From NCBI RefSeq assembly GCF_005116655.2, contig NZ_CP050698.1, positions 1,318,001-1,382,000 on the forward strand: 64,000 bases of DNA. Direction: 5' to 3'. The stretch is from Desulfosediminicola flagellatus (GTDB taxonomy: Bacteria; Desulfobacterota; Desulfobulbia; Desulfobulbales; Desulfocapsaceae). The position numbers were made by a program, and so were the translations under genes. Under the pieces are notes generated by a model. The model ran no database searches and had not been told where the DNA came from. It saw nothing but the letters and a program-made list of their open reading frames with translations. Shown here piece after piece: positions 1 through 64,000 of this stretch (the first letter of the stretch is position 1; each line of letters starts with the position of its first letter).

Positions 1-27
1 ATAGCCCGTACATTCAGTGTCACAAGG

Positions 28-66
28 CAAGCCCATCTCCTATCAGGGGATGGGCTTGTCTTATTT
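28..66 (+). terminator. Rho-independent terminator of an upstream gene
   Basis: A 13-bp stem (arms 28-40 and 46-58, one G-U pair, 5-nt loop) is followed by a T-rich tail. It probably ends transcription of a gene lying left of the window; nothing codes before it. Confidence 0.7.
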
Positions 67-85
67 GTAAGGAAAGAAGTATCAG

Positions 86-511
86 ATGTCATTTGATTTG
101 TCACAGTATAAGCCGGGTGTTCAACGTAAAACCCACCTCTTGCTAGCAGCCAGTCTCTGGACTGTTATCGGTTGCTTCCTTATGGGGCGCGGTTTCAATT
201 GGGTTTACTCTGCAGATCTAGCTTTTTTGGTGCTGCCGGCGATCCTGCTGGGGTTTCTGAAATCTCATTTTATCCTTGATAGAACCGCTGTGAAAAGCAT
301 ACATCGAATCCTGCTATTGAAAGACGGGACCTGTATGGGGGCAGTCTATTCGAAAAAAACCTGGTTGCTGGTGCTGGCAATGATGGCAACGGGTTACTAT
401 TTGAGACAGTCTTCAGTTCCAAAGCCTTTGTTGGGAGTTCTCTATATTACTGTTGGTTGGGCGTTGTTTTGGTCCAGTCGAAATGGCTGGAAAGCATGGC
501 GCAATAAATAA
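86..511 (+). CDS. Small integral membrane protein of unknown function
   Basis: A 141-residue protein I do not recognise. Four hydrophobic stretches (about residues 18-35, 42-60, 92-105 and 114-130) suggest a four-pass inner membrane protein. Short basic segments between them include a KSHFILDR-type loop and a basic C-terminus (WKAWRNK). A GGAAAG ribosome-binding site precedes the ATG. It follows the terminator at 28-66 and lies 29 nt upstream of alr on the same strand, so it may be co-transcribed with alr and argS. No catalytic motif is visible, and no function is assigned. Confidence 0.75.
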   Translation: MSFDLSQYKPGVQRKTHLLLAASLWTVIGCFLMGRGFNWVYSADLAFLVLPAILLGFLKSHFILDRTAVKSIHRILLLKDGTCMGAVYSKKTWLLVLAMMATGYYLRQSSVPKPLLGVLYITVGWALFWSSRNGWKAWRNK

Positions 512-540
512 GACTATTTTCTTTTCACTTTGAAATACCG

Positions 541-1674
541 ATGACCGAAATTCCAAATTCCTCAAATATCATTACTATCGATTGTGCTGCTCTTACCCAT
601 AATTACCGAACACTTCGTTCCCGGATTCCTGATGGTGTTGAACTGTTAGCTATGGTCAAAGGGGATGGATATGGTCACGGCATGGTTGAGGCGGCAAGAG
701 CCTTTGCGGCAGGTGGTTGCCATATCTTTGGTGTGGCTGAGTTATGTGAGGGAGTTAAACTGAGAAATTCAGGTATTACAGGTGAAATATTCATAATGGT
801 CGGTTTTTTAGAAAATCAGGCCGACTATTTTTTTACTCACAGTTTAACGCCTGTCGTCTTTACAAAAAATTCCATTGCTCTTTTGTCTGAACGTGCGGTC
901 AAACGTAATTGTACAATAGATCTGCACCTGAAGATAGACAGCGGTATGAGCCGACTTGGAGTTATGCCGGATCAAATTGAAGAGTATGCAGAATATATAG
1001 ATGAATTGCCAGGTGTGACGCTTGCCGGAGTGGTGAGTCACTTTTATGAAGCTGATAATCCTAAATCTTCAGGCACAAATTCGGCATTTACTGTATATTC
1101 GGATGCCTGTCATCGAATTGAAAATACGTTTTCCGGGATCAGGCATATTGCTAATTCCGGCGCAGTGCTTAACTTTCCCGAAACTTTGTGTGAGATGGGC
1201 AGGGCTGGTATTGCCCTGTACGGCTATTCCCCGGATGGCAATAGAGATAATGCCCGAGTGGGAGAAGAGCGTCTCAGGCCTGCAATGAAGTTCTCAACGC
1301 GTATTGCGATGGTCAAGGAAGTACCTGCAGGTACAGGCGTCAGTTACGGGCATACATATACCACTACCAGAGCCACCAGGCTTGCTGTTATGCCGGTAGG
1401 GTATGAGGATGGATACCCGCGCTGTTTGTCAAATCAAGCGGAAGTGTTAATACAGGGTACAAAAGTGCCTGTCTTGGGCAGGATATGTATGAATCTCTGT
1501 ATGGCAGATATTACAGAAATCGATGGAGTGCAGATCGGCGACGAAGCTGTTTTCCTGGGAGAGCAAGGCTCAGAAGTGATTACCGCAGATGATATTGCCC
1601 AAAAGGCCGGTACCATCAGTTATGAAATCCTCTGCATGCTGGGCAACAACAATCAACGAGTTCATATAGAGTAG
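541..1674 (+). CDS. alr: Alanine racemase
   Basis: PLP-dependent interconversion of L- and D-alanine, supplying D-Ala for peptidoglycan in the cytoplasm. The 377 residues match the usual length. The PLP lysine is Lys40 in the N-terminal AMVKGDGYGHG motif. The second catalytic base is Tyr269 in VSYGHTY of the C-terminal beta domain. The PVGYEDGYPR and GRICMN motifs are also present. Only 4 nt separate it from argS, so the two are likely co-transcribed. The ATG at 541 lacks a good Shine-Dalgarno sequence, but the N-terminus aligns in length with the family. Confidence 0.96.
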   Translation: MTEIPNSSNIITIDCAALTHNYRTLRSRIPDGVELLAMVKGDGYGHGMVEAARAFAAGGCHIFGVAELCEGVKLRNSGITGEIFIMVGFLENQADYFFTHSLTPVVFTKNSIALLSERAVKRNCTIDLHLKIDSGMSRLGVMPDQIEEYAEYIDELPGVTLAGVVSHFYEADNPKSSGTNSAFTVYSDACHRIENTFSGIRHIANSGAVLNFPETLCEMGRAGIALYGYSPDGNRDNARVGEERLRPAMKFSTRIAMVKEVPAGTGVSYGHTYTTTRATRLAVMPVGYEDGYPRCLSNQAEVLIQGTKVPVLGRICMNLCMADITEIDGVQIGDEAVFLGEQGSEVITADDIAQKAGTISYEILCMLGNNNQRVHIE

Positions 1675-1678
1675 GTTC

Positions 1679-3337
1679 ATGATCCGAGCACGATTAAAAG
1701 ATGTTCTTGATAATATTTTCGAGCAGGGCGTAGCTGATGAAAGCTGGTCTGCACAAGGCGCTGGCAAATACACGGTAGAGTTGCCTAAGCATGAAGGGCA
1801 GGGAGATTTTGCAACGAATTTCGCTCTTGTTCTGGCTGGTGTTGAGAAACGTAATCCGCGTGAGATAGCAGCCATTATTGCCGAGAAACTTTCTGCAGTA
1901 ACTGAGCTGGTGCAAAAAGTTGAGATTGCCGGTCCCGGCTTTGTTAATGTCTTCATCCAGCCGGATGTCTGGCGTCAGGTTATTGCGGTTATCGATAGTG
2001 CCGGTAAAGACTTTGGCCTGAGTTCTGTTGGTGGCGGTCGTAAAGTAATGGTAGAGTTCGTCAGTGCAAATCCTACCGGACCTTTGAGCATCGGACATGG
2101 TCGTCAGGCTATTCTCGGTGATTCTATTGCGCGTCTTTTAGAAGCTACCGGGCATGATGTTTATCGAGAGTACTACTATAACGATGCCGGAAGGCAGATG
2201 CGTGTGCTTGGTGAGTCTACACGGTCAAGATATCTTGAGAAGCTCGGTTTGCCCTTTGAATTCCCTGAAGACGGATATCAGGGTGAGTACATCATGGATA
2301 TCAGCCAGCAGCTGATTGATGAAAAAGGTGACAGCTTAAAAGATGAGCCTGATGTTACACCCTTCAAGGAAAAGGCAGAGCAGCATATTTTCAAGGATAT
2401 TTCATCCACACTGTCCCTTCTCGATATAAAATTCGACAACTTTTTCAATGAGCGTTCGCTCTATGACGATGGCCACATAGATGATGTAGTGAAGCAACTG
2501 CGTGATATGGGCTATGTGTACGAAAAAGAGGGTGCGACCTGGTTTAAAACCAGTGAGTTAGGGCAGGAGCAGGATCGGGTAATCATTAAAAGCACTGGTG
2601 AGCCAACATACCGTTTGCCGGATATTGCCTATCATCGTGAGAAATATCGTCGTAATTTCGATTGGATGATTGATATATTCGGCTCTGATCATATTGCTAC
2701 AGTTCCGGATGTTCTTTCTGGAGTAAAGGCTCTGGGATACGACGAATCCAAGGTGACTGTTGTATTGCATCAGTTTGTGACCCTGACCAGGGACGGCAAA
2801 CAGGTGAAGATGTCGACCCGTAAGGCGAATTTTGTTACTGTCGATGAGCTTGTTGAAATGGTTGGTGTAGATGTCGTGCGCTTCTTTTTCATGATGAGAA
2901 AAGCGGACAGTCAACTGGAATTTGATCTCGATCTTGCGACAAAAGAGAGCCAGGAGAATCCAGTCTATTATGTTCAGTATGGACATGCACGGATGTGTTC
3001 TATCATCGATCAGGCACCTGAAAAAGGTGTTAAGCAGATTCCTTTTAGCGAAGTAAACAGCGAACTGCTCAAAGAACCAGAGGAACTGCAGTTATTGAAA
3101 ACAATGTCAACGTTCCCGGCAATGCTTGAGGGTGCTGCTCTCGATCTGGCACCGCACAAGGTGATTTTCTATTTGCTTGAGTTGGCGAGCCAGTTCCATA
3201 GCTACTACAACAAGCATAAAGTCATCACCGATGATGTTGCTCTGAGCCAGGCGCGTCTTTGCCTTATCATCGCACTGCGTCAGGTTTTCAGAAATTGCCT
3301 CGCTATTGTGGGTTTGACAGCACCTGAGAAAATGTAG
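1679..3337 (+). CDS. argS: Arginyl-tRNA synthetase
   Basis: Class I synthetase charging tRNA-Arg. The 552-residue protein has the N-terminal Add-1 domain (about 1-110), the HIGH-type signature in LSIGHGRQ (about residues 135-141), the KMSKS-like KMSTR (about 377-381) and an all-helical anticodon-binding C-terminus. Length is normal for the family. It starts 4 nt after alr and is followed 12 nt later by a small anchored protein gene, forming a tight plus-strand cluster. Confidence 0.97.
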   Translation: MIRARLKDVLDNIFEQGVADESWSAQGAGKYTVELPKHEGQGDFATNFALVLAGVEKRNPREIAAIIAEKLSAVTELVQKVEIAGPGFVNVFIQPDVWRQVIAVIDSAGKDFGLSSVGGGRKVMVEFVSANPTGPLSIGHGRQAILGDSIARLLEATGHDVYREYYYNDAGRQMRVLGESTRSRYLEKLGLPFEFPEDGYQGEYIMDISQQLIDEKGDSLKDEPDVTPFKEKAEQHIFKDISSTLSLLDIKFDNFFNERSLYDDGHIDDVVKQLRDMGYVYEKEGATWFKTSELGQEQDRVIIKSTGEPTYRLPDIAYHREKYRRNFDWMIDIFGSDHIATVPDVLSGVKALGYDESKVTVVLHQFVTLTRDGKQVKMSTRKANFVTVDELVEMVGVDVVRFFFMMRKADSQLEFDLDLATKESQENPVYYVQYGHARMCSIIDQAPEKGVKQIPFSEVNSELLKEPEELQLLKTMSTFPAMLEGAALDLAPHKVIFYLLELASQFHSYYNKHKVITDDVALSQARLCLIIALRQVFRNCLAIVGLTAPEKM

Positions 3338-3349
3338 CGGAGAAGTATT

Positions 3350-3607
3350 ATGGCGGTAAGGCGCAAGCCCCAGGTAAAAAAGATCAAATTTGAGTTAACC
3401 CGCAGCAGTATTGCCGGGATCGGTGTGGTCTGTTTTTGTATTTTTATCTGGATGTTTCTGCTCGGGGTCTGGACCGGGCAGTCACTTCTGCTGCCAAAAG
3501 CTGAAGTTGAAAACAGGGTAGCTCAAAGTAACGGTGTTGTGGCTTCGCCAGAGCAGGAAAAATTATTTATCGGGATAGGAAGCAGGAAAAAAATCATAAA
3601 AGATTAA
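3350..3607 (+). CDS. Short single-pass membrane protein downstream of argS
   Basis: An 85-residue protein with a basic N-terminus (RRKPQVKK), one strong transmembrane segment at about residues 20-42 and a short tail with no recognisable domain. A good GGAGAAG ribosome-binding site precedes the ATG. From memory of related genomes, genes after argS in this lineage often encode membrane-anchored SPOR-domain proteins with a similar N-terminal anchor. Here the tail is too short to contain a SPOR domain, so this may be a shortened relative. That link is inference; no function is assigned. Confidence 0.7.
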   Translation: MAVRRKPQVKKIKFELTRSSIAGIGVVCFCIFIWMFLLGVWTGQSLLLPKAEVENRVAQSNGVVASPEQEKLFIGIGSRKKIIKD

Positions 3608-3889
3608 TAGTTGTGGTGAGGCAGGATAGCAGCATTACTCCATCTATTAGCCATCATTGTTAGATTGTGGTTTCCTTGTAGCTTTTCTTTGATATTTACG
3701 ACGTTATATGTAATTGTACATAACTTTTATGTCCGGTTCTGACAGCGCAAGCCGACTATGAAAATTGCGGCGTTGTGCTCTTTTTGTTACTTTTCGTTGC
3801 CTGGAAAAATCAGGGTAATCAGTGAGCGGCCGGCTAATGAGACAGCCCACTTCAAAGACTATCTATCATCCAAAGAGTGACCATAGATT

Positions 3890-6445
3890 ATGATTGGAAC
3901 AATACTTACCAAGGTCTTCGGCAGTAAAAATGACAGGGTTCTTAAGCAGATAAAGCCTCTGGTCAACAGAATCAACGAGCTTGAACCTTCGGTGCAACCA
4001 CTGGATGATGCTGCTCTTGCCGCAAAGACTATCGAGTTTAAGGAGCGTGTGGCTAAAGGGGAATCTCTTGATGACCTTTTGCCGGAGGCGTTTGCTGTTG
4101 TTCGGGAAGGTGCACGCAGAGTTCTTGGTGAACGTCACTATGATGTTCAGTTGATCGGTGGTGTGATTCTGCATCAGGGAAAGATTGCTGAGATGAAGAC
4201 TGGTGAGGGGAAGACACTTACCTCTACACTGGCCGTTTATCTGAACGCTCTCAACGGTAAAGGTACGCACGTTGTAACTGTGAACGATTATCTTGCTGCA
4301 CGTGATGCCGAATGGATGGGTAAGGTATACAACTTTCTCGGCATGTCTACTGGCAGGATTGTTCATGGCATGGATGACGCTGAGCGAAAAGCGGCATACG
4401 CTGCTGATGTTACGTATGCAACCAACAATGAGCTCGGTTTTGATTATCTCCGTGACAATATGAAGTTTGAGCTGGCTGATTTCTGTCAGCGAGGCTTTAA
4501 TTTTGCCATCGTCGATGAGGTTGACTCCATTCTTATTGATGAAGCACGTACTCCGCTTATCATTTCCGGTCCGGCAGATATCTCCACAGAGCTGTATTTC
4601 AAAGTAAACGGAATTATATCTAAATTTCAGCCTGACGAACACTACCTCATTGACGAGAAAGCACGTCAGGTGACACTCACCGACGAGGGGATAGGGCTTG
4701 GTGAAGAATTACTCAAGATTGAGAATCTCTACGACCCGAACAATATCGAGCAGCTTCATCATCTGAATCAGGCGCTCAAGGCACATACTCTCTTTAAGCG
4801 TGACGTCGATTATATCGTCAATAACGAGCAGGTTGTAATTGTTGATGAGTTTACGGGTCGTACCATGGAAGGCCGTCGCTACAGCGATGGACTGCATCAG
4901 GCGCTGGAAGCAAAAGAAGGGGTGAAAATCGAGCGTGAGAATCAGACGCTTGCCTCTATTACCTTCCAGAACTATTTCAGAATGTATGACAAGCTCGCTG
5001 GTATGACCGGTACAGCTGATACTGAAGCTCCGGAATTCAAGAAAATCTATGATCTCGATGTTGTTGTTATGCCAACCAATATGCCAATGGTTCGTGACGA
5101 TTATGCTGATGTCATCTACAAGAACGAGGATGCGAAGTACCGTGCTGTAGTTAATGAGATTAAAGATATGCATGAAGCCGGCAGGCCGGTTCTGGTCGGC
5201 ACAATCTCAATTGATGTCTCAGAGAAAATTGCCAGAATGCTCAAGAAAGAGAAAATTGAGCATGAAGTCTTAAACGCGAAACACCATGAGCGTGAAGCCG
5301 AAATCATCGCAGAAGCCGGCCAGAAAGGTAAGGTAACCATCGCCACCAATATGGCAGGTCGTGGTACTGATATCAAACTGGGTGAAGGTGTCGTTGAAGT
5401 CGGTGGATTGCACATTCTCGGTACTTCCCGTCATGAATCCCGACGTATTGATAATCAGCTTCGTGGTCGAGCAGGCCGTCAGGGTGATCCAGGTTCATCA
5501 CGTTTCTTTCTCTCTTTAGAAGATGATCTCCTGCGCATATTTGGATCTGACCGTATTACCGGAATCATGGATAAGCTTGGCATGGAAGAAGATGAGCCTA
5601 TTGAGCACCGTATGATCAGCAAGGCTATCGAAAATGCTCAGCGCAAAGTAGAGGGGCATAACTTTGATATTCGTAAGCATCTTCTGGAATACGATGATGT
5701 AATGAATAAGCAGCGTGAGATCATTTACCAGCAGCGTCGTGAAGTGCTGGAGGGTGATGACATTGCAAATATTATTCAGGATATGATAGCGGATGTCGCT
5801 GATGGAGTTATCACAGAGTTTTATCAGGACCGGGTCGATTCACATGAATGGGACTGGGATGCGTATCATGACCGTATGCTTGAACTGTTCAATATCGGAT
5901 ATAAATGGCCTGAAGAAGATCGGGTTGATCTCACTGAAGAAACTTTCCGTGAAAAGACGATGGAGCTTATCGGTAAGGCATATGCAGCACAGGAAGAGGC
6001 CAACACTCCTGAGAATATGCGACAGCTCGAAAAAATCCTTCTCCTGCAGATAGTCGATGCAAGCTGGAAAGACCACCTGCTTTCAATGGATCATCTGAAA
6101 GAAGGTATTGGACTTCGGGGATATGGTCAGAAAAACCCGCTTAACGAGTATAAGCGTGAAGGTTTCGAGCTCTTTAATAACGTTATGGATGCTGTGCGGA
6201 CCCAGATTGTATCAAGTTTGATGCGTGTGCGGGTCATGCAGCAGGACGATGTTGAACGCCTTGAGGAAGAACGTCGCCGTAAGCAGGAAATTGAAATGAA
6301 GATGAGTAAAATTGCATCCGGTGGCAGTGATGCTGAAGGTTCTGACGCGACATTCAAGCGTGATGGAGATAAGCCCGGCAGAAACTCTCCATGTTCGTGC
6401 GGCTCAGGCAAGAAATATAAAAAATGTTGTGGCAAAACGAATTAA
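3890..6445 (+). CDS. secA: Preprotein translocase ATPase SecA
   Basis: Motor ATPase that drives unfolded preproteins through SecYEG at the inner membrane. At 851 residues it is full length. The Walker A region KTGEGKT lies near residues 103-109, the DEAD-type Walker [13 protein letters not shown] near 208-219, the preprotein cross-linking and helical scaffold regions follow, and the SecB/zinc-binding tail [13 protein letters not shown] is at the C-terminus. A 282-nt gap separates it from the upstream small gene; no clear promoter was found there. The last 90 bp are duplicated downstream (see 6552-6641). Confidence 0.98.
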
Positions 6446-6457
6446 CAGTCAGGAATA

Positions 6458-6554
6458 AAGACTAAGGACTAAAGACAAAGGACAAAGGACTAAGGACTAA
6501 GTAAACAACATTACTCAGTCCTCAGTCCTTTAACCTCAGTCCATAGTCTTTAAG
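6458..6554. repeat. Inverted heptamer-repeat array forming a long hairpin
   Basis: Six tandem heptamers of the AGGACTA type occupy 6458-6499. A 13-nt loop follows, then six heptamers of the complementary CCTCAGT type at 6513-6554. The inner 18 nt of each arm pair with only two mismatches (6485-6502 with 6513-6530). Lying between convergent secA and ppk2, it may act as a two-way terminator. A shortened second copy lies at 6653-6712. Confidence 0.75.
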
Positions 6555-6641
6555 CGTGATGGAGATAAGCCCGGCAGAAACTCACCATGTTCTTGTGGCT
6601 CCGGCAAGAAAAATAAAAAATGTTGTGGCAAAACGAATTAA
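6552..6641 (+). pseudogene. Duplicated secA C-terminal (SEC-C zinc motif) fragment
   Basis: This stretch repeats the end of secA (6356-6445), encoding the same Cys-rich tail and stop. There is no in-frame start, and a stop lies upstream at 6531-6533, so it should not be translated. Five substitutions separate the copies: four are synonymous and one changes Tyr to Asn in the KKYKKC segment. The duplicated block continues into the heptamer hairpin, so the whole unit (about 170-196 bp) is a tandem duplication. Confidence 0.85.
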
Positions 6642-6652
6642 CAATCAGGAAT

Positions 6653-6712
6653 AAAGACAAAGGACTGAGTATACAACATTACTCAGTCCTCAGTCCTTTA
6701 ACCTCAGTCCTA
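6653..6712. repeat. Second, shorter copy of the heptamer hairpin
   Basis: The left arm has only two heptamers (28 bp deleted relative to the copy at 6458). The right arm is intact. The inner stem GGACTGAGT/ACTCAGTCC is perfect. It sits just before the 3' end of the minus-strand ppk2 gene and probably terminates both converging transcripts. Confidence 0.65.
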
Positions 6713-6716
6713 TTTT

Positions 6717-7616
6717 TCACCCATGCAGTTTATTCGGTGTCATCAGCATCTCTTCCATATGTCGTAGTTCATCAATACCCGATACTACAACGTCAGGGTT
6801 TGCAATAAGTTCTTCATCAGGAAGTTTGTCCTCATAGTTCATTGATGAAAGGATGTGTTTCATGCAATGTATACGGGCATTTTTCTTGTTATCAGAGCGG
6901 ATGATTGTCCACGGTGCGATGGTGCGGTTCGTTTCTGTGAGCATCTGGAATTTTCGTACAGAATACTGATCCCAGTATTTCTGGGCGAGATTGTCGACTG
7001 GTGAGAGTTTATAATGCTTCAATGGATCAGTTTTACGGGAATCAAAACGTTCTTTCTGAACAACCTTTGACACAGAAAAATAGAATTTAAACAGTTTAAT
7101 GCCGTCTTTAACAAGCATTTCTTCAAGCATGGGGACATCTTTTAAGAACCGCTTGTTTTGCTCGTCAGTACAAAATCCCATGACTGGTTCAACCATTGCG
7201 CGATTGTACCAGCTTCTATCAAATATCACAAATTCACCGGCATAAGGCAGGTGTGATATATATCGTTGAAAATACCACTGGGTGACTTCAGTTTCGTTAG
7301 GTTGGGTGAGGGCAACAACCCGGGTATTTCTTGGGTTGAGATGAGCGATAATACGCTTAATCGTACCACCCTTGCCGGCAGCATCCCTGCCTTCAAAAAT
7401 GGCCAGAACCCGTTCTCCCTTCTTTTTCATGGAAATCTGCAGCTTCATGAGTTCTATCTGCAGTTTTTTCAGTTCCAGCTCATATTCAAGGTGTTTGTTT
7501 TTTATCCAGATTGCCGTCCTGTTGTTTCCTTCACGTGTTGTAAGATTTTTAGACGCGGTACCCTCCAGCAGCCTGGGAGTTTCAGGTTTTTCTTTGACTT
7601 TCGACTTTTTTGCCAT
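6717..7616 (-). CDS. ppk2: Polyphosphate kinase 2 family protein (downstream copy)
   Basis: PPK2 enzymes transfer phosphate between polyphosphate and nucleotides in the cytoplasm. The 299-residue single-domain protein has Walker A GRDAAGKGGT (about 76-85), Walker B/lid FDRSWYNRA (about 132-140), and the MVEPVMGFC and PLKHYKLSPVD motifs typical of the family. Whether it phosphorylates NDPs or NMPs cannot be decided by eye. It lies 42 nt downstream of a second ppk2 gene and probably shares its transcript. The two are paralogous but clearly diverged. Confidence 0.93.
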   Translation of the reverse strand: MAKKSKVKEKPETPRLLEGTASKNLTTREGNNRTAIWIKNKHLEYELELKKLQIELMKLQISMKKKGERVLAIFEGRDAAGKGGTIKRIIAHLNPRNTRVVALTQPNETEVTQWYFQRYISHLPYAGEFVIFDRSWYNRAMVEPVMGFCTDEQNKRFLKDVPMLEEMLVKDGIKLFKFYFSVSKVVQKERFDSRKTDPLKHYKLSPVDNLAQKYWDQYSVRKFQMLTETNRTIAPWTIIRSDNKKNARIHCMKHILSSMNYEDKLPDEELIANPDVVVSGIDELRHMEEMLMTPNKLHG

Positions 7617-7658
7617 GATGAGTACCCTTTTCTGAAATGGAAATGAATCTGAATCACA

Positions 7659-8633
7659 TCAGCGAAGCGCCGAACCAAACTGTTTTTTCTCCTGAGCCAT
7701 TCGTTTAAGCTCAACATTTCCTGGAATTACTGTTTCAGGATCCAGTTTGAAATTCAGGGTTCTGCTTCTGCCTCTGTACTTTATAGAGTTAAGAATAAGT
7801 TTCATGGTCTCACGTCTGGCAAGATGTTTATTGTCCGAACGGATAACCCACCATTTCGAACTGCTGGTATGTGTCTTCTGTAGCAGAACCCGTTTTTTTT
7901 CAGTGAACTCATCCCACAGGTCCTGTGCCTGAAGGTCAACTTCGCTCAGTTTCCACTGGCGAAGCGGGTCATTTCTGCGGCGTTCAAACCGTTTAGCCTG
8001 CTCGTCCTTTGATACCGAAAAATAGAGCTTAAGCAGGACTGTTTTTCCTGCATCAAGAATGAAATTTTCTTCGTAACTGTTAACTTTCTTCAAGAACCGT
8101 TTGTATTGATCAGAGCTGCAAAAGCCCATAACAGGTTCAACCATGGCCCTGTTGTACCAACTTCGATCAAACAGTACGATCTCACCGGCATGCGGGAACT
8201 GTTCGATGTACCGCTTGATATGCAATTCAGTACGTTGAATCTCGTTAGGCTTTCCCAAAGCTACAACACGATAACGCTTTTCATTCATATAGCGGGTGAC
8301 ACGCCGGATTGTCCCCCCTTTACCAGAAGCATCACGCCCATCGAAAAGTATAATCATCTTTTTCCCGGTACTTTCAAGATGCATCTGCATTTTAATGAGT
8401 TCTGCCTGATACGGTTTAAGCTCCTCTGCGTAATAATATTTCAGCAGGGCTGCCTCAACGATTTCCTCTTTATGACGATCCGAGAGAACACTGGTGATTG
8501 CACGGCTGATATCAGAAGGCCGCCTGGTACTGGGAGTGCGGTCGAGGTCCTTGACGAGGTCACGGATTATTGCGGTCGTTCCACGGGAAGGATCGAATAG
8601 ATTACCCGATTGATTACTGCTCTTTTTGGGCAT
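7659..8633 (-). CDS. ppk2: Polyphosphate kinase 2 family protein (upstream copy)
   Basis: Second PPK2 paralogue, 324 residues from the chosen ATG. Walker A GRDASGKGGT is near residues 99-108, and the FDRSWYNRAMVEP segment follows. The start at 8633 (MPKKSSNQ) is preferred over an in-frame ATG at 8660 because GGAG lies 8 nt upstream of 8633, while 8660 has no ribosome-binding site. The N-terminal extension of about 75 residues is longer than in the downstream copy. A sigma70-like promoter lies at 8702-8731. Tandem PPK2 genes suggest complementary substrate preferences or directions; that is inference. Confidence 0.92.
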   Translation of the reverse strand: MPKKSSNQSGNLFDPSRGTTAIIRDLVKDLDRTPSTRRPSDISRAITSVLSDRHKEEIVEAALLKYYYAEELKPYQAELIKMQMHLESTGKKMIILFDGRDASGKGGTIRRVTRYMNEKRYRVVALGKPNEIQRTELHIKRYIEQFPHAGEIVLFDRSWYNRAMVEPVMGFCSSDQYKRFLKKVNSYEENFILDAGKTVLLKLYFSVSKDEQAKRFERRRNDPLRQWKLSEVDLQAQDLWDEFTEKKRVLLQKTHTSSSKWWVIRSDNKHLARRETMKLILNSIKYRGRSRTLNFKLDPETVIPGNVELKRMAQEKKQFGSALR

Positions 8634-8701
8634 GGAAAAAACTCCAGTGTTAGAAAACATTGGGGGGAATGTTACGGTTTGATTAAGGCTATTATCTGAA
8701 T

Positions 8702-8731
8702 ATTATAGCAAAATATGTGCGATCTATGCAA
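8702..8731 (-). promoter_or_regulatory. Sigma70-like promoter for the ppk2 pair
   Basis: Read on the minus strand: -35 TTGCAT (8726-8731), 18-bp spacer, -10 TATAAT (8702-8707). The start of transcription would fall near 8695, about 60 nt before the preferred ppk2 start at 8633. Confidence 0.55.
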
Positions 8732-8734
8732 ACG

Positions 8735-9478
8735 TCAATTAAGTTTTTTTCCAAGACTGTACATCATTTGGTAGATAGGCGGTAAGTGGTGATGGTTCAG
8801 TGCCTCAATAACTGCGTTGACGTTGTACTCAATTCTGTAATGCGTAACATTGATTGTATTTCTGTTAAAAGACAATACTGCACAGCTTACTCGTGGGTCT
8901 CCGTCAAACATTCGCCCTGCAGAACCCGGGTTAATAAAATGGCTGGATAGCGCTTGAAAATGATATGGAGTGTGGGAGTGGCCTGTCACTACTATTCTGT
9001 AGGGGAACTCAGAAGCCAGTTCCTTGAAACGATTCTCAGGGCTTATGTCAAAGAGGAACTCATGAGGTGCTGCGGGGCTTCCGTGAAAAACACCTAGAAG
9101 GTCACTTTTACCTGCAGGTGGTGCTGTGGTTGTGAACAGGGGTACTTCACGAGAAATCGGCAGGTTCATCAGGTAGTGACTGCAATCCTTGTCAAGAATG
9201 TCTGCAGTGTGTGAATACATGATACGTTTATCTGGTTTTGACGGCTTCTTGAATGTCTTCCCTTTAAGCAGCTTGATAACCTTTTTGTCAGTATTCCCAA
9301 GGATTGACAGTGCTTTTTTATCCATTAACCAATGTATAACTTCATTTGGAAATGGCGCATAGACAACAGAGTCACCGCAATTGATGATGTAATCAAAGTG
9401 AGTTCCTTTAAAGGTGTGCTCAATTGCTTCAAGTGCTGGAAAGTTCCCATGTATGTCTGCAAGTAGAAGTATTTTCAT
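8735..9478 (-). CDS. Calcineurin-like metallophosphoesterase, YfcE/MJ0936 type
   Basis: A 247-residue predicted cytoplasmic metal-dependent phosphoesterase. The metal-binding motifs appear in order: DIHGN (residues 8-12), GDSV (about 36-39), GNTDK (about 62-66), GHSHTPYH (about 166-173) and NPGS. The natural substrate is unknown; relatives hydrolyse phosphodiesters or nucleotides. An insert of about 40 residues rich in prolines (TTAPPAGKSD region) interrupts the core. It lies just upstream of the ppk2 pair on the same strand, but the ppk2 genes have their own likely promoter, so a shared role in phosphate metabolism is only suggestive. Confidence 0.85.
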   Translation of the reverse strand: MKILLLADIHGNFPALEAIEHTFKGTHFDYIINCGDSVVYAPFPNEVIHWLMDKKALSILGNTDKKVIKLLKGKTFKKPSKPDKRIMYSHTADILDKDCSHYLMNLPISREVPLFTTTAPPAGKSDLLGVFHGSPAAPHEFLFDISPENRFKELASEFPYRIVVTGHSHTPYHFQALSSHFINPGSAGRMFDGDPRVSCAVLSFNRNTINVTHYRIEYNVNAVIEALNHHHLPPIYQMMYSLGKKLN

Positions 9479-10239
9479 TGTATTTATATAACTGATTCGC
9501 GATCAATTTGTCGATCAATGTATTGTAGTGTACTGCAATTTGCGTGGTAGCTATAAATACTTTTGCCGGTATCGAAGATTTACATGCTATTAGTGATAGG
9601 TTGATGATGAAGGTGAACATGCGTAATGTGAACCTGGTGGTTCTCTTTTAGTCCGTATTTTTCATTATATTATCCGATTACCACTAAAGCTCAGCTGCAT
9701 CACGTGAGGGGTGAGGAGAGAGGGGTGAGGAGTAACTGCACAAAGCGCAGATGCATAAATCAACTATTTGAAAACACTATTTATACAGAAAATCAATTGT
9801 CGACTATCTACTCCTCACGCCTAGCGCCCCATCTTAGTAAACTGAGGATTAGTGGAAATCATATTATATTATTTCCAGATATTTTTTAATGGTTCGATAT
9901 TATAGCTTTAATATGATGATCTCCAATGTCAGAGTGTAATTATGTTTGAAATCGAAATACTATTGATGAGTATTTCTGGTTAAGGACTGAGTTGATGAAA
10001 TGTTGTATCAATTCGTTCAGATTGAGCTATTTTAGAGTAGCAAATACAGACGAGTAAATGATAGGTTGATAGAGATAGACATTAGAATAGCAGGGCAATG
10101 GCACGGTTGGATGGTGTTAAATCCTAAGAGGATGACGGACAGGAATCGAGCCTTAAAGGATATACAGTGAACCCGGTGTCGGCCCAATGGCAGCATGAAC
10201 AACGATATTAAACAGATTTAATAGGACATAAGAAATATT
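9479..10239. other. 761-bp gene-free divergent intergenic region
   Basis: This separates the minus-strand phosphoesterase from plus-strand argJ. It contains the heptamer array described at 9704-9825 and otherwise AT-rich sequence. A 61-codon open frame across the repeat (9704-9889) has no ribosome-binding site and is not credible. No RNA gene or convincing promoter was recognised. Confidence 0.6.
9704..9825. repeat. Inverted heptamer array of GTGAGGG type
   Basis: Four tandem heptamers (GTGAGGG, GTGAGGA, GAGAGGG, GTGAGGA) run from 9704 to 9731. A shorter inverted array lies at 9809-9825, so GTGAGGAGTA (9725-9734) pairs perfectly with TACTCCTCAC (9809-9818) across a 74-nt spacer. The architecture is the same as at 6458 but with a different heptamer. 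Confidence 0.55.
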
Positions 10240-11427
10240 ATGAGTGTTAAGGGATTTATGACATCAGCCGTGGCTGCTGGAGTTAAATATCAGGACAGAC
10301 TTGATCTTGGCCTTATTTATAGTGAGACACCAGCAGTAACAGCAGGGGTTTTCACTACGAGCCAGGTGAAAGCTGCTCCGGTAATTATAGATATTGAGCG
10401 ACTCAAGCAGGAAGGACGGTCGCAGGCGATTCTGGTTAATAGTGGTTGCGCCAATGCCTGTACCGGAAAGCAGGGTATGGAATCTGCTCTGCGTATTAGT
10501 GAAATGTTGTCAACCGCTCTAAAGATCCCTGATAACATGGTGCAACTCTCGTCCACCGGGGTTATTGGTGACCAGTTGAAAATGAGTGCATTCGAAAACA
10601 GCATGCAAACATTGGTTGATGGACTTAGTGCTGATAATTTCGACGCAGTTGCCAAGGCGATCATGACCACTGACACTGTACCCAAAACTGCCAGCAGAAC
10701 AGTAATGATTGGTGGAAAAGAGGTCACGCTCATGGGGATGGCGAAAGGTGCCGGCATGATTATGCCGAATATGGCGACGATGCTGGCCTTTGTAATTACT
10801 GATGCCCAGATCGGTTTCCCGCAACTTCATTCAGCATTGTCAGGGAGCGTTGAACGTACTTTTAACCGCATAACTGTTGATGGTGATACCAGTACCAATG
10901 ATATGGTTCTGGTAATGGCTAACGGTAAGGCTGATAATCCATGGATTGATGAAGAATCTACAGAGAATCTTGAATTGTTTCAGGATAGTCTTGAATCCCT
11001 TTTGAAAGACCTGGCGCTGATGATTGTTACTGACGGCGAAGGGGCAAGTAAATGCATTACTATCAGGGTTTGTGGTGCCAGAGAAGATAGTGACGCTGAA
11101 AAGGTGGCACGAACAGTTGCTAACTCAAATCTGGTTAAAACTGCTTTTTTTGGGGAGGATGCAAACTGGGGTAGGATTATCGCAGCCATGGGGCGATCCG
11201 GAGTTAAATTTAACCCCGATCGGGTAGATATTGCCTTTAATGATGTTGTGATAGTGCGGGATGGACTGGCAGTAGGAAAAGATGCTGAGGAGCAGGCATC
11301 AAAAGTACTTAAAGAGAAGAAATTTAACGTTTGCATTGACCTTAAAGAAGGTAACGGATGTGAAGAGGTTTACACCTGTGACTTTTCAATAGATTATGTG
11401 AAAATCAACGCAGATTACCGCTCGTAA
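10240..11427 (+). CDS. argJ: Glutamate N-acetyltransferase / amino-acid acetyltransferase ArgJ
   Basis: Transfers the acetyl group from N-acetylornithine to glutamate in the cyclic arginine pathway; bifunctional forms can also use acetyl-CoA. The 395-residue proenzyme cleaves itself before the nucleophilic Thr180 in MPNMATMLAF, a strongly conserved family motif. The NSGCANACTG motif and the GEDANWGRI segment are present. It is the first gene of a plus-strand run and is followed after 13 nt by the CHAD gene, although arginine synthesis and polyphosphate binding have no obvious link. Confidence 0.96.
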   Translation: MSVKGFMTSAVAAGVKYQDRLDLGLIYSETPAVTAGVFTTSQVKAAPVIIDIERLKQEGRSQAILVNSGCANACTGKQGMESALRISEMLSTALKIPDNMVQLSSTGVIGDQLKMSAFENSMQTLVDGLSADNFDAVAKAIMTTDTVPKTASRTVMIGGKEVTLMGMAKGAGMIMPNMATMLAFVITDAQIGFPQLHSALSGSVERTFNRITVDGDTSTNDMVLVMANGKADNPWIDEESTENLELFQDSLESLLKDLALMIVTDGEGASKCITIRVCGAREDSDAEKVARTVANSNLVKTAFFGEDANWGRIIAAMGRSGVKFNPDRVDIAFNDVVIVRDGLAVGKDAEEQASKVLKEKKFNVCIDLKEGNGCEEVYTCDFSIDYVKINADYRS

Positions 11428-11440
11428 AGGGAGAGCTTTA

Positions 11441-13015
11441 ATGAGTGAACCGCTGATATTCGTATTACCTGAAACGTTCGACTTTGATAGCCTGCTTCAT
11501 AGGTTTGAAGATTCCTACAGTATTGATGATCTCGGCAGTAAACGAGATGAAAAGCTCTATCTCGATACGTGGGAATGGCACCTTTTTCGTAACGGGATGG
11601 TAATGAATCGGCAGGGTATCAATTACACTCTGCAGAGTAATAAAGCGGATTCGATTTTCTGTAAACATGGTTCACGTAAGAAATACCCGTTCTGGTGGGA
11701 TTTTAGTAACGAAGAATTCCGCCAGATACTTAAGCCGGTAACTGACATCCGGGCATTAATCCCTCTATTTACTGTTTCGAGCAATGCCAGAACTTTTGCT
11801 CTTAGAAACAGAGATGAAAAAGTAGTTCTGAGATTACGTAAGGTTGATAGCTCTGTAAGCTGGATGGAAGAGGAAACACAGGTACTGGCAACAGTGCTTA
11901 TTGTCGAGCCGATGCGGGGCTACAAGAAACCGTTTAAACATGTCCGCAAGCGTCTGGCTGATCTTAGTGTTGAGGAGTCTCCGGGCGATTATGACCTGCT
12001 GACTCAGGCTCATGAGGCCTTTGGAATAAATCCGAATGCAAGTGATGCAAAATTTTCAGTGCAGCTTGATGCCAACGAAACGATCGGCCAGGCGATATGT
12101 GATATCTCTATGGTGCTTCATGCGGCTATGCTTCGTAATTTACCAGGTACGCTCAATGATATCGATTCCGAGTTTCTCCATGATTTCCGAGTAAGTGTGA
12201 GAAGGACTCGTTCCTTGCTTTCACTGATGAAAAAGTATCTTCCCGAAGAGGAACGAGCTCATTTTCAACGAGAGTTTAAATGGTTGGGGACGGTAACCGG
12301 TCCGGTGAGAGATCTCGATGTGTATTTGCTCAGAACCGATGAATTCCGAGCCATGTTACCAGAAGAATTGCACCCAGGTCTTGAATGTTTTTTCCAGGCA
12401 CTTGAACGACAGAGGAAAAGACAATTACAGAAGCTTCGCGAAAATCTTAAATCTGACCAGTTTCAGAACGTGGTCAATAGCTGGCAACACTTTCTGTTAG
12501 AGCTTCCTGAAAGGGAAGATTCCTCCAGAGGGCAGCGTGTTTGTCGGAAAGTTGTCGGGAACATAATTAAGAAACGCTTTAAACGATTATTGAAACATGG
12601 TTGTGGCATTACACAGGAGTCTCCCGACGAGAGTCTGCATAATCTACGAATTGAAGGGAAAAAGTTCAGATACCTTCTGGAGTTTTACAGATCGCTCTTT
12701 AATGGGGAAGCTGTTGATGCGTACCTGAAGCAGATGAAAAAGCTGCAGAATAATCTTGGTGACTTCAATGATTTGTCGGTCCAGAAAGATATGCTCGTCC
12801 AGCGACTGAGTACTATACAACCTGGAAGTAAAAACGCTATTGAGATTGCTGCTGCACTCGGCGGCTTGATCGTCCTTCTTGGCGATAGCCAGAAACAGGT
12901 CAGGATGAAGTTTGAACAAACGTTTCAGGCTTTTGCTACTGTTGAAAATATCGCCCTGATGGAAAACATCTTTGAACTACCACCAAACAGCAGGAATGCT
13001 GGAGGTATTGAATGA
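11441..13015 (+). CDS. CHAD-domain protein with degenerate CYTH-like N-terminus
   Basis: A 524-residue protein. The C-terminal 310 residues show the CHAD pattern: LHDFRVSVRRTRSLL near residue 247 and LHNLRIEGKKFRYLLEF near 399, helical and rich in basic residues. CHAD domains are known to bind polyphosphate. The first 200 residues resemble a CYTH (triphosphate tunnel) fold: a LYLDTWEWHLFRNGM segment is present, but the N-terminal ExExK signature is missing, so catalysis is doubtful. Its stop overlaps the start of the ParA-like gene, and two ppk2 genes lie within 5 kb. It is likely a polyphosphate-binding factor (inference). Confidence 0.85.
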   Translation: MSEPLIFVLPETFDFDSLLHRFEDSYSIDDLGSKRDEKLYLDTWEWHLFRNGMVMNRQGINYTLQSNKADSIFCKHGSRKKYPFWWDFSNEEFRQILKPVTDIRALIPLFTVSSNARTFALRNRDEKVVLRLRKVDSSVSWMEEETQVLATVLIVEPMRGYKKPFKHVRKRLADLSVEESPGDYDLLTQAHEAFGINPNASDAKFSVQLDANETIGQAICDISMVLHAAMLRNLPGTLNDIDSEFLHDFRVSVRRTRSLLSLMKKYLPEEERAHFQREFKWLGTVTGPVRDLDVYLLRTDEFRAMLPEELHPGLECFFQALERQRKRQLQKLRENLKSDQFQNVVNSWQHFLLELPEREDSSRGQRVCRKVVGNIIKKRFKRLLKHGCGITQESPDESLHNLRIEGKKFRYLLEFYRSLFNGEAVDAYLKQMKKLQNNLGDFNDLSVQKDMLVQRLSTIQPGSKNAIEIAAALGGLIVLLGDSQKQVRMKFEQTFQAFATVENIALMENIFELPPNSRNAGGIE

Positions 13016-13758
13016 AAATCTTTGCTGTCTACAGCAGTAAAGGTGGTGTCGGGAAAACCGCGGCAGCTGTGAACCTTGCCTATAGCGCATCAACCAGCGG
13101 CCAGAGAGTGTTGCTGTGTGACCTTGATGCGCAGGGAGCTGCGTCCTTCTATTTTCGTGTACGGCCTGGGAAAAACTTTAATGGAAAAAAACTGTTGAGC
13201 GGCAATTTTAGTAAATTTATCCGGGCTTCCGACTATATTAACCTGGATCTGCTGCCGGCACATTTTTCCTTTCGAAACCTCGATCTTGCCTTAGCTAAAC
13301 TTGAGCGAGACACACGACGGCAGGCTCTGAGGAAATTGTTTACGAGATTAGAGGGCGAATACGACGTTCTGGTTATGGATTGCCCGCCCAATATGACACT
13401 GCTTTCAGAAAATATTATCCTTGCTGCGGATTCAGTGATAACTCCTGTGATTCCGACAACTCTGTCATTGGTATCCCTCAAACAGTTACTTAAAATGTTT
13501 AAAAAGGTTGGGGCTGACGATAATAGAATAAACGGCTTCTTTTCTATGGTTGAACAACGAAAGTCCATGCACAAGAAAGTTATTGGAAAGTATTCAAAGT
13601 ATGCAATATTCAGAAAAACGCAGATCCCGTATCTGGCAGAAGTCGAAAAAATGGGTTTGACCAGACAGCCGGTTGGTGCTACTTCAAGCGGTTCTGTTGC
13701 TGCACAGCAGTACAGTAAACTCTGGTTGGAACTCTGGGAGAGGAGTGAAAGGAGATGA
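13012..13758 (+). CDS. ParA/MinD-family ATPase overlapping the CHAD gene
   Basis: A 248-residue deviant-Walker ATPase: KGGVGKT at residues 10-16 with the signature lysine, CDLDAQGAAS (Walker A'') near 40, and VLVMDCPPN (Walker B) near 120. Such proteins move plasmids, chromosomes or protein and storage bodies by ATP-dependent dimerisation on the nucleoid. There is no ParB partner or parS-like site nearby. The start codon overlaps the CHAD stop (ATGA), implying translational coupling, so the cargo may be polyphosphate granules. That is a hypothesis, not a known function. Confidence 0.9.
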   Translation: MKIFAVYSSKGGVGKTAAAVNLAYSASTSGQRVLLCDLDAQGAASFYFRVRPGKNFNGKKLLSGNFSKFIRASDYINLDLLPAHFSFRNLDLALAKLERDTRRQALRKLFTRLEGEYDVLVMDCPPNMTLLSENIILAADSVITPVIPTTLSLVSLKQLLKMFKKVGADDNRINGFFSMVEQRKSMHKKVIGKYSKYAIFRKTQIPYLAEVEKMGLTRQPVGATSSGSVAAQQYSKLWLELWERSERR

Positions 13759-14264
13759 AAAGGTTATTTCTGATACGACATGCAAAGTCAAGTTGGGATC
13801 ACCCTGGGCTTGATGATATCGAGCGCCCTTTGAATAAGCGCGGCAAGCGCGATGCACCGTTTATGGGATCACGTTTAAAGAAGTTCAATATCAATCCTGA
13901 TATGATATATACAAGCCCTGCAAAACGTGCCAGAAAAACAGCTAAACAGATTGCCTTAAATATCGGTTACCCTGTCGAGAAAATAGAACAACATGCTGGA
14001 ATATATACCTCAGATATGAATCGCCTGTTGTTATTGGTGCAGGAAACTGAGAATAGTATAGATACACTTTTTTTGGTGGGGCATAACTACGTACTCACTG
14101 ATTTTGCGGAATATCTCACGGGTGAGGTGTTTGGGAATATCCCGACATGTGGAATTGTCGGAGTTGCCTTTCCCATCGAGTCATGGAGGGAAGTGCATCA
14201 GGAGAAGGGGGAAATGCTCTTTTTCGATTATCCGAAGAAGCATCGACATGAAGGAGATGTATGA
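13755..14264 (+). CDS. sixA: SixA-type phosphohistidine phosphatase
   Basis: Histidine phosphatase superfamily enzyme of 169 residues. The catalytic RHG motif is LIRHAKS with His9; the second conserved histidine is His110 in VGHN. SixA in E. coli removes phosphate from histidine in phosphotransfer proteins. Start and stop overlap the neighbouring genes by 4 nt each (ATGA), so it is translated with the ParA-like and MFS genes. Its target here could be a phosphorelay or PTS-like histidine, or conserved histidines of the CHAD protein; neither is shown by the sequence. Confidence 0.9.
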   Translation: MKRLFLIRHAKSSWDHPGLDDIERPLNKRGKRDAPFMGSRLKKFNINPDMIYTSPAKRARKTAKQIALNIGYPVEKIEQHAGIYTSDMNRLLLLVQETENSIDTLFLVGHNYVLTDFAEYLTGEVFGNIPTCGIVGVAFPIESWREVHQEKGEMLFFDYPKKHRHEGDV

Positions 14265-15460
14265 CATCCACGTCTGAGCAGTCTGAGGACGTGATACCCT
14301 CGTCTTTTCGGGCGGCATTACCCGCCTTGTTTTTTCTGTCATTTTTATTTCTACTCAATTTCACATCACGGGTAATCTTTGCGCCGCTGTTGCCGTTAAT
14401 CAGTGGTGAACTTGGTTTAACACATGCAGATTCGGGATCATTTTTTCTCTGTATCTCATCAGGATATTTTGTTTCAATTCTTCTTTCAGGTCATGTTTCT
14501 GCCCGTATAGATCATAAACACACAATTGCTTTTTCTTCAGTTGCTTCAGGAGTGATGCTGTTTGTCATTTCAACCTGTTCATCACTGTTATCATTACGCT
14601 TCGGATTGTTCGGACTTGGCGCTGCTGCGGGGCTTTATTTGCCTTCCGGCCTGGCAACAATTATTCATTTGGTACCTCCTGCATATATGGCTAGGGGTAT
14701 GGCTGTGCATGAACTGGCTCCCAATGCCGCTTTTGTCCTTACACCACTTTTGTGTGCTGTAAGCCTTTCTTTTGTAAGTTGGCGGACCGGGCTTGAAATA
14801 TTTGCCGTCATGCTCGTCTGCATGGGTGTGCTGTTTCATATTTACGGCAGGGCCAGTACCGGAAAAGGTACAATTCCGAAGTTTACGACCCTAAAGCAGG
14901 TATTGAAATTACCACGTTTTTGGTTAGTAACGATTATGTTCTCGATGGCGATCTGTTCAACGCTTGGAATATATGCGATGCTGCCGCTCTTTCTTGTGAG
15001 TGAGCATGGGATGGATGTTGAACACGCCAACACGCTTGTCGCATTTTCCCGCATTGGTTCAGTGGGCATGCCACTTCTGGGGGGCTGGATTGGCGACAAA
15101 TTGGGCAATCAGCGGGTAATGGGGGTTGTATTGCTCAGCACCGGAGTGTTAACAATACCTATTGGTTTGAGTGATGGCTGGTTGATGATCGGCCTGGTGG
15201 TGGTTCAACCAATGGTGGCAGTCTGCTTTTTCCCATCTGCCTTTGCGGTATTATCAAAAATTGGTGCGACAAAGGATAAAAATGTGGCTGTTTCCTTATG
15301 CATTCCACTAGCGTTTTTATGTGGTGGTGGTATTCTGCCTACCATAATTGGTACAGTTGGTGATTATTCCAGTCTTGGCGCGGGTATAACAACAGCTGGC
15401 GGGTTGATGGTACTTGCTTCGATCTGTTCTCCAGTGTTGCTCAAAAGTAAAAACTGCTAA
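14261..15460 (+). CDS. Major facilitator superfamily transporter
   Basis: A 399-residue inner membrane protein with about 12 hydrophobic segments. It has MFS features such as a GHVSARIDHK loop after TM2 and a GWIGDKLGNQR loop between the later helices. Substrate cannot be read from sequence. The ATG overlaps the sixA stop. It lies in the same plus-strand run as argJ, CHAD and parA, and 18 nt before a small Cys protein gene. The gene may be a passenger in the operon. Confidence 0.88.
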   Translation: MTSTSEQSEDVIPSSFRAALPALFFLSFLFLLNFTSRVIFAPLLPLISGELGLTHADSGSFFLCISSGYFVSILLSGHVSARIDHKHTIAFSSVASGVMLFVISTCSSLLSLRFGLFGLGAAAGLYLPSGLATIIHLVPPAYMARGMAVHELAPNAAFVLTPLLCAVSLSFVSWRTGLEIFAVMLVCMGVLFHIYGRASTGKGTIPKFTTLKQVLKLPRFWLVTIMFSMAICSTLGIYAMLPLFLVSEHGMDVEHANTLVAFSRIGSVGMPLLGGWIGDKLGNQRVMGVVLLSTGVLTIPIGLSDGWLMIGLVVVQPMVAVCFFPSAFAVLSKIGATKDKNVAVSLCIPLAFLCGGGILPTIIGTVGDYSSLGAGITTAGGLMVLASICSPVLLKSKNC

Positions 15461-15478
15461 CTTGTCCGGTGTACGGGA

Positions 15479-15697
15479 ATGTCGACAAATCTTCCTAACT
15501 GCTACAAATGTACGCATTACTTTATAACCTATGAACCTGCAAAACCTTATGGTTGCAGGGCTATGCGCTTTAAGAGCAATCGTAACCCCGCACGGGTGGT
15601 CTACGAATCTTCCGGGATTATCTGCCAGCTTTTTACTCCCAAAAAGAAAATCAAACCTGATGGAAGCGGGGGCGGAGGATTCTCAAGGACAGCCTGA
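15479..15697 (+). CDS. Small conserved Cys-containing protein
   Basis: A 72-residue protein with a CYKCTHYFITYEP start, a PYGCRAMRFKS core and a SGIICQLF end, then a basic Gly-rich tail. I recall a widespread family of similar 60-80 residue bacterial proteins with this CxxC...GCRAxxFKS...C pattern. The four cysteines suggest metal binding, but the role is not established. It fits between the MFS gene (18-nt gap) and the nucleoside-recognition gene (24-nt gap) on the same strand, supporting a real operon member. Confidence 0.7.
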   Translation: MSTNLPNCYKCTHYFITYEPAKPYGCRAMRFKSNRNPARVVYESSGIICQLFTPKKKIKPDGSGGGGFSRTA

Positions 15698-15721
15698 GTT
15701 TGGCATCCAGATACGTTGAAT

Positions 15722-16681
15722 ATGCAGAAATTGACATTGCAAAATATACGGAATTCATTGCCGGTTCTTGGCAAAGAGACGTGGCTCACAAGTTGGGAGC
15801 TGATCCGGATTACTGTTCCGGTGATCATTGTTACCAAGATTCTGGAAGAGATGGGGCTTATTACCACACTTAGCATGATGCTGGAGCCGGTAATGAACCT
15901 GATCGGTCTTCCGGGGGAACTTGGTTTAGTCTGGGCAACGTCAATATTTACGACCCTGTATGGTGGAATGGCTGTTTTTGCAGCGCTGGCACCGGGGTTG
16001 GATTTAACTGTTGCGCAAATAACTGTTCTCTGCTCAGCAATGCTTATTGCCCACTCATTACCTATTGAGTTGAGCATAAGTAAAAGGGCCGGTGCTCCGC
16101 TTGTACCCATTGCTCTGCTCAGAGTCTTCGGGGCTATCATTTATTGTTTCACACTCGATTCATTGTGTAAGAGTTTGAATATCTGGCAGCAGAAAGCGGA
16201 ACTGCTTTTTTCAGCTGTAGCCGGAAACCCGACACTTGTTCAATGGGGTGTGCAGCAGTGCCGGAATATACTGCTTATAATTGCAGTTATTTTTGCGATT
16301 CTACTCATAATGCGATTGCTTCGTTCAGCAGGAGTGCTTGGATTTATTGAGCGATTACTGGCGCCGGTGCTTCCTCATTTTGGTATGGGGAGCGAGGCGG
16401 CACCCATTACTGTGGTCGGCATGATTATGGGGATTGGCTACGGTGGCGCGCTTATTATCAGGGAAACCGCTAACGGCAAAATGGCTAAAAATGAAATTTT
16501 CAATTCAATGGCCATGATGGGACTTTGTCACGGTCTTGTAGAAGATACGCTTTTAATGGTGGCACTTGGCGGTAAACTGGGTGGTATTCTCTGGGGCAGA
16601 ATTCTTTTTTCTCTTATAGTGATATTTATTCTGGTCCGCTTAATTAAGGCGCTGCCTCGCAAGATTAGTTATTCGTCCTAA
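15722..16681 (+). CDS. Nucleoside-recognition (Gate) domain membrane protein
   Basis: A 319-residue polytopic membrane protein with the two-part Gate-domain architecture: an N-terminal half with GLPGELGLVWATS and a C-terminal half with VGMIMGIGYGGALI and GLCHGLVEDTLL. Proteins of this type resemble SpmA/SpmB and the membrane gate of FeoB and nucleoside transporters; the substrate is unknown. The ATG at 15722 is preferred to an in-frame TTG at 15716; neither has a strong ribosome-binding site. Probable last gene of the argJ-CHAD run, followed by a palindromic repeat. Confidence 0.8.
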   Translation: MQKLTLQNIRNSLPVLGKETWLTSWELIRITVPVIIVTKILEEMGLITTLSMMLEPVMNLIGLPGELGLVWATSIFTTLYGGMAVFAALAPGLDLTVAQITVLCSAMLIAHSLPIELSISKRAGAPLVPIALLRVFGAIIYCFTLDSLCKSLNIWQQKAELLFSAVAGNPTLVQWGVQQCRNILLIIAVIFAILLIMRLLRSAGVLGFIERLLAPVLPHFGMGSEAAPITVVGMIMGIGYGGALIIRETANGKMAKNEIFNSMAMMGLCHGLVEDTLLMVALGGKLGGILWGRILFSLIVIFILVRLIKALPRKISYSS

Positions 16682-16696
16682 TAACGTTTAACATTT

Positions 16697-16824
16697 GATG
16701 GACTCGTGAAAAGCCCGATCTACTTCGTTGCAGGTTTTCCACAGCAATTCGCCGTACTATATGTACTGCCGAATTGCTGTGGAAGACTCTACGCCTCGTA
16801 TATCGAATTTTTCCCAAGGCCATC
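16697..16824. repeat. 128-bp imperfect palindromic element
   Basis: The outer ends match as an imperfect inverted repeat (16697-16712 against 16809-16824, 12 of 16). The centre is a strong hairpin, 16737-16757 against 16763-16784, around a TATAT loop. It lies between the Gate-domain gene and avtA. It could be a non-autonomous repeat or a folded terminator. No second copy was found in this window. Confidence 0.6.
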
Positions 16825-16889
16825 CGTACGACAAGACTAATATTTTTACAAAATCATCTACTTTTAAAACATAACATTTTTTTTAATAT

Positions 16890-18161
16890 ATGAAATTTTC
16901 ACTATTTGGCGACCAGCTGACCTGTAATGCAGGGATTCTTTCGTTGATGGATGATCTTGGCAGTGCCAAGGCGGCCGGTGGCGAGAACATGATAATGATG
17001 GGGGGAGGAAATCCCGGAGTTGTGCCTGAGTTTCAGGATATAATGCGGGATCGCTTGCGCAATATCTGTGATGACAGATCCGAGTTTCACAGGTTAATTG
17101 GGGCATATGATCCACCTCAGGGAGAGGCTGGCTTTGTCAGTAGCCTGGCAAAGCTGTTGAAAAACGAGTTTGGCTGGCAGATTGGTCCTGAAAATATCTG
17201 TCTGACAAATGGCAGCCAGACAGCATTCTTTATGCTTTTCAACCTTTTTGGTGGCAGGTTTGAGGATGGAACAGTCAAAAAAATCTGCTTACCACTGGCC
17301 CCTGAATATATCGGCTATGCTGATCTTGGTTTAGAAAATGACTTTTTTGTGTCTACCCGGCCACGGATAGAATATCTTGAGGATAACCAGTTCAAGTACC
17401 ATATCGATTTTGATGAGTTGGAGATTGGTCCGGATATCGGGGCAATTTGTGTCTCAAGGCCGACAAATCCTACAGGTAATGTGGTTACCGATGATGAGCT
17501 GGAACAATTGAACTGTCTGGCAAAAAAGCATAATATCCCGTTAATTGTAGATAACGCCTATGGGGTACCGTTTCCCGCGATGGTGTATGAAGATGCAAAC
17601 CCTTCCTGGAATGAGAATATGGTTGTCTGTTTCTCTCTCTCCAAACTGGGGTTACCTGCTGTCCGGACGGGTATCATTGTTGCCAGGCCTGAAATTACAC
17701 GGGCTCTTGCCTCGATCAATGCCATTGTTTCATTGTCTCCAGGGAGTTTTGGTGCCGTTCTCAGCCAGGAGATGGTTGAGAGTGGAGAAATTATCGAAAT
17801 CAGTAAAAAGGTGATAAAACCGTTTTATAAAGAAAAAATGGAACGGGCATGTGAGATTGTAAAGAGGGAATTTGCTGGGGTTCCGTGCAGAATTCATAAA
17901 CCGGAAGGTGCAATGTTCTTATGGTTTTGGTTTGAGGGGATGCCGATCAGCAGTCTTGAATTATACCAGCGACTGAAGAAACGCGGGGTGCTTGTTGTTT
18001 CAGGGCATTATTTCTTTCCTGGACTCCCGGCAGGATGGCGTCATCAGGATGAGTGTATCAGGGTAACCTATTCCCAAAACGATGATGATGTTGCCCGGGG
18101 GCTGGCTATTATAGCTGAGGAAGTGAAAAAGGCTTATCAGGATATTGATGTTGAGGCCTGA
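16890..18161 (+). CDS. avtA: Valine-pyruvate aminotransferase
   Basis: Fold-type I PLP aminotransferase interconverting valine and 2-oxoisovalerate with alanine and pyruvate. The 423-residue protein matches E. coli AvtA in length and in distinctive motifs: an N-terminal FSLFGDQ, MGGGNPG, SRPTNPTGNV, VDNAYGVPFP and SLSKLGLPAVR, where Lys252 should bind PLP. The C-terminus retains LYQRLKKRGVLVVSGH. It stands alone between two repeat-bearing gaps, so it probably has its own transcript. No leucine-zipper or ABC features were seen. Confidence 0.94.
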   Translation: MKFSLFGDQLTCNAGILSLMDDLGSAKAAGGENMIMMGGGNPGVVPEFQDIMRDRLRNICDDRSEFHRLIGAYDPPQGEAGFVSSLAKLLKNEFGWQIGPENICLTNGSQTAFFMLFNLFGGRFEDGTVKKICLPLAPEYIGYADLGLENDFFVSTRPRIEYLEDNQFKYHIDFDELEIGPDIGAICVSRPTNPTGNVVTDDELEQLNCLAKKHNIPLIVDNAYGVPFPAMVYEDANPSWNENMVVCFSLSKLGLPAVRTGIIVARPEITRALASINAIVSLSPGSFGAVLSQEMVESGEIIEISKKVIKPFYKEKMERACEIVKREFAGVPCRIHKPEGAMFLWFWFEGMPISSLELYQRLKKRGVLVVSGHYFFPGLPAGWRHQDECIRVTYSQNDDDVARGLAIIAEEVKKAYQDIDVEA

Positions 18162-18167
18162 TCGAAT

Positions 18168-18310
18168 ATTCCTATTATCAGACAAGCTCCTGGGAGACTA
18201 TTGGACTGGACCTTTTTCCCTCAACTCGGCGTTATTGTCGAAAAATTAATGATCGCAGGTAAGTGACGACTACGATTATAACTCTATGGTGTTCCTTGAT
18301 TCTTTGACAA
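18168..18310. repeat. Degenerate copy of the dispersed palindromic element family
   Basis: 18168-18196 matches the right end of the element at 21871-22034 (ATTCCTATT..GCTCCTGG pattern). The sequence after it loosely matches that element's left part, around TAATGATCGCAGGTAAG. It looks like a scrambled or decayed copy. Alignment was by eye only. Confidence 0.4.
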
Positions 18311-18387
18311 TGTTTTGATTTAAAGTGAAAAATAATCAATCCGACAGACTTATGGTTAAGCAAATAGATTTTGCAGGGAGAATGAGA

Positions 18388-20148
18388 GTGAGCGTGAGAC
18401 GTGCAGTGCAAATTGGGGTAACCGGCGTGATCCTGTTTGGATGGTCGTGGACTGTTTCAGCGGGGTGCATAGAAGGCAATTGCATTAGCGGAGTCGGTGT
18501 GCTGGAACATTCCGATGGCAGAAAGTATCAGGGTGATTTTAAAAATGGAATGAGTAACGGAAGTGGTACTCTCCAATATCCTGATGGAACTGTCTATAAG
18601 GGGAATTTTCGAAATGGAAGATTTCATGGCAATGGTCTGCTGACAGGAAAAGATGGCAAGCGCTATGAGGGTGAATTTCGTGAAAATGTTATCGACGGCA
18701 AAGGCGATTTGGTGACCCCTGATGGTTTGCACTACGTTGGTGAATTCAGTCTTGGAAAGTATCATGGCGAAGGAACGCTCAATTTCCCTGATGGTCGCAG
18801 TTATGTAGGCGAATTCAGAAATAATATCATCCATGGAAAAGGTCGGTTGCAATATCCGGACTCAACCTGGTATGAAGGGAAATTTGCCCACGGAAAACCT
18901 CATGGAAAAGGGACACGACTGTATCCGGACGGTGGCAAATATACCGGTTTCTTTAAGAATGGTAATTGGCATGGGCTCGGGTTGTTGACTTTGCCGGATG
19001 GCAGCAGTTATGAGGGAATGTTCTATTCTGGTCTTTATGATGGTCGCGGTGAACTGAAGAATGCTGATGGCAGCAGTTATGCAGGTGAGTTTTCCGGCAA
19101 TAAGCGTCATGGAACAGGTGTCTTGAAGGGTACTGACGGTAACATCTATAAAGGTGAATTTGTCAATGATGTGCCGACTGGCGAGGGTGTTATTGAATAC
19201 GCTGACGGTGGTCGTTATGTTGGGCCGGTTGTAGCCGGGGTAAGTATTGGAGAAGGAAAATACATCTACCCGGATGGCAGCGTATATACAGGAGAGTTTG
19301 TTAACGGAGAGATGGAAGGAGTGGGGACGCTCACCCGGGCGGACGGCACAGTTTTTACAGGAGCATTTCTGGCCGGAAAGCCAGTCTTGGACACATTTGG
19401 AACTGAAAACACCTCCATACTGTCGACCGATACAGTTGAACCCGTCCGCGAGGATGTGCCAGTCAAAAAAGCAGAGGTAAAGGCTGCAGCCGCAAGCAAT
19501 GTACCGACACCGGGCAAATATTCAAACTACATTCTGCATGATGGAAAGATCTGTTTTGACAACAGTAGAAAGGATAAGGTCACGGGGCAGGTGCAGATGT
19601 TACTTCCTGATGGCAGTATCTATTCGGGCAATGTATATGAAGGTTTGATGCAGGGACAGGGGACGCTAAAATTCACTAACGGCGACAGTTACACAGGTAA
19701 CTTTGAAAATGGTACTATTCATGGCAAGGGGCATTATGTCTATGCTGATCAGCGTGAGTATACAGGGACTTTTCTTAAAGGGATAAAAGAAGGTGAAGGC
19801 CTCCTTACCTATCCTGATGATACGAGCTATTCAGGCGGGTTTGAACAGGATGAGTTTTCTGGTATAGGTACATATCATTTTGCCGACGGTAGTGTATATA
19901 CAGGCGAGTTTGCGAAAGGACGTTTTAATGGAAACGGTACACTGACCTATAGCGATACGTCAGTATATGAAGGTGACTTTGTCAATGATCTCCCGCATGG
20001 TAAAGGCTTACTTGTATCGTCTGACGGCACCAGGTTTAAAGGTGAGTTCAAGGACGGTCAGCGCAATGGTAAGGGGACATTACACTTAAGTGACGGCAGA
20101 GTTTTTTCAGGCAGGTTTAAAGATGATCGGCTTATTGAAAAAGAATAG
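18388..20148 (+). CDS. Exported MORN-repeat protein with 21 repeats
   Basis: After a signal peptide (basic SVRR, hydrophobic core, VSA before GC) the protein has about 13 MORN repeats of 23 residues (consensus PDGxxYxGxFxxGxxHGxGxL). A Pro/Ala/Val-rich linker with no MORN units spans about residues 330-385, and 8 more repeats follow. GTG at 18388 is preferred because GGGAG lies 7 nt upstream; the frame is open back to GTG 18325. The cysteine after the predicted cleavage site could be lipidated, but the lipobox is poor. MORN repeats bind lipids or proteins in other systems; the role here is unknown. Confidence 0.85.
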   Translation: MSVRRAVQIGVTGVILFGWSWTVSAGCIEGNCISGVGVLEHSDGRKYQGDFKNGMSNGSGTLQYPDGTVYKGNFRNGRFHGNGLLTGKDGKRYEGEFRENVIDGKGDLVTPDGLHYVGEFSLGKYHGEGTLNFPDGRSYVGEFRNNIIHGKGRLQYPDSTWYEGKFAHGKPHGKGTRLYPDGGKYTGFFKNGNWHGLGLLTLPDGSSYEGMFYSGLYDGRGELKNADGSSYAGEFSGNKRHGTGVLKGTDGNIYKGEFVNDVPTGEGVIEYADGGRYVGPVVAGVSIGEGKYIYPDGSVYTGEFVNGEMEGVGTLTRADGTVFTGAFLAGKPVLDTFGTENTSILSTDTVEPVREDVPVKKAEVKAAAASNVPTPGKYSNYILHDGKICFDNSRKDKVTGQVQMLLPDGSIYSGNVYEGLMQGQGTLKFTNGDSYTGNFENGTIHGKGHYVYADQREYTGTFLKGIKEGEGLLTYPDDTSYSGGFEQDEFSGIGTYHFADGSVYTGEFAKGRFNGNGTLTYSDTSVYEGDFVNDLPHGKGLLVSSDGTRFKGEFKDGQRNGKGTLHLSDGRVFSGRFKDDRLIEKE

Positions 20149-20238
20149 GCTATGACTGGCTAAGAGATAATCTGACAAAACGTAGGTGGTGAGGTACCCT
20201 TTGTGGTACAGGATGTTTAATTGTAGAAGAGGGTCATC

Positions 20239-20667
20239 GTGCGTTGGAGTTATAAAACTGTTCATTATGAGTTTAGGAAAGAGGGGCTGCTTGGTAACGC
20301 ATTTCTCGATGAGTCAGAAATTGAGGAGTCGTTAAATCAGTTTGGCCGGGCGGGCTGGGAATTAATTTCCCTGATGAATATGCGAGACGGCGTCATTGCT
20401 GTTTTTAAACAGCCGCTCAGTGGATCTGTTTCTAAGGATTATGAGGAAACTTCGGAAGATTTTGAAGAAGTAATCGCTGAACCTGAACACCGTTCGTTGA
20501 GTTATTTGCCTGCGCGCGAAATAGGCCGGCAAAATGAACCTGAACCTGAACCTGAAGAGATGTTTGCAGCGGAAGTACACGAAACAGAAAAAGTTGAAGA
20601 GGCGTATAAGGAGGAGGACGACACCGAGGAGTCTGAATCTGAAATTGGCGCTATACGAATTGAGTAA
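20239..20667 (+). CDS. DUF4177-like protein with acidic tail
   Basis: A 142-residue protein starting at GTG (AGAGGG upstream). The first 58 residues (WSYKTVHYEF...LNQFGRAGWELISLM) fit the DUF4177 pattern. The remaining 80 residues are highly acidic and likely disordered, including an EPEPEPEE run encoded by a short tandem hexamer CCTGAA repeat. Function unknown. It precedes the M20 gene by 15 nt on the same strand. Confidence 0.75.
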   Translation: MRWSYKTVHYEFRKEGLLGNAFLDESEIEESLNQFGRAGWELISLMNMRDGVIAVFKQPLSGSVSKDYEETSEDFEEVIAEPEHRSLSYLPAREIGRQNEPEPEPEEMFAAEVHETEKVEEAYKEEDDTEESESEIGAIRIE

Positions 20668-20682
20668 GAATACGGAACTACC

Positions 20683-21870
20683 TTGAAAATATTAGCACTA
20701 CCCAAAGGGGCGGAGTCTACTGTATCCGAAGAACTGTTTGACTGGATGTTAACGATTCGACGCTACCTTCATCGGCATCCTGAAGTCAGTTTTAAAGAAG
20801 ATAAATCGGCACGATACATTCAGGACCGGTTGTCCGAGCTTGGAATACCATTCAGGGCGGGCATTGCAGGTACCGGAATTGTTGCCACCCTTGGTGAAAA
20901 AACGGCTGCCACCCGACATGTCGCGCTTCGGGCTGATATGGATGCTCTGCCGATAACTGAAAAGACAGGTTTACCATTTTCTTCAGTTTATAAGGGGCGC
21001 ATGCATGCCTGCGGGCATGACGGTCATTCCGCCATGCTGCTTGGTGCTGCCTCACTGTTACAGAAAATGAAGTTTGATGGTCGCATCGATTTTCTTTTCC
21101 AACCAGCCGAAGAATCCGGCTGCGGTGCTGCGGCAATGATAGATGCGGGTGTCCTGGATGGGGTTGATGCTGTATTTGGCGGTCATATTGACACCCACTT
21201 TCCAACGGGGATTATAACTGTCGATCAGGGAGTTATCTGTGCCTGGGCCGAACCATTTACTATATCTATTCAGGGGCGCAGTGGACATGCTGCACGACCC
21301 CATGAAGCTGCTGATGCGGTGGTTGCATCGGCGAGTCTCATTTCAGCTTTACAGACTCTTGTCTCCCGTGAAACAAACCCAAATCACTCAGCAGTTGTCT
21401 CAATAGGCCGGGTTCAGGCCGGAGTTGCCCACAACGTTATTGCAGATGAAGCTGTGCTTGAGGGGACGCTCAGAGCGACAGACTCGGAGAGCCGTGCCCG
21501 GACGATTACGGGTATTCAGCGAATTGTCGCTGGCATTGCAGCTCTGCATGATGTTGAGGTGAACGTGGTCTTTACTCACAGTCTTCCAGCGGTTGTGAAT
21601 ACCGGTGTTGCTACAGTAACTGCAAAAGAGGCGGCGTTATCTGTTGTTGGTGAACATGGCCTTGGTTCCCAGGGGCACCCGAGCCTGGGGGGAGAAGACT
21701 TTGCATTTTATCAGCAGGTGACCGAAGGGTGCCTGGTTCGATTCGGTGCACAACATCCTGATGGTGCCGGACCGGCACATAGTGCAACATATGATTTCGA
21801 CGAGAATGTATTGCCTGTTGGTGCATCATGGCTTGCAGCTGTGGCGTTACGCTGGCTGGGGGATGTATAA
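20683..21870 (+). CDS. M20 family amidohydrolase (N-acyl amino acid hydrolase type)
   Basis: A 395-residue zinc peptidase-fold hydrolase. Motifs: LHRHPEVSF (about 28-36), RADMDALPI (about 85-93), HACGHDGHSAML (about 107-118), QPAEESGCGA (about 138) and a C-terminal SLGGEDFAFY. These are typical of IAA-amino acid, hippurate and N-acetyl-diaminopimelate deacylases; the exact substrate cannot be told. The start is TTG at 20683, since no ATG exists before the conserved N-terminus. The 179-nt gap to the next gene holds a 164-bp repeat. Confidence 0.88.
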   Translation: MKILALPKGAESTVSEELFDWMLTIRRYLHRHPEVSFKEDKSARYIQDRLSELGIPFRAGIAGTGIVATLGEKTAATRHVALRADMDALPITEKTGLPFSSVYKGRMHACGHDGHSAMLLGAASLLQKMKFDGRIDFLFQPAEESGCGAAAMIDAGVLDGVDAVFGGHIDTHFPTGIITVDQGVICAWAEPFTISIQGRSGHAARPHEAADAVVASASLISALQTLVSRETNPNHSAVVSIGRVQAGVAHNVIADEAVLEGTLRATDSESRARTITGIQRIVAGIAALHDVEVNVVFTHSLPAVVNTGVATVTAKEAALSVVGEHGLGSQGHPSLGGEDFAFYQQVTEGCLVRFGAQHPDGAGPAHSATYDFDENVLPVGASWLAAVALRWLGDV

Positions 21871-22034
21871 GAGCCTGTCCGAGAATGCACTTTTCCCCAA
21901 ATTCTTCGGAATTGCCATAAAATAATGCTCGCAGATAAGCGAACGAAGTGAGACTTCGATATCGATTATATGGCTGTGCTTATTTTCTGGAAATTTCTCG
22001 ATTTTGACCAAAATTCCTATTCTCGGCCAGGCTC
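21871..22034. repeat. Dispersed imperfect-palindrome element, copy 1
   Basis: Starts immediately after the M20 stop. The ends GAGCCTGTCCGAGAAT and its inverted counterpart (22019-22034) match at 15 of 16. Internal blocks AAAATAATGCTCG and TCTCGATTTTGACC recur in the copy at 28973-29115. The right end is directly followed by the ribosome-binding site of the GCS2 gene. Confidence 0.75.
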
Positions 22035-22049
22035 CTGGAGGAGATTGAT

Positions 22050-23192
22050 ATGCAGCCAGAGGTGAACCGGGAGCAAAGAGAAAAACTGGAATTCAACTCC
22101 AGCGCCCGGTACACACTCGGGGTAGAAATTGAATTTCAAACACTTGATCAGTCTTCTTTAAATCTCGCTCCACATGCTCCGCAGTTACTTGCAAATGCCC
22201 CGCCACTTCTCCGTCCCCGATTGGCGGAAGAGTTTATTCAGTCGATTCTCGAAATCAAAACCGGTATTTGTTTTTCTCTTGCCGATGTTGAGTACGATCT
22301 TCAACAAACCTGCTCACTTGCAGAAGAGTTGGCTGCAGATAACAGCGCGATGCTTTACTGCGCAAGTTTACATCCCTTTGCTTCCATATCAGACCAGCGG
22401 TTAGCTGACAATCCGAGATACCTGAAAATAATTAATGAACTTCAACTGGTAGGGCGGCAGTTTATTTCTCAGGGTTTTCATCTGCATGTCGGTATACCTG
22501 ACCGTACCACGGCAATCAAGGTACTCAACGGACTTCAACCATATTTACCACTTCTGCTTGCCGCATCAGCATCCTCACCATTCTATCAAGGCCTGGATAC
22601 CGGCTTCATGTCATATCGGACAAAGTTGTTTGAACTTCTGCCTCTGTCTGGAAGCTACTCGTATTTCAAAGGTTGGCAACAGTACGAAGAAACTGTCAAC
22701 AGCTTAATATCTTACGGTGTTATTGAGTCTGTCTATGATCTCTGGTGGGACGCCCGGATAAATCCTGAATATGGGACTGTGGAAATTCGGATTTGTGATC
22801 TGCCCGGACGTTTCAACGCTATTCTGGGGTTGGTCGCTTTGATGCAATGTCTTGTAGCAACTCTTGCAGAAACGGCCGGCGATTTTGGTCCATGCGATGT
22901 CTATTTTATGAGGGCAAACAAATGGCAGGCTGCGAGGCATGGTCTGCAGGGCAGGTTCATTGATCCGTTAGAACTGTTACCTGAAAAGGTAACGGATATG
23001 AAAACCGCGATACTGCACCTTATTCATCGTGTTCAGCCAATGAGCATTCGTCTGGGCTGTGAAAACTATCTGGAAAAAATACGAAGAATTCTCGTTGATG
23101 ACACAACGGCGGTACATCAGCGGCAACTGTATCAGCAGAGCCGCGATTTTCAGGAGATGATTCGAAAACTCAACAGGGAGTTCTGGCTGTGA
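22050..23192 (+). CDS. GCS2-family (YbdK-like) carboxylate-amine / glutamate-cysteine ligase
   Basis: A 380-residue ATP-grasp-like ligase of the glutamine synthetase fold. The LGVEIEFQTLD motif (about 23-33) supplies metal-binding glutamates; GFHLHVGIPD and EYGTVEIRICDLPG follow. Family members join glutamate to an amine such as cysteine. A GGAGGAG ribosome-binding site precedes the ATG. The stop overlaps the start of a gamma-glutamyltransferase gene, so the two probably make and break gamma-glutamyl bonds on the same compounds. Confidence 0.85.
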   Translation: MQPEVNREQREKLEFNSSARYTLGVEIEFQTLDQSSLNLAPHAPQLLANAPPLLRPRLAEEFIQSILEIKTGICFSLADVEYDLQQTCSLAEELAADNSAMLYCASLHPFASISDQRLADNPRYLKIINELQLVGRQFISQGFHLHVGIPDRTTAIKVLNGLQPYLPLLLAASASSPFYQGLDTGFMSYRTKLFELLPLSGSYSYFKGWQQYEETVNSLISYGVIESVYDLWWDARINPEYGTVEIRICDLPGRFNAILGLVALMQCLVATLAETAGDFGPCDVYFMRANKWQAARHGLQGRFIDPLELLPEKVTDMKTAILHLIHRVQPMSIRLGCENYLEKIRRILVDDTTAVHQRQLYQQSRDFQEMIRKLNREFWL

Positions 23193-24727
23193 GTAGTAGA
23201 AAATATACAAAATCTATCGTTGCTGCCGGACATCCCGAGGTGTGCAGGGCTGCATCCATACTTCTTGAGGCTGGCGGAAATGCCTTTGATGCGGTTGTGG
23301 CGGCAGGTTTTGCTTCAACAGTTGTTGAACCAGCCCTCACAAGTCTTGGTGGTGGAGGCTTTATGCTTGGGTTTAATGCCCGGAGCAATCAGGATATATG
23401 TGTTGATTTCTTTGTTGATACTCCCGGGAAAGGGCATCTGGATGATGAGCTTGAGCCGCATTTTTTTCCTGTAACGGTCAATTTTTCAGGTGCTGCGCAG
23501 GTGTTCAATATCGGTATGGGATCCGTTGCAGTTCCGGGTACATTGCGGGGACTCCTGCATATCCATAAAAAACACGGTGTAGTTGGGCTTAGGGATGTTG
23601 TTGAGCCTGCCCGCAGATTGGCAATGGGTCATGAACTAAACGGTCATCAGGGTCACTTTTTAGATTTGTTGCGACCAATAATGACGTTTCACAAAGTAGG
23701 GCGTACACTTTATATGCCAGAGGGCAATTACATTTGTGCAGGAGACAGTCTGGTGAATGAAAAACTTGCAGACTATCTTGAGCAGGTCGTCCTTGAAGGA
23801 GATGCAAATTTTTATAGGGGAGATATTGCAGAGGCGATTGCCCGGGAGATGAGGCAGAACGACGGTCTGCTCACGCTTCACGATCTTGCCGGATATACTG
23901 TGCATGAACGAAAACCATTAGGGGTGAAATATCGTAATTCAGTCCTGCTTACAGCACCTGAACCATCAATGGGTGGGACGCTTATAGGTTTATCGCTGGC
24001 CCTGGCAGATAGCGTGGACCCCACAGAATATGAATGGGGTTCATCTGCTTATCTGCTTCAGACGGTACACAGGATGAAAACTGTTGAAAAACTCCGCTGC
24101 CAGGGGATAACAAACCCCAGGGCGCTGGAAGCATATCTTGCTACAAGGCAGGTTAGCGATAGCGATGACTCAGGCCGACTATTCTCACGGGGAACAACCC
24201 ATATTAGCATTGCCGACAGTGATGGTAACTGTGCCTCAATGACCTGCTCAAATGGTGAAGGTTCAGGATATTATGCTCCTTCAACCGGAATTATGCTCAA
24301 CAACATGATGGGGGAAGACGACCTGCATCCTGAAGGGTTTCATTCAAGCCCTCCTGGAGAGCGGGTACATTCGATGATGTCACCTTCGTTGTTAAAAAAA
24401 GGTGACGAGATTGAACTGGTGATAGGCAGCGGTGGCTCTAAGCGTATACGAACAGCAATAAGCCAGGTTCTGGGGCAGGTTGTTGACTATGGTCGCGGGA
24501 TTGATGAAGCGGTTGAAGCACCGCGTCTCTATTGGGATGAAAACTGTGTGCAGATAGAACCTGGTTTTTCTACTGAGGCAGTTAAGGCGATTGAGGCTGG
24601 TGAGCAGGTTCATGTGTGGCAGGGGAAAGATGTCTATTTCGGTGGCGTTCATTGTGTTGTGCCAGGGCAGATAGGCGCTGCGGATTCACGCAGGGGAGGA
24701 GCTGTTTCCGAAATTCAGGCAGATTGA
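23189..24727 (+). CDS. Gamma-glutamyltransferase, predicted cytosolic
   Basis: Ntn-hydrolase of 512 residues, starting at GTG that overlaps the GCS2 stop by 4 nt. Conserved features: GGNAFDAVVAAGFA, GGGGFML, the self-cleavage/nucleophile region SRGTTHISIADSDG and LNNMMGE. Threonine at the start of THIS should be the nucleophile. Classical GGTs have a signal peptide, but this one begins directly with the enzyme core, so it is likely cytoplasmic. Substrate unknown. Confidence 0.88.
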   Translation: MSSRKYTKSIVAAGHPEVCRAASILLEAGGNAFDAVVAAGFASTVVEPALTSLGGGGFMLGFNARSNQDICVDFFVDTPGKGHLDDELEPHFFPVTVNFSGAAQVFNIGMGSVAVPGTLRGLLHIHKKHGVVGLRDVVEPARRLAMGHELNGHQGHFLDLLRPIMTFHKVGRTLYMPEGNYICAGDSLVNEKLADYLEQVVLEGDANFYRGDIAEAIAREMRQNDGLLTLHDLAGYTVHERKPLGVKYRNSVLLTAPEPSMGGTLIGLSLALADSVDPTEYEWGSSAYLLQTVHRMKTVEKLRCQGITNPRALEAYLATRQVSDSDDSGRLFSRGTTHISIADSDGNCASMTCSNGEGSGYYAPSTGIMLNNMMGEDDLHPEGFHSSPPGERVHSMMSPSLLKKGDEIELVIGSGGSKRIRTAISQVLGQVVDYGRGIDEAVEAPRLYWDENCVQIEPGFSTEAVKAIEAGEQVHVWQGKDVYFGGVHCVVPGQIGAADSRRGGAVSEIQAD

Positions 24728-24843
24728 GAATAGAATGGAATAGTTTTTACCCCTTCAGGCTCTTAAAACTAGAAACCGTGTGCGTCTGAAGACAATTACA
24801 GCGATATGAAGTGGGAAGTGCTGTTAGATAGTGAAGTTTTTTG

Positions 24844-24996
24844 GTAACTATTCAGCAGCACCCAGTCTGCTCCCGATCAGGACGCTTCGCATAGGCATAC
24901 TATAGCCAATCGTCCCGCTTGAGGCCATCTGGAGCACTGCTAAACAGTTACGGCCTACAGAAAAGGGTACGTATGAGGTCTTGACTGAATAGTTAC
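24844..24996. mobile_element. 153-bp MITE with IS66-like ends, copy 1
   Basis: Perfect 12-bp terminal inverted repeats GTAACTATTCAG / CTGAATAGTTAC. The flanks are 8-bp near-duplications: GTTTTTTG (24836-24843) and GTTATTTG (24997-25004), 7 of 8. GTAA termini and 8-bp duplications are the known hallmarks of the IS66 family. There is no open frame inside. About 95% identical by eye to the copy at 49888-50040, in the opposite orientation. Confidence 0.85.
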
Positions 24997-25025
24997 GTTA
25001 TTTGTTTGAAAGGTGGGAGATCCGG

Positions 25026-25604
25026 ATGGGATTTTTACAGCGAGTTGATCGTAAGAAATTTAAAGAGCTTACATATCCACACCTGGAATTTATGTACAAC
25101 ATGGCTCTCAAGTATACAGGCAAAAAATATGATGCCGAGGATCTGGTGCAGGAAACAATGTACACAGCGTATCGCAAGTTTCATCAATTGCGGGATCGCA
25201 GCAAATGCAGGGCCTGGTTGTTTTCAATACTTCGCAGTCATTTTCTGCGTGAGCGCCGACAGTTCCTTCGCCGGCCGTTGTTAGATGATGGTTCGGGGTA
25301 TCTCCGGAACATTGTCGATACCGGTGCTGATGACTTTGCCGGAGTCCTGGAAAAAAAACTCGATAAGGTCAAAGTGAATAAGGCACTGGAAACCCTGTCC
25401 GAGAAGTTTAAGACGGTTGTAATGCTCTATTATATGGAAGATATGACGTATCAGGAAATCTCAGAATTTCTTGATGTACCGATTGGAACGGTAATGTCCA
25501 GACTTGCCAGAGGAAAAAAGCAGTTGAAAAGCACTCTGTTGAAATCGGCAAATGCAAGTAGAAAAGGTGGCAAGATTGTTCATCTGGCCAGTATGCTGCT
25601 ATAA
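25026..25604 (+). CDS. ECF-type RNA polymerase sigma factor
   Basis: A 192-residue group 4 sigma factor. Region 2 contains YDAEDLVQETMYTAYRKF (about residues 38-55), and region 4 contains LSEKFKTVVMLYYMEDMTYQEISEFL with SRLARGKKQLK. ATG 25026 is chosen because GGGAG lies 7 nt upstream; an in-frame TTG at 25002 falls in the MITE target duplication. A Zn-type anti-sigma gene follows after 12 nt, so activity is likely controlled by it. The MITE sits only 29 bp upstream and has probably displaced the original promoter region. Confidence 0.9.
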   Translation: MGFLQRVDRKKFKELTYPHLEFMYNMALKYTGKKYDAEDLVQETMYTAYRKFHQLRDRSKCRAWLFSILRSHFLRERRQFLRRPLLDDGSGYLRNIVDTGADDFAGVLEKKLDKVKVNKALETLSEKFKTVVMLYYMEDMTYQEISEFLDVPIGTVMSRLARGKKQLKSTLLKSANASRKGGKIVHLASMLL

Positions 25605-25616
25605 GGAGGACCAACC

Positions 25617-26303
25617 ATGAAATGTGAAAGTTTTGCCGCATGGCTGGAAAACAGAGATATGCACGATGTCTCTGAAGCCGACAAGGCATACAGGCATGCT
25701 GAAGAATGTGCACCATGCTGTGACATGTTAAAAAAAGATGAGATGCTTGACCGTTTGATAGTTGACTCTCTGTGTTGTGAGCCTATACCAGCCAGTTTGA
25801 AAAACAGTGTTGATCTGAGTATTGAACGATCAGATCCGAGGACTTCCCGTAAAGGACTGATTGCTGCTGTTTCTGCGATGTGTCTAGCTGTTGTGATCAT
25901 TTTTGGGTTCACAACAGGAGAGAATACCGGGTTCTCATCAATGGATGAGTTCGGGGATTTCCTTCAGGCGGATTACCGGGATCATGGTCAGGCATCAGCG
26001 ATTTTTGATCCGGTGAATGATCCTGCTCTCTGGTTTGCAGCTAATGCAGAAGGTGTTGCTTTACCGCCTGAACAACTTGTAGGCGGATATACAGTCAAAG
26101 GTGCAAGGTTTTGTCACCTGGGTCATTGCAAGGCTGTCCATATGTTATATGAGAAGGGTGGTGTTCTGGTGTCAGTCTTTGTGGTGGAAGAAAATGAAAT
26201 CGATTTTCGCCTGGAAGAAGGAAGAGTCTATTCCTTCAATATCGATGGGGACAGTATCAAATTGTATAAGAGTAATGATCAGGTGTACGCGCTTGTTACC
26301 TGA
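25617..26303 (+). CDS. Membrane anti-sigma factor with zinc-binding HxxxCxxC motif
   Basis: A 228-residue protein. The cytoplasmic N-terminal 80 residues carry HAEECAPC, matching the ZAS-type HxxxCxxC motif; one transmembrane segment follows at about residues 82-100. The C-terminal domain of about 125 residues is extracytoplasmic and includes CHLGHCK and a beta-rich end. It should hold the ECF sigma factor inactive until a redox, zinc or envelope signal arrives. The genes are 12 nt apart with an AAGGAGG site before the ATG. Confidence 0.85.
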   Translation: MKCESFAAWLENRDMHDVSEADKAYRHAEECAPCCDMLKKDEMLDRLIVDSLCCEPIPASLKNSVDLSIERSDPRTSRKGLIAAVSAMCLAVVIIFGFTTGENTGFSSMDEFGDFLQADYRDHGQASAIFDPVNDPALWFAANAEGVALPPEQLVGGYTVKGARFCHLGHCKAVHMLYEKGGVLVSVFVVEENEIDFRLEEGRVYSFNIDGDSIKLYKSNDQVYALVT

Positions 26304-26700
26304 TCGGTTGTCAATAGTGTGCAAAAGTGTGCAAAATTTGCCCATTATTGATTTGAAGTGGGAAAAAAATGGTTATTTCCGCTTTGGGTTGTAAATCACT
26401 TATGACGCATACAATAAGTAACGTGCTGTTGTTCTGAGGTTTAGTCTTTTGGGATCAAACTGGCATTAGTCTTGTAATAAAGGAAAGTGAGAGAATTAAT
26501 TTTCTCCTTTCCCCCCCTATGAAAGCGCCAGACTCATTGTGAGTCAGGCGCTTTTCATTTTTGTATCTGCCAATATCCTGTCATTTCTGAAAAAAACAAC
26601 ATTCAACTCGTCATAATGATTTGTAAAAACAGAGTATTAGCTTTGTCCTGTTTGGGGCAGTCATGTTGTCCTAATCCAGCATAGAGATGTGATACAATTG
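26304..26700. other. 397-bp gene-free gap between convergent genes
   Basis: It holds a tandem GTGTGCAAAA decamer pair near 26318, an imperfect purine/pyrimidine hairpin around 26483-26514, and the terminator at 26521-26562. No open frame is credible. A small RNA ending at that terminator is possible, but no promoter was recognised. Confidence 0.5.
26521..26562 (+). terminator. Rho-independent terminator after the anti-sigma gene
   Basis: Stem GAAAGCGCC-A-GACTCA pairs with TGAGTC-A-GGCGCTTTTC around a 3-nt loop, with one internal A-A mismatch, followed by a T-rich tail. It lies about 220 nt after the anti-sigma stop. Confidence 0.7.
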
Positions 26701-28914
26701 CTATCCTAGATGTAACATTGTTCCCACCTGAAAGACGATAACTGCCATGGTAAAAGCAAAGACAGTGTTAAAGACCATTGAAAAAGTGGCCCATTTCCAT
26801 GACGATTCTTTGGCAATACATACAACAGTGACAAAGCACGGCGCATAAAACATGATAAACACGAGGGCAGCAACGGCGACCACTTTGTTCCAGCCTGAGT
26901 CACGCTGTAACCTCTCTCCTAATGATGTAGACTCTTCAACATCCACTTCGCCCATAGAGTAGGCAGTACCAAGGGTCGATACGATAACTTCCTTTGCTGC
27001 AAACCCGCCTACGAGTGCAATATTTGTTCTCCAGTCGAAACCGGCTATCGATGAAACAGACTCAAGAGAGGTGCCTATTCTGCCAGCAAATGAATTTTTC
27101 AGTGTCGCTTCAGCTTCAAGATTGTCAATTTCGAGAAGTTTATTCTGAAGTTTCTGGGCTGCTTCAGATAGTTCTGTTTCACTCTGCTCTAGTTCGGCTG
27201 CAACTTCTGCAGGGTATGCAGCCACTATGTTTTCTCTTGTGTTTTCAAAGGAGGCAAGATCGTGTTGATCCATTCCTGGAAAGGTCATTAATGCCCAGAG
27301 CAGGATGGATATACCAAGAATCACAGTTCCCGCTTTTTTGATATATTGCCAGGTTCGTTCCCAGGTATGAATAAGCAGACCGCGCAAAGTCGGGAAACGA
27401 TACGGTGGTAACTCCATGACAAACGGAGTCGGAGCACCACGCAGAACTGTAGATCTGAGCAATTTCGCAGCAAGTAAAGCGACAACCCAGGCAAGCATCG
27501 TAAAAAGAAACATGTATTGCGCTTGATTATCACTGAAAAAAGCACCGATTAATAATGCAAGAACCGGCAGTTTTGCTCCGCAGTTCATGAAGGGAACGGT
27601 AAGGAGTGTCGCCATACGCTCTTTAGGAGAACGTAAGGTTCTGGTAGCCATAACACCTGGAACAGCACAACCTCCTGCGATGCCGCCTGAAACGATAAAA
27701 GGCATGACAGAAGAGCCGTGAAGACCAAAAATACGGAAGATACGATCCATCATAAAAGCTACTCGTGCCAGGTAGCCTGAATCTTCAAGAATGGCTATTC
27801 CAAAAAACATAAACATAATGAGCGGCACAAAACCAAGCACGCCACCGACGCCATCAATGACACCGGAAATAATCATCGACTTGAGTAACCCTTCCGGTAA
27901 TGTTGATTCAACAACACCGCCAAGCCATCCAAACCCTTCTTCAAGCCATGAAACAGGGAGTTCACTCCAGGAAAATGTGAACTGATATAGCCCGAAAATC
28001 ACTGCGAACATAAAGAGCGGTCCCAGTAACCGGTTAGTGAGGACCTTATCAATTTTATCAGATGTGTATAGACGGTCACTATCAAATTTGTGGGTTACTA
28101 CACCTTGGCGGACAATGGATTTAATATAACCATAGCGATGATCTGCTATAATTGCTTCAGGATAGACATCCAGGGTCTTCTGGGTGTGTTCACTTACCCG
28201 CTCGACAAGTTGCTCGATATCCATAGCGACAGTGCGGCTTGCTTCTCTGCCTATTTGTATAAATTGCTCATCATTTTCGAGGTACTTGATGGCAGTGTAT
28301 CGCGCCGGATAGGTATGGGTGAGGAATTGTGCTTCTTCGATCTTCTGGATAATTGCAGTAATTGTCTCGTCGATGTCATCTCCGTAAGGGATGTCGCGGG
28401 AGCTGAAAACACGCCTTTCGTCGGCAACTTGCAGAGCGGCACTCATAAGCTCGTCTACACCTTTGCCGGAACGGGCGACGATAGGGACGACAGGAATATC
28501 CAGAAGCTGTGCGAGCTTTTCTGCTTTTATCTCCATGCCCCTGTCATTAGCCACATCCATCATGTTCAGTGCGATAACAATAGGTACACCAAGCTCAAGA
28601 AACTGGCAGGTAAGATATAAATTACGTTCAAGGTTTGAAGCGTCTACAATATTAACAACAACCTGTGGCTTTTCATTTACAAGATAATCGCGGGCTACAA
28701 GTTCTTCGGCAGAGTAGGCGGTCATCGAGTAGGTTCCGGGCAGGTCTGTGATAGCTATTTTTCTTCCCTTATGCTCGAGCCGTCCTTCTTTATGATCTAC
28801 GGTGATTCCGGGATAGTTGCCGACATGCTGTCTGGCTCCTGTGAGCTGGTTGAATAAGGTTGTCTTGCCCGCATTAGGATTTCCTGCAAGGGCCATTGTA
28901 ATTTGGCTAGTCAT
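26701..28914 (-). CDS. feoB: Ferrous iron transport protein B
   Basis: GTP-gated Fe2+ permease of the inner membrane, 737 residues. The N-terminal G domain has GNPNAGKTT (11-19), DLPGTYSM (about 57-64) and NMMD (about 117-120), followed by the helical GDI-like domain and two Gate domains. The Cys-containing GGIAGGCAVPGV and CGAKLPVL motifs lie in the membrane part. It is separated from the nearest feoA by 354 nt containing a repeat element. No strong Shine-Dalgarno is visible before the ATG at 28914, and no Fur-like site was found. Confidence 0.96.
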   Translation of the reverse strand: MTSQITMALAGNPNAGKTTLFNQLTGARQHVGNYPGITVDHKEGRLEHKGRKIAITDLPGTYSMTAYSAEELVARDYLVNEKPQVVVNIVDASNLERNLYLTCQFLELGVPIVIALNMMDVANDRGMEIKAEKLAQLLDIPVVPIVARSGKGVDELMSAALQVADERRVFSSRDIPYGDDIDETITAIIQKIEEAQFLTHTYPARYTAIKYLENDEQFIQIGREASRTVAMDIEQLVERVSEHTQKTLDVYPEAIIADHRYGYIKSIVRQGVVTHKFDSDRLYTSDKIDKVLTNRLLGPLFMFAVIFGLYQFTFSWSELPVSWLEEGFGWLGGVVESTLPEGLLKSMIISGVIDGVGGVLGFVPLIMFMFFGIAILEDSGYLARVAFMMDRIFRIFGLHGSSVMPFIVSGGIAGGCAVPGVMATRTLRSPKERMATLLTVPFMNCGAKLPVLALLIGAFFSDNQAQYMFLFTMLAWVVALLAAKLLRSTVLRGAPTPFVMELPPYRFPTLRGLLIHTWERTWQYIKKAGTVILGISILLWALMTFPGMDQHDLASFENTRENIVAAYPAEVAAELEQSETELSEAAQKLQNKLLEIDNLEAEATLKNSFAGRIGTSLESVSSIAGFDWRTNIALVGGFAAKEVIVSTLGTAYSMGEVDVEESTSLGERLQRDSGWNKVVAVAALVFIMFYAPCFVTVVCIAKESSWKWATFSMVFNTVFAFTMAVIVFQVGTMLHLG

Positions 28915-29268
28915 GGTATTCTAGTAAGGTGAAATTGGAATTAAAATACATTAAAATTCGGTCGATACTCCTGGGAGGCTGTCCGACAATAGGGATTTTG
29001 GTCAAAATCGAGAAATGTTCAAAAAATAAGCACAGACATATATTCAATATTTCGAGCATTATTTTTTGAACATTCCAAAGAGTTTGGGCAAAAGGCCATT
29101 GTCGGACACCCTCCCGGCATCCGGTGAACGAACGGATCATGTCAGTTCGGCGCAGGTAACTGGTTCAATTTCTCAAACTTCGATTATGAATAACCAGTTG
29201 TTGGCAGCTAAATTATGCTTCTTTCGGTTGGGAGTACGTCTGATTTTTCAATTTTACGGAGGGATCTG
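28915..29268. other. 354-bp feoA-feoB gap, mostly repeat
   Basis: It contains the palindromic element at 28973-29115 and about 150 bp of unassigned sequence. No gene is seen. In related feo operons feoA and feoB are usually adjacent, so the gap may be due to insertion. Confidence 0.55.
28973..29115. repeat. Dispersed imperfect-palindrome element, copy 2
   Basis: The 143-bp element has 18-bp termini (GGGAGGCTGTCCGACAAT against its inverted match at 29098-29115, 17 of 18). It is inverted relative to the copy at 21871. Shared internal blocks include TTTTGGTCAAAATCGAG and the GCTTATTTT/AATAATGCTCG pair. Confidence 0.75.
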
Positions 29269-29502
29269 TCAGTTGATTTCCACCTGAATGAAATCCGCTT
29301 CGTTATTTCTTAACGTCAATGTGGTATTGAGGACACGAATGGCTACCGGGTCCTGGAGAGGCGCTTTTCCGCAAATAGTGACTTTTGCCCCAGGGATAAG
29401 GCCCATCTCACGAATTCGTCTACCAAGTTCACCGTTTGCTTTTACAGCGGTAATTGAGCCGCTTTCACCTTTCTTCATTTGGCGTAATGCGATTGTCTGC
29501 AT
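29269..29502 (-). CDS. feoA: FeoA-domain protein (feoB-proximal)
   Basis: A 77-residue SH3-like FeoA protein that works with FeoB in ferrous iron uptake. Motifs: LGRRIREMGLIPGAKV (about 26-41), a QDPVAIRV strand and LTLRNNEAD. An AGGAG site precedes the ATG. It is one of three FeoA-type genes in this minus-strand cluster and closely resembles the one at 30377-30607. Confidence 0.93.
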   Translation of the reverse strand: MQTIALRQMKKGESGSITAVKANGELGRRIREMGLIPGAKVTICGKAPLQDPVAIRVLNTTLTLRNNEADFIQVEIN

Positions 29503-29541
29503 TCTCTTCTCCTGTTAGTGGATAAAGTGATACTTCTAAAA

Positions 29542-29706
29542 TTATTTCCTGTCATTACAGTTGGATGTTCCGCAACCGGAACAACTGCAATCACAGGTAG
29601 CATTTGCTTTGGGATCTAAGGCAGTCCGCATTTGTCGAAAGAATCTTCGACCTACGAAAAATGCGCAACAACCTAATATTGACCAGAGGATGATGTTTTC
29701 CCACAT
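29542..29706 (-). CDS. FeoB-associated Cys-rich membrane peptide
   Basis: A 54-residue protein read directly from the minus strand. It begins MWENIILWSILGCC with one transmembrane helix (about residues 5-19), then basic GRRFFRQMR, and ends with a cysteine cluster (CDCSCSGCG and a further Cys). This matches the FeoB-associated Cys-rich membrane protein family often found in feo operons. A weak CAGG ribosome-binding site precedes the ATG. It lies between two feoA genes on the same strand. The probable role is helping iron transfer or FeoB assembly; details are not established. Confidence 0.85.
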   Translation of the reverse strand: MWENIILWSILGCCAFFVGRRFFRQMRTALDPKANATCDCSCSGCGTSNCNDRK

Positions 29707-29761
29707 AGTTTTACCTGTCTCGTAATGTATTAGCGTGCCCTAACTCGAAGGGCAAAATAAT

Positions 29762-29780
29762 AGTCCGACATTGTCGGACT
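29762..29780. promoter_or_regulatory. 19-bp perfect palindrome in the feo cluster
   Basis: AGTCCGACA-T-TGTCGGACT is a perfect 9+1+9 palindrome, 14 nt from the 3' end of the adjacent feoA-like gene. It could be an operator, a small terminator stem, or the fused tips of the dispersed element, whose ends read GTCCGACAAT. Confidence 0.4.
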
Positions 29781-29793
29781 TAATTCGGGCGGA

Positions 29794-30099
29794 TTAGCGT
29801 CCTGCTACAAGAATGTTCTCAGAAATTGTACGATCAAGACAAACTTTCCCGCCATGTATCTTCAGGATGCACTGGCTACCATTTTCCGGGCAAATGAGTT
29901 CAGCTTCAGTTCCAGGGTAAAGCCCCATCGCTGCCATTCTGGCACAGAGTTGACGATCTCCATTAACTTTGCATATTCGTACTTTTCCTGCTCTGTCGAG
30001 TTGCGACAATGGTCGAACCATGTTGCCACATTGATTCCGACAGAAACAGTCTTTAAGTTTTTCAGCAATGCAATTGTATGTCTGTACCATTTTAGTCAA
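29794..30099 (-). CDS. feoA: FeoA-domain protein with Cys-containing N-terminal extension
   Basis: A 101-residue protein. The C-terminal 70 residues form a FeoA/SH3-like domain (CARMAAMGLYPGTEAELICPENG). The N-terminal extension has CIAEKLKDCFCRNQCG, with cysteines that might bind iron or another metal. The start is TTG at 30099, supported by GGAGG 10 nt upstream; the in-frame ATG at 30090 would be 19 nt away. It is more diverged than the other two FeoA copies. Confidence 0.8.
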   Translation of the reverse strand: MTKMVQTYNCIAEKLKDCFCRNQCGNMVRPLSQLDRAGKVRICKVNGDRQLCARMAAMGLYPGTEAELICPENGSQCILKIHGGKVCLDRTISENILVAGR

Positions 30100-30376
30100 A
30101 GTGTATGTGCCTCCAAATAATTTCCTCTTTTAGGTACTACAAACAATCACTGGCGTCAATATAAATATACAAGACATGAAAGATATTTAGGAATGACTAA
30201 AAGTGTGGCTGTGAAGCAGAACTTACATGTAAAAGTGGATAGTAGTTGTCTGGCTGAAGATACTATTTAATCAGCATAAAACTATCAAAAGATTACATGA
30301 AAACTGATAGCTTAAAAGCAGCAATGATATGTGGTTTGGCAGTGCTTCAGATGTAATAGGGGATGTCAGATTACGA

Positions 30377-30607
30377 CTATATTTCGACCAGTATATGGTC
30401 AGCCTCGTTGTTGCGAAGAGTAAGGGTGGAACCCATTACGCGCAGGGCAACCGGATCATTTAAGGGGGCACGACCCTGTATGATTATATCTGTACCGGGG
30501 ACCAGACCCATTTCACGAATTCTACGTCCCAGTTCCCCTCCAACCTTAACGGCTTTAATGGTTCCTGCCTGTTGTTTTTTCATCTGACGCATATTGATTA
30601 CAGACAT
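30377..30607 (-). CDS. feoA: FeoA-domain protein (promoter-proximal)
   Basis: A 76-residue FeoA protein, first gene of the feo cluster. LGRRIREMGLVPGTDI and LTLRNNEADHILVEI are nearly identical to the copy at 29269-29502, suggesting recent duplication. AAGGAG lies 9 nt before the ATG, and a strong sigma70-like promoter is at 30663-30691. It is followed by a 277-nt gap before the next feoA. Confidence 0.92.
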   Translation of the reverse strand: MSVINMRQMKKQQAGTIKAVKVGGELGRRIREMGLVPGTDIIIQGRAPLNDPVALRVMGSTLTLRNNEADHILVEI

Positions 30608-30662
30608 TTTAGATGCTCCTTAATGCTTTAGAGGGATGGTACATGTTTTGCTATGAGTAATC

Positions 30663-30691
30663 TGTATACCTTCGAAGATGAATAGTGTCAA
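30663..30691 (-). promoter_or_regulatory. Sigma70-like promoter of the feo cluster
   Basis: On the minus strand: -35 TTGACA (30686-30691), 17-bp spacer, -10 TATACA (30663-30668). It lies just after the glnS terminator and about 55 nt before the first feoA start. No Fur-box-like palindrome overlaps it. Confidence 0.7.
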
Positions 30692-30696
30692 TCAAC

Positions 30697-30737
30697 AAAA
30701 AAAAGCCCCCTGAGTAAATAGTAACTCAGGGGGCTTT
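30697..30737 (-). terminator. Rho-independent terminator of the gltX-glnS transcript
   Basis: A perfect 14-bp stem (30724-30737 with 30702-30715, 8-nt loop) is followed on the minus strand by a run of T residues. It lies 39 nt after the glnS stop. Confidence 0.88.
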
Positions 30738-30776
30738 GGGAATAATGCCAACAGGCTGACAGATGTACAGATCGGC

Positions 30777-32465
30777 TTATTTCTGCTGTTTAGCCCAGGA
30801 ATCACGCAAGGTGACAATACGATTAAATGCAGGTCTTCCTGGTTTTGAATCAATTGGATCTATGCAGAAATATCCTGTTCTTTCGAACTGAACACGACTA
30901 CCGGGCTCAAATTCTCCAAGGGCAGGTTCTGCTACAGCATTGGTGATAACCACTTTCGACTCGGGATTAAGGTATTCTTTGAAATCTACCTCTTTGTCCG
31001 CATCAGGGTTTTCGTGGTTAAACAGGCGGTCATAGAGTCGAACATCACACTCAATACCTTTGTCGGCGGATACCCAGTGAATGGTTCCTTTGACTTTACG
31101 TCCATCAGGAGCAGAACCACCTTTAGTTTCGGGATCATACGTACAATGGATAGCAGTGACTTCTCCGGTTTCTTCATCTTTATCGTATGAGACACAGGTG
31201 ACGAGGTATCCATAACGGAGTCTCACTTCACGCCCCGGTCCGAGCCGATGAAATTTTCCTGGAGGATTCTCCATGAAATCATGCTTCTCGATATAGAGTT
31301 CTTTGGTGAAAGGGATTTCCCGTGTACCCATTTCAGGATCTTTAGGATGATTTTTACCGCTAACCATTTCCGTCAAATCTTCGGGGTAGTTATCAATAAT
31401 CACTTTAAGCGGATCCAGAACACACATAACGCGTGGAGCTTTAGGATCAAGATCATCTCGAATAGATTTCTCGAGAACACCCATGTCTATCCAGCTTGAT
31501 TTTTTCCCGACACCGATGGTATTGCAAAAATTACGGATTGATTCAGGAGTGTACCCTCTGCGACGAAGCCCGGATATGGTGAGCATTCGTGGATCGTCCC
31601 AGCCATCTACATGATGCTCATTTACCAGTTGCAGGATTTTACGCTTGCTCATGACTGTGTAGGTGAGGTTGAGACGGGCAAACTCAATCTGACGTGGATG
31701 ACACGGTGTTTCAAGTGTATCGAGGACCCAGTCGTAGAGTGGACGATGGTCTTCAAACTCAAGAGTACAGAGCGAATGTGTGATCTCTTCAAGCATATCA
31801 GAGAGGCAGTGAGTGAAATCGTACATCGGATAGATGCACCAGGTGTCACCTGTTCTGTGATGATGGGCCTTGAGGATTCTATAAATTACAGGATCACGCA
31901 TTTTCAGGTTTGGTGAACCCATGTCAATTTTTGCACGGAGCACATGCGAACCCTCATCAAATTCACCCGCTTTCATCTTCTCAAAAAGCTGGAGGTTTTC
32001 TTCTGGTGAGCGGTCGCGATACGGACTGTTTTTACCCGGCTCAGTAAGCGTTCCACGATACTGGCGCATTTCATCAGCGTTAAGGTCGCAGATATATGCA
32101 TTGCCGCCTTTAATAAGTTGGACGGCAAAGTCGTAAAGATTATCAAAATAGTCAGAGGCAAAATGAAGATTTTCTCCCCAATCGTACCCAAGCCAATGTA
32201 CGTCAGTTTTGATAGACTCTACGTATTTGGTTTCTTCTTTACTCGGATTTGTATCATCAAATCGAAGATGACACTTGGTGTTGTTCTCAAGAGCAATACC
32301 AAAGTTCAGGCAGATTGATTTGGCATGGCCAATATGTAAAAAGCCATTAGGCTCAGGTGGAAAGCGGGTTACCGTAGTTTTGTGCTTTCCTGTAGCCAGG
32401 TCGTCAGCAATGATCTGTCGGATAAAATCCAGAGGCTTTTTTTCAAGGGTTTCTTTAGATTCCAT
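30777..32465 (-). CDS. glnS: Glutaminyl-tRNA synthetase
   Basis: Class Ib synthetase, 562 residues, charging tRNA-Gln directly. HIGH is at [10 protein letters not shown] (41-50), the KMSKS-like loop is VMSKRK (about 271-276), and the two-barrel anticodon-binding domain fills the C-terminal 200 residues. It probably shares a transcript with gltX (78-nt gap). Its cognate tRNA-Gln(UUG) is encoded at 37374. Presence of GlnRS suggests the GatCAB transamidation route is not needed for Gln-tRNA, though that cannot be checked here. Confidence 0.97.
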
Positions 32466-32543
32466 TTTTTCAATTCAGATTATGGTTGCCTGTATATGTG
32501 GCTGGGTAGAAAATGTACTATTCAACGCAGCGGCACATTAGTA

Positions 32544-34028
32544 TTATTCGGCCGGGTAGAGTTTCTCTATGTTGCGAAGTCGTTGGACAACTTTTTCCTT
32601 ACCGATTGCCATGAGTATATCAAACATTGAAGGGCCTGCCAGCTGTCCGGTAACAACCGTTCGCATACCGTTAATGATAATTCCAGGCTTGATATCAAGT
32701 TCTGTTGCAAGTTCACGGGCTACACGCTCAGCCTCTTCGAGGCTAAAATCGCTGAGTTGCTCATAGCGATCGGCAAGAATTGGGAACCACTCTTTCAGGC
32801 CTTCATGTTTAAGAATGTTTTTCTTTAACGGCTTTTCTTCAACCGAAAAGTCATCACCAAAATAGGCCCGGCCAAGGCTGGTAAAATCCTTGAGAGTATG
32901 AAAACGATCACGAATCATATCAAGAGTGTTATGGTACCAGTCGGCTTTGTCACCTTCATATGCATCGTCCCAGAGACCTTCAGCCTGCAACTCGGATTTC
33001 ACGAGAGTGCCTAATTCACGAATATCCATTGAGCGAAGATAATGCTCGTTTATGGAGATGGCTTTGGGGTCAGTAAAGAACTTTGGATCGTCTTTCTTAA
33101 AATTAAAAATAGAGCTGGATTTATTGATACGTTCAAGGGTGAACGCTTCAATAAGTTCTTCTTTTGAGTAGATCTCCCGGTCATTGCCTTCAGACCAGCC
33201 CAAGAGAACAAGAAAGTTGTTAAAAGCCCAGGGCAGAAAGCCGTGATCGCGATAGAATTGTACTGCGACTATCTCACCGTGACTTCGCTTGGAAATTTTT
33301 GCTTTCTTGGTGTCGAGTGTAAGCGGCATATGAGCAAAAACAGGTACCGGTGCTCCAAGTGCTTCGTAAAGGAGTATTTGCCGAATGGTATTTGTCATAT
33401 GGTCCTGCCCACGGATTATATGACTGATGCGATCCCGGATATCATCGACAACGTTGCAGAGCAGATAGAGTGGTAAACCGTTTGATCTAACAATGACAAA
33501 GTCGTCTATTTCCTTAATATTGCACTGGATACGACCGAGAATTTTGTCGTCATATCCAATCATACGATCCCCGTCAGGAACCTTGAAACGAATAACGTAA
33601 GGGATACCTTCAGCTTCTTTTTGCGCAACTTCTTCAGTGCTTAGGTTGGTACATGTACGATCGTAGCCTAAAGCCTGTTTGGCAGCGAGAGCAGCTTCCC
33701 GTTTCGCGTCGAGTGTCTCTTTGGTACAAAAACATTTGTACGCTTTGCCTTCTTTCAGGAGTTTCTCGGCTGCAGCTTTATGGTCACTGCTGAAATCAGT
33801 TTGAAAGTATGGTCCTTCATCAAAGTCTATACCAAGCCATTCAAGCCCATCAACGATTCCCTGAATGGATTCCTTGGTTGAACGTTCAGTATCAGTATCT
33901 TCTATTCGCAGGATAAGCTTTCCACCATTCTTTTTGGCGTATAACCAGTTGTACAAGGCGGTTCTGGCTCCACCAATATGCAGGTAACCGGTTGGGCTGG
34001 GTGGAAATCGTAATCGTGTCTCTGTCAT
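32544..34028 (-). CDS. gltX: Glutamyl-tRNA synthetase
   Basis: Class Ib synthetase, 494 residues from ATG 34028, with HIGG in SPTGYLHIGGAR (about 11-22), the YKCFCTKE segment near residue 105 and KMSKS-like KISKRSHGE near 244. The start at 34028 is chosen because AGGAG lies 9 nt upstream; an in-frame TTG at 34064 would add 12 unconserved residues. The C-terminal anticodon-binding helical domain is present. First gene of the gltX-glnS pair. Confidence 0.97.
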   Translation of the reverse strand: MTETRLRFPPSPTGYLHIGGARTALYNWLYAKKNGGKLILRIEDTDTERSTKESIQGIVDGLEWLGIDFDEGPYFQTDFSSDHKAAAEKLLKEGKAYKCFCTKETLDAKREAALAAKQALGYDRTCTNLSTEEVAQKEAEGIPYVIRFKVPDGDRMIGYDDKILGRIQCNIKEIDDFVIVRSNGLPLYLLCNVVDDIRDRISHIIRGQDHMTNTIRQILLYEALGAPVPVFAHMPLTLDTKKAKISKRSHGEIVAVQFYRDHGFLPWAFNNFLVLLGWSEGNDREIYSKEELIEAFTLERINKSSSIFNFKKDDPKFFTDPKAISINEHYLRSMDIRELGTLVKSELQAEGLWDDAYEGDKADWYHNTLDMIRDRFHTLKDFTSLGRAYFGDDFSVEEKPLKKNILKHEGLKEWFPILADRYEQLSDFSLEEAERVARELATELDIKPGIIINGMRTVVTGQLAGPSMFDILMAIGKEKVVQRLRNIEKLYPAE

Positions 34029-34511
34029 GGGAGGCTGCTCCTGTTCGTTAATTCTGTAACTCAATTATCTATGTGTGTATCAGTAAATTTACGAGATAGT
34101 GGTAAGCACTATTTAACTGCGGTGCATCTTTTCTGCTGCGAAATTTCAGGGCAGGAAAAGAATTGCAAGGGATGGCCTTAAAGCATCGGATGATTCAATG
34201 TGCTCATCCCGAACAACGTGCATGCTATATATACTTAATAAGATCAATGTTCAATAGCATTGAGCTGTTTTGGATTGCTGTATTTATACGACAGATGGTA
34301 CAGGCCATGGAGTTAGCGTATAAGTGTTCCTGCCTTTTTTGTTGTTCTCAAAGGGGGAACCCAGTATATTTTTAAGATTTATCGATAAGTACAGCTGTTT
34401 TTCAGAGAGGTCGCGACAGGCACTAGTGGTCGCGTAAATTTTAATGGTTGCGGAGAATCTCAGGTTCTATCGTGATTGTATTTACGTGCAGGCGAGAGCA
34501 AAGGAGTCGAG
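34029..34511. other. 483-bp divergent gap between gltX and serA
   Basis: No gene is supported; a 70-codon frame at 34163-34375 lacks a ribosome-binding site and any recognisable pattern. A 6-bp hairpin (34412-34417 with 34429-34434) followed by AT-rich sequence lies about 80 nt before serA. Promoters for both genes must lie here, but none stands out. Confidence 0.5.
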
Positions 34512-36104
34512 ATGAGAGTACTGGTCAGTGATAATTTATCCCCGGTTGGTGTGAAAGTCCTTGAAGAAGCAGGTCTTGTAGTTGACGTTAATACCGGTCT
34601 GGAACCGGCAGAATTAAAGAAGATTATCGGTGCATACGATGGTCTTGTAATACGAAGTGCAACAAAAGTTACAGCTGATCTCCTTGAAGCTGCTGATAAA
34701 CTGAAAGTTATAGGCCGAGCAGGAATCGGTCTTGATAATGTTGATATTCCTGCAGCCAGTGAGCGTGGAATTGTGGTGATGAACGCTCCCGACGGCAACG
34801 CTGTGACTACCGCTGAACATGCAATTTCAATGATGCTGGCGTTGTCGAGGAACATCCCGCAGGCTACGGCTTCGATGAAAGCTGGAAAGTGGGAAAAGAA
34901 AAAATTCATGGGCCGGGAGGTGACAGGTAAGACTCTTGGCATTATTGGTATAGGACGTATCGGCTCTATCGCTGCGAGTCGGGCACAGGGACTCAGGATG
35001 AAAACCATCGCCTATGATCCGCACATGCCTGTAGAGATGGCTGAGAAGATAGGGATTGAACTGGTCAGTCTTGAGGACCTTGCGAAAAGATCAGACTACA
35101 TTACTGTGCATGTCCCGAAAACCAAGGAGACTGCTAACCTGATCTCGCATGAATTCTTTGCCAATATGAAGAACGATGCGATGTTCATTGATTGTGCCCG
35201 TGGTGGTGTGTGTGATGAAAAGGCACTGTTTCATGCACTTACAGACCAGGTAATTGGCGGCGCAGCCCTTGATGTTTTTGCCACTGAACCGACAAGCCAC
35301 GAAAATTGCCCACTGCTGAATCTGGATAATTTTATTTGTACACCTCATCTGGGTGCTTCAACCAGTGAAGCGCAGGAAGGTGTGGCGCTTATTATTGCAG
35401 AACAGGTCAGCGATTATCTCTTACGTGGTTCAGTGACCAATGCTGTAAATGTTCCTTCTGTAAGTAGTGAGGTTCTCGCTCAGGTAGGACCTTTTATAAC
35501 TCTTGGAGAAATGCTTGGCTCAATGCACATGCAAATATCTAAAGGGGGGATCAAGGAAATCAACGTGGAATTCAGTGGTGAACTTGCGGATATGAACACC
35601 AGTCCGGTCACCGTTGCTTTCCTTAGAGGGTTGTTTACCCCGATCTTAAAAGATGCAGTAAATTATGTGAATGCTCCTGTCATTGCAAGAGACAGGGGGA
35701 TTCGGGTAGTTGAGTCGAAAACAGATCAGGCAGGTGATTTTACCAATGCACTTTCAGTAAAGGTTACAACCAGCGAAGGTGAAAATACTCTTGTCGGTAC
35801 GGTCTTTGGCAAAAAGGAACCGAGGTTGGTGAGGTTGAATTCCTTCCGGCTTGAAGCACAGCCAACCGGTCCTATGTTGCTTGTATTTAACAAAGATGTT
35901 CCGGGGGTTATCGGTGCTTTAGGTACAGTACTCGGTGAATCAGGAGTAAATATCTCAAGAATGACAGTTGGCAGGGAAGAGGAGAGTAATCAGAATATAA
36001 TTCTCCTCAGCACCGACCAGCTTATATCGAAAGAACTTCTAACTACTGTGCAATCTTTAAAGCATATTAGTGCCGCTCAGGGGTTGGATTTGAATGGTTT
36101 TTAA
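34512..36104 (+). CDS. serA: D-3-phosphoglycerate dehydrogenase
   Basis: First enzyme of serine synthesis, oxidising 3-phosphoglycerate with NAD. The 530-residue long form has the substrate domain, the NAD-binding GIGRIGSIA (about 146-154), the catalytic region with Arg in DCARGG and His in CTPHLGAS (about 279), then an ASB domain and a C-terminal ACT domain (KDVPGVIGALG...VNISRM), which usually gives serine feedback. ATG 34512 is preferred since AAAGGAG lies 6 nt upstream. Confidence 0.97.
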   Translation: MRVLVSDNLSPVGVKVLEEAGLVVDVNTGLEPAELKKIIGAYDGLVIRSATKVTADLLEAADKLKVIGRAGIGLDNVDIPAASERGIVVMNAPDGNAVTTAEHAISMMLALSRNIPQATASMKAGKWEKKKFMGREVTGKTLGIIGIGRIGSIAASRAQGLRMKTIAYDPHMPVEMAEKIGIELVSLEDLAKRSDYITVHVPKTKETANLISHEFFANMKNDAMFIDCARGGVCDEKALFHALTDQVIGGAALDVFATEPTSHENCPLLNLDNFICTPHLGASTSEAQEGVALIIAEQVSDYLLRGSVTNAVNVPSVSSEVLAQVGPFITLGEMLGSMHMQISKGGIKEINVEFSGELADMNTSPVTVAFLRGLFTPILKDAVNYVNAPVIARDRGIRVVESKTDQAGDFTNALSVKVTTSEGENTLVGTVFGKKEPRLVRLNSFRLEAQPTGPMLLVFNKDVPGVIGALGTVLGESGVNISRMTVGREEESNQNIILLSTDQLISKELLTTVQSLKHISAAQGLDLNGF

Positions 36105-36155
36105 CTCTGCGGTAGCAGGGGCAATGATAGCGATTTAAATAAAAAGGGATAGAAC

Positions 36156-36494
36156 ATGGAAGATAAGGCTACAAAGAAAGTTGAATGCACAGAAGACGGT
36201 TGCGCGTGTGGTGAAGGAAAGGTGCCGGATAAAGATGGAAAGTGCGTAATGCCTGAAGTCACATTTTCCGCGTTCGTTATGTCGCTGAATACTTCAGTTT
36301 TATATCATCTTGGTGAAATAAAAGATCCGGCTACAGGTAAGACAGAAATAAATTTTGATCTTGCCCGTCATGCGATTGACACCCTGGTTATGCTTGAGCA
36401 GAAAACCAAAGGTAATTTGTCGCATGATGAAGAGGAGATGCTAAAAAACATCGTTTATGATGTGAAGTTACGTTTCGTCAAAGCCAGGAAATAG
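36156..36494 (+). CDS. DUF1844-family protein
   Basis: A 112-residue protein. The N-terminal 33 residues carry four cysteines (CTEDGCACG and GKCV), which is unusual. The rest fits DUF1844: EVTFSAFVMSLNTSVLYHLGEI followed by INFDLARHAIDTLVMLEQKT and a helical end. An AAGGGA site precedes the ATG. The stop is 4 nt before the ispE start, so the two are likely co-transcribed. Function unknown. Confidence 0.82.
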   Translation: MEDKATKKVECTEDGCACGEGKVPDKDGKCVMPEVTFSAFVMSLNTSVLYHLGEIKDPATGKTEINFDLARHAIDTLVMLEQKTKGNLSHDEEEMLKNIVYDVKLRFVKARK

Positions 36495-36498
36495 TGAA

Positions 36499-37383
36499 GT
36501 GAGTCAAGAGTTGTTACACCTTCTGGCTCCCTGCAAGGTTAATTTGATATTGAGGGTTGTAGGGAAGAGGTCGGATGGGTATCATGAATTGATAACCTGG
36601 ATGCAGAAGCTCGATCTCTATGACGAGATCGATTTAGGTGTAGTGTCGAAGCCGGGTATTTCCTTTTTTTGTGATGACCCCAGGCTGCCGACAGATAAAT
36701 CGAATCTTGCATTTAAGGCTGCAGCAGCATTTTTTGCTGCAAGCAGGCGAGCAGTTGGTAAAGGTGTTGAGATTCGATTGTCAAAAAAAATCCCAGCTGC
36801 GGCAGGACTTGGCGGAGGAAGCAGTGATGCCGGTACGGTACTCCTGGGATTAAACCGGATATTTGATAATGAGTTCAGCGAGAATCAGTTGGTAAAGCTC
36901 GCGACACCGCTCGGAGCGGATGTTCCTTTTTTTGCTGTAGAGCACAGTGGAGTTTTAGCTACGGGAATCGGCGAAAAAATGCAACCAGTGAAACCCGTGG
37001 ACAATTGCACATTTATTCTGATTAACCCTGGTTTTGATGTCTCTACAAAGTGGGTATTCGAAACTTTTGCGTTGACAAGCAGTATCGAAGGTTCTATGAT
37101 GTCTCGTTTTCGAAAACACGAAGTCAACACCTTGTCACTTGATGACATGGCTAATGACTTGGAGCTGGTTACCAGCAAGAAATTTTCGGAAATTGAGCAA
37201 ATGAAAAAACAGTTGCTCGAAGCCGGTGCATCTCAGGCGATGATGTCAGGGAGTGGGCCGACAGTGTTCGGGATTTTTCCAGATACTAAATCTGAACAGG
37301 TAGCTGTACAAGACGTGGCTGAAGAGCTTCGTCAGCAATATAAAGATAACGTTTTTGTTGCTCGATCATGCATTGGGGCGTAG
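36499..37383 (+). CDS. ispE: 4-diphosphocytidyl-2-C-methyl-D-erythritol kinase
   Basis: GHMP-family kinase of the MEP isoprenoid pathway, 294 residues. LAPCKVNLILRVVGKRSDGYH is the typical N-terminus in two parts (LAPCKVNL, RSDGYH). The ATP-binding PAAAGLGGGSSDAG motif is near residues 100-113, and SGSGPTVFG is near the C-terminus. GTG start with AGGA 10 nt upstream. The last ten bases, including the stop codon, are the first bases of tRNA-Gln. It shares a pathway with dxs and ispA at 60-63 kb. Confidence 0.95.
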   Translation: MSQELLHLLAPCKVNLILRVVGKRSDGYHELITWMQKLDLYDEIDLGVVSKPGISFFCDDPRLPTDKSNLAFKAAAAFFAASRRAVGKGVEIRLSKKIPAAAGLGGGSSDAGTVLLGLNRIFDNEFSENQLVKLATPLGADVPFFAVEHSGVLATGIGEKMQPVKPVDNCTFILINPGFDVSTKWVFETFALTSSIEGSMMSRFRKHEVNTLSLDDMANDLELVTSKKFSEIEQMKKQLLEAGASQAMMSGSGPTVFGIFPDTKSEQVAVQDVAEELRQQYKDNVFVARSCIGA

Positions 37384-37449
37384 CCAAGCGGTTAAGGCAC
37401 CGGGTTTTGATCCCGGCATTCGGAGGTTCGATCCCTCCCGCCCCAGCCA
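37374..37449 (+). tRNA. tRNA-Gln (anticodon TTG)
   Basis: Acceptor arms TGGGGCG (37374-37380) and CGCCCCA (37439-37445) pair fully. The anticodon stem CCGGG/CCCGG encloses TTTTGAT with anticodon TTG. The T arm has GGTTCGATC, and CCA is encoded at 37447-37449. The 5' end overlaps the ispE stop codon, so mature tRNA and ispE mRNA end are mutually exclusive products of one transcript. Confidence 0.96.
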
Positions 37450-37494
37450 TTTTCCCTGCAACTGACTTTGTCGCAATATCTATATAGTTGAGTC

Positions 37495-38433
37495 ATGCCA
37501 AAAGCACTGAAGGTTGTCACCGGTAACGCCCATCCAACACTGGCTCAGGAAATTTGTGAGCACCTGGGTACCTCTATCACCGAATCTGATGTACGAAAGT
37601 TTAGTGATGGAGAGATTTTTGTTGAGATTAAAGAGAACGTCCGTGGAGCGGATGTTTTTGTTGTTCAGCCGACATGCAGTCCGGTTAATGACAATCTGAT
37701 GGAGTTAGTGATAATGGTTGATGCACTTCGTCGTGCATCTGCTAGAAGAATCACTGCTGTTGTTCCGTATTACGGATATGCCCGCCAGGACAGAAAGAAT
37801 GCTCCTCGAGTGCCAATCACTGCAAAAGTTGTTGCAGAGATGTTTATGGCAGTTGGTGTGCGTCGAGTTCTCTGTATGGACCTTCATGCAGGTCAGATTC
37901 AGGGGTTTTTCAATATACCCGTAGATCATCTGTATGCGGCGCCTGTTGTGCTTGATTACATCAAAGATCAGTTTGAAGACGTGATTATGGTCTCACCTGA
38001 TGCTGGTGGAGTTGAGCGGACCCGGGCTTTTGCCAAGCGTATGAACTGTGGACTCGCTATTATTGATAAGCGAAGAGACCGTCCTAATGAATGTGAGGCA
38101 ATGCATGTTATTGGTGATGTGAAGGGGAAGACCGCGATCCTGATGGATGATATGGTTGACACTGCCGGCACATTATGTAACGGAGCAGCTACGCTGTTGG
38201 CTAACGGTGCAAGAGAAGTACATGCCTGTTGCAGTCACCCGGTTCTTTCCGGCCCTGCAGTAGAAAGGATTACTAAGTCAGATCTGAAATCACTTGTTGT
38301 AACAAATTCTATCCCGTTGCGTCCAGAGGCGCAGGCTTGCGACAAGATTAAAGTGCTTTCTGTTTCAGCATTACTGGCTGATGCTATCCGAAGAATACAT
38401 AACGAAGATTCTGTCAGCTCGCTTTTCATATAG
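37495..38433 (+). CDS. prs: Ribose-phosphate pyrophosphokinase
   Basis: Makes PRPP from ribose-5-phosphate and ATP for nucleotide, His and Trp synthesis. The 312-residue class I enzyme has [10 protein letters not shown], the [10 protein letters not shown] catalytic loop (about 97-106), [12 protein letters not shown] and the PRPP-binding [11 protein letters not shown] (about 219-229). Start ATG 37495 lies 45 nt after tRNA-Gln, and a shared transcript with ispE is likely. No good ribosome-binding site is visible. Confidence 0.97.
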
Positions 38434-38539
38434 CTGTCGAGAATGTACTGATAGATTAATACGATATATTATTATACACACGCTCGGGCGCTCGTTAAAC
38501 CTATGCAGTGGTTGACGTAAAGCGAACGAAGGAGGAATT

Positions 38540-39091
38540 ATGCTTCAGGTAGAAATATCCGCTTCTGTGAGAGAGACATCCGGAAAAGGGGCTATGAGAC
38601 GTCTTCGCAGCGAGGGGATAACTCCTGCTGTTGTTTACGGTGCTGGTGCTGATGCTCTTGCTCTTCAGATGGAGACCAAGACCCTGACAGCCACGCTTCT
38701 TAAGATTGTACGACGCAACGCAGTTGTTAGTCTGAAGATTGATGAGAATACTGAGAAAAGCGTTGTTGTTAAAGAAATTCAGACCGATCCAATTACCGAT
38801 GCTCTGGTTCACGCTGACTTCTGTGAGATTGATCTTGAGAAAGCAAAGCTCTTTAATGTGCCGATAAAATTGACAGGTACATCCAAAGGTGTTGACCTTG
38901 GTGGTTTTCTTGAATTTGCAAAGAAAGAAGTAGAGCTCAAAGGTAAGCCTCTCGATATCCCTAATGAGGTAACTCTTGACATCACCGCACTTAATATTGG
39001 TGATTCACTTACGTTTTCCGCTATTGCTGTACCTGCTGGTGTAGAGGTTATGGACAAGGCTGATAAGACCTGTGTTGCGGTGAACAAGTAA
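38540..39091 (+). CDS. rplY: 50S ribosomal protein L25, two-domain Ctc/TL5 form
   Basis: A 183-residue 5S rRNA-binding protein. The N-terminal domain of about 90 residues (SGKGAMRRLRSEGITPAVVYG) is the L25 core, and the C-terminal beta domain (VPIKLTGTSKGVDLGGFLE) is the Ctc/TL5 extension found in many bacteria. AAGGAGG lies before the ATG. A clear terminator follows at 39173. Confidence 0.95.
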   Translation: MLQVEISASVRETSGKGAMRRLRSEGITPAVVYGAGADALALQMETKTLTATLLKIVRRNAVVSLKIDENTEKSVVVKEIQTDPITDALVHADFCEIDLEKAKLFNVPIKLTGTSKGVDLGGFLEFAKKEVELKGKPLDIPNEVTLDITALNIGDSLTFSAIAVPAGVEVMDKADKTCVAVNK

Positions 39092-39172
39092 AAGAGCTGA
39101 TTAGCATATAGCAGGTCGTCGTTGATATCTTAAAATATCGACGGCTCCCTGAGTAGAACCTTACGAACAATG

Positions 39173-39204
39173 AATCCGGAAAGAGCAATCTTTCCGGATT
39201 TTTT
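39173..39204 (+). terminator. Rho-independent terminator after rplY
   Basis: A perfect 12-bp stem (39173-39184 with 39189-39200), GCAA tetraloop, and T-rich tail. It separates rplY from pth. Confidence 0.9.
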
Positions 39205-39240
39205 GTATTGATTGTCATACTAACGTTGTCCGACAGGCCT

Positions 39241-39834
39241 ATGTCACTACCGGAATATCTTATCGTCGGTCTGGGTAATCCCGGGTCAAAATATACAGAT
39301 ACGCGTCATAATGTGGGGTTCATTGCTGTTGATGAACTTGCCAGGCGTTGGAAAGAGAGTCTGAGTACAGAAAAATGGAACGCTCTGTCGTGCCGGATGG
39401 TGCAGTGGGATTGCCGGTTGACACTCATTAAACCTGTTACCTTCATGAATTTGAGTGGCAGGGCAGTGGCCGAATACGCAAAATTTTACAAGATCCCTGT
39501 GCAGAATATCATTGTTGTTCATGATGACCTTGACATGCACCCCGGCAGGTTAAAACTTGTAAGAGGTGGTGGTGCTGGCGGACATAATGGTATTAAGTCT
39601 ATTACACAGTCGCTGGGCAGCAATGAGTTCTTTCGCCTGAAGATCGGTATAGGTCGTCCAGGAAAAGGCGATGTCCACGCAGATTTTCCGGTTGAAAAAT
39701 ACGTACTCTCAGTTATGTCGGCTGAGGAAGCTTCTCTCCTGGAAGATCGTATTGCGAGTATTGAAGAAGGAATCCGGATGTTTATAAATGATGGACCTGC
39801 CAAGGCCATGAGCATTATAAATAGTATTAAGTAA
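39241..39834 (+). CDS. pth: Peptidyl-tRNA hydrolase
   Basis: Releases peptides from stalled peptidyl-tRNA. The 197-residue protein has LIVGLGNPG (about 7-15), catalytic His23 in TRHNVGF, FMNLSG, HDDLD (about 97) and GGGAGGHNGIKS. The ATG at 39241 starts immediately before the conserved core; an in-frame upstream codon at 39208 would add unconserved residues. It lies just after the rplY terminator, so it needs its own promoter or readthrough. Confidence 0.96.
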   Translation: MSLPEYLIVGLGNPGSKYTDTRHNVGFIAVDELARRWKESLSTEKWNALSCRMVQWDCRLTLIKPVTFMNLSGRAVAEYAKFYKIPVQNIIVVHDDLDMHPGRLKLVRGGGAGGHNGIKSITQSLGSNEFFRLKIGIGRPGKGDVHADFPVEKYVLSVMSAEEASLLEDRIASIEEGIRMFINDGPAKAMSIINSIK

Positions 39835-40115
39835 TAGTGGAATACTCAGGATAGTTCTGGGGTTACACCATCTGTATGGCTTTTTGCGTAAAAATAAGGG
39901 CATGATTGTGCTAGATATGGTATAGTACAGATCGTTTTGAATAATTGCAACCGGTATTAAGGCGTAGTTGCCGGTGTCAAAATATACCTGGTTCGTTATC
40001 AGTTGAGGATTTGAAACCAGGTTCTCATCTGATTGTCACGTAGAAATTAATCCGCGTGCAGGAGTTAAAACTCCTTTCTTGTGTTTAATGTGGTTTTCCC
40101 ATGAAGGAGACAGTA

Positions 40116-40595
40116 GTGTTTGCTGAAGGTGATATGGCGGTTTATCCGGCCCATGGCGTTGGTGTTATTAAATCTATTGAAACTCAATCTGTTGCTGGTG
40201 TCGATCACAGCTTTTACGTGTTGGAGATACTTGAGAACGGGATGACAATAATGATTCCGACAGCAAGCAGCGAGAATGTTGGACTTAGAGCTATTGTCAA
40301 CACCAAGCAGGTTGACGAAGTGATTGGAATCCTTGAAGACAGGACAACCGAGCTCGGTACTCAGACCTGGAACAGGCGGTATCGTGATTATATGGAGAAA
40401 ATCAAGACAGGCTCTGTTCATGAGGTTGCTGAGGTTCTTCGTGACTTGTTCCTGCTTAGTGTCGATAAAGATCTCTCCTACGGTGAGAAGAAAATGCTCG
40501 ATACTGCCAAAAGTCTTCTCGTGAAAGAGTTGTCACTTGCTCAGAAGATCGAAGAGGATTCAGTTTCAAAACGTATCGATACCATTTTCGCCTGA
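40116..40595 (+). CDS. carD: CarD-family transcription regulator
   Basis: CarD/CdnL proteins bind RNA polymerase beta and the upstream edge of promoters and tune rRNA and housekeeping transcription. The 159-residue protein begins FAEGDMAVYPAHGVG, the typical RNA polymerase-interacting domain start, followed by the helical DNA-binding domain (RDYMEKIKTGSVHEVAEVLRDL in two pieces). GTG 40116 is chosen over ATG 40101 because AAGGAG lies 6 nt upstream and the protein then starts exactly at the family N-terminus. A TG-TATAGT extended -10 candidate is at 39918-39926. Confidence 0.92.
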   Translation: MFAEGDMAVYPAHGVGVIKSIETQSVAGVDHSFYVLEILENGMTIMIPTASSENVGLRAIVNTKQVDEVIGILEDRTTELGTQTWNRRYRDYMEKIKTGSVHEVAEVLRDLFLLSVDKDLSYGEKKMLDTAKSLLVKELSLAQKIEEDSVSKRIDTIFA

Positions 40596-40657
40596 ATATA
40601 ATACCCCACAGGGTTCTCTCCTGATTTTTCATTTTTTTGTCGTTTAGCTAATTGGAT

Positions 40658-41623
40658 ATGGATAATTCAGTAATTGAGGATCAGATGGAACAGCCCTGTG
40701 GAGATATGATTCAAATCCGAATCGATATTGCACAGGCTGGGGTTAGACTGGATCATTTGCTTGTCCAGCACCTCCCTGATACTTCCCGATCACGTATAAC
40801 ATCATCAATTAAAGACGGACTGATATTGGTTGATGGTGCCCAGAAAAAGGCAAGTTATAAACTGAAAGTCGGTGAGTCGGTTGCCGGATCGCTATTTGAA
40901 CTTCCTCCGCTCGAAGTTTTACCTGAAGAAATCAGGTTTCCAATTCTGTTTGAGGATTCTTCTCTCATTATTCTTTCTAAGCCGCCTGGGTTGGTTGTTC
41001 ATCCCGGTAGTGGCAACAGTAGCGGGACATTGGTCAACGGCCTGGTACATTATTGCGAGTCAATCGCTGGAGTTGGTGATGTAATCCGTCCCGGAATTGT
41101 TCATCGACTCGACAAAGATACTTCTGGTCTGATGGTTGTCGCCAAAAATGATTCAGTTCATAGTAAACTCGTTGATATTTTTAAAGCCAGAGAAATAACT
41201 AAAGAATATCTTGCTATTGTGCATGGTGTAATGAATAGACCATCCGGCAGAATTGTTGCACCCATTGGCCGTCACACAGTGAATAGGCAGAAGATGGCAG
41301 TGAGAGAGGGGACTGGAAGGTACGCTGCAAGCAATTGGCGTGTTATTGAGGAATATGGTGAGTCTTTTAGTAAAATCGGGGTAAAGATAGAGACTGGAAG
41401 AACACACCAGATCCGGGTCCACATGGCTCACTTGAAACATCCGGTTGCCGGTGATACTCTTTATGGCCCTGGACGCAATAATAAACGCTTTCCTCGTCAG
41501 ATGCTCCATGCCTGGAAACTTACTTTCAATCATCCTGTAACTTCTGAAAAGCTTTCGTTTACTGCTCCTGTCTGGGATGACATGGGTGAGATATTAAACC
41601 AGCTTGAAACCGATTTTTCCTGA
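40658..41623 (+). CDS. rluD: RluA/RluD-family 23S rRNA pseudouridine synthase
   Basis: A 321-residue enzyme with an N-terminal S4 domain (DIAQAGVRLDHLLVQHL, about 24-40) and the catalytic GIVHRLDKDTSGLM motif (catalytic Asp about residue 152). It probably modifies the 23S rRNA helix 69 uridines like RluD, though RluA/C-type targets cannot be excluded. The start is uncertain: ATG 40658, or ATG 40685 with a close GAGGA. coaE follows after 19 nt. Confidence 0.9.
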   Translation: MDNSVIEDQMEQPCGDMIQIRIDIAQAGVRLDHLLVQHLPDTSRSRITSSIKDGLILVDGAQKKASYKLKVGESVAGSLFELPPLEVLPEEIRFPILFEDSSLIILSKPPGLVVHPGSGNSSGTLVNGLVHYCESIAGVGDVIRPGIVHRLDKDTSGLMVVAKNDSVHSKLVDIFKAREITKEYLAIVHGVMNRPSGRIVAPIGRHTVNRQKMAVREGTGRYAASNWRVIEEYGESFSKIGVKIETGRTHQIRVHMAHLKHPVAGDTLYGPGRNNKRFPRQMLHAWKLTFNHPVTSEKLSFTAPVWDDMGEILNQLETDFS

Positions 41624-41642
41624 ATCACACACTATTAATTCG

Positions 41643-42239
41643 ATGAATATAGCTATTACCGGTAACGTTGGTTCAGGGAAAAGTGGAGTAGCAGCTATCC
41701 TTGCCGGCATCATGCAAATTGAGGCAATAGATACTGATGCTATTTGCAGAGATCTTTTACTGCAATCTCAGCCGGGGTGGATTAAGGTCAGGCAGTGCTG
41801 GCCTCAATTTTTCCTGGATGAGGTGCTTGACAGAACTCTGTTGCGTGAGGCTGTTTTCTCTGATCCGGCTATTAGGCAAGGGCTTGAAGATATATTGCAT
41901 CCGCTTGTTCGTGATATAGTTTTGAAATGCATACAGGAAGCAAAGAAGAAAAAACATTCCCTTCTTGTGGAGGTGCCATTACTGTTTGAGGTTGGCTGGA
42001 GTGGAGATTTTGACCACGTTATAGCCGTGTACACGGATAGAGATATCTGTATTGACCGGACAGTTTTAAGAGACAACGTTCCCCGCAAACAGGCGGAGTC
42101 AATACTTGGTCTCCAAATGTCAGCTGAAGAGAAGGCAGATTATGCCGATAGTGTTATAAATAATTCAGGAATTTGGGCCGCCACTGTTTTTCAGGCAGCT
42201 CATTTAGGCTGTCGTCTACAAGAGGTTGGTTTAGATTAA
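41643..42239 (+). CDS. coaE: Dephospho-CoA kinase
   Basis: Last step of coenzyme A synthesis. The 198-residue P-loop kinase has GNVGSGKS at residues 7-14, IDTDAICRD near 33 and VEVPLLFEVGW near 110. ATG 41643 is preferred over a TTG at 41604, which would overlap rluD. No strong ribosome-binding site; probably translated from the rluD message. Confidence 0.93.
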   Translation: MNIAITGNVGSGKSGVAAILAGIMQIEAIDTDAICRDLLLQSQPGWIKVRQCWPQFFLDEVLDRTLLREAVFSDPAIRQGLEDILHPLVRDIVLKCIQEAKKKKHSLLVEVPLLFEVGWSGDFDHVIAVYTDRDICIDRTVLRDNVPRKQAESILGLQMSAEEKADYADSVINNSGIWAATVFQAAHLGCRLQEVGLD

Positions 42240-42689
42240 AAAAGGCTTCCTGTTTCTCCTTTAAAAAGCTTGACAGTAAAGGGGAGAGCACGTATAAGAA
42301 AAGGAGTGGTTAGAGAGATAAATCCTGCCTCTTGATGAGTCTTTTGTTTATTCAGGCACACATTCCAGCTTATCAGAACACCCTCTCTCAGGTAGGTGTA
42401 TTTCAACGTTACATAATCCTCGTAATTAAAACTGATTCTTAGTGAATCATGTCAAATATTCCACTCTATTGCTGATCTTAAAAACAATTTTAACAATAAC
42501 TATTTTTTTTGAATAATTTGCCCACAAGGCCTAGCTGATATCAACTTGCCTCAGCCAGTAGTTTGATTGTTCCATACACATGATTGTATATGTCAATGGG
42601 ACTCTACTACCTGCTTATGCTGGATGGTCTGCTAAGCAAGCGAATTGAAAAATGATCCTGCCAATAGTTCCCAAAGGAGATACCAATTA
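42240..42689 (+). other. 450-bp rho upstream region with a long 5' leader
   Basis: It contains the consensus promoter at 42270-42298 and then about 385 nt of untranslated leader before rho. The leader is AT-rich with several T runs and no open frame with a ribosome-binding site. In E. coli a long rho leader mediates Rho-dependent autoregulation; a similar role is inferred here. Confidence 0.55.
42270..42298 (+). promoter_or_regulatory. Near-consensus sigma70 promoter upstream of rho
   Basis: -35 TTGACA (42270-42275), 17-bp spacer, -10 TATAAG (42293-42298). Transcription would start near 42305. Confidence 0.75.
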
Positions 42690-43940
42690 ATGAATCTGGC
42701 GGAATTGAAACTGATGAAAATTGGCGAGCTTGTAAAGCTTGCACGTGAATACAAAGTAGACGGCTTTAGCTCCATGCGGAAGCAGGAGCTGATATTTGCC
42801 TTGCTTCAGGCTCAGGCCGACAAAGATGGAAAGATGCGAGGCTCCGGCGTACTTGAGATTTTACCTGACGGTTTTGGTTTCTTAAGGGCTCCTGACTATA
42901 ACTACTTGCCGGGTCCGGATGACATCTATGTCTCTCCATCGCAAATACGTCGACTGAACCTACGTACCGGTGATGTTGTTGACGGGCTTGTACGCGCTCC
43001 GAAAGAGGGTGAGAGATATTTCGCTTTACTCAAAGTGGAAAGTGTTAACTTTGATCCTCCTGAGGCAGCCAAACAGAAAACCCTGTTCGGTAACCTTACA
43101 CCTCTTCATCCCAATGAAAAGTTCCTGATAGAATGGCAGCCTGACAACTATTCTACCCGTGTAATGGACATGTTTGCTCCAATTGGCAAAGGGCAACGTG
43201 GCCTTATTGTGGCACCGCCACGAACAGGTAAAACTGTCCTGATGCAGAAAATTGCAAACTCGATTGTAAGGAACCACAAAGAGGTCTATCTTATCGTTCT
43301 TCTTATCGATGAACGACCTGAAGAGGTTACAGAGATGTCGCGTTCAGTAAAAGCGGCAGAGGTTGTAAGTTCAACGTTTGATGAGCCACCTCAACGACAT
43401 ATTCAGGTTGCCGAGATGGTTATCGAAAAGGCAAAGCGTCTGGTTGAGCATAAAAAGGATGTTGTTATTCTGCTTGATAGTATTACTCGACTTGCCCGCG
43501 CCTATAACACGGTGACACCTGCAAGTGGAAAAATACTTTCCGGTGGTGTGGAGGCAAATGCGCTTCACAGGCCGAAGAGATTTTTCGGTGCAGCACGAAA
43601 TATCGAAGAAGGCGGCAGTCTGACAATTCTTGCCACTGCGTTGATTGAAACCGGTAGCCGGATGGATGAGGTTATCTTTGAGGAATTCAAAGGTACTGGT
43701 AACATGGAGCTTATTCTTGACCGCAAGATGGCTGATAAGCGCATTTTCCCTGCTATCGATATTAAGCGTTCAGGAACCAGGAAGGAAGATCTTCTGTTAA
43801 AACCTGAGACTTTGAATCGTATCTGGATTCTACGAAAATTGCTTAATTCAATGAATCCTGCAGACTGTATGGATTTCCTGGTTGATAAACTCAAGCATCA
43901 GAAAAGCAACAAAGATTTTCTTGAGTCCATGAACGGCTGA
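42690..43940 (+). CDS. rho: Transcription termination factor Rho
   Basis: Hexameric RNA-dependent ATPase, 416 residues from ATG 42690 (E. coli Rho is 419). [14 protein letters not shown] starts the helical N-terminal domain; the cold-shock RNA-binding domain [14 protein letters not shown] follows near residue 53, then Walker A APPRTGKT (about 173-180), the [12 protein letters not shown] segment and RNA-contacting regions. An AAAGGAG site fits 42690; an in-frame TTG at 42645 has none. Confidence 0.97.
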
Positions 43941-44006
43941 TACCTGCCTGTATTGGGTAAAAAGAATAGTTGACGTAGATGTAGAGCCTGAATAATGTGA
44001 TTTAGG

Positions 44007-44034
44007 TTGTAAAAAAGAATTGCCTCGTTATAAT
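44007..44034 (+). promoter_or_regulatory. Sigma70-like promoter upstream of rpmE
   Basis: -35 TTGTAA (44007-44012), 16-bp spacer, -10 TATAAT (44029-44034), about 80 nt before the rpmE ATG. Confidence 0.5.
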
Positions 44035-44116
44035 GCACACCTTGTGTCTTTAATTTGACGGCTTATACTGTAATTTGAACACCACATTCGTAGATGTGTT
44101 GGAGGAATAGGAAATC

Positions 44117-44338
44117 ATGAGAAACGATATACATCCGGATTATAAAAATATAAAAGCTAGTTGTGCTTGTGGCGCAGAATTCGAGATTGGATCTGTTAAT
44201 GAAGAGATCAAAGTAGAGATCTGTTCTGCATGCCATCCGTTTTTTACCGGAAAACAAAAGCTTATTGATACCGCTGGTAGAATTGAGAAATACAAACAGC
44301 GTTATGCAAAACACTTTGAAGAGAAGAAGGAAGCATAA
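44117..44338 (+). CDS. rpmE: 50S ribosomal protein L31, zinc-binding form
   Basis: A 73-residue protein beginning MRNDIHPDY with the Cys pattern C16, C18, C36 and C39, the zinc-binding (C+) type, and [18 protein letters not shown] lies upstream of the ATG. A hairpin with T tail at 44400-44437 separates it from prfA. Confidence 0.96.
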
Positions 44339-44399
44339 GTTTCATTCTTCTTTCTGATCGTTCAACAGATCGATCGATATCAACAGTGTTGTTTAGTAG

Positions 44400-44437
44400 G
44401 TCCACAGTGATGTAAAATCATGGCTGTGGACTTTTTT
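44400..44437 (+). terminator. Terminator between rpmE and prfA
   Basis: GTCCACAG (44400-44407) pairs with CTGTGGAC (44424-44431), with possible extra pairing inside, and is followed by a T-rich tail. Probably allows partial readthrough into prfA. Confidence 0.75.
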
Positions 44438-44468
44438 CTTTCACCTTAAGTCTCTCAGATAGATACTC

Positions 44469-45539
44469 ATGTTTGGCAAGTTTGAAGAACTGCAGGAAAA
44501 GTTGTCCGAGCTCGAAGGCCGGATGTCAGATCCCGAACTGGTTAGCAACCAGAAAGAGTATCAGGCAGTCGTCAGGGAGCACTCTCATCTTAGTAAGCTG
44601 AATGCACTCTATGAAGAGTACAAACAGGTTAGGGAAGACATCGTCGAAAATAAGGCGTTGGTTAAAGATGAGGATGAAGATCCTGAATTGAAAGATCTTG
44701 CACGTGCTGAGTTGGAAGAACTCGCTGAGCGGGAAATACAACTTGATAGCGCCATAAAAGTTTTGTTACTGCCCAAAGATCCCAACGATGATAAAAACAC
44801 GTTCCTTGAAATCAGAGCTGGTACTGGCGGTGACGAAGCTGCACTGTTTGTAGCAGATCTATTCAGGATGTATTGTCGGTACGCTGAGTCCCAAAGCTGG
44901 AAAGTTGAGGTAATGTCATCCAACCCGCTCGGTATTGGTGGTTTCAAAGAAATGATCGCCCTGATCAGTGGAGAGCAGGTTTATTCGAAACTGAAATATG
45001 AAAGTGGTGTTCATCGAGTTCAGAGAGTACCGGAGACTGAGACCCAGGGCAGGATTCATACATCTGCAGTAACTGTCGCAATATTACCTGAAGCCGAAGA
45101 GGTTGAATTTGAAATCGATATGAACGAATTAAAATTCGACGTATATCGATCTTCAGGACCGGGTGGTCAGAGTGTAAATACCACCGATTCAGCTGTGCGC
45201 ATTACTCATCTTCCAACCGGTTTGGTTGTTACCTGTCAGGACGAAAAGTCCCAGCACAAGAACAAGGCGAAAGCTCTTACTGTACTGCGTGCCAGGTTGT
45301 TTGATCAGAAGCAGCAGGAACAGCATGATAAAATATCTCAGGATAGGAAAAATCAGATTGGTTCAGGTGATAGATCTGAGCGAATTCGTACCTATAACTT
45401 CCCTCAGGGGCGTCTGACAGACCACCGTATTAACCTTACTTTATACAAGCTTGAATCAATAATGAATGGAAAACTTGAAGAAGTTATCTATCCGCTTGTT
45501 GCTGAAGATCAGGCTAAGAAGTTAAAGAAACTCCAGTAA
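44469..45539 (+). CDS. prfA: Peptide chain release factor 1
   Basis: A 356-residue RF1 that reads UAA and UAG. The GGQ motif is at 232-234 ([13 protein letters not shown]), and helical domain 1 is at the N-terminus. The following prmC encodes the methylase of this glutamine, 42 nt downstream, a classic pairing. Confidence 0.97.
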
Positions 45540-45581
45540 TCTCTTCACAGGAATTCATCCTGAATTACTTCTATTTCCGGA

Positions 45582-46454
45582 ATGCAAATAGCTGAACTTG
45601 TACAACTCGGGATATCTGAGCTAACTGCTGCAGGTATCCCCGACTGCGCAAGCGATGTATATCTTCTTCTCGGCCACAGTTTTGGCATGAGTAGGACCCA
45701 ACTACTGCTTGGTCATGCAGAAGACGTTTCCTGTGATCAGAAGAAAGCTTTTCTGACATTGCTTGAAAGGCGTAAAAAGCGTGAGCCTGTCGCCTACATC
45801 CTCGGTGAGCAGGAATTCTGGTCAAAGTCTTTTCTCGTTAACAGGTCGGTATTAATCCCGCGACCTGAAACGGAATTTATGCTTGAGACTGTCTTTAAGG
45901 ACCTTAAGCGAACACCTCTCCCTGAAAATAGCACTATTGTAGATCTCTGTTGCGGCAGCGGTGTTATTGCCATTATACTTGCCCTTGAATTGAAACGGAA
46001 AGTGATAGGTATTGATCTGTCTGCCGATGCCCTTGAAGTGGCGCGGAAGAACTGTACGCGAAATGAAACAGGTACTAATGTGGTTCTTGTACAATCAGAT
46101 CTGTTTGAAAATGTATCGCTTGAAGCAGGCACCTCGCTGGTTGTGTCAAATCCTCCATATGTGAGCACGCATTCTGTATTGAATGAGGTAGAGCCTGAGG
46201 TTGGGTTGTATGAACCGAAAATGGCACTGGATGGTGGAGAAAAGGGGCTTGATATTATTGAGAGGATTAGACTACAGCTCCCACATGTTCTGATGCCGGG
46301 TGGCAGAATTTTCATGGAGATCGGTTATGATCAGGGGGAAAACGTGGCGGAGCTGTTCCGAAAGCCTGTTTACGGGCTAAGAGATTTTAGAAATGTCGAA
46401 ATCCACAAGGACTATGCAGGGCGGGACCGGGTGCTGCAAGCCGTGATTTCTTAG
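45582..46454 (+). CDS. prmC: Release factor glutamine methyltransferase
   Basis: SAM-dependent N5-glutamine methyltransferase acting on the GGQ of release factors. The 290-residue protein has an N-terminal helical domain, VDLCCGSGVIAI (about 115-126) as the SAM site, and NPPYV with Asn190. No strong Shine-Dalgarno; probably co-transcribed with prfA. Confidence 0.95.
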   Translation: MQIAELVQLGISELTAAGIPDCASDVYLLLGHSFGMSRTQLLLGHAEDVSCDQKKAFLTLLERRKKREPVAYILGEQEFWSKSFLVNRSVLIPRPETEFMLETVFKDLKRTPLPENSTIVDLCCGSGVIAIILALELKRKVIGIDLSADALEVARKNCTRNETGTNVVLVQSDLFENVSLEAGTSLVVSNPPYVSTHSVLNEVEPEVGLYEPKMALDGGEKGLDIIERIRLQLPHVLMPGGRIFMEIGYDQGENVAELFRKPVYGLRDFRNVEIHKDYAGRDRVLQAVIS

Positions 46455-46475
46455 ATTTTAAAGGGTAACAGGACA

Positions 46476-47756
46476 ATGGAAAAACTCATAATCGAAGGTG
46501 GAAAGTCGCTTAACGGCGAAGTGCGGATAAGTGGAGCCAAGAATGCCGCTTTACCACTCATATGCGCAACTCTTCTTACCCCAGGAAAACATATACTAAG
46601 AAATGTCCCGGATTTGCGGGATACCAGAACTATGCTTCGGTTGCTGGAGAACCTCGGAGTCCGGCACGCACGTAAGGATGATGTGTTAACCATTGACTCT
46701 TCAGATCTGAATGGCTCCGAAGCATCATATGACCTGGTTAAGACAATGCGGGCATCAGTGCTCGTTCTCGGTCCGTTGGTAGCCCGACTGGGTAAGGCGA
46801 GGGTATCATTGCCGGGAGGATGTGCAATTGGAGCACGGCCAATAAACTTTCATATAACAGGGCTCGAATTACTCGGTGTAAAATGTCACCTTGAAGGCGG
46901 CTATGTGGATGCAGCCATCGATGGCAGAATGCAGGGTAATGTCATTTACTTTGATATGCCTTCAGTGACCGGAACAGAAAATCTTTTGATGGCGGCAGTT
47001 CAGGCAGAAGGTACGACAGTGCTGAAAAATGCAGCACGTGAACCTGAAGTTGGCAATCTGGTTGATATGCTCAATGGTATGGGGGCACGTATTGAAGGTA
47101 AAGGAACTGATCGTTTGACGATAGAAGGGGTCGAGAGTCTTCAACCTGCAGATTGTGCAATTATTCCGGATCGAATAGAAGCAGGTACGTATCTTATTGC
47201 TATAGCAGCTACAGGCGGTGAGGGGACTGTCACTCATTGTAATCCTTCTCATTTACCTGCGCTTCTCGAAAAATTACGGGCTACCGGTCTTAAAATTGAA
47301 GAAACTGACAGCACTGTTACTGTACGTCAGCCAAATGGAAATGGGCAAAGTGGACCATTAAAGGGAACGGATATAAAAACCTTACCGTACCCTGGATATC
47401 CGACAGATTTGCAGGCGCAGTTTATGGCGCTTATGACACTTAGTTCTGGTGTCAGTGTGATCAATGAGACCATTTTTGAGAATCGCTTTATGCATGTTGC
47501 TGAATTACAGCGACTTGGAGCGGAAATACAGGTTGACGGTCACACAGCTGTTGTTAAAGGTGCTGCAATGGATGGATTGAGTGGTGCAAGAGTTATGGCC
47601 ACCGATTTACGCGCCAGTTCCTCATTGGTTATTGCAGGCCTTGCAGCAAGCGGACGGACCGAAATATCCAGGATATACCATCTTGAGCGAGGATACGAAA
47701 ATCTTGTAGACAAGCTAACAGCGCTTGGAGCTACAGTCTGGAAAGAGCAGGATTAG
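46476..47756 (+). CDS. murA: UDP-N-acetylglucosamine 1-carboxyvinyltransferase
   Basis: First committed step of peptidoglycan synthesis, adding enolpyruvate from PEP to UDP-GlcNAc. The 426-residue protein has [10 protein letters not shown] (about 19-28) and the catalytic Cys116 in [12 protein letters not shown], so it should be sensitive to fosfomycin as a Cys-type enzyme. Located 21 nt after prmC and ended by a good terminator. Confidence 0.97.
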
Positions 47757-47789
47757 TTTTTTATTAGATCCACCTGTCAGGTAATTCGT

Positions 47790-47833
47790 AAAGCCGGTTG
47801 CAAATAGTGAGTATTTGTAATCGGCTTTTTTTG
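47790..47833 (+). terminator. Rho-independent terminator after murA
   Basis: A 17-bp stem with two weak pairs (47790-47806 with 47812-47828) is followed by T-rich sequence. Confidence 0.85.
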
Positions 47834-47987
47834 TTTTGGCTGCAGTCAGCTATATCTTGGAATTGTATTCACCCCCCCGAAAGGTCTAACTCAAAAGACC
47901 CGTTAAGTACAATGCCTGCAAGTGCAGTTTTTTGAAGTTTTATTGCAATACAAAATACTCTATCAACAGGAAAAACGTTTCGGAACC

Positions 47988-48016
47988 TTGGATGTTTTCA
48001 CTGTTTTTGCCATAAT
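47988..48016 (+). promoter_or_regulatory. Candidate promoter of the REC-pyruvate kinase gene
   Basis: -35 TTGGAT (47988-47993), 17-bp spacer, -10 CATAAT (48011-48016), about 65 nt before the ATG. Confidence 0.4.
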
Positions 48017-48081
48017 GACAGTAGCATGCTTCAAACAGGCCCAAGCAATTTTCTCATCCCCCCTAACCATAGAGAAAAAAC

Positions 48082-49872
48082 ATGCGAATACTTGTCCTGG
48101 AAGATTCGAAATTACTCAAGGAACTCTTCAAGGCGCGTCTGGAGCGGGAAGGGCACGAAGTAACCGTTGTCGATAATGGACATCAGGGGTTTATCCTGGC
48201 TACATCCTATCCATATGATGTGGTCGTCAGTGATGTTCAGATGCCGCATTGGGATGGATTTAAGTTCATTGATGCAATGCAGGTTGTTTGTCCAAGAATT
48301 CCGATAATCATTGTCACATCACTGAGTGTTGATCCTGAGATCATGGCTAAAGTGGCCCGTTTCACTAATGTCATTGAATTGCTGGCAAAGCCTCTGGATT
48401 TTAAAAAATTCTTTTCATTGCTAGAAAATCTCACAGTTCAGACTCATGATAATGTAAATAAAAAGGCTCGTATAGTCTGTACACTTGGGCCGGCAAGTAA
48501 CAATCGTGAAGTTATAGGAAAAATGGTTCTTGCAGGTATGGATGTTGCTCGTCTGAATTTTTCTCATGGGACCTATAAAGAACACGAAGCAACATTGAAT
48601 GCTGTAAGAGATGCAGAGAGGGAGTGGGGGAAACCTATTGCAGTATTACAGGATCTATGTGGTCCGAAAATACGCACCGGAACGATGAAAGACGGAGAGG
48701 TCGAACTTGAAGAGGGAAGACAGATAATTATTCAGGCAGAACCAATTGAAGGGAATTTTGAGAGGATTTCCTGCGCAATTCCTCAAATATTACAAGATCT
48801 ACGAAAAGGGGATCCTGTACTTCTCGATGACGGCCTGCTTGAATTACGCGTGGCAGAGGAAGGCGAATGTGATGTTGTATGTGATGTTATTGTTGGTGGA
48901 ATTCTCAAATCGAATAAAGGCATGAATCTTCCTGCCACAACATTATCGCTTCCATCTGTGACAGAAAAAGATTGGAGAGATCTCGACTGGGCGCTTGACC
49001 ATTCTGTCGATTATGTTGCTTTATCTTTTGTGCGCAGTGCCGAAGAAGTTATCGCGGTAAAGAAGTATATCAGCAATGCCGGGAAGCAGGATTTGCGTCT
49101 GGTTGCAAAAATTGAAAAGCCTGAAGCGGTAAAGAATATACACGAAATTATAGAAGTGTCAGATGCTATCATGATAGCTCGCGGTGACATGGGTGTTGAA
49201 TTACCCGCAGCACGAGTGCCTCGGATTCAGCAGGAAATCATCCGACTCTGCTGGCGAATGAATACACCTGTAATTACGGCAACGCAAATGCTCGATTCAA
49301 TGACTACACACTCAAGGCCAACTCGGGCTGAAGTTACAGATGTGAGTATGGCAATACGTGAAGGAACTGATGCGGTTATGCTCTCTCAGGAGACTGCAAC
49401 AGGTGTGGACCCGGTAAATGTAATCCGAACCATGGCCTCAATAATTTGGGAGGAAGAACAATATACTGATCTTAGTGGTGAACAGTACAAACAACTCAAA
49501 GATGACGCGGCTGAAAACCCGGTTATTACCGCTGTTGCGGGTCTGTCTGATACGGCAGCTGTTATATTGCTTGATCTCGAAGGAAATCTTTTTCCTTTAG
49601 TTTCAAAATGGAACAGGAAAATCCCATCACTATTGGTAACTGGTTCAGAGTTGATCGCAAGACGAGCAAGTCTTTACTACAATATAGTTCCCTTGATAAT
49701 CAGAGAGGACTATTGTCACGAAGAAATCATCCAGAAAGCGATGAGCATTGCTCTGGAGTGGGGATATATTAAGGAAGGAGATGCAATTGCTGTGGTGGAA
49801 GGAATGCGTGAGACACGCAACAACCTTCTACAGATCAGCGCTTTGCAGATTCTTAAAGTTCCTTTGTCATGA
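48082..49872 (+). CDS. pyk: Receiver domain-pyruvate kinase fusion
   Basis: A 596-residue protein. Residues 1-120 form a complete response-regulator receiver: acidic Glu7-Asp8, phosphoacceptor Asp51 in VVVSDVQMP, Thr79 and Lys103 in LAKPLD. From about residue 128 it is a full pyruvate kinase: RIVCTLGPAS, LNFSHGTYKEH, LCGPKIRTG, the catalytic VAKIEKPEAV and IMIARGDMGVE, and the C-terminal allosteric domain. Normal pyruvate kinases (about 470 residues) lack a receiver. The joined frame is continuous with no sign of error. It implies phosphorylation control of the PEP to pyruvate step. Confidence 0.93.
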   Translation: MRILVLEDSKLLKELFKARLEREGHEVTVVDNGHQGFILATSYPYDVVVSDVQMPHWDGFKFIDAMQVVCPRIPIIIVTSLSVDPEIMAKVARFTNVIELLAKPLDFKKFFSLLENLTVQTHDNVNKKARIVCTLGPASNNREVIGKMVLAGMDVARLNFSHGTYKEHEATLNAVRDAEREWGKPIAVLQDLCGPKIRTGTMKDGEVELEEGRQIIIQAEPIEGNFERISCAIPQILQDLRKGDPVLLDDGLLELRVAEEGECDVVCDVIVGGILKSNKGMNLPATTLSLPSVTEKDWRDLDWALDHSVDYVALSFVRSAEEVIAVKKYISNAGKQDLRLVAKIEKPEAVKNIHEIIEVSDAIMIARGDMGVELPAARVPRIQQEIIRLCWRMNTPVITATQMLDSMTTHSRPTRAEVTDVSMAIREGTDAVMLSQETATGVDPVNVIRTMASIIWEEEQYTDLSGEQYKQLKDDAAENPVITAVAGLSDTAAVILLDLEGNLFPLVSKWNRKIPSLLVTGSELIARRASLYYNIVPLIIREDYCHEEIIQKAMSIALEWGYIKEGDAIAVVEGMRETRNNLLQISALQILKVPLS

Positions 49873-49887
49873 TTGTATGATTTTCGT

Positions 49888-50040
49888 GTAACTATTCAGT
49901 CAAGACCTCATACGAACCCTTTTCTGTAGGCCGTAAATGTTTAGCAGTGCTTCAGATGGCCTCAAGCGGGACGATTGGCTATAGTATGCCTATGCGAAGC
50001 GTCCCGATCGGGGGCAGGTTGGGTGCTGCTGAATAGTTAC
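49888..50040. mobile_element. 153-bp MITE with IS66-like ends, copy 2
   Basis: Same 12-bp termini GTAACTATTCAG / CTGAATAGTTAC as the copy at 24844. Flanking 8-mers ATTTTCGT (49880-49887) and ATTTTCGA (50041-50048) match at 7 of 8. Inserted 15 bp after the pyk stop, in inverted orientation relative to copy 1. Confidence 0.85.
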
Positions 50041-50068
50041 ATTTTCGATTGAGTAACATGAGAGCGTA

Positions 50069-50758
50069 ATGAAACTAAAGAAACAGATTATATATTGGCT
50101 AGATGAAAAACGTGACATGATAGTTGTCAGTTTGATTATATTTGTCGTGTTGATCTCTGTTGTATTAGGGATGAGAATGCAGCAAAATTACACCGTCCAG
50201 CAACGATTGGAGGAAGAGGCAAAAAAACCGAAAAAGGTTAAATTGGCAAAAGACAACGCTGAAAAAAAGGCTGGGCAGGGCTCTGCTAAGCCTGCACCTT
50301 CTGCGTCATTTTTTCTTAAACCTTCACCTGATGAAGTACTTTCGTTAATTCAGGAAATGGGAGAAGGAGAACTGCCTCCTGATAATCAAAAATATACCGG
50401 TTTACGCGTGATGTGGCCGGCATATTTTTTTCAGATTGTGAGTCAGCAGGCAGGCAATGCTACTATATTACTTGATGTTTCTGTAGATGGATTTGGAGTA
50501 ATGATTCAGACTGATGTGGATCTGGCCAAATTTCCAGATATACTCTCAATAGAGCGCGGTAAGAAAATATGGGTAGCTGGTGAACTACTTGGCGTTGATG
50601 GAAAAGGTACCGGCACTATCATTATGACTGCCGAGGAGGTTCGGTTTGCAGAAAATCTGGAAGATGCTATTAAAACACACGTTGGACCGCGAGATAACTC
50701 CACACAAGTAAAATCTCCTGATGGTCAGACTACGAAGGAAGAGGCAGAGAAACAATAA
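50069..50758 (+). CDS. Membrane-anchored protein of unknown function
   Basis: A 229-residue protein with one N-terminal transmembrane helix (about 18-36), a charged Lys/Glu/Ala linker (about 45-80), then a soluble domain of about 120 residues with beta-strand character (KIWVAGELLGVDGKGTGTII), which could be OB-fold-like, and a charged tail. The end overlaps the convergent histidine kinase gene by 29 bp. No function is assigned. Confidence 0.72.
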   Translation: MKLKKQIIYWLDEKRDMIVVSLIIFVVLISVVLGMRMQQNYTVQQRLEEEAKKPKKVKLAKDNAEKKAGQGSAKPAPSASFFLKPSPDEVLSLIQEMGEGELPPDNQKYTGLRVMWPAYFFQIVSQQAGNATILLDVSVDGFGVMIQTDVDLAKFPDILSIERGKKIWVAGELLGVDGKGTGTIIMTAEEVRFAENLEDAIKTHVGPRDNSTQVKSPDGQTTKEEAEKQ

Positions 50759-52424
50759 AACGCGCTCCTCCACTGGTACTTGAATCAATAGTAATGGAAC
50801 CTCCATGTTCCTCTATGATCTGCAGCACGATTGCAAGTCCCAGCCCCGTGCCGTCCGCACGTGAGGTAAAGAATGGTTCGAATATTTTCTCTTTATTTTC
50901 CTCGGTCACTCCAGGGCCGTTATCGCTGACGGAAATTTTGATGGTGTCACCGGCTTCACCCCCCTTTACTTCTTCGGCTTCCACCTCAATTATCTCACGT
51001 CCCGGCGGGCAGAAAGCCATGCCGTTCTGGATGAGATGATTGAGCACTGTGTGGATTTGTTTGGGATCAGCCCATATGTCTATTGCATCATCAAATAATA
51101 TTTCAAGCCTCGTTGAGAGTGGCCACGTCGGGTCAGCCCTGCATACCTGAATGACCTCATCGAGGATACTTTTGAGCGAGAACCATTCCCTGTTTGCAGC
51201 TTCCGGACGTGAGAACTTTAAAAAATCCGCTATGGTATCAATCATCCTGTTAGATTCGCGAAGAATAATGTCTGCCAATTCATAATTGAACAAATTCTCA
51301 CTGCCTTCCTGGGAAAACTCATTAACCAGCACCTGTGCTGAACCGGATATTGCCGTTAAGGGGTTCCTGAAATCATGGGCTATTCCTGCGCTCATCATGC
51401 CGATAGCTGCAAGCTTTTCGGCCTGGCGCATTTGTCTTTCGAGTTGTTCTATTTCACTAATATCACGAAGTGTGATTATTTTATGTTGATCAAGAGAGTC
51501 TGGCTCAGTCTCCCCTAATTGCTGGAGATCAACATGGGAATATCCGAGCCGGATAGTCTTCCCATCATACCGCGTGAAATCAGCGGACTGTCGCATCCTG
51601 GGAGCTGAGAGGTTGAGGTTGGGGAAATAATCAATCAGGGTTGTGCCAACAAGAGAGGCGGCTGGAAACCCGGTAATATCACCTGTTGCATTGTTTGCTG
51701 AGGTAATGGCCCCTGACTGATCTATGGTGATTATGCCTGTCGCAATGTTATCAAAGATCTGTTTATACAGAACTGCAAGCCTGTCGTAATTACGAATGGA
51801 GTCAGACAGTGCATCTTCAGTGGTCTGAACACGCAGACTGAATAGGGCACTCAACAGGGCGGCCAGGAAAAATGTGAGCCCCTGGACTGCAAAATGGTTC
51901 AGATTAACCATTGGATCGTCTGCACCCTGGTAGCCCATAACTAGCAGATATTCAGGAAAGGAACCAAACACCTCCAGAAGAAGGATTCCTCCATACAAGA
52001 GTGTCGACGATGCTGCTGCAACCAAACCGCCTTTTCGTGGCAGGATAAGTCCACCTGCGATAATCGGGAAAAAGTAAATTGAAGTAAATATCGAGTGCGA
52101 AATTCCGGTGTAGTAGACCAGCAGGGTAGCAAAAAACGTATCAATGAGGTTCTGGATAAAACCGAACTTTCGCAGATTCGCTTTCGATACAAACGCGTAA
52201 AATGCTGAAGCGATAGTTGTGAAATAGATTGCAACAAGCAGCAGGGTCATCAACTCGCTTGGCATGAGTATAACGTCAAGACTGGCCCCGCCAAACACAA
52301 CACTTAACACAAACAGCAGGGTGTAGAGGACGATCCGAAGCAGCATCATCCAGAGTATTTGAGTTTTCAGTATCTGGTTGACGGTAGGTGTTCTGTTGCG
52401 TTTAAAAAATGATTTTAAGTTCAT
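50730..52424 (-). CDS. pilS: PilS-like sensor histidine kinase
   Basis: A 564-residue kinase. Six hydrophobic segments fill the first 200 residues, a PAS domain follows (about 218-325), then HisKA with His350 in GIAHDFRNPLTAISG, and a HATPase domain (LNHLIQNGM, DNGPGV, GTGLGLAI). The domain order matches PilS, which controls type IV pilin with PilR. The partner gene starts 6 nt upstream of this ATG on the same strand. No pilus genes lie in the window, so its target is open. Confidence 0.88.
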   Translation of the reverse strand: MNLKSFFKRNRTPTVNQILKTQILWMMLLRIVLYTLLFVLSVVFGGASLDVILMPSELMTLLLVAIYFTTIASAFYAFVSKANLRKFGFIQNLIDTFFATLLVYYTGISHSIFTSIYFFPIIAGGLILPRKGGLVAAASSTLLYGGILLLEVFGSFPEYLLVMGYQGADDPMVNLNHFAVQGLTFFLAALLSALFSLRVQTTEDALSDSIRNYDRLAVLYKQIFDNIATGIITIDQSGAITSANNATGDITGFPAASLVGTTLIDYFPNLNLSAPRMRQSADFTRYDGKTIRLGYSHVDLQQLGETEPDSLDQHKIITLRDISEIEQLERQMRQAEKLAAIGMMSAGIAHDFRNPLTAISGSAQVLVNEFSQEGSENLFNYELADIILRESNRMIDTIADFLKFSRPEAANREWFSLKSILDEVIQVCRADPTWPLSTRLEILFDDAIDIWADPKQIHTVLNHLIQNGMAFCPPGREIIEVEAEEVKGGEAGDTIKISVSDNGPGVTEENKEKIFEPFFTSRADGTGLGLAIVLQIIEEHGGSITIDSSTSGGARFIVSLPLPS

Positions 52425-52430
52425 GGGTTA

Positions 52431-53819
52431 TTATTGAATTCCGTATTTTTTTACCTTGTAACGGAATGAGCGAAAGCTGATTCTAAGCAGGTCAGCAGCT
52501 CGCATTTTTGAATTATCTGTCTTCTCAAGTGCGTGTCGGATAAGTTGCTTCTCAAGATTGGTGATAACTTTTTCAAGCCCCAGTTCATAGAGTTCCTTCT
52601 CACTGGTGACTGCCTGGAACGTTCCGGTGCTTTTTATAGAATGTGATTCTTCCTCTTTATCATTATTTGACTGAGAGGAGGGCAGGGTCAGGTTTTCTGG
52701 GAGAATGATGTTGGAACTTTCAAGTGCAACTCCACGTTCAATAATGTTTTCTAGTTCTCTGACATTACCGGGAAAGTTGTAATTCATGAGAACCTGAAGA
52801 GCATAACTGGAAATCTCGCGAACCTCTTTATCGAGTAGCCGGGAGTATTTTTTCAGGAAGTGGCGAACAAGCAGGGGCACATCGCTTTTTCTTTCGCGAA
52901 GCGGGGGCACGCGTAAAGGGACAACAGCAAGCCTGTAAAAAAGATCTTCACGAAAACGTCCCGCCTTAATTTCATCTTCAAGAATACGATTGGTTGCTGC
53001 AATAATACGTACATTGATCTGTTGAATCTGATTGCCGCCAACGGGTTTGATTTCGCGTTCCTGAAGAACGCGAAGAAGTTTTGTCTGAATGATTGGTGTG
53101 AGTTCACCTATTTCATCCAGGAATGCTGTGCCGTTATCTGCGACTTGAAATAGCCCTTGCTTATCGCTTATTGCCCCGGTGAAAGAGCCTTTTACATGAC
53201 CGAAAAGTTCACTCTCCATGAGTTCTTCAGGGATAGCGCTACAGGTGATCGGGATGAAAGGATTGTCGGCAACGTGGCTGTGTTTGTGAATAGCCTGGGC
53301 TACGAGTTCTTTCCCGGTTCCTGATTCACCATAGATCAGCACGTTTGCAGGAGTAGGGGCAACACGCCTGATCATGTCAAAAATTTTGATCATTTCACGA
53401 CTCTGACCGATAATTCCCGGGAATGTATCGGTTTTGCGAGTGTGGTCAGATTCACCGCCGCCTTTTCGTATTGCGGATTTTATAACCGATTTTATTTCAT
53501 CAACATTGAATGGTTTAGATATATAATCAAATGCACCATGCTTCATTGCCTGCACCGCATCATTTGGTGAGGCAAAAGCGGTGATCATAATTACCGGTAA
53601 ATCAGGTGAATGTTCTTTAATTGATTCAAGAAGTTCAAGTCCATCCATACCCGGCATCCGGATATCAGTGATCACCAGATCACATTTGGAATTTTGCAGG
53701 TAATCAAGTCCCTCTTCTCCATTGGGGGCAGTAGTTACCTGATGTCCCTCTTTGGTGAGAAGTATCTTGAGAAAATCCCGCATACTTCGTTCATCATCGA
53801 CAACAAGAATCTGAAACAT
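52431..53819 (-). CDS. pilR: PilR/NtrC-type sigma54-dependent response regulator
   Basis: A 462-residue regulator. Receiver with Asp8, Asp9 and phosphoacceptor Asp52, an AAA+ domain with Walker A GESGTGKE (164-171) and the sigma54-contact loop GSFTGA (211-216, Ser in place of the usual Ala), then a Fis-type helix-turn-helix ending RSFRYKVKKYG. ATG 53819 (MFQILVVDDE) fits the family start; the frame is open to ATG 53867. Pairs with the PilS-like kinase 6 nt downstream. Confidence 0.9.
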   Translation of the reverse strand: MFQILVVDDERSMRDFLKILLTKEGHQVTTAPNGEEGLDYLQNSKCDLVITDIRMPGMDGLELLESIKEHSPDLPVIMITAFASPNDAVQAMKHGAFDYISKPFNVDEIKSVIKSAIRKGGGESDHTRKTDTFPGIIGQSREMIKIFDMIRRVAPTPANVLIYGESGTGKELVAQAIHKHSHVADNPFIPITCSAIPEELMESELFGHVKGSFTGAISDKQGLFQVADNGTAFLDEIGELTPIIQTKLLRVLQEREIKPVGGNQIQQINVRIIAATNRILEDEIKAGRFREDLFYRLAVVPLRVPPLRERKSDVPLLVRHFLKKYSRLLDKEVREISSYALQVLMNYNFPGNVRELENIIERGVALESSNIILPENLTLPSSQSNNDKEEESHSIKSTGTFQAVTSEKELYELGLEKVITNLEKQLIRHALEKTDNSKMRAADLLRISFRSFRYKVKKYGIQ

Positions 53820-53971
53820 AGCGTTCGTAGAGTAATATTGAACTCCTGTCTGGTGATTATCTGCCATGGAGGAGTTAGTGTATGAATGTGGAAATTATTA
53901 TGGGGTGAGAGCACTACACCCATTTAACTGTATAATACGATTTGGGAATAGACAAGGAGATAAGCGGTAAA

Positions 53972-54295
53972 CTAGAAGACACCGAGTTGGTTTTCTGCTG
54001 AGTTTATGAGGGCTTCCTTGGTCTTTTTAGTAAGGTGTTTTACCTGGTATTCCCGGCGACACGCTGTGCTGCGGTTAGCACAGAACTCGATATATACAAG
54101 GGATACAGGCTGCCGGGATCGGGTATAGCGGGCACCTTCTTTACGGGAGTTATGCTCAAGAAGACGGCGCTTGAAATCAGTGGTTACGCCGGTATAGAGT
54201 GATGTATCAGCGCATCTGACCATGTATACGTACCATATGTTCGTCTTGATGATTATCTTCTGACTTTGTGTCTCTGGTGTAGCTGGTATATCCAT
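53972..54295 (-). CDS. GIY-YIG nuclease-domain protein (UPF0213/YhbQ type)
   Basis: A 107-residue protein. The GIY-YIG core shows as WYVYMVRCADTSLYTGVT, with Tyr in VYM and TGV, and Arg in FKRRLLEHN; a Glu in CRREYQVKHL completes the expected site. Small stand-alone members such as YhbQ may act on DNA, but roles are unclear. ATG 54295 is used; the frame extends to a TTG at 54331. Confidence 0.85.
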   Translation of the reverse strand: MDIPATPETQSQKIIIKTNIWYVYMVRCADTSLYTGVTTDFKRRLLEHNSRKEGARYTRSRQPVSLVYIEFCANRSTACRREYQVKHLTKKTKEALINSAENQLGVF

Positions 54296-54414
54296 ATTAT
54301 CAATTCGTTGTGAAAACGGATATGATTGCAAATTCCGCCTCCAGATGGTATGCAGTGTGAAGTTTTTTTAACACCTTTTTTTAAAGGTCTGGCATTATCC
54401 GTACAAAGGACAAC

Positions 54415-55193
54415 ATGGATCAGCACAATACAACAGAAAATTTCGAAAGTCAGGCACTGACTGATCACCTCAGAGAGCTGCGTTCCTGCCTGATTGTTAC
54501 GTTTATAGCGGTATTTGCCGGTTTCGGCCTCTCCTATGCGTATATACGGCCTATCGGCAGCTGGTTCTTTAAGCCGCTTGTTGATGTTCTCCCTGAAGGA
54601 ACCTCTCTTATCTTTACCTCTTACCAGGAAGGGTTTTTTTTTACCTAAAGCTCGCCTTAGTTTGCGGTATTCTGCTTGCCAGTCCTGTAATTTTTTCTCA
54701 AATATGGCGATTTATCGCACCCGGTTTATATAAACACGAAAGAAAAGTTCTGATTCCATTCAGTGTACTCTCTACCCTGTGTTTTCTTGGTGGTGCAGCC
54801 TTTGGGTACCTTGTAGTCTTTCCACCTGCCTTCCGTTTTCTCGTTGGATATAATAACGAGTTTCTTACTTCACTTCCTGCTGTCAGCGAATATTTTTCAT
54901 TAGCACTCAGGCTTCTGCTTGCATTCGGGGCAATATTTGAAATGCCGATCTTAATGGTATTTCTTGCAAAAGCAGGAGTTGTTGATGTTGCTTTCCTGAA
55001 CCGAAACAGGAAATATGCGATTTTGATAAATTTTATTATTGCAGCTATTCTGACCCCGACTCCTGATGTTGTCAACCAGATGATGATGGGTGTGCCTTTG
55101 CTGATTCTTTATGAGATCAGTGTTGTTTCTGTCTGGATGTTCGGGCGAAAGAAATTTCTGGGATTCCAGGACGAGCAGCATGCTGAAGATTGA
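54415..55193 (+). pseudogene. tatC: Twin-arginine translocase TatC, frameshifted at a T9 run
   Basis: TatC is the multi-pass receptor of the Tat export system. The first frame (54415-54648) gives the normal N-terminus (LTDHLRELRSCL) and ends just after a run of nine T (54634-54642). The rest, from LKLALVCGILLASP to the C-terminus at 55193, continues in another frame that is open throughout. Adding one T would give GFFFYLKLAL and a full protein of about 260 residues. This may be a sequencing error, a real mutation, or slippage-controlled expression. No tatA or tatB gene is nearby. Confidence 0.85.
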
Positions 55194-55608
55194 AACATCA
55201 TGTAAAGGTTGTTTATACGTGTGGGAAATATCTTTTTTATAACAGTCCCCTGTCAATAACTCGTAGAAATGCAGCATATTACAGCCTCTGCTTTAAGGAT
55301 GTGGTCCGTGATAGCTGATGTGTTTCTTTTTGCATAAATCACCCAACATCTCAATTTGGCGCGGTTAATGCGCTGGCTCTAATTTCGGAATACTGAATCG
55401 AAGGGTCATTGTGTTAGGTATTTGTATGAAAAATCCAACAATATGAGAGGATAATGTTCTCTGGATTTCTGGGTGAGGGTGCAGTATAAAGAACTATGAT
55501 ATGACGTTTCTTGAATCTCATCAGAGATGAAATAACCTGAAAGTTCGCCTTGCGGTATCAGGTACACATTACATACCGCACAGCATCTATGAATAAACGG
55601 AGGATACT
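55194..55608. other. 415-bp gap upstream of the aldolase gene
   Basis: No gene is recognised. An 8-bp inverted repeat TGCGGTAT/ATACCGCA (55551-55558, 55573-55580) lies 28 nt before the aldolase start and may be an operator or leader hairpin. No confident promoter. Confidence 0.5.
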
Positions 55609-56880
55609 ATGAGTTTCTCGGAAGAATATGAGAAAGTTCTTAAAATAGGCAGACCACCCAACATCACCAGACTGTTTCCTAACTCGAAAGCATTGCTCGT
55701 TAGTGGCAAGGTTATTGATCGGGCTATGCTTGCTAAAGGAAAGGCGATGACCATAGCTGCTAATGGCCGCAGTCATCTGGTAATTCGAGGTGCCTTAAAG
55801 GCCGCTCAGCGTGCTGATGCTGCAATTATTATTGAAATTGCAAAATCTGAAGCCACCTACTGCCCGGTCAATTTTTATAATATTGCAAGACAGGTTGATG
55901 CTCTATGCAATGAAATGGAAATTACCGTTCCGGTGGCTATCCATGCTGACCATTATGGGATCAAGACTGAGGCGGATATTCCTCATGCAAAAGTTGAAAT
56001 CCCGTCTATGTTTGAAGCAGGCATTACTTCAATAGCTGTTGATGCCTCGCATATGCCAGACGATAAAAATCTGTTGGCAAATATCGAACTCAACACATTG
56101 ATTCCCGCCTGGGCAGGTCTGGAAACCGAGGTTGGTGAAATAAAAGGTGAGCAGGGGCTATCTACTGTTGATGATGCTTCTTTTCTTATTAAGGGGCTTA
56201 ATGCATACGGTATATCTGCAGACTGGATTGCTCTGAACAATGGCACCACCCATGGCCTGGAGTCGAGCGGCCAGGGTATTCAGGTCGATTTAACCGCAGA
56301 GATTCATAAGGCTCTTGAGCCGTATCGGGTTTCCGGAGCCCAGCATGGAACTTCTGGAAACAGCTCTGTAAAATTGCGGGCAATTGCCGAGCAGACTAAA
56401 ACCACCAAGGCTAATGTAGCGACTGCGCTACAGATGGTTGGCTGGGGTCTTGAGGTAAATGATGACGGCAATGCCATTGTAGATGAAGCGGGCAACTTCA
56501 AAAAAATCTCTTCTGAAGGCGTAACCGATGAGCTCTGGCAGAAGATGACCAATTATGCAGCGGAGCAGGGGTGGGGCGGTGGAGATTACAAGAAATTGAA
56601 TCTACCATTTGAAAACCAGATATTATCTCAGGAAAAGCCGATACGGGATCGAATGACCAAGCGTGTCGAAGATTTTATTTACTCGATCCTGACGAATGTT
56701 TTTAACGCCGATGGAACAGCGACCATTGCTAAGGATTTACTGCTTGAGGCTGGAAGTTACGATCTTGGCCCGAAGGCGGAGCCTATAGAGGATTTGGCTG
56801 AATGGAGCAAAGAACTTATTATCAAACGTGCGCAGACACTTGATGTAGATAAAGGTCCTGAAGGCGATTTTGATGACTAA
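55609..56880 (+). CDS. fba: Class II fructose-bisphosphate aldolase family protein
   Basis: A 423-residue zinc-dependent aldolase-fold protein, cleaving or making ketose bisphosphates. Motifs include VAIHADHYG (zinc histidine), SIAVDASHMP, ETEVGEIKGEQG and GAQHGTSGNS. It is longer than standard FbaA (about 360) with a C-terminal extension rich in acidic residues, so the exact substrate is less certain. Good GGAGG site before the ATG. A terminator follows at 57017. Confidence 0.88.
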   Translation: MSFSEEYEKVLKIGRPPNITRLFPNSKALLVSGKVIDRAMLAKGKAMTIAANGRSHLVIRGALKAAQRADAAIIIEIAKSEATYCPVNFYNIARQVDALCNEMEITVPVAIHADHYGIKTEADIPHAKVEIPSMFEAGITSIAVDASHMPDDKNLLANIELNTLIPAWAGLETEVGEIKGEQGLSTVDDASFLIKGLNAYGISADWIALNNGTTHGLESSGQGIQVDLTAEIHKALEPYRVSGAQHGTSGNSSVKLRAIAEQTKTTKANVATALQMVGWGLEVNDDGNAIVDEAGNFKKISSEGVTDELWQKMTNYAAEQGWGGGDYKKLNLPFENQILSQEKPIRDRMTKRVEDFIYSILTNVFNADGTATIAKDLLLEAGSYDLGPKAEPIEDLAEWSKELIIKRAQTLDVDKGPEGDFDD

Positions 56881-57016
56881 TTGAATGTGCTGTCGCTTCG
56901 CGCTTATAGTTGAGCAATCTTTGTACATCGGTACTGTTCAATCATGTTTCAGCAACCTACCCGACTAGTTGCAGATGATCAGCTTAACCAGTAAGTGTTT
57001 CTGTGCTTGACGTCAA

Positions 57017-57055
57017 TCCGGGGTCCCTGGCATTTCTGGACCCCGGAATTTTTTT
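57017..57055 (+). terminator. Rho-independent terminator after the aldolase gene
   Basis: Stem TCCGGGGTCC (57017-57026) with GGACCCCGGA (57038-57047), 11-nt loop, followed by seven T residues. Confidence 0.9.
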
Positions 57056-57075
57056 GCATACTCTCGAGGAAAGAC

Positions 57076-58089
57076 ATGAAAAAGATTTTAGTTACAGGAG
57101 CAGCAGGCTTTATTGGTGCCCATTTGAGTCAAAAACTCATTGCCAACGGTGCTGAAGTATTTGGTATTGATAATTTAAACGATTATTACGATCCGCAGCT
57201 TAAGCGTGATCGTATGGCGGCTCTGGCTGAAGGTGATAATTTCACTCATATTGATCTTGATATTGCTGACCGCCCGGGTATGGAAAAGCTGTTTCAGGAA
57301 CATAGTTTTGATGCTGTGGTTAATCTTGCTGCTCAGGCAGGTGTTCGTTATTCGCTGATCAACCCTCACTCGTATGTTGATACCAACCTGGTCGGATTTG
57401 TAAATCTGCTCGAAGGCTGTCGGCATTCACATGTTAAGCATTTTGTCTATGCCTCTTCCAGTTCGGTATACGGGGCAAATACTAATATGCCGTTTTCCGT
57501 ACATGACAATGTCGATCATCCCGTATCACTCTATGCCGCATCAAAAAAAGCTAATGAACTGATGGCACATACGTATAGTCACCTTTTTGGGCTTCCGACG
57601 ACAGGTTTACGCTTTTTTACTGTATATGGTCCATGGGGACGTCCGGATATGGCATTGTTTCTGTTTACTAAGGCTATCCTTGAGGGGCAGCCAATCAATG
57701 TTTTTAATAACGGTAATATGGAGCGTGACTTTACCTACATTGATGACATTGTCGAAGGTGTTTTCAGAGTGATTTACAAAGTTGCTGAACCAAACGATGA
57801 GTGGGATGGCAATGCTCCTGATTCTGCAACATCATATTGTCCATGGCGGGTGTATAATATCGGCAATAACAACAAGGAGAGACTCTTAAAGTATATTGAT
57901 GTGCTTGAGACCTGTCTTGGCAAGAAAGCTGATAAGAATTTTATGCCGATGCAACCCGGTGATGTACCTGCAACATACGCAAATGTCGACGATTTGGTGC
58001 GAGACTTTGATTATAAACCGGCAACAACCCTGGAGTTCGGCATTGAAAAATTTGTCGAGTGGTATAAACGCTATTATGCAATTGCCTGA
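57076..58089 (+). CDS. NAD-dependent epimerase, UDP-glucuronate 4-epimerase type
   Basis: A 337-residue extended SDR enzyme. [11 protein letters not shown] (about 7-17) binds NAD, the catalytic Tyr-Lys pair is in [12 protein letters not shown], and [13 protein letters not shown] plus [13 protein letters not shown] are typical of UDP-glucuronate/galacturonate epimerases used for surface polysaccharides. ATG 57076 is chosen since GAGGAAAG precedes it; the frame opens back to 56995, across the terminator. No other polysaccharide genes adjoin. Confidence 0.9.
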
Positions 58090-58114
58090 ACAGGCATTCT
58101 GTAGAGTGTAGATT

Positions 58115-58148
58115 AATCCCGTCAGTTACCAGAACTGACGGGATTTTT
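58115..58148. terminator. Bidirectional terminator
   Basis: A perfect 13-bp stem (58115-58127 with 58133-58145) around a 5-nt loop, with T residues on the plus side and AT-rich sequence on the minus side, between the convergent epimerase and ParB-like genes. Confidence 0.88.
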
Positions 58149-58153
58149 CGTTA

Positions 58154-59263
58154 TCACCCTTTTTTTACAATCGCCATACCCGGCAACAGGGTCTGGGTAG
58201 CCTGTACACCTTTCCATTGCCGGATAGTAGTAAAAAGAAACTGTGTGAGCAGTTCTGCATCTGATGATAAGAGGTCCCGGTTCAGGACGACTTTTATTAT
58301 AATGTCGATAGAGCCATGCACCGAGTGAACTTCACGCACTTCATCGAGTTCGGCTAATTTATCAAAGATCCTTTTTTCGTACTTCCCCTCGACATTGAGC
58401 AGAATAAAAGCGGTTATTTCACGCCGCATTTCCGGATATTCCTGTTCTTTATGTTCGGCCATTTTAGTCCTGAACTGTTCCATATCTTTAGGGATGAGTT
58501 TATCCACTCCTATTCCGTATTTCCTGGCTTTACCCTTTTCCCACTGATGAACAGAAATATAGAGGTAAAGATCGTCGACGGTTCGGTTCTTAAACGATTT
58601 TACTAAACCACTATTTTTAATGAGTGTTGAGAGTGGGCGGTAAATTGTACGATACCAGTCAGCAGCTGCCTGCTGGTAAGAAATCTCAGTGTTTTGCTTC
58701 GCGTGGAGGTGGTTGCGATGTTCTTCTATTTGTCTCCGTAAATGCTGAAACTGGCCAAGCTCTGTGAGATCAATGGTGTGTGGGATGCCAGCCTCATCAC
58801 GAAATGCGGTTTTCTCTACATAAAGCCTGTTTTCGAGGGTATCGGCGGTAGGAAGCAGTTCAAGTATGCAGGCACGTATGTGGCTGTGCTGGAGTTCTTT
58901 TGCCGCTGTAACACGATGATGGCCATCAAGTATAAAATAGTCATCTTTAATCTGGTAAACAGAGACAGGAGGCAGGGATTTGCCTTCCCGCATGCGGTGG
59001 ATTATGCCTTGTAATCTTTCGCTGGTTGCCTGATGAGCTCTTTTGGGCTTAAACTGGCTGTCGAAATCGCGATAACGGCCTACGCTGCCGACAATCCTGT
59101 CTAATGGAATCATTGAGGTGCCACGATCAACCGAATCATAGGCCATCTCTGATTCCTGGCGTTCACCAAAATTCTGGAGCTGGTCTTTTGTATAATCTTT
59201 ATCCTGCGGCAAAAATCTTTTCAGGAATTCAAGAGGACTGAATTTCGAGGGTGTAGTAGCCAT
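58154..59263 (-). CDS. ParB-like N-terminal domain fused to an Lrp/AsnC-type (RAM) domain
   Basis: A 369-residue protein. Residues about 50-130 resemble a ParB/sulfiredoxin-like fold (IPLDRIVGSVGRY, YFILDGHHRVTAAKEL near 109-124). A helical middle follows. The last 85 residues (FILLNVEGKYEKRIFDKL...VHGSIDIIIKVV) match the ligand-binding RAM domain of Lrp/AsnC regulators. No helix-turn-helix was recognised. The start overlaps the preceding phosphoesterase gene by 35 nt. Function unknown. Confidence 0.75.
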   Translation of the reverse strand: MATTPSKFSPLEFLKRFLPQDKDYTKDQLQNFGERQESEMAYDSVDRGTSMIPLDRIVGSVGRYRDFDSQFKPKRAHQATSERLQGIIHRMREGKSLPPVSVYQIKDDYFILDGHHRVTAAKELQHSHIRACILELLPTADTLENRLYVEKTAFRDEAGIPHTIDLTELGQFQHLRRQIEEHRNHLHAKQNTEISYQQAAADWYRTIYRPLSTLIKNSGLVKSFKNRTVDDLYLYISVHQWEKGKARKYGIGVDKLIPKDMEQFRTKMAEHKEQEYPEMRREITAFILLNVEGKYEKRIFDKLAELDEVREVHSVHGSIDIIIKVVLNRDLLSSDAELLTQFLFTTIRQWKGVQATQTLLPGMAIVKKG

Positions 59264-59834
59264 AGCAGTTGATTATCTTGGTTGCGTCGAAGGTTGTGGT
59301 ACGTAGCGACTGGTCTTCAAACAAGGTATGGATGTGACCATGCAGAAGATAGCCGGGCTTGTAGCGCGTAATGAATTTTCGAAAAACATGAAACCCTCTG
59401 TGGCAGGGGTCTTCAGCATCATTGATATACCGTGGTGGGGCGTGGGTAATGAGCAGGTCAATACCCTTTTGGCGCCATAATTGAAACCACATTTTCCTTA
59501 TTTTTCCAGCCATTTCCTGCTCTGTGTACTGGTTCAGTCCACCATTATACCAGCGACTGCCCGAAAATCCGGTAATGCGGATACCGCTATGCGTTATGAT
59601 GGTTCTGTCGAGTAATCGGCATCCAATCGGCGGGGAAGCATCATGACGAATATCATGATTTCCAAGGACATAGTACAGTGGGACATCATATCTGGCACGG
59701 AGGTTGCTCAGGTATTCGGGTGGCAGGTCACCGCAACCGATTATGAGATCAACATCAGGAATATACGGCAAGCCGTCAGCAGTTTTCTCAAGTAATTTTG
59801 CTGTTACTGTATCTGCGACGGCGAGGATTTTCAT
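59229..59834 (-). CDS. Calcineurin-like metallophosphoesterase
   Basis: A 201-residue metal-dependent phosphoesterase of a different subgroup from that at 8735. Motifs: DTVT near residue 8 (the usual DxH is degenerate), IIGCGDLPPEY, LGNHDIRHD, ITHAPPRY and LHGHIHTLF. The altered first motif may affect metal binding. Its end overlaps the ParB-like gene, and dxs lies 55 nt upstream; it is likely part of the xseB-ispA-dxs transcript. Confidence 0.82.
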   Translation of the reverse strand: MKILAVADTVTAKLLEKTADGLPYIPDVDLIIGCGDLPPEYLSNLRARYDVPLYYVLGNHDIRHDASPPIGCRLLDRTIITHSGIRITGFSGSRWYNGGLNQYTEQEMAGKIRKMWFQLWRQKGIDLLITHAPPRYINDAEDPCHRGFHVFRKFITRYKPGYLLHGHIHTLFEDQSLRTTTFDATKIINCYGYYTLEIQSS

Positions 59835-59889
59835 AGAAGAGGTATGAGCGGCTGGATCTCATATTGAGCAGAGCAACCGCATTCAGGTG

Positions 59890-61842
59890 TTAAAGAAATT
59901 TCAGAGGATCTTTACCCATTATCTTCAGTGCGGCTTTGACTATTGCGGGAGTGTCGATGCCGCTATTTTTCCATAGCGTTCTCTGTGGACCATGCTCTAT
60001 GAACTTATCTGAGTAGCCAAGTAGAGTGGTTTTTACTGAATGCATCTGTTGCATACTGAGTAGTTCCAGTATTGAACTGCCAAATCCGCCTGCAACTGCA
60101 TTATCTTCAATGGTAACAACCCGACCTGTTTTTTCGGCCCAGTGGCAGATCAACTCGCCATCAAGCGGCTTTAAAAATCGCGGATTGATGACTGTGGCCT
60201 TAAAGCCAAGTTCAGCGAGCTTTTTAGCAGCGGCCAAAGCCGGGTAAACCCGATTGCCTATAGGGAGAAGAAGAACGTCATCTCCTTCAACAAGCACTTC
60301 ACCTTTGCCAATTTCCAATCTATTCAGTTCATCTGTAAGTTCAACCCCTTCGCCTGAACCTCGTGGGTATCTAATACAGGTAGGACCGTCATAGTTGACT
60401 GAGGTAAAAAGCATGTGGCGAAGTTCTTCTTCATCTTTAGGTGCCATAAGCACCAGATTAGGGATGAATTTAAGAAAAGAGATGTCGAAGACACCATGGT
60501 GGGTTGGACCATCATCGCCAACTACACCTGCCCGGTCAATAGCAAACGTTACTGGAAGATTGGGAATGCAGATATCATGAATAATCTGATCCATCGCACG
60601 TTGAAGAAAACTTGAATATATAGCGACAACCGGTCGAATCCCTTCTGTAGACATTCCTGCGGCAAAGGTAACGGCGTGTTGTTCGGCGATTCCAACATCG
60701 AAAAATCGTTCAGGATAGGTGGATGAAAATTCAGATAAACCGGTCCCTGCTACCATCGCGGCTGAGATAGCTGTAATTCGACTGTCTTCTTTGGCCATTG
60801 AGCAGAGGGTATCCCCAAACACCTTAGTGTAGCTGATGTTTCCTTTTGAGGAATGTGGTTTCCCTGTTTCAAGATTAAAGGGACCGACACCGTGATATGC
60901 TCCGGGATTTTTCTCAGCAGGCTCATAGCCTTTGCCTTTAGTGGTCAATACATGGATAAGAGTAGGACCATGAGAATTTTCGCGTGCGGTTCTGAGGGTA
61001 GGGATCAGCTCTTCGTAGTTATGGCCCATAATGGGACCAATATAATCGAATTTAAATGCCTCAAACAGCATGCCGGGGGTGAAGAATGATTTAAATGATT
61101 CCTCACTTTTTTTGAGCACGCTTAATATGTTCTCACCAACATTAGGGATAGCGGTAAGTCGTTCCTCAATGTGGTTTTTGACCCTCCTCATAGTTCTACC
61201 TGTGAGCTTACGGCTCAGGAAACTGGAGAGTGCCCCGACATTTGGTGAAATGGACATTTCGTTATCGTTTAAGATAACAATCAGATCTTCGTTAAGATGT
61301 CCGGCATGGTTAAGTGCTTCAAAAGCCATTCCGGCGGTCATGGAACCGTCACCGATGATTGCTATAGCCTTTTTGCCGTTTTCACCGAGGTTCTTGCCTA
61401 CAGTCATGCCAAGGGCTGCAGAAATAGATGTTGAACTGTGACCAGTCTCAAAACTGTCGAACTCGCTTTCTTTAAACTTTGGAAAGCCGCTCATGCCTTT
61501 ATATTGGCGGAGGCTGGCAAACTGCTCCCGTCGTCCGGTGAGGAGTTTGTGAGTATACGACTGATGACCAACATCCCAGATCAATTTATCATTCGGTGTA
61601 TCGAATATATAATGCAGAGCGATGGTTAATTCCACGACACCAAGGCTCGGCGCAAGATGGCCTCCAGTCTTGGAAACAGTATGGATAATCGTATCTCGGA
61701 TTTCCTGTGCCAGTTGTTCGAGTTCGGGCATAGAAAAATCTCGGATATCTGAAGGTGAATTTACTCTGGGTAATAACAGAGTATTCGGGTCTTGATTGAG
61801 TGTGGGTAGCATAGCGGTGGTTACAGGGGGAAGGCAAGTCAT
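59890..61842 (-). CDS. dxs: 1-deoxy-D-xylulose-5-phosphate synthase
   Basis: Thiamine diphosphate enzyme that joins pyruvate and glyceraldehyde-3-phosphate, first step of the MEP pathway. The 650-residue protein has VGHQSYTHK, the ThDP motif GDGSMTAGMAFEALNHAG with Asn in NDNEMS, the DRAGVVGDDGPTHHG segment and the C-terminal transketolase domain. Start ATG 61842 or 61812 (MLPTLNQ), neither with a strong ribosome-binding site. Together with ispA just upstream. Confidence 0.97.
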   Translation of the reverse strand: MTCLPPVTTAMLPTLNQDPNTLLLPRVNSPSDIRDFSMPELEQLAQEIRDTIIHTVSKTGGHLAPSLGVVELTIALHYIFDTPNDKLIWDVGHQSYTHKLLTGRREQFASLRQYKGMSGFPKFKESEFDSFETGHSSTSISAALGMTVGKNLGENGKKAIAIIGDGSMTAGMAFEALNHAGHLNEDLIVILNDNEMSISPNVGALSSFLSRKLTGRTMRRVKNHIEERLTAIPNVGENILSVLKKSEESFKSFFTPGMLFEAFKFDYIGPIMGHNYEELIPTLRTARENSHGPTLIHVLTTKGKGYEPAEKNPGAYHGVGPFNLETGKPHSSKGNISYTKVFGDTLCSMAKEDSRITAISAAMVAGTGLSEFSSTYPERFFDVGIAEQHAVTFAAGMSTEGIRPVVAIYSSFLQRAMDQIIHDICIPNLPVTFAIDRAGVVGDDGPTHHGVFDISFLKFIPNLVLMAPKDEEELRHMLFTSVNYDGPTCIRYPRGSGEGVELTDELNRLEIGKGEVLVEGDDVLLLPIGNRVYPALAAAKKLAELGFKATVINPRFLKPLDGELICHWAEKTGRVVTIEDNAVAGGFGSSILELLSMQQMHSVKTTLLGYSDKFIEHGPQRTLWKNSGIDTPAIVKAALKIMGKDPLKFL

Positions 61843-61959
61843 TACGTATCAACAGTAAATTAAAAACAATGTTTCAGACTGTCTAATGTACAACACGTTG
61901 CATGATCTGCAAGCCATAGCCTGTTTGTCGTACTTATTTAGTTTTTGTCCGGCGCGAAA

Positions 61960-62856
61960 CTAGTTGCTCCGGGTATATATATATGAAGCTAATTTGCGTA
62001 GCGGTTCTGCATTGCTGTCAAAGTCTGCAAGCGCATCAATCGCACGGTCAACTGCTTCTTTGGCAAGATCACGGGTTTTGTCGATCCCGAAATAGGCTGG
62101 GTAGGTTGCCTTGCCACGTTCTGCATCGCTTCCTGCTGCTTTGCCGAGCTGCTCAGTTGTCGCGGTTGCATTGAGTAGATCGTCTACAATCTGGAAAGCC
62201 AGACCGATATTATCACCATAGATTTTAAGCTTTTCCAGCTGGACAGGGGTAGCGTCTGCACCAATTGCACCGGCAAGTACGGCACAGGTTATTAGGGCAC
62301 CTGTCTTGTTGCGATGGATTGTCTTTAATGTCTCAAACGGGAATTCTTTGTTCTCGTTGGCGATATCAAGCGCCTGACCGCCAACCATTCCGAGGGAACC
62401 GGAAGCTTTTGCGATGAGGTTAACTATTTTTAAACGGCTTTCCGGTCTGAGTGTACCATTGTTTTCATCACTCAGCAGATCAAATGCATAGGTAAGCAGT
62501 CCATCTCCAGCTAAAATAGCGCCAGCCTCGCCATAGAGAACATGGCTCGTAGGTTTGCCGCGGCGCAGGTCATCATCATCCATGGCAGGAAGATCGTCAT
62601 GGATCAGCGAGTAGGTATGAATGCACTCAAGGGCGCAACTTACCGGAAGCAGGTTTTCATGGGTTGCCGGGCTTTGATCAATTGCAGCTCCGGCGGCAAG
62701 GCAGAGAATCGGCCGGACGCGCTTACCTCCGGCAAAAAGGCTATAGCGCATCGCGTCTATATGCTCAGTAAACGGCTCATCCGCTTTCAGCATATATCGG
62801 TTCATGGCTTTTTCAACTAGTATTCGCTGCTCACTCAGATAGGTCGTTATGTTCAC
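61960..62856 (-). CDS. ispA: Farnesyl/geranyl diphosphate synthase
   Basis: Chain-elongating prenyltransferase, 298 residues from GTG 62856. First Asp-rich motif in [15 protein letters not shown], second in [12 protein letters not shown] 62856 is chosen because GAGGGG precedes it and the length then fits the family; the frame continues upstream into xseB. It overlaps the xseB end by 26 nt, a common arrangement. Confidence 0.94.
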
Positions 62857-63079
62857 TATTCCCCTCGGTGAATGGTACTGCTTCAATTTTACCGTCTTTT
62901 TCCAGTAGCAGTTCCACCTTTGCCCGTGCTTCATTAAGCTGTTCACTGCAGAAGCGTGCGAGTTGGATGCCTTCGTCAAATTTTTTCAGGCTTTTGTCGA
63001 GGCTTAATTCACCGTCTTCGAGTTCCTGAGTAATCTGCTCAAGACGCGATAGAGCTGCTTCGAATGATTTTTTGGCCAT
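62831..63079 (-). CDS. xseB: Exodeoxyribonuclease VII small subunit
   Basis: An 82-residue helical protein ([33 protein letters not shown] in two parts), the small subunit of exonuclease VII. ATG 63079 is used; codons upstream are not conserved in kind. It begins the xseB-ispA-dxs run. No xseA is in the window. Confidence 0.93.
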
Positions 63080-63377
63080 GACACATATCCGGTTGTTTGG
63101 AAAAAGATTGTTGGACCCGTTCCTGTTTCTTTTTTGATAGAAGCGAGTTACAACTGGTTGTATTTTATACACCAAAGCTTGGGTCGTTATCGATCAAAAG
63201 CCCGGTTATTAAACGGCTTTAAATTTGGTGTGAATATATCTATCTGCTCTGTTCCGCGCAAGGATTGATTGCATTAATTTGCTACGCCGTATTATCTATA
63301 CCACATAATTCCTGGAAAACAGCGGGACTACGAGGCACAAGAGTGACTAAATAGAACGATATGGAGATATCCTTATC

Positions 63378-64000
63378 ATGATTAAATCAATCCAATTGTT
63401 TGTTCGATGGCTCGAAGTAGAAAAAGGGTATTCAGGCCATACCATTAGCGGTTATACACGTGATCTTGAGGAATTTACTGTGTTCCTGGGAGACTCTGCA
63501 GACGTGACAACCATTGACGCAAGCAGGGTTCGGTCATTTGTCGTCAGCCTTCACGGGCATAACAGTGCTGCGACAGTTGGCAGGAAACTTTCTGCTTTGC
63601 GCACATTTTTTCGGTATCTGCAGCGACGAAAAATCGTAAATAATGATCCGCTGGCCGGTATATCAGGGCCGAAAGTAGGTCAGAGTATACCGGTATTCTT
63701 AACAGTTGATGAGACCTTCGCACTTCTTGAAGAACCTGGTGAGACGGATACTTTCAGGCTTCGGGACCAGGCCATGCTTGAGTTACTGTATTCAACGGGG
63801 ATGAGGGTATCGGAACTCGTCTCACGTGACATCCCTGACCTTGATTTCAATGAGGAAGTGCTTAGGGTGAGGGGCAAAGGAAATAAGGAACGAATTGTTC
63901 CGGTTGGTCGCCCGGCTCTGGAGGCCTTGACAGCCTGGTTACCCGGACGTGAGAGATTACTGGTAAACAGGGCGGCACGAGGTAAAGCTGCAGGCACTAA
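63378..64000 (+). CDS. xerC: Tyrosine recombinase XerC (partial, runs off the window)
   Basis: 207 codons are visible, with no stop before the window edge. The N-terminal SAM-like core-binding domain has GYSGHTISGYTRDLEEF; the catalytic domain shows the first catalytic Arg in STGMRVSEL and Lys in VRGKGNKERIVPVG. The rest of the active site (HxxR, Tyr) lies outside. XerC-type recombinases resolve chromosome dimers at dif; XerD cannot be excluded. A GGAGA site precedes the ATG. Confidence 0.88.
   Translation, partial: MIKSIQLFVRWLEVEKGYSGHTISGYTRDLEEFTVFLGDSADVTTIDASRVRSFVVSLHGHNSAATVGRKLSALRTFFRYLQRRKIVNNDPLAGISGPKVGQSIPVFLTVDETFALLEEPGETDTFRLRDQAMLELLYSTGMRVSELVSRDIPDLDFNEEVLRVRGKGNKERIVPVGRPALEALTAWLPGRERLLVNRAARGKAAGT

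Follow-up and report, generated by a model that had tools for sequence, protein, structure and literature searches.

A pyruvate kinase joined to a response-regulator receiver domain in Desulfobulbales, and a possible route from two-component signalling to the PEP-pyruvate step

Pyruvate kinase (PK) is a textbook case of metabolite-driven allostery, and a gene of Desulfosediminicola flagellatus in which a response-regulator receiver domain precedes the enzyme in the same chain raises the question of what sets the activity of such a PK. The gene lies within a stretch of 64,000 nucleotides, here called the window. We propose, with a probability of about 0.6, that the encoded protein (REC-PK) is an accessory PK isozyme under the control of a two-component signal, with the phosphorylated receiver taking over the role of the effector pocket; in our comparisons of sequences, the combination of a fused receiver and an altered sugar-phosphate pocket suggests that outside signals, and not metabolites, control the PK step.

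A preliminary description of the locus had proposed a continuous frame that joins a receiver with all its key residues to a PK with its catalytic motifs, and each of these elements was recovered. Positions 48082-49872 (+) form one uninterrupted frame from ATG to TGA, which encodes 596 aa; Pfam places Response_reg at residues 3-112 (60.6 bits, cut-off 30.2), PK at residues 127-447 (361 bits, cut-off 30) and PK_C at residues 490-585 (49.8 bits, cut-off 28), and the NCBIfam pyruvate kinase model TIGR01064 scores 487.8 bits versus a cut-off of 306.4. Glu7, Asp8, Asp51, Thr79 and Lys103 of the receiver are present, as are R157, N159, S161, D191, R198, K343, E345, D369 and T401 of the PK part. The central proposal of that description, a PK fused to a receiver that can be phosphorylated, is well supported, with an architecture that recurs across an order and an acceptor Asp in 34 of 35 distinct sequences. 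The features of the gene are given below, with the basis of each assignment in brackets; published papers are cited by their PMC identifiers, and the statements taken from them refer to excerpts of these papers.

48082..49872, + strand: REC-pyruvate kinase fusion gene, 596 aa (frame, Pfam, NCBIfam, orthologues)
48082..48435, + strand: receiver domain, residues 1-118, with the Pfam match at 3-112 (Pfam; acceptor-site counts)
48232..48234, + strand: Asp51 codon, the presumed phospho-acceptor (D in 34/35 distinct sequences, N in one)
48436..48459, + strand: short linker, residues 119-126 (translation)
48460..49422, + strand: PK barrel and B-domain lid, residues 127-447, catalytic residues intact (Pfam, alignment)
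49549..49836, + strand: PK C-terminal alpha/beta domain, residues 490-585 (Pfam)
49573..49590, + strand: altered effector phosphate loop, residues 498-503, D-L-E-G-N-L versus S/T-x-S/T-G-x-S/T (alignment; loop role from PMC10338316)

Linker residues 119-126 of the window protein contain no Met able to restart a separate PK and, since only 8-14 residues lie between the receiver and the first PK barrel strand, the two domains are joined almost directly. The PK fold is present in an AlphaFold2 model of REC-PK (23 rows; pLDDT 86.0, pTM 0.85). Of the 870 PDB matches that Foldseek gave for this model at E up to 0.001, the 50 listed were all PKs, at 31-38% identity, and no structure among these 50 joined a receiver to a PK; the corresponding comparison with viral proteins was uninformative, returning receivers, histidine kinases and weak matches.

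With regard to the possibility of an assembly artefact, the preliminary description had called for a search for REC and PK architectures and their taxonomic range, and had named separate receiver and kinase genes in related genomes as the refuting case. The architecture does recur, and that case fails. Among 58 genomes comprising the source genome and its relatives, a full-length match was found in 10 including the source genome, the nine others being 55-67% identical. In a set of 257 genomes of the order searched at E below 1e-150, 35 genomes from four families (9 from f1, 11 from f12, 10 from f3 and 5 from f6) and 19 of 69 genera gave a match, and 34 of these 35 matches include the receiver; 32 are full length, one of them (G615, locus L050) with an internal stop after residue 351, while two are limited to residues 1-492 and 1-482, respectively, and a third to residues 243-594. 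When named genomes were scanned with the receiver sequence, 80 loci were obtained, of which the best 26 (L031-L056) carry a PK behind the receiver in the same frame; three of these 26 are cut by a contig end, one (L050) has the internal stop and five come from named strains, and the other 54 loci are receivers without a joined PK. Holders of the fusion include Desulfobulbus rhabdoformis DSM 8777, a Desulforhopalus, Ca. Desulfobia pelagia and three Desulfogranum species (Desulfogranum mediterraneum DSM 13871, D. marinum DSM 2058 and D. japonicum DSM 18378). The order is taken to be Desulfobulbales from named loci of that lineage whose sequences are identical to those in the set, although some records are annotated no further than Deltaproteobacteria, Proteobacteria or uncultured bacterium. 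For three loci (L053, L054 and L055) NCBI gives Myxococcota or Pseudomonadota as the lineage, and the same genes occur in genomes of the window's order. An artefact or a gene in decay could claim two observations: G002, of the window's own genus, holds only a remnant (L164 6073-6453 (-)) whose first eleven receiver residues are joined directly to a late part of the PK, and the interrupted frame of L050 (8001-9788 (+)) represents either a pseudogene or a MAG error. Against this account stand the 26 named loci, including those from named strains, and the conservation of both the catalytic and the acceptor sites; for the family as a whole the account is refuted and has next to no chance of being correct.

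The gene is nevertheless patchily held. At the threshold used, no REC-PK match was obtained in 222 of the 257 genomes of the order, including three of the window's genus, and the gene is thus not essential to the group; the internal deletion in the G002 remnant means that loss by deletion has occurred. Among the matches listed for 395 genomes of the phylum, best first, full-length matches were confined to the source genome and four others of the order, and no independent REC-PK fusion was found elsewhere in the phylum. Eight PKs from outside the order with frames of at least 587 aa, also among the matches listed, were considered as candidates and set aside, as they gave no receiver match and their extensions contained no receiver by eye; the N-terminal extensions of these PKs (L124, L129 and L170-L175) look like chance GC-rich frame, and a profile scan of L170 from the PK start onward found PK only. 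In a plasmid search, 340 records matched and 15 covered at least 80% of the query; the one record examined, an Azospirillum plasmid match to residues 6-575, encodes a 534-aa PK of the ordinary kind, lacking a receiver, and was likewise rejected. The receiver part alone matched 3277 plasmid records, all under 60% identity.

Phylogenetic comparison favours a common history for the holders of the fusion. In a maximum-likelihood tree with a midpoint root, built from the PK domains of 31 fusions together with 47 ordinary PKs of the same phylum, a single branch separates the fusion PKs from all the others, supported at 100/100 and with a stem length of 1.64 changes per column; the 47 ordinary PKs were the best-ranked in the searches plus the two other PKs of the window genome, and hence are a non-random set with some long branches. 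One origin of the fusion is the simplest reading of this tree. Inside the fusion clade, families mostly cohere and only f3 occurs in two places, with G609, G610 and G619 grouping with an f1 member and the remaining f3 sequences lying beside f6; descent with losses is likely, although the split of f3 may reflect transfer. Pairwise identities of receiver and PK among the fusions (means of 52% and 66%) correlate at r = 0.83 over 465 pairs, as expected if both parts travel as one gene.

The 60 fusion loci were reduced by their first 300 residues to 35 distinct sequences, leaving out five places from the order search without a locus; D51, T/S79 and K103 are each present in 34 of these 35, and an acidic residue occupies position 7 and position 8 in all 35. 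The acceptor site has been kept even though receivers of the 31 full-length fusions share a mean pairwise identity of only 52% (465 pairs). One element of many receivers, an aromatic switch residue three positions before Lys103, which is common and not defining, departs from this pattern: all 53 control receivers have Y or F at this position, whereas only 7 of 35 fusions have F and the other 28 have one of V, I, L, T and S, Leu being the residue in the window. Because this switch is mostly missing in the fusions, signalling would not be the textbook one; the receiver is, by its residues, built for phosphorylation, albeit not quite in the textbook manner. The exception among the 35 is locus L047 (Desulfobulbus sp. 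Pc512_bin139; 8001-9788 (+)), in which N51, V79 and E103 are found, together with E8, so that D51, T79 and K103 are all gone, yet the fusion, the PK site and the receiver-specific residues are kept and the receiver still scores 61.7 bits. Phosphorylation is therefore dispensable in L047, whose REC-PK, to judge from these substitutions, is a natural phospho-dead version.

The receivers of the fusions also share a patch that is rare or absent in control receivers. The controls were 53 of the 54 loci without a PK from the receiver scan (L098, too short, was omitted); they had been chosen by a pattern that fixes their first residues, so their E7 and D8 carry no meaning. Compared with these controls, the fusions have Q35 in 35/35 (controls 2), F37 in 34/35 (4), W57 in 35/35 (0), K61 in 35/35 (0), F62 in 35/35 (5) and A65 in 35/35 (6). 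The pattern WDGFKF had helped to select L031-L056, but for 30 of the 35 distinct sequences the whole-length search was an additional or the sole source. G36, present in all 35 fusions and in 20 of 53 controls, was not counted as receiver-specific. In the AlphaFold2 model, residues 33-42 and 59-69 form helices 2 and 3.

In the PK part, the catalytic site and the effector site have fared differently. The nine catalytic positions, R157 to T401 as listed above, whose roles we take to be those of the corresponding residues in studied PKs, are invariant in all 31 full-length fusions, and the PK part is, on this showing, built to be active. In the PK of S. pneumoniae, Thr 407, 409 and 412, in the C-domain loop before helix 2, hold one effector phosphate (PMC10338316). 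We matched these residues to positions 498, 500 and 503 of REC-PK by their spacing, by their place before model helix 504-510 and by the S. aureus alignment, the S. pneumoniae sequence itself not being part of the alignment. A complete S/T triad at these positions is found in 41 of the 47 ordinary PKs, among them the two further PKs of the window genome, with two S/T in one (L011) and one in five; of the 31 fusions, none has the complete triad, 27 have no S/T and four have one. Position 498 is Asp in all 31 fusions, and position 503 is L, I, F or M. An Asp in this pocket would be expected to repel sugar phosphates. As six ordinary PKs also have an incomplete triad, loss of the loop is not peculiar to the fusion, and since effector-site residues are known to vary among PKs (PMC10338316), an altered site is by itself no proof that every effector has been lost.

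These observations can be combined into a mechanism for the isozyme. Asp51 would receive its phosphate either from a histidine kinase or from a small donor molecule, for example acetyl phosphate. The receiver, which a short linker connects to strand 1 of the A-domain barrel, would probably pack on the PK through the helix 2-3 patch, for which we propose Q35, F37, W57, K61, F62 and A65 as the lineage-specific packing residues, and the phosphorylated receiver would shift the PK, in cis, between inactive and active states. The unphosphorylated receiver may keep the PK off, and phosphorylation may free it; this direction follows the analogy with CheB and is a guess only slightly better than a coin toss. 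CheB activity is gated by aspartyl phosphate. As the effector pocket of the C-domain is altered, the phospho-receiver would likely have taken over the response to sugar phosphates or AMP. We infer that phosphorylation may control PK activity in cis, that the receiver-PK interface probably lies at the helix 2-3 patch, and that REC-PK has probably lost effector binding. A more specific version, to which we give somewhat less than even odds, holds that the isozyme has swapped sugar-phosphate/AMP feed-forward for aspartyl phosphate, with the pocket dismantled and the receiver installed so that the PEP-pyruvate step would follow an environmental signal rather than the levels of metabolites.

A two-component input implies a kinase, and the surroundings of the gene were compared for candidates; the neighbours scanned were selected, mostly longer genes on the same strand. 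No constant neighbour of REC-PK was found across the loci compared, and no dedicated histidine kinase is linked to REC-PK in the window genome. The window gene comes after murA, as it does in L035. A PilS-like histidine kinase and an NtrC-like sigma-54 regulator are encoded near REC-PK on the opposite strand of the window (50730-53867 (-)); they were rejected as a dedicated partner, as L031 is the only one of the 26 named loci, several of which end close by, to retain them next to the gene, and this kinase, the only one near the gene in the window, has its own regulator. In L056 (67-9782 (+)), one strand carries in turn a hybrid kinase, a REC-HD regulator, two further hybrid kinases and REC-PK, with 36 bp between the last hybrid histidine kinase and the start of REC-PK; the hybrid kinases of L056 are a candidate source of the cognate kinase. 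No histidine kinase lies directly upstream in the other loci among the neighbours scanned. In genomes G083 and G256 of another family (L162 4525-7998 (-) and L163 3947-7489 (-)), the only matched PK gene has, 21 bp upstream, a separate gene for a hybrid histidine kinase with a PAS domain; this pairing was set aside as a general arrangement, as five other genomes of that family had no such kinase match (E up to 1e-60) on the PK contig.

Some neighbours have a link to pyruvate metabolism. REC-PK of L050 is preceded by succinyl-CoA-ligase-like genes, a carboxyltransferase, a biotin carrier and an oxaloacetate-decarboxylase beta subunit and is followed by genes of the pyruvate:ferredoxin-oxidoreductase type; subunits of the latter type precede REC-PK in L031, and in G025 REC-PK starts 11 bp after the gene of a RACo-like Fe-S protein. 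Five other scanned neighbours fit no link to signalling or pyruvate: a rhomboid and a ferric reductase (L046), CorA (L040), an epimerase (L044) and valyl-tRNA synthetase (L048). About 5.7 kb downstream of the window gene lies a gene of the class II fructose-bisphosphate aldolase family (55609-56880 (+); Pfam 86.7 bits), and an ORF of the same cluster occurs in the same order in L031. Separately, the source genome has seven PPDK_N (PF01326) matches at six places.

Apart from control of catalysis by phosphorylation, three other roles for the receiver deserve consideration. It may be a docking or assembly module that brings the enzyme to a pole, to a membrane kinase or to a partner enzyme, or that changes its oligomeric state, with no phospho-switching of catalysis. 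Such a role would explain why Q35, W57, K61 and F62 are kept in all 35 sequences, and hence also in L047 without its acceptor site, and why the aromatic switch residue is not conserved; a pure dock, however, would not need D51, T/S79 and K103, each of which persists in 34 of 35 sequences at 52% mean receiver identity, and we consider this role unlikely. Information may instead flow in reverse, with the PK part acting as a sensor of PEP, ADP or pyruvate that sets gain or loss of phosphate at the receiver, making the protein a metabolic sensor or a phosphate sink of a phosphorelay. A spare PK would be free for such signalling, and a second PK match was indeed present in all 14 REC-PK genomes checked (of 35), although that of G017 reaches only 204 bits in a 354-aa frame; the position of REC-PK in L056, where it closes a run that includes three hybrid kinases, fits as well. 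Since a mere sensor would be expected to tolerate some loss at its catalytic positions, the invariance of all nine in 31/31 fusions speaks against reverse flow, which we regard as improbable.

The third alternative concerns the donor rather than the direction of control: acetyl phosphate could be the sole donor, so that the enzyme would read the acetyl-phosphate pool with no dedicated kinase. The changing neighbours of the gene, mostly with no kinase found beside it, are what this would predict, but hybrid kinases are linked to REC-PK in L056, and the kinases of orphan response regulators are usually unlinked in any case; we give this alternative a low probability. Control of catalysis by a phosphorylated receiver, in an accessory isozyme, remains the reading we prefer.

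Physiological context for such control is provided by Desulfocapsa sulfexigens, for which three plain pyruvate kinase genes (UWK_00304, 00318 and 00709) have been described, belonging to pathways that probably operate in the reverse direction (PMC3739170). This numbering agrees with the places of the three PKs in G025, at 357.7, 377.7 and 820.9 kb; if G025 is D. sulfexigens, the first of the three PK genes would be REC-PK, and the excerpt of PMC3739170 carries no remark on a REC fusion of that first gene. A bacterium that runs such pathways in reverse must have its PK off during gluconeogenesis, and in Bacillus subtilis failure to keep PK off under these conditions is costly (PMC11834443). If our reading is true, a central carbon branch point would be under direct two-component control, faster than transcription, and the natural isozyme would show how evolution can swap an allosteric input, exchanging a ligand pocket for a phospho-receiver. 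As DSM strains carry REC-PK, the proposal is directly testable, with L047, in which the acceptor site has been lost naturally, as a built-in control.

The preliminary description had also held that no system of this kind was described. For PK this stands within the literature searched, as no report of a receiver-PK fusion was found among the listed titles and abstract starts of the open-licence PMC literature, and the Galperin 2006/2010 output-domain reviews, outside that listing, may contain a mention; it does not stand for metabolic enzymes in general, on which receivers have already been described (PMC5847659). Fusions of receivers to standard metabolic enzymes form a known class whose members are narrowly distributed, including archaeal REC-KaiC, REC-glycosyltransferase and, in metagenomic samples, REC-pyruvate phosphate dikinase (PMC5847659). 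REC-PK resembles these metabolic-enzyme-output regulators (PMC5847659) in that a receiver and a standard metabolic enzyme share one chain within a narrow taxonomic group, and differs from them in that the enzyme is a pyruvate kinase, the holders are bacteria from four families of one order, and the enzyme's allosteric site has changed. Compared with other bacterial PKs (TIGR01064; S. aureus 3t05 and G. stearothermophilus 2e28), the whole catalytic core is shared, as are all nine catalytic positions, with 38% identity to 3t05 by Foldseek, whereas the N-terminal receiver and the altered effector phosphate loop set REC-PK apart, and the extra C-terminal domain of the S. aureus and G. stearothermophilus enzymes (PMC4448766) is missing. 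An added domain is also a feature of the PK of B. subtilis, where an extra C-terminal domain holds the enzyme down and is needed during gluconeogenesis (PMC11834443); that domain mediates metabolite effects (PMC11834443), while the added domain of REC-PK is an N-terminal receiver. Direct contact between a receiver and the enzyme that it controls is likewise seen in Xanthomonas, in which the receiver of RpfC binds the enzyme RpfF (PMC9864630), although RpfC and RpfF are two proteins and REC-PK is one chain. Finally, REC-PK shares with CheB, a receiver-methylesterase, the placement of a receiver ahead of an enzyme; CheB serves chemotaxis, whereas the enzyme of REC-PK belongs to central metabolism.
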